NCBI GenBank assembly: GCA_026986455.1
Contig: JALSON010000202.1
Coordinates: forward strand, 1 to 10,799
From: Thermococcaceae archaeon
Lineage (GTDB): Archaea > Methanobacteriota_B > Thermococci > Thermococcales > Thermococcaceae
Length of the DNA: 10,799 nucleotides
Reading direction: 5' to 3'
The notes under the pieces are model-generated. The model worked only from the letters and a program-made list of their open reading frames with translations, searched no databases and was not told the origin of the DNA. Positions 1 through 10,799 of this stretch are shown here, piece after piece (within the stretch, counting starts at the first letter, position 1; each line of letters opens with the position of its first letter). A program made the translations under genes and the position numbers.

Positions 1-206
1 ACACGGTTTTATGGAATATTCCCTTGACATAAATCTTTACCAGTGCATCCCATACGACAGGTGTTGAAGACATTGGCTCTAAACCGGGATGTTTAACAGG
101 AGGAACTGCGGCCCTGCTCACACTGCTTTCAGAAGCTACCACGAAGCTACTAACCAAAAGGCTAACAAAAAAAAACTCCGAGCAGATAACCCCAACTTGG
201 TCGCAT
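1..206 (-). CDS. N-terminal part of a putative exported or membrane protein, frame interrupted at a T9 run
   Basis: An ATG at 206-204 has a good ribosome binding site (GAGGTGA on the minus strand, 211-217) and a TATA-like element further up. It begins a typical leader (MRPSWGYLLGVFF), but this frame stops at a TAG just after a run of nine T (A9 at 167-175 on the plus strand). Removing one T joins it to a frame open to the window edge, giving a continuous hydrophobic leader (VSLLVSSFVVA) and then a polar, proline-containing segment. As read, the downstream frame can instead start at a GTG at 214-212, but its N-terminus would then be polar and cysteine-containing with a weak ribosome site. The break could be a real disruption, programmed slippage or a sequencing error in the homopolymer. 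I do not recognise the protein, and its C-terminal part lies outside the window. Confidence 0.45.
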
Positions 207-236
207 AATCTCACCTCAAAATGATTATAAACAAAT

Positions 237-247
237 GATATAAAAAG
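237..247 (-). promoter_or_regulatory. Putative TATA box for the leftmost gene
   Basis: On the minus strand this reads CTTTTTATATC, preceded by the purine-rich CGAAA, like an archaeal BRE plus TATA box. A start site about 25 bases downstream would fall near 214-218 and leave a short leader containing the GAGGTGA site before the ATG at 206. Assigned by pattern and spacing only. Confidence 0.5.
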
Positions 248-489
248 ATTTCGATAAATAAAGATTATTTGATGACCATGATAATTCTAATATATCTATT
301 AAAAACAAGTTAGCCATTTCTTTATCCACTGGTAGCCTGATGTAGTGCCTTGACCAAATTGTAAGAACGTAGATTGGAATTATCGCGGACAGCACGAAGC
401 TTCAACTCATGCATTCATTGCCCTTAGGGGCTTCAATCCTTTTCGTTTGTGAAGATAAATTGATTAAACCTACATGAGAATTTTCATTC
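248..489. other. AT-rich intergenic stretch, no gene supported
   Basis: I see no tRNA, CRISPR repeat or convincing coding frame here. A 30-codon ATG-started frame exists on the minus strand (414-322), but it has no clear ribosome site. The heptamer GCTTCAA occurs twice about 30 bases apart (near 398 and 429), without further structure. The stretch probably holds the 5' control region of the small membrane protein at 490, but no convincing TATA box stands out. Confidence 0.4.
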
Positions 490-696
490 ATGAAAAAGTT
501 GGGATTAATCCCAGAGGAGTTCAGCATTCTGTTTTTAATACTCGGTATATTCCTCGTTGCATTGATAATTAAATTCATTATAGTGACGTTTTATGTGAGA
601 ACAGGAAATCCAATGTCCGGCGCATTGATAGCCTTTGGTGTGCTTGTGCTTTTTGGGCTTTTCCTGCTTGTGATGGACAGCCGGAGAAAAATCTGA
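490..696 (+). CDS. Small two-helix membrane protein, unknown function
   Basis: This 68-residue frame has a short charged N-terminus (MKKLGLIPEEF), a first hydrophobic helix at about residues 12-35, a small loop with YVRTGNP, a second helix at about residues 42-62 and a basic end (SRRKI). The composition fits an integral membrane protein with two transmembrane segments. The upstream sequence has only a weak ribosome binding site, so the exact start is uncertain. It stands alone between intergenic regions and shows no link to the hydrogenase operon. I do not recognise the family. Confidence 0.6.
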   Translation: MKKLGLIPEEFSILFLILGIFLVALIIKFIIVTFYVRTGNPMSGALIAFGVLVLFGLFLLVMDSRRKI

Positions 697-718
697 TGCA
701 TGAATTTTAGTCCAATTA

Positions 719-729
719 ACTTTTTAAAT
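719..729 (+). promoter_or_regulatory. Possible TATA box before the 39-codon frame
   Basis: The sequence ACTTTTTAAAT resembles an archaeal TATA element and lies about 50 bases before the ATG at 773, so a start site would fall near 745-750. The T-run could equally act as a terminator for the gene ending at 696. Confidence 0.25.
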
Positions 730-772
730 GCCTCATCAAAGCGATCTGTGACGAGGATACACATCGAAATTT

Positions 773-892
773 ATGGATGCACAAGAAGAAGCTAATCGTC
801 CAGTAGAGCATGAGGAGAACCTGCAGCAGCTCTATCATAGCGGAATATTCGTTCATAAGGCACCACTTAAAAACATTCTAAGAGAAGAATAA
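773..892 (+). CDS. Possible 39-residue small protein or gene remnant
   Basis: An ATG-started frame of 39 codons ends at TAA 890-892. The peptide is acidic at its start (MDAQEEANRPVEHEENLQQ) and mixed and amphipathic after that (LYHSGIFVHKAPLKNILREE). A GAGGA motif lies 15 bases upstream of the ATG, further than ideal, and a TATA-like element sits at 719-729. It could be a genuine small protein, the leftover end of a decayed gene, or chance. I do not recognise it. Only 14 bases separate it from the end of the convergent TRAM gene. Confidence 0.3.
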   Translation: MDAQEEANRPVEHEENLQQLYHSGIFVHKAPLKNILREE

Positions 893-906
893 GAGGAAAG
901 GGGAAA
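875..906 (-). terminator. Pyrimidine-rich terminator after the TRAM gene
   Basis: On the minus strand, the bases just past the TRAM stop codon form an almost pure C/T tract with several T runs and no strong stem. This fits the T-rich type of archaeal transcription termination. Confidence 0.5.
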
Positions 907-1128
907 TCAGATAACTTCAGCAAAGGCAAACTTTCTCTTGACCGAGTTGATAACGATTTCAACTTCCTGGCCAACCTGGGTGTTCGGGACGAAAATAACA
1001 AACCCCTTTACCCTGGCAATGCCATCTCCGCCTTTACCAATGCTCTCGATCTTGACCGTGTATCTTTCTCCAACCTTAACCGGAGCCTCATAGCTCCTTT
1101 CACCAAATCCATATCTATCTCCATACAT
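907..1128 (-). CDS. Small TRAM-domain RNA-binding protein
   Basis: The product is a stand-alone TRAM domain of 73 residues from the ATG at 1128. Residues about 15-73 show the TRAM beta-barrel pattern: VKVGERYTVKIESIG, then GKGGDGIARVKGFVIFVP, then VGQEVEIVINSVKRKFAFAEVI. Stand-alone TRAM proteins are common in archaea and are thought to bind RNA, in some species as cold-shock-like RNA chaperones; that role is family knowledge, not shown here. The frame extends upstream through TTG/GTG codons to 1140. I chose ATG 1128 because it gives the usual MYGDRYG-type N-terminus and has a GGTG motif just upstream. The gene is divergent from the mbh operon and has its own TATA box. Confidence 0.85.
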   Translation of the reverse strand: MYGDRYGFGERSYEAPVKVGERYTVKIESIGKGGDGIARVKGFVIFVPNTQVGQEVEIVINSVKRKFAFAEVI

Positions 1129-1155
1129 ATCCAACACCAACTTTCCAAACTTTAA

Positions 1156-1173
1156 GCACTCTTAAAAGAGCGC
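1156..1173. repeat. Inverted repeat near the TRAM transcription start
   Basis: The arms GCACTCTT and AAGAGCGC match at seven of eight positions around an AA centre. The repeat lies 22 bases downstream of the TATA box at 1195-1202 (minus strand), so the predicted start site falls inside or beside it. It could be a repressor operator or a 5' hairpin; the sequence does not decide. Confidence 0.4.
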
Positions 1174-1194
1174 TGTTCTTACTTGTTCATGGCC

Positions 1195-1202
1195 TTTATA
1201 AA
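1195..1202 (-). promoter_or_regulatory. TATA box of the TRAM gene
   Basis: TTTATAAA, which is self-complementary, lies about 67 bases upstream of the chosen ATG. Transcription would start near 1170-1175 and give a leader of roughly 45 bases. The box is symmetric and could in principle read either way, but no coding start follows closely on the plus strand. Confidence 0.55.
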
Positions 1203-1222
1203 GCTTTGCATTCTCCGGTTCA

Positions 1223-1240
1223 ATGTATATTAACATACAT
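1223..1240. repeat. Inverted repeat ATGTAT-N6-ATACAT in the divergent control region
   Basis: Perfect 6-base arms are separated by six bases, between the TRAM TATA box and the mbh SurR site. The size and spacing suit a dimeric transcription factor. It does not match the SurR consensus or the TATCAC-N5-GTGATA glycolytic regulator motif. The function is unknown and the AT-rich setting makes chance possible. Confidence 0.3.
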
Positions 1241-1300
1241 CGTACATGCACAGGGTTCATTGATGTAAAAGAAAAGCTGTTAGAGAGCTTTAAAATCCAC

Positions 1301-1317
1301 AACCCATGGTTAAAAAC
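1301..1317 (-). promoter_or_regulatory. SurR binding site upstream of mbh
   Basis: Read on the minus strand, these bases fit the extended SurR consensus GTT-N3-AAC-N5-GTT exactly (plus strand: AAC-N5-GTT-N3-AAC). On the plus strand a further GTT at 1322-1324 follows the GTT-N3-AAC core after four bases. SurR is the redox-sensing ArsR-type regulator of Thermococcales. In P. furiosus it activates mbh in the reduced state and lets go when sulfur oxidises its CxxC switch. The site lies about 34 bases upstream of the first mbh TATA box, where an activator would sit. The motif match is seen; the function is inferred from that literature. Confidence 0.75.
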
Positions 1318-1350
1318 TTCCGTTTCTAATTCTAAGCTTTACAAAACCCT

Positions 1351-1376
1351 TTTATAAATAACAGACGAAATTTATA
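1351..1376 (+). promoter_or_regulatory. mbh operon promoter, two overlapping candidates
   Basis: TTTATAAAT at 1351-1359 and CGAAATTTATA at 1366-1376 both resemble archaeal core promoters. The second has a BRE-like CGAAA directly before TTTATA. They predict transcription starts near 1380 and 1398, giving leaders of about 55 or 38 bases before mbhA. I cannot tell which is used; the first is closer to the SurR site. Confidence 0.6.
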
Positions 1377-1435
1377 CCGACAATCAATGAAAAAAGATTA
1401 AATTACCCTTAAAATTGACATCGGAGGGAGGAACA

Positions 1436-1936
1436 ATGAGTTTCATCGTTGTATTCATGTGGTCATTCGTGCTCTGGTTAGCCCTGACCGCGGGCACCAA
1501 GGGAATGCTGTGGAGCGCGGAAGAGTTAGCCGCGGGCGTTGTGTTCTCCCTGATTGTGGGATACACCACAAGGAATGTCGTCGGGGAGAAAGCGGGGCGG
1601 TTCCTCAGTCCTTCAAAATGGGTGGGCTTCATAGTCTATTCACTGGGGCCCCTCTTCTGGGGCATGGTGAAGGCAAACCTTGACGTCGCCTACAGGGTCA
1701 TAACGGGCAAGATAAAGCCCGGAATTGTTAGAGTTCCGGTCGAGCTTGAAAACGACGCCCAGTACACCATTTTGAGCAACTCAATTACCCTGACACCCGG
1801 AACCCTCACCATTGATGCATGCCCAGAGGAGAAAGCCCTCTACGTGCACTGGATTTATGTGCGGGACGAACACCCGAAGAGCTCAGAACCAATTTCAGGC
1901 TCATTTGAAAAGTGGGCAAGGAGGTTAGGAAAATGA
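1436..1936 (+). CDS. mbhA: Mbh hydrogenase subunit A, MrpE-like
   Basis: A 166-residue membrane protein of the MrpE/MnhE family, part of the sodium-translocating module of the membrane-bound hydrogenase. Hydrophobic stretches at about residues 3-20, 29-45 and 62-80 are followed by the family motif KANLDVAYRVITGKIKPGIV (79-98) and the cytoplasmic half with SNSITLTPGTLTID (113-126). The frame could begin at a TTG at 1415, but the strong site GGAGGGAGG (1423-1431) sits just before ATG 1436, so I use that ATG. It is the first gene of the operon and overlaps mbhB by four bases (ATGA). The second operon at 10020 begins with a clear paralog, including an identical 20-base stretch in the DVAYRV region. 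Confidence 0.95.
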   Translation: MSFIVVFMWSFVLWLALTAGTKGMLWSAEELAAGVVFSLIVGYTTRNVVGEKAGRFLSPSKWVGFIVYSLGPLFWGMVKANLDVAYRVITGKIKPGIVRVPVELENDAQYTILSNSITLTPGTLTIDACPEEKALYVHWIYVRDEHPKSSEPISGSFEKWARRLGK

Positions 1937-2196
1937 TCGCACCCGTGTTCTTCTATTCAGCGCTGATAGTCATGATTGGAGCATTTTCGTCCGTGCTCAG
2001 GGTGCTCTTTGGCCCCACGGTGCCCGACAGGGTGGTTGGTGTTGATACGCTGAACACCCTCATCGTTGCGGGAATGGTGCTTCTTGGAGCAGCATATGAC
2101 AGGACGATTTACATTGACATTGCCATCGTTTACGCTCTGCTCAGCTACATAGGCACCCTGGCAATAGCGAGATACCTGCAGGGGGGATTAGAGTGA
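1933..2196 (+). CDS. mbhB: Mbh hydrogenase subunit B, MrpF-like
   Basis: An 87-residue protein with three predicted membrane helices (about residues 5-25, 38-55 and 60-82). It carries the MrpF signature LFGPTVPDRVVGVDTLNTL (25-43) and the IDIAIVYALLSYIGTLAIARYL end. MrpF-type subunits are part of the ion-translocating module of Mrp antiporters and of Mbh. The start is ATG 1933, coupled to the mbhA stop by a 4-base overlap; an upstream GTG-frame extension from 1912 lies inside mbhA and has no ribosome site of its own. Confidence 0.94.
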   Translation: MIAPVFFYSALIVMIGAFSSVLRVLFGPTVPDRVVGVDTLNTLIVAGMVLLGAAYDRTIYIDIAIVYALLSYIGTLAIARYLQGGLE

Positions 2197-2564
2197 TAGA
2201 GTACATAATCTACGCTTTCCTTGCGATTAACATAATCTTCAACCTCTTAGGGAGCTTTTCACTCCACCGCTTCCCGGATGTATATACAAGGCTCCACGGA
2301 GCGACGAAGTGCACCACATTCGGGACAATATTTGCGGTTCTGGCGGTTGTCGTTCACGCGCTCAACCAGCTCAGGATTACCGGCGACCCGAAATACCTCC
2401 AGATGGCCCTTCACAGCGTGGTAGCTCTGATCGCTTTGCTCCTTACAAACCCGACGGGAGCTCATGCGATAGCAAAAGCGGCTCATTTGAGCGGTGTAAA
2501 GCCGGCCAAGGCGGTTATAGATGCATATGAAGAAAAGCTCACAGACAGGGGTGAATCCCGATGA
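2193..2564 (+). CDS. mbhC: Mbh hydrogenase subunit C, MrpG-like
   Basis: A 123-residue MrpG/MnhG-family membrane protein. Family marks are GSFSLHRFPDVYTRLHGATK (20-39), the following TTFGTIFAVLAVV helix and the NPTGAHAIAKAAH motif (86-98), with a polar tail after residue 100. The start is a GTG at 2193 within GTGA, overlapping the mbhB stop, with GGGGGGA just upstream as ribosome site. It belongs to the sodium-translocation module with mbhA, B and D-H. Confidence 0.94.
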   Translation: MIEYIIYAFLAINIIFNLLGSFSLHRFPDVYTRLHGATKCTTFGTIFAVLAVVVHALNQLRITGDPKYLQMALHSVVALIALLLTNPTGAHAIAKAAHLSGVKPAKAVIDAYEEKLTDRGESR

Positions 2565-2827
2565 ACGTTCTGAGTGTTGATGCTATCATCCAGTTCGGCG
2601 TTCTGCTCGGAGTGCTGCTTTCAGCTTACCTCACAATAACCTTCAGAGACTTATTAAGTGCCGCTCTGGCCTCAGCGGCAATGAGCCTTCTCCTGAGTCT
2701 GGAGTTCTATTTGCTCCACGCTCCGGACGTTGCGATAGCCGAAGCCGCTGTTGGCGCCGGCGTCGTTACCGCCATAGTGGTGTATGGAATTGCCAAAACC
2801 GAGAGATGGGAGCGTGAGGCACCATGA
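2561..2827 (+). CDS. mbhD: Mbh hydrogenase subunit D, matching a C-terminal piece of MrpA
   Basis: An 88-residue membrane protein with three helices (about residues 8-27, 29-50 and 55-77) and the conserved HAPDVAIAEAAVGAGVVTAI segment (53-72). In Mbh and Mrp complexes this corresponds to a segment of the large MrpA subunit, separate here as a small gene, and it belongs to the ion-translocating part. The start ATG 2561 overlaps the mbhC stop by four bases. Confidence 0.92.
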   Translation: MNVLSVDAIIQFGVLLGVLLSAYLTITFRDLLSAALASAAMSLLLSLEFYLLHAPDVAIAEAAVGAGVVTAIVVYGIAKTERWEREAP

Positions 2828-3123
2828 AGAGAACCCTCGGAGCCCTGTCACTCCTGTTCATACTTGGAGTCCTGCTAATAGTTGCCAGTCCGAATTACGG
2901 CTTAAAGTTCGGCCTCGGCGGAAAGGACTGGCAGGCCCACCGCTACACCGACCAGTACTACATCGAGCACGGAGTTGAGGAAGTTGGCGGAACGAACATC
3001 GTAACCGACATAGTCTTCGACTACAGGGGATACGATACCATTGGAGAGGCCACTGTTCTCTTCACGGCGATAGCAGGAGCCATTGCTCTTCTCAGGCCTT
3101 GGAGGAGGGATGAGAATGAGTGA
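2824..3123 (+). CDS. mbhE: Mbh hydrogenase subunit E
   Basis: A 99-residue protein with an N-terminal membrane helix (residues 5-22), a polar loop with DWQAHRYTDQYYIEHG (35-50), and the conserved stretch GGTNIVTDIVFDYRGYDTIG (56-75) leading to a second helix (76-92). The stretch is typical of the region bridging the MrpA C-terminus and MrpB. It is part of the membrane ion-translocation module. ATG 2824 overlaps the mbhD stop by four bases. Confidence 0.92.
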   Translation: MKRTLGALSLLFILGVLLIVASPNYGLKFGLGGKDWQAHRYTDQYYIEHGVEEVGGTNIVTDIVFDYRGYDTIGEATVLFTAIAGAIALLRPWRRDENE

Positions 3124-3562
3124 GGATATGGGACTGATAGTTAAAACCACAGCGAGAGCCACGATTCCACTCATAGGAATTTTCGGAGCATATATAGTCT
3201 CCCACGGACACCTGACACCGGGAGGAGGTTTCCAGGGAGGGGCAACAATAGCGGGAGCGGGCGTGCTCTTTTTAATCGCCTTCGGGTTGAGCGAGGCCAA
3301 GAAGCGCTATGACCATCACGTTTACTCCGCATTAGAGAGCCTTGGAGGTCTGGTGTTCCTGGGCATCGCTATGCTCGGCTTCAGCGTGGCGTTCTTCTAC
3401 AACATCCTCTGGAGGAATGGCATAGCCTTCGCAGGAAAGCCGGGCACTCTCTTATCAGCGGGATATCTGCCGATTATGAACCTCGCCGTCGGGCTGAAGG
3501 TCTTTGCCGGCCTAATAAGCGCCATGATGGCCGTTGCAACGTACAGGAGGTGGAAAGAATGA
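3116..3562 (+). CDS. mbhF: Mbh hydrogenase subunit F, MrpB-like
   Basis: A 148-residue MrpB/MnhB-family membrane protein with four predicted helices (about residues 14-32, 43-58, 74-97 and 120-142). It has the family motif HGHLTPGGGFQGGATIAGAG (30-49). The frame is open further upstream. I chose ATG 3116 because GGAGGAGGG (3101-3109) lies six bases before it; ATG 3110 would leave no spacer, and ATG 3128 is a less likely third option. It overlaps the end of mbhE by eight bases. Confidence 0.92.
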   Translation: MSEDMGLIVKTTARATIPLIGIFGAYIVSHGHLTPGGGFQGGATIAGAGVLFLIAFGLSEAKKRYDHHVYSALESLGGLVFLGIAMLGFSVAFFYNILWRNGIAFAGKPGTLLSAGYLPIMNLAVGLKVFAGLISAMMAVATYRRWKE

Positions 3563-3921
3563 TTCCATTTCAGTTCATCACCGCGTTCCTCTTAATATTC
3601 ATGGGGCTCTACGCTTTCCTCTACAAGCGCAACCTGATTAAGCTCATCTTGGCCCTGAACATCATCGACGCGGGAATACACCTGCTTTTAATAAGCTTTG
3701 GCTACCGCCTTGAGGATGGAACACTTCCCACAGCGCCCATATACACGGGCTATGAGACACTGAAGGGGACGCCCATGGTGGGCCCGATTCCCCAAGCTCT
3801 GGTGCTCACGTCAATTGTCATTGGAGTGTGCATCCTCGCTCTGGCCATGGCACTGACGATTAACGCTTACAGGCACTATGGAAGCCTTGACATCAACAAG
3901 TTAAGGAGGTTGAGAGGATGA
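3559..3921 (+). CDS. mbhG: Mbh hydrogenase subunit G, MrpC-like
   Basis: A 120-residue MrpC/NuoK-like subunit with three membrane helices (about residues 5-21, 27-47 and 81-102). The NLIKLILALNIIDAGIHLLL segment (25-44) and the PIPQALVLTSIVIG motif (77-90) are typical of MrpC and NuoK. It packs beside the MrpD-like subunit in the ion-translocation module. ATG 3559 follows AGGAGGTGG with a short spacer and overlaps the mbhF stop. Confidence 0.94.
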   Translation: MIPFQFITAFLLIFMGLYAFLYKRNLIKLILALNIIDAGIHLLLISFGYRLEDGTLPTAPIYTGYETLKGTPMVGPIPQALVLTSIVIGVCILALAMALTINAYRHYGSLDINKLRRLRG

Positions 3922-5453
3922 TGCTTCCGTTCTTGATTATCATCCCTCTCTTAGGAGCGTTCTCAATGCCCCTCATCAGCTTATTCGGAGAGAAGGCGAG
4001 AAACACATGGGCCCTGCTGGTGAGTGCATTAACCCTAGGCGTTGCCTCCAGAGTGTTCTATGACGTGTGGAGCACCGGGCAGCTCATTGTCTACACGCTC
4101 GGCGATAAGACGCCGCTGGGGAAAGGCGTGAACTTCCCGATAAGAATCCTCTGGGAGGTCGACCTGTTCGGAGCGCTGCTGGCACTTATAGTGGCCTTCG
4201 TCGCTTTCATGGCCATAATCTACTCCGTTGAGTACATGAGGCACGACACCGGGCTTGAGAAGTACTACACGCTGATCCTCGTCCTTGAGCTCGGAATGCT
4301 CGGTATAGTGATTACGGGGGACATGTTCAACTTCTACGTGTTCCTTGAGATAATGAGCATAGCGAGCTATGCCCTCGTTGCCTTCAGAAACGATACATGG
4401 GAGGGCATTGAAGCGGGCATTAAGTACATGTTCGTCGGCTCCCTGGCGAGCTCGTTCATACTCCTCGCAATAGCCCTCCTCTACGGCCAGTACGGGACAC
4501 TGACAATGAGCTACCTCGCGGTGAAGATAGCCCAGAACCCAACCCTCGTGAGCAGGGTGGCTCTGGGGCTCTTCATAGGCGGGCTCCTCTTTAAGAGCGG
4601 TGCTGTCCCGGTTCACATGTGGCTGGCAGATGCACACCCGGCAGCACCGAGCTCAATCAGCGCCATGCTCTCCGGTCTGGTCATAAAAGCTGGCGGGGTC
4701 TACGCTTTAACCAGAATCGCATTCAGCATATACGGCACGAGCATACACGTAAAAACTATCGGATGGATAATAATCTTCTTCGGATGCGCGACGCTCATAG
4801 TTGGAAACGCCATGGCGGTCATTCAGACGGACATGAAGAGGCTCTTTGCATTCTCAAGTGTGGGCCAGATAGGTTACATCCTCCTGGGAATAGGCATCGG
4901 ACTCGCCGCATATGGCACGAAGGTTGGAGATGTAGCAATGGCGGGTGCGGTATACCACATAGTAAACCACGCCCTGATTAAGGCCCTCCTCTTCCTCGTC
5001 GCCGGTGCGGTGCTCCACCAGCTCGGCACAAAGAATCTCAACGAGCTCAGCGGGCTTGCCAAGAAAATGCCCCTCACAAGCTTTGCCTTCCTGATTGGAG
5101 CGGCGGCTATAATAGGCCTCCCGCCCATGAACGGCTTTGCGAGCAAATGGCTAATCTACGAGAGCTCTGCTCTGTACAATCCGTTCCTTGCGGCCGTGGC
5201 AGTAATAGGAACTGCGTTCTGTACTGCAGCCTACATCAGGGTGCTGTTCACGTTCTTTGGAAGGCCAAGTGAAGTCGTTGCAAATGCAAAGGAGCCAGGA
5301 AAAGCAATGATAATTCCAATGCTGGTATTAATACTCGCAATAATCATAATGGGGCTCTTCCCGTGGCAGATAAACGACAGGATAATGCTTCCAGCCGTTG
5401 ATATGCTGAAGGACCAGCTCAACTACGTCGTGGCGGTTATAGGGGGTGCATGA
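3918..5453 (+). CDS. mbhH: Mbh hydrogenase subunit H, MrpD-like antiporter subunit
   Basis: A 511-residue polytopic protein of the MrpD/NuoL/M/N family, about the length expected for MbhH. It has the key charged residues of the ion channel family: Glu144 in the VFLEIMSIASY helix, Lys226 in GGLLFKSGAVPVHMW, Lys257 in LVIKAGGVYAL, and the later HIVNHALIKALLFLVAG motif. This subunit is thought to carry the half-channels through which the complex moves ions during H2 evolution. The start is ATG 3918, four bases inside the mbhG end; the next codon is also ATG. All key residues seen are intact. Confidence 0.96.
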   Translation: MMLPFLIIIPLLGAFSMPLISLFGEKARNTWALLVSALTLGVASRVFYDVWSTGQLIVYTLGDKTPLGKGVNFPIRILWEVDLFGALLALIVAFVAFMAIIYSVEYMRHDTGLEKYYTLILVLELGMLGIVITGDMFNFYVFLEIMSIASYALVAFRNDTWEGIEAGIKYMFVGSLASSFILLAIALLYGQYGTLTMSYLAVKIAQNPTLVSRVALGLFIGGLLFKSGAVPVHMWLADAHPAAPSSISAMLSGLVIKAGGVYALTRIAFSIYGTSIHVKTIGWIIIFFGCATLIVGNAMAVIQTDMKRLFAFSSVGQIGYILLGIGIGLAAYGTKVGDVAMAGAVYHIVNHALIKALLFLVAGAVLHQLGTKNLNELSGLAKKMPLTSFAFLIGAAAIIGLPPMNGFASKWLIYESSALYNPFLAAVAVIGTAFCTAAYIRVLFTFFGRPSEVVANAKEPGKAMIIPMLVLILAIIIMGLFPWQINDRIMLPAVDMLKDQLNYVVAVIGGA

Positions 5454-5454
5454 G

Positions 5455-5802
5455 ATGTTTGGATACTGGGATGCCCTTTACTTCATCTATGTTTTGGCGA
5501 TAGGCATGATCATTGCTTACATGCTCCTCAGGTGGGCCGAAAAGTCCAGCATGGGGACGAGGAGAACGGGCGACGGCACAAAGATTTTCATCAGCGGTGA
5601 GGACGAGGAGAAGGTCATACCGCAGTTCGAGCACTTTCGCGGTTATTACACGGGAAGACACACAATGTGGGGCCTGATCAGGGGAATACACAGGATGTTC
5701 CTCATATTCAGGAGAGAGCACACGGGATTGCTGACCGACTATGTGGCATATTTGATGATAACAACGGCCTTGGTGCTGGGCGCTCTGGTAATATGGGGGT
5801 GA
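5455..5802 (+). CDS. mbhI: Mbh hydrogenase subunit I, linking membrane subunit
   Basis: A 115-residue protein with a membrane helix at residues 7-25, a polar middle section including ISGEDEEKVIPQFEHFRGYYTGRHTMW (46-72) and a C-terminal helix (95-113). Position and pattern match MbhI, which in the P. furiosus structure sits between the antiporter-like and hydrogenase modules. I use ATG 5455, one base after the mbhH stop, with GGGGGTG as ribosome site. The in-frame GTG at 5446 would add three residues and is possible. Confidence 0.9.
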   Translation: MFGYWDALYFIYVLAIGMIIAYMLLRWAEKSSMGTRRTGDGTKIFISGEDEEKVIPQFEHFRGYYTGRHTMWGLIRGIHRMFLIFRREHTGLLTDYVAYLMITTALVLGALVIWG

Positions 5803-5806
5803 GCGG

Positions 5807-6286
5807 ATGAGTGAAGAGAGGAGAGAACTGGAAAAGAGAATTGCAAAGCTGTGCAAATACATAGGGAGATCACCCTGGGTGTTTCACGTTAACAGCGGGT
5901 CATGCAACGGATGTGATATTGAGATTATCGCGGCGCTGACTCCAAGGTATGACGCCGAGCGCTTTGGTGTGAAACTGGTTGGAACCCCAAGGCACGCGGA
6001 TATCCTGCTGGTGACAGGGCCGATCACCAATCAGAGTCTGGAGAGGGTCAAGTTGGTCTACGAGCAGACACCGGAGCCAAAGGTCGTGATGGCAATTGGG
6101 GCCTGTCCCACAGGCGGCAGCGTTTTCTTTGAGAGTCCATTCACCAACGCACCCCTGGACAGGCACATCCCTGTGGATGTCTTCATCCCAGGGTGTCCTC
6201 CAAGACCGGAGGCGATCCTCCACGGTGTTGTTTTAGCCTTAGAGAAGCTTATAAAAAAGATAGAAGGTGAAGGTGAGAAGAAATGA
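5807..6286 (+). CDS. mbhJ: Mbh hydrogenase small subunit, NuoB-like [4Fe-4S] protein
   Basis: A 159-residue small subunit of the [NiFe] hydrogenase, homologous to NuoB of complex I. It carries the proximal [4Fe-4S] cluster, which passes electrons to the NiFe site in MbhL. The four ligand cysteines are visible: Cys33 and Cys36 in SGSCNGCDIE, Cys100 in GACPTGG and Cys130 in IPGCPPRPEAIL. Like other energy-converting small subunits it lacks the long C-terminal region and signal peptide of uptake hydrogenases. The start ATG 5807 lies four bases after mbhI with a GGGGGTGAGCGG region upstream. Confidence 0.97.
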   Translation: MSEERRELEKRIAKLCKYIGRSPWVFHVNSGSCNGCDIEIIAALTPRYDAERFGVKLVGTPRHADILLVTGPITNQSLERVKLVYEQTPEPKVVMAIGACPTGGSVFFESPFTNAPLDRHIPVDVFIPGCPPRPEAILHGVVLALEKLIKKIEGEGEKK

Positions 6287-6804
6287 CTCCCGAGGAATTC
6301 ATTGAGAGAATAAAGGAGAAGTTTGAGGTTGACGCTCACATTTCCGAGAACAAACAGCCCCACCCGAGGAAGAGGGCCTGGATAAACGTGGACAGGACAA
6401 AGTTCGAAGACCTTATGAGGTTCATAAAGGAGATTGACCCTCGCGCACAGTTCTCAATCATAATAGGCGAGGACAGGGGAGACTATCTAAGCGCGGAATA
6501 CCACCTAGAGCTGTTCTATGAGGAGGAGCCAAGCCTGTCCGTGATAGTCGCGACTTCATGCCCCAAAGACGACCCAAAAATACCGAGCCTGGGTGATGTA
6601 TTCCCGAGCTCAGTGCCTTACGAGCGTGAAAACAAGGAATTCCTTGGAATCGAGTTTGAGGGAATCCCCGACCCGAGAAGGCTCTTCCTCCCGGACGACT
6701 TCCCGGAGGGAGTCTATCCGCTCAGGCGGGACGATACAGGCATCAAGCCAGAGATGGTGAAAAACGCAGGGCATCCTTATAAGATAGGGGGTGGAAGGAA
6801 ATGA
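6283..6804 (+). CDS. mbhK: Mbh hydrogenase subunit K, NuoC-like
   Basis: A 173-residue peripheral subunit of the NuoC (30 kDa) family that supports the small and large subunits. The family signature is present as YERENKEFLGIEFEGIPDP (113-131) followed by RRLFLPDDFPEGVYPLRRDD (132-151). The C-terminus is MVKNAGHPYKIGGGRK (158-173), and the same motif reappears, diverged, in the next frame at 7005-7058. The gene overlaps mbhJ by four bases. The last codons (GGGGGTGGAAGGA) double as a ribosome site for the ATG at 6801. The gene seems full length, so the odd junction that follows does not obviously damage it. Confidence 0.93.
   Translation: MTPEEFIERIKEKFEVDAHISENKQPHPRKRAWINVDRTKFEDLMRFIKEIDPRAQFSIIIGEDRGDYLSAEYHLELFYEEEPSLSVIVATSCPKDDPKIPSLGDVFPSSVPYERENKEFLGIEFEGIPDPRRLFLPDDFPEGVYPLRRDDTGIKPEMVKNAGHPYKIGGGRK
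6754..6787 (+). repeat. First copy of the MbhK tail motif
   Basis: These bases encode MVKNAGHPYKI at the true end of mbhK. The second copy lies 251 bases downstream (7005-7038). Of the nine codons identical in amino acid between the copies, six differ in the third base, so this is not a fresh tandem duplication. Confidence 0.75.
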
Positions 6805-7058
6805 TGACCCTTCAGCAGGTTCACACTCATTCTGCGCCTGAATGGCGCCTTTTACTGGTGAACAAACGCCCGGAGCCAATTAATGAAACACCCATTCTAA
6901 ATAATGCAGGTATGGCAGTGAGGGAGTTTCCGCCAGCGCTCGTTGGGAGCAAAGCTCCCGATGTGTTGAGGCAAGAGCCTCAACATGCGCAAGCAAGGGC
7001 TGTGATGGTGAAGAACGCGGGTCACTCGTACAAAATGAGAAGGGAGGGCTCAAGATGA
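6801..7058 (+). CDS. 85-codon frame bridging mbhK and mbhL, ending in a second MbhK-like tail
   Basis: The frame starts at ATG 6801 inside the mbhK stop (ATGATGA) and ends at TGA 7056-7058, overlapping the mbhL ATG, so it keeps 4-base coupling on both sides. Residues 1-68 match nothing I recognise and run through three DNA hairpins, which suggests non-coding origin. Residues 69-85 (MVKNAGHSYKMRREGSR) clearly resemble the MbhK C-terminus. It may be translated as a bridging peptide, since a good ribosome site precedes it. Alternatively it is a scar: the end of another mbhK allele joined to mbhL, with foreign or mobile DNA between. P. furiosus-type operons, as I know them, have no gene here. Confidence 0.45.
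   Translation: MMTLQQVHTHSAPEWRLLLVNKRPEPINETPILNNAGMAVREFPPALVGSKAPDVLRQEPQHAQARAVMVKNAGHSYKMRREGSR
6819..6863. repeat. Extended stem-loop GTTCAC-GCGCC / GGCGC-GTGAAC
   Basis: The outer arms GTTCAC (6819-6824) and GTGAAC (6858-6863) share the same symmetry centre as the inner arms GCGCC (6834-6838) and GGCGC (6844-6848), with a TGAAT loop. The arms are separated by a symmetric 9-base internal loop. Confidence 0.6.
6945..6959. repeat. Hairpin GGGAGC-AAA-GCTCCC
   Basis: A perfect 6-base-pair, GC-rich stem with a three-base loop, five bases before the next hairpin. Confidence 0.65.
6964..6985. repeat. Hairpin with 9-bp stem and AAGA loop
   Basis: The arm TGTTGAGGC (6964-6972) is perfectly complementary to GCCTCAACA (6977-6985) around an AAGA loop. 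It lacks a following T-run, so it is not an ordinary intrinsic terminator, but it could affect readthrough into mbhL or be a transposon end. Confidence 0.7.
7005..7038 (+). repeat. Second, divergent copy of the MbhK tail motif
   Basis: These bases encode MVKNAGHSYKM, matching the mbhK end at 6754-6787 with one substitution within the first ten residues but many silent changes. The copy is followed by GGGAGGG, which serves as the ribosome site of mbhL, so this segment looks like the original upstream neighbour of mbhL. Confidence 0.75.
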
Positions 7059-8350
7059 ACAGCAGGATTGAGTACTGGGTTAAAATACCCATAGGCCCCA
7101 TTCACCCCGCCCTGGAGGAGCCCGAGAAGTTCATAATAACCCTTGATGGAGAGCGTATAATCAACGTTGACGTGAAGCTCGGATACAACCTGAGGGGCCT
7201 TGAATGGATTGCGATGAGGAGGAACTACATACAGCTCATGTATCTGGCGGAGAGGATATGCGGGATATGCAGCTTCTCACACAACCACACCTATACAAGG
7301 GCCGTTGAGGAGATGGCCGGCATAGAGGTGCCGGAGAGGGCGGAATACATAAGGGTAATTGTGGGCGAGCTTGAGAGGATTCACTCCCACCTGCTCAACC
7401 TTGGGGTCATCGGCCACGCCATAGGTTACGATACGGTTCTCCACCTGAGCTGGCTTGCGAGGGAGAGGGTCATGGACATCCTTGAGGCCATAGGCGGGAA
7501 CAGGGTTAACTACGCCATGAACACAATTGGAGGTGTCAGGAGGGACATCGAGGAGAAGCACAGGAGGGCCATCCTCGACATGATAGCCTATTACAAGAAC
7601 GAGATCATGCCAAAGATAGAGGAGATATTCCTGTACGATCCAACGGTCGAGGCCCGTTTGAGGGATGCCGGTGTTATTCCAAAGAGGATAGCGATTGAGT
7701 ACAGCGCCCAGGGGCCCACGGCAAGGGGAAGCGGCGTGAAGAAGGATGTGCGCTACAACGAGAGGCTCGGCGTTTATCCCGACCTCGGCGTCAAGCCGGT
7801 AACCCCCAAAGAATTCACGGGTGTCATAAAGGGGGACGTTTTCGACAGGATGGTCGTCAGGGTCGGCGAGCTCTGGCAGAGCATGGAGCTCATAGAGAGG
7901 GCCTTTGACCAGATGCCCGGGGGCAAGATAAAGGCCTTTGCCAAGGACAACCTGATTCTCCCCAAGCTGAAGAAGGCGGATGGAGAGGGAATAGGGCGTT
8001 ATGAGGCCCCGAGGGGTGAGGTCATACACTACGTGAGGGCAAACCCGGGGAAGGACATACCCTCAAAGTGGAAGGCGAGGGAGCCGACATTTCCAAACCT
8101 CTTCGCGGTTGCAAGGGCCCTGGTCGGCGAACAATTGGCTGATGTGCCGGTTGCAATAGCCTCAATTGACCCGTGTTTGAGCTGTACGGACAGGGTGGCG
8201 GTTGTGGATGCAAGAACCGGAAAGAGGGGGATTTTAACCGAGAAAGACCTCCTGAGAGCTTCAATCGAGAAGACGAGGGAAATCAATCCAGAGGTTAGTG
8301 CAAGACCCGAGGTGGTTGGTGTTAGCTGCCCAAGGGGTGATCTGCTATGA
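7055..8350 (+). CDS. mbhL: Mbh [NiFe] hydrogenase catalytic large subunit
   Basis: A 431-residue large subunit that holds the NiFe centre where protons are reduced to H2. The nickel ligands are intact: Cys69 and Cys72 in ERICGICSFSHNH and Cys374 and Cys377 in DPCLSCTDR, which separates it from the Mbx/Mbs and NuoD relatives that lack these cysteines. Other family marks are GYNLRGLEWI (43-52), ELERIHSHLLNLG and GPTARGSG. Glu21-Glu22 lie where MbhL has a conserved glutamate implicated in proton transfer. ATG 7055 follows GGGAGGG and overlaps the preceding frame by four bases; the usual coupling to mbhK is replaced by the inserted segment. It is soluble and peripheral, bound to J, K and M. Length is close to that of P. 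furiosus MbhL. Confidence 0.97.
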   Translation: MNSRIEYWVKIPIGPIHPALEEPEKFIITLDGERIINVDVKLGYNLRGLEWIAMRRNYIQLMYLAERICGICSFSHNHTYTRAVEEMAGIEVPERAEYIRVIVGELERIHSHLLNLGVIGHAIGYDTVLHLSWLARERVMDILEAIGGNRVNYAMNTIGGVRRDIEEKHRRAILDMIAYYKNEIMPKIEEIFLYDPTVEARLRDAGVIPKRIAIEYSAQGPTARGSGVKKDVRYNERLGVYPDLGVKPVTPKEFTGVIKGDVFDRMVVRVGELWQSMELIERAFDQMPGGKIKAFAKDNLILPKLKKADGEGIGRYEAPRGEVIHYVRANPGKDIPSKWKAREPTFPNLFAVARALVGEQLADVPVAIASIDPCLSCTDRVAVVDARTGKRGILTEKDLLRASIEKTREINPEVSARPEVVGVSCPRGDLL

Positions 8351-9336
8351 ACCTCCTTTACGCCACACTCGGCCTAATCGGGCTTTACATCTACGTCTCA
8401 TTTGCCTCCCTCCTGTGGGAGGGCCTTGACAGGAAGCTCGTGGCGAGAATGCAGCGCCGCATTGGTCCACCGCTCCTGCAGCCCTTTTACGACTTCCTGA
8501 AGCTTGTGAGCAAGGAGTCAATAATCCCGAGACACGCAGGCAGGATGTTTGAGCTCGCACCCGTCTTTGCCCTGGCGGTCTCAATAGCTCTATTAGCATA
8601 CACGCCCTTCGGATTTGCGCCCCTCTTCAACACCAGGGGCGATGTCATCGTGTTCATATACCTGCTCACCCTGATAGCCTTCATCAGGGTGCTCGGAGCG
8701 GTAAATTCGGGCTCACCCTACGCTCAAATAGGTGCCCAGAGGGAAATCATAATCCTCGTCTCAAGGGAAGTTCCCATGATGCTTGGCCTCTTTGCAATAC
8801 TCTGGCGCCTGAGCAAGCTCGGCGTCAGCAAGCCCTTCAGCCTTGGGACATTTTACGAGCACAACATATGGGAAATTGGAACTCCCCTGACCTTCATGGG
8901 CGCTGTAATACTCCTGTTCGTCTTCCTCGCGTGGCTTGCGAGCGAGATTGAGGTCGGCTACTTCAACATTCCGGAAGCGGAGGAGGAGATAGCCGAAGGC
9001 CCGATGGCGGAGTACAGCGGGAGGCACCTGGCCCTGTTCAAGCTCAGCAACGCTTTGAAGGAGTTCATAAGCGCAAGCCTCGTCGTGGCAATATTCTTCC
9101 CGTGGGGCATAAGCGGTGTGCTCGGACTTACGGGAGCCGGGGCGGTAGTGGCGGACTTGCTCTTCCACACGCTCAAGGTCTATGCGGTGCTCTTCGTGAG
9201 CATGAGCGTCTTCAGGGCCATAACCGGGAGGCTCAGGATTACACAGGCAGTTCAGGTGTTCTGGCTCAGGATGCTGCCAGCGGCGGTCATAGGTGTGCTG
9301 CTCATATTGATCGACCTCATGGAGGTGATAGCATGA
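8347..9336 (+). CDS. mbhM: Mbh hydrogenase subunit M, NuoH-like membrane anchor
   Basis: A 329-residue NuoH/Nqo8-family membrane protein that anchors the hydrogenase arm and helps convey the redox energy into ion movement. The NuoH signature appears as RRIGPPLLQPFYDFLKLVSKE (37-57), and the acidic loop GYFNIPEAEEEIAEGPMAEY (204-223) matches the conserved loop 5-6. About eight hydrophobic helices are visible. ATG 8347 overlaps the mbhL stop by four bases, although no strong ribosome site is apparent, so translation is probably coupled to mbhL. Confidence 0.96.
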   Translation: MNLLYATLGLIGLYIYVSFASLLWEGLDRKLVARMQRRIGPPLLQPFYDFLKLVSKESIIPRHAGRMFELAPVFALAVSIALLAYTPFGFAPLFNTRGDVIVFIYLLTLIAFIRVLGAVNSGSPYAQIGAQREIIILVSREVPMMLGLFAILWRLSKLGVSKPFSLGTFYEHNIWEIGTPLTFMGAVILLFVFLAWLASEIEVGYFNIPEAEEEIAEGPMAEYSGRHLALFKLSNALKEFISASLVVAIFFPWGISGVLGLTGAGAVVADLLFHTLKVYAVLFVSMSVFRAITGRLRITQAVQVFWLRMLPAAVIGVLLILIDLMEVIA

Positions 9337-9740
9337 GGGTTCCGCCGACCCTCTCAGCTGTCCTCGGAAACCTCTTCAGGAAACCAGCGACGAACCCATT
9401 CCCGAAGAGCGAGCCTGTTCCTGTTCCTGAGGGCTTCAGGGGAAAGCTCGTCTACCATGTGGACAAATGCGTTGGGTGCAGGCTCTGCGTTACCGTCTGT
9501 CCGGCAGGTGTCTTTGAGTACCTACCCGAGGTCAGGAAGGTCACGCTGTGGCTTGGCAGATGTGTCTTCTGCAAGCAGTGCGTGGACGTGTGCCCTGTCG
9601 GTGCCCTTGAGATGAGCGATGAGTTCCTCCTTGCAACGTATGATAAGTACGACGACAACCTCAGATGGTTCAAGGAAGACGAGATAGAAAAAATGATCGA
9701 GGAGAAGAAAAAAGCACAGAAGAAAGCTCAGAAGAAGTGA
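9333..9740 (+). CDS. mbhN: Mbh hydrogenase subunit N, NuoI-like 2[4Fe-4S] ferredoxin
   Basis: A 135-residue NuoI-type subunit with two [4Fe-4S] motifs: Cys46-Cys49-Cys52-Cys56 (CVGCRLCVTVCP) and Cys77-Cys80-Cys83-Cys87 (CVFCKQCVDVCP). It is the likely entry point for electrons from reduced ferredoxin. The C-terminus is very lysine-rich, ending in KKKAQKKAQKK, which might help bind acidic ferredoxin or the membrane surface (inference). ATG 9333 has GGAGGTGAT just upstream and overlaps mbhM by four bases. The frame is open back to 9102, but that part lies inside mbhM. It is the last gene of the operon. Confidence 0.96.
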   Translation: MRVPPTLSAVLGNLFRKPATNPFPKSEPVPVPEGFRGKLVYHVDKCVGCRLCVTVCPAGVFEYLPEVRKVTLWLGRCVFCKQCVDVCPVGALEMSDEFLLATYDKYDDNLRWFKEDEIEKMIEEKKKAQKKAQKK

Positions 9741-9783
9741 TTTCCTTTCTTCCATTTTGTCCCTCTTCCCCCACTGTTTTTCA
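9739..9783 (+). terminator. Pyrimidine-rich terminator of the mbh operon
   Basis: Immediately after the mbhN stop comes a long C/T-rich tract with TTT runs and a final TTTTT (9778-9782), without a clear stem. This is the usual look of archaeal T-rich termination. Confidence 0.6.
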
Positions 9784-9885
9784 CCCCCGACGCGCCCCGA
9801 ATCATCGAAGAACGTTTCTGTACATTCAGATTCCGATTTATGCATTGGAGAACCCTTTTTTGGAGGTATGTAAAGCTCAGAACTC

Positions 9886-9894
9886 TTTATATTT
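9886..9894 (+). promoter_or_regulatory. Possible upstream TATA box of the second operon
   Basis: TTTATATTT resembles a TATA box and would start transcription near 9915, inside the first SurR site. If used, SurR at 9907-9923 would block it directly. The box at 9933-9942 is the stronger candidate. Confidence 0.3.
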
Positions 9895-9906
9895 GTCAAA
9901 TTTCAG

Positions 9907-9923
9907 GTTTTCAACCTTTTGTT
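9907..9923 (+). promoter_or_regulatory. SurR site 1 before the second operon
   Basis: The bases fit GTT-N3-AAC-N5-GTT exactly, with the core forming a wider palindrome AGGTT-TTC-AACCT. The site lies just upstream of the BRE and TATA box at 9926-9942. In P. furiosus SurR controls hydrogenase and sulfur-response genes through this motif. Confidence 0.8.
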
Positions 9924-9925
9924 TT

Positions 9926-9942
9926 AGAAACGTATTTATAAA
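9926..9942 (+). promoter_or_regulatory. BRE and TATA box of the second operon
   Basis: AGAAACG followed by TATTTATAAA (9933-9942) is a good archaeal core promoter. Transcription would start around 9963-9967, giving a leader of about 55 bases before ATG 10020 and leaving one SurR site on each side of the core promoter. Confidence 0.65.
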
Positions 9943-9991
9943 GTCTCTGACAACCTATGAGTGAGATTTGGGGAAAATACGCCCTCTATCG

Positions 9992-10008
9992 GTTTAAAAC
10001 TTAAAGTT
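9992..10008 (+). promoter_or_regulatory. SurR site 2 in the leader of the second operon
   Basis: A second exact match to GTT-N3-AAC-N5-GTT lies downstream of the predicted transcription start and directly before the ribosome site GAGGTGGG. A protein bound here would be placed to block transcription. Confidence 0.78.
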
Positions 10009-10019
10009 GAGGTGGGAAA

Positions 10020-10523
10020 ATGGGATTTGCCACATCGTTCATATGGTCTCTGATCGTCTACCTAATACTAACAGCAGGCTCGGGAAGCATAATAGCATGG
10101 AGCCCGGCGGAGCTGATAGCCGGAGTGGTGATAGCAGCGATCATAGGCTATGCAACGAGGAACATCATGAGCGAAAAGCTCGATTACTTCTTCAATCCCA
10201 AGAGGTGGATACTGTTCATAGTGTATGCACTCGGTCCGTTCTTCTTTGCAATGGCAAAGGCAAACCTCGACGTCGCCTACAGGGTCATCACAGGCAAGAT
10301 CAGACCGGGAATAGTCAAAATCTCCCCGGGACTCACGAGGGATGAAAGCAGGACACTGCTCGCCAACTCCATAACCCTGACACCGGGGACGTTTACACTT
10401 GAGATTGACGATGAGGGTAACTTCTACGTTCACTGGATAAACGTCCCGCCAGGAAAGGAAAAGCCAACTCCTGAGGAGCTCTGCGGCTACCTTCCAAAAT
10501 GGGCAAGGAGGATTGCGGAATGA
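10020..10523 (+). CDS. mbxA: MrpE-like first subunit of a second Mbh-related complex, probably Mbx/Mbs
   Basis: A 167-residue MrpE-family membrane protein paralogous to mbhA. Both share the TRN(I/V) turn after helix two, the KANLDVAYRVITGKIRPGIV segment (79-98) and the SNSITLTPGTFTLEID region. Three N-terminal helices precede the cytoplasmic half. GAGGTGGG sits just before ATG 10020. A second complex that starts this way and has SurR control is most simply the Mbx/Mbs operon, whose complex reduces sulfane sulfur with ferredoxin electrons. A second Mbh-type hydrogenase cannot be excluded because the diagnostic large subunit is outside the window. Confidence 0.8.
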   Translation: MGFATSFIWSLIVYLILTAGSGSIIAWSPAELIAGVVIAAIIGYATRNIMSEKLDYFFNPKRWILFIVYALGPFFFAMAKANLDVAYRVITGKIRPGIVKISPGLTRDESRTLLANSITLTPGTFTLEIDDEGNFYVHWINVPPGKEKPTPEELCGYLPKWARRIAE

Positions 10524-10799
10524 CGGTTATAGGCATATTCATGTGGGCGCTGATACTCCTGATGTTTTCGGCCATGCTAACCCTCATCAGGCTGCTGCTC
10601 GGCCCAACGATTCCTGACAGGGCAGTTGCCCTCGACTCAATGACCACAACGACTGCAGGTGCAATGGTTCTCTACGGGGTAATAACAAAGCAGGCGGTTT
10701 TCATTGACGTTGCCCTTGTCTATGCGGTTCTGAGCTACATAGCCACGCTCTACATAGCGAGGTATCTCGTGAAGAAAAGAGTGGGGGTCATCTACGGGA
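10520..10799 (+). CDS. mbxB: MrpF-like subunit of the second complex, cut by the window end
   Basis: The frame opens at ATG 10520, four bases inside the end of the preceding gene, and stays open for 93 codons to the window edge. It has three hydrophobic helices and the MrpF signature LLLGPTIPDRAVALDSM (25-41), then VFIDVALVYAVLSYIATLYIARYL (65-88). It resembles mbhB throughout but has a longer basic tail (VKKRVGVIYG). MrpF-type subunits are near this length, so only the last few codons should be missing. Confidence 0.82.
   Translation, partial: MTVIGIFMWALILLMFSAMLTLIRLLLGPTIPDRAVALDSMTTTTAGAMVLYGVITKQAVFIDVALVYAVLSYIATLYIARYLVKKRVGVIYG

Follow-up and report, generated by a model that had tools for sequence, protein, structure and literature searches.

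A hairpin repeat of Thermococcus probably occupies the overlapping mbhK-mbhL junction, with a duplicated gene end and a bridge frame kept open

The segment that separates mbhK from mbhL in the window (the whole 10,799-nt stretch of DNA analysed, which contains the mbh operon) is probably a copy of a Thermococcus repeat lodged between two overlapping genes, where a duplication rebuilds both neighbours and the copy itself stays free of stop codons so that ribosomes can pass. The repeat would have entered the stop/start junction, with a direct repeat arising upon insertion; the upstream gene end being duplicated, the upstream gene would therefore keep its 3' end, rebuilt from one copy, and the downstream gene would have a ribosome binding site and start of its own from the other. 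The element in between would remain stop-free in one frame, a ribosome finishing mbhK would reinitiate on the bridge and then again on mbhL, and copies gaining a stop codon would uncouple mbhL and be lost. Tolerance of the insert wherever the duplication rebuilds both neighbours is, in our opinion, the best reading of the data laid out below.

All of the features discussed lie on the forward strand. According to the open reading frame list and the junction survey, mbhK (6283..6804; Complex1_30kDa, Pfam PF00329) runs into a bridge open reading frame of 85 codons (6801..7058), which, in turn, runs into mbhL (7055..8350; NiFe hydrogenase/Complex1_49kDa by Pfam), and the ATGA overlaps that the initial annotation had placed at either end of this frame are indeed found at 6801-6804 and 7055-7058. 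The tail of mbhK serves as the left copy of the direct repeat (6753..6804) and holds a Shine-Dalgarno-like GGGGGTGG (6787-6794) along with the first ATGA overlap. As seen from the sequence comparison, the right copy (7004..7058), which makes up the last ~54 nt of the bridge, duplicates the 3' end of mbhK in diverged form (33 nt, 6753-6785 vs 7004-7036, 76% identity). It encodes the peptide MVKNAGHSYKMRREGSR, and both a Shine-Dalgarno-like GGGAGGG (7042-7048) and the start of mbhL lie in it; over their last 20 nt, the tail copies of the window differ from each other. Enclosed between both copies is the repeat element proper (6805..7003), delimited from homologous inserts and with a putative left edge. 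Its predicted fold comprises hairpin 1 (6819..6863; GTTCAC at 6819-6824 facing GTGAAC at 6858-6863, with an inner GCGCC/GGCGC), for which pair counts are given further on, and a right-end hairpin (6930..7002; CCGCCAGC...GGGCTG), which, judging from related copies, is expanded by a pair of additional hairpins (6945-6959 and 6965-6984). The stretch 6927-7002 has a second match in the window's own genome (88%, 76 nt). It had also been argued that such a frame would hardly stay open by chance, and this is borne out by mononucleotide shuffling, in which the bridge interior is open in that frame in 2% of the shuffles, a figure that rises to 5% for the 199 nt remaining once the duplicated tail is set aside. 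Further downstream in the window, 10020-10523 encodes a second MbhA/MrpE-like protein resembling the one at 1415-1936, so the mbh operon appears to be followed by another antiporter-type operon.

The junction was compared across genomes by seeking MbhL in 94 genomes of the family, which resulted in 86 K-L junctions being read in 86 genomes (84 scripted and two by eye); G006 and G033, which had no MbhL match at the cut-off, and G016, G017, G078, G105, G107 and G117, whose MbhL matches were truncated, weaker or more distant, were left out of the set. An insert is present in 18/86 junctions, and the remaining 68/86 are empty. Every one of the 18 inserts starts with an ATGA on the mbhK stop, ends with an ATGA on the mbhL start and is open in between, while an ATGA was seen in 54 of the 66 empty junctions scored. 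MbhL itself falls into two types, 83-100% and 71-79% identical to that of the window, with occupied junctions in 8/43 and 10/43, respectively; among the named records, two of nine readable K-L junctions, both from Thermococcus MAGs (L028 and L141, which are also within the 18), hold an insert. The extra segment noted at this point of the window is thus real, and homologous inserts do sit at the same site in other assemblies, as the junction comparison suggested in the initial annotation had been meant to find out; what does not hold in the wider family is its uniqueness. An assembly artefact is unlikely, precisely because inserts at the same junction recur in other assemblies. Nor was the common non-coding spacer with frameshifts, named in the initial annotation as a refuting result, found at K-L; at pyrB-pyrI, two copies out of 11 are frame-shifted but remain open beyond the following start.

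The history of the insert appears to be at odds with that of its flanks, at least as far as pairwise identities can tell: between G031 and G093 the insert is 90% identical vs 75% for mbhK and 83% for mbhL, and between the window's genome (G000) and G031 it is 77% identical vs 86% and 90%, which is compatible with a hot spot where copies arrived repeatedly or were exchanged. In three empty K-L junctions (L147 of G082, L159 of G032 and L165 of G001) the mbhK tail reads GGGGGTG..AAGAAATGA or close to it, like the left flank of the inserted copies, and these tails could be either excision footprints or the pre-insertion state.

A direct repeat accompanies 12 K-L copies out of 18. In seven of them it spans 17-20 nt on either side and ends with the ATGA, in two it covers 33 and 38 of the final 40 nt, and in three, to which the window's copy belongs, ~30 nt of mbhK are repeated, with the last 20 nt before the ATGA being different. 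Seen by length, the duplicated mbhK piece is longer (~30-50 nt) in five K-L copies, the window's among them, whereas in most of the K-L and pyrB-pyrI copies with a duplicated gene end it is ~18-20 nt and comprises the Shine-Dalgarno sequence and the stop/start. No clear direct repeat was evident in the remaining six (L153, L166, L197, L102, L103 and L122), and in two of the copies lacking it (G035 and G012) the right flank resembles the end of mbhK at empty sites. Recombination may also have contributed at K-L, given these six copies and the three in which the last 20 nt differ. The direct repeat as such is most readily taken as a target duplication made on insertion, an interpretation drawn from the arrangement of the sequences. 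For the tRNA-linked copies of the family, which are described below, a scan reaching 1450 nt gave no direct repeat with a score of at least 13.

The cleanest case of empty vs filled sites is pyrB-pyrI, a junction that is occupied in the window's own genome as well; of the 30 genomes read, 22 are empty there and eight are filled. Five of the empty junctions read CTGGGGGTGCTGTGA-ATGGCC, and the filled ones carry that stretch, or a close variant thereof, on each side, so that an 18-19 nt repeat with a Shine-Dalgarno sequence, stop and start is seen at the filled sites. When three further copies found via the hairpin are added to the eight from the 30-genome set, the stop/start spacing is restored at both ends within 1 nt in nine of the 11, and the other two are shifted by one or two nt, being open 13-14 nt beyond the pyrI start; the bridge frame is open to the next start, or 1 nt short of it, in 11/11. 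Other occupied junctions include gene pairs resembling mbhI-J and mbhJ-K (named by resemblance) and a pair that we take to be hisB-hisH. The bridge is exact at some of these other junctions (L113, L251) and stops 4 to ~13 nt before the next start at others (the first copy of L027, L064, L118, L125 and L259). In L104 (G089) and L121 (G003) the right hairpin lies in a gene junction without an evident hairpin 1, the flanking genes presumably being those of the S8 and L6 ribosomal proteins.

What makes the insert recognizable as a member of a family is its right-end hairpin, the consensus of which is TTTCCGCCAGCGCTTTGCGAAGCAAAGGGCTG. When up to three mismatches were allowed, 49/94 family genomes contained this hairpin and none contained the reversed control pattern; with a covariance model it was detected in 71/94, among them 59/61 of the genus (Thermococcus), and in 0/9 of the genus g12. 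Outside operons, the distance between the end of the copy and the 3' end of a tRNA gene is 1-6 nt in 38/55 non-coding cases, the arrangement being convergent in 38/38, and in a second sample 16/21 copies adjoin a tRNA 3' end. The right flank has a TGG (the complement of CCA) among its first 12 nt in 43/55 non-coding and 22/33 operon copies. In other genomes, one tRNA-Leu gene and three tRNA-Pro genes are adjoined by forms 86-90% identical to the window's expanded right hairpin. Hairpin 1 is present in both non-coding and operon copies (a strict search finds it in 35/87), and several copies have a Shine-Dalgarno sequence starting 1-3 nt after the right hairpin. To the right of the hairpin in L049 (G061) and L053 (G025), apparent partial tRNA 3' halves, not whole genes, were noticed, which may be attachment sites from integrated elements. 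G007, with 19 hairpin matches the richest of the 94 genomes, has long composite stretches of tRNA-linked elements (L052, L081-L084), some of them with inverted end hairpins.

A search of Rfam with 600 nt around the insert and with seven of the loci gave no match to the element at the gathering score, the only hits being neighbouring tRNA and sR36. A terminal-inverted-repeat transposon was considered and rejected, as a hairpin-type inverted left copy within 900 nt was found in only 4/47 non-coding and 0/23 operon copies. No match to a carrier was obtained among plasmids (the query being one tRNA-linked copy), phages (the window's element) or viral contigs (one exact hairpin pattern).

Both hairpins show signs of pairing being conserved, to a degree that depends on how the rows were chosen. 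A first count for hairpin 1 gave 58 cells changed on both sides vs 21 +- 3.9 in shuffles, and it leans towards structure because its rows were largely picked by a search demanding pairing (35/87 passed); the repeat counts, on which our conclusions rest, employed sets not chosen for pairing. In the full set of 52 non-coding copies, chosen solely by position, paired cells make up 82.7%, and 45 cells are changed on both sides, where shuffles give 16.1 +- 6.4 and slid controls no more than 16; for the same 52 copies, two other measures (pairs with a change on both sides, 147/500, and pair types, 439/500) were not above shuffles. Within the 18 K-L copies the outer helix of hairpin 1 pairs in 94% of cells, and the only pair varying on both sides (A-T in eight, G-C in seven) possibly reflects a single event between the two MbhL types. 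As for the outer pairs of the right hairpin, one is C-G in 66 and G-C in 14 of 83 copies and another is G-C in 67 and A-T in 13 of 83; these switches follow subfamilies and may be few events.

That operon copies stay open is best appreciated against the non-coding ones, where, over the same 158 nt, 15/159 forward frames are open vs 18/18 for K-L (Fisher test, 6e-16), a value that overstates the case because the copies share ancestry and 18/18 does not amount to 18 independent events. The separate pyrB-pyrI junction, with its 11/11, points in the same direction. The 158-nt count leaves aside operon rows L085, L104, L105 and L121, which lack hairpin 1 or do not lie in a simple gene junction, and the first L103 copy, whose position is too near the end of its locus. 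Seven of the 28 operon copies counted have no open frame over the fixed 158 nt, namely, L125 and six pyrB-type copies with a frame that begins within that stretch.

Whether the peptide itself matters is a separate question. Six bridge open reading frames of equal length (15 pairs) have 168/184/177 changes over codon positions 1/2/3, whereas the flanks in the same six genomes have 33/13/163 (mbhL, 57 codons) and 52/13/307 (mbhK); the third-position bias expected under purifying selection is, hence, not seen in the bridge of this group, and its dN/dS is 0.44-0.94 vs 0.00-0.22 in the flanks. For nine mbhK-L copies aligned by protein, dN/dS spans 0.32-1.35, or 0.46-0.79 when the window's copy is one of the pair; the row of that copy ran two codons past the stop, affecting its last column only. 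The right hairpin, moreover, is read in three frames in different copies (FRQRFA, SASALR, FPPAL). Because of the even changes over codon positions and the use of three frames through the right hairpin, openness and folding, rather than the peptide, seem to be what is kept in the six-copy group, and the “selected bridge peptide” proposed earlier finds no backing as regards its sequence; because dN/dS is below 1, a weak amino-acid constraint may nevertheless exist. In the duplicated mbhK tail of the window, 7/8 differences fall at third codon positions (letters counted), for which protein constraint, or exchange with mbhK, are possible explanations suggested by the pattern. The “accessory MbhK-like peptide” of the initial annotation is otherwise explained by the duplicate of the mbhK tail seen in five K-L copies. 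The “tamed insertion” it had offered as another option is supported in part: a repeat family, empty and filled sites, many direct repeats and 18/18 open frames speak for it.

Of the other explanations, a genuine small protein gene, with the bridge peptide as a conserved accessory subunit, could draw on all 18 K-L copies being open, on the similarity of the first half of the peptide in several copies (VHxHSAPxGR), on dN/dS below 1 in most pairs and on the third-position bias in the duplicated tail. It appears very improbable to us all the same, given the codon-position and dN/dS figures of the six copies and the three frames through the right hairpin, and given that the peptide has no Pfam match and just one foreign relative (P0002) in a search of ~5.8 billion proteins. 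An adaptive regulatory cistron, whose hairpins and short bridge frame would set the ratio of the flanking proteins (e.g., MbhL to MbhK), deserves somewhat more attention, since the junctions of one enzyme complex (K-L and the pairs resembling I-J and J-K) are repeatedly occupied, the right hairpin ends right before the Shine-Dalgarno sequence in several copies and hairpin 1 is kept; however, most K-L junctions (68/86) do without it, unrelated pairs, pyrB-pyrI among them, are occupied as well, and the hairpin is identical in kind to that beside tRNA genes, which leaves this explanation an unlikely one.

The tRNA linkage invites another thought, namely, that the right hairpin is recognized by an RNA-processing or termination factor and that the mRNA of operon copies is cut or pauses there. 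The closeness and invariably convergent orientation of the hairpin with respect to tRNA 3' ends, as well as the second sample, would agree with such a processing site, but the modelled hairpin is on the strand opposite the tRNA, and a site with no function beyond processing would have no need of the open frame retained by the K-L copies, making this reading quite improbable. The same linkage might point to an archaeal SINE-like element, i.e., a structured RNA at tRNA 3' ends being copied back into DNA, where its 3' hairpin would be constant, its 5' part less long than in tRNA-linked copies and its direct repeats of variable length; it would survive in operons because both genes are rebuilt from the duplicated target and translation can run through the insert. 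Attractive as it may be, we would put little trust in this scenario at present.

If a repeat rebuilding its neighbours is what occupies these junctions, then tightly coupled operons can take up a repeat harmlessly, the stop/start overlap being doubled and no protein fusion formed, and the filled junctions would provide a natural test of whether coupling is selected independently of any peptide. There is, besides, the repeat itself to consider: literature searches retrieved no description of a hairpin repeat family between overlapping genes and otherwise at tRNA 3' ends, and this repeat, tied as it is to tRNA 3' ends, is present in 59/61 genomes of the genus. Among known systems, it resembles MITEs in being small and multicopy, in having no protein gene of its own that could be seen and in having direct repeats at many operon sites, but, unlike MITEs, it generally lacks terminal inverted repeats of the hairpin type, and the direct repeats of MITEs are usually shorter and less variable than its ~18 to 50 nt. 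It shares with REP sequences and with IS200/IS605-type end hairpins an imperfect end hairpin as the most conserved part; IS200/IS605 elements, to our knowledge, make no target duplication.

Closer in what becomes of the reading frame are the Rickettsia palindromic elements (RPEs), which are short palindromic repeats found in coding DNA with the frame kept open (PMC10969869). Both they and the Thermococcus repeat are short palindromic repeats that keep a frame open, but RPEs are fused in frame inside single genes, whereas the Thermococcus element, in its K-L and pyrB-pyrI copies, lies between two genes, with a separate bridge frame and a doubled stop/start. Palindromic frame-keeping repeats are known from Rickettsia, and it is the doubled stop/start between overlapping genes that was not found in the literature searches, as far as the portions of the sources at hand go. 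The gene pairs concerned belong to the overlapping ATGA pairs with termination-reinitiation, strict coupling having been reported for 13/14 pairs tested in Haloferax and E. coli (PMC6728339), and both the majority of the empty K-L junctions scored and the two ends of all 18 bridges are of this overlapping type: by means of an inserted repeat, one ATGA pair has become two in series.
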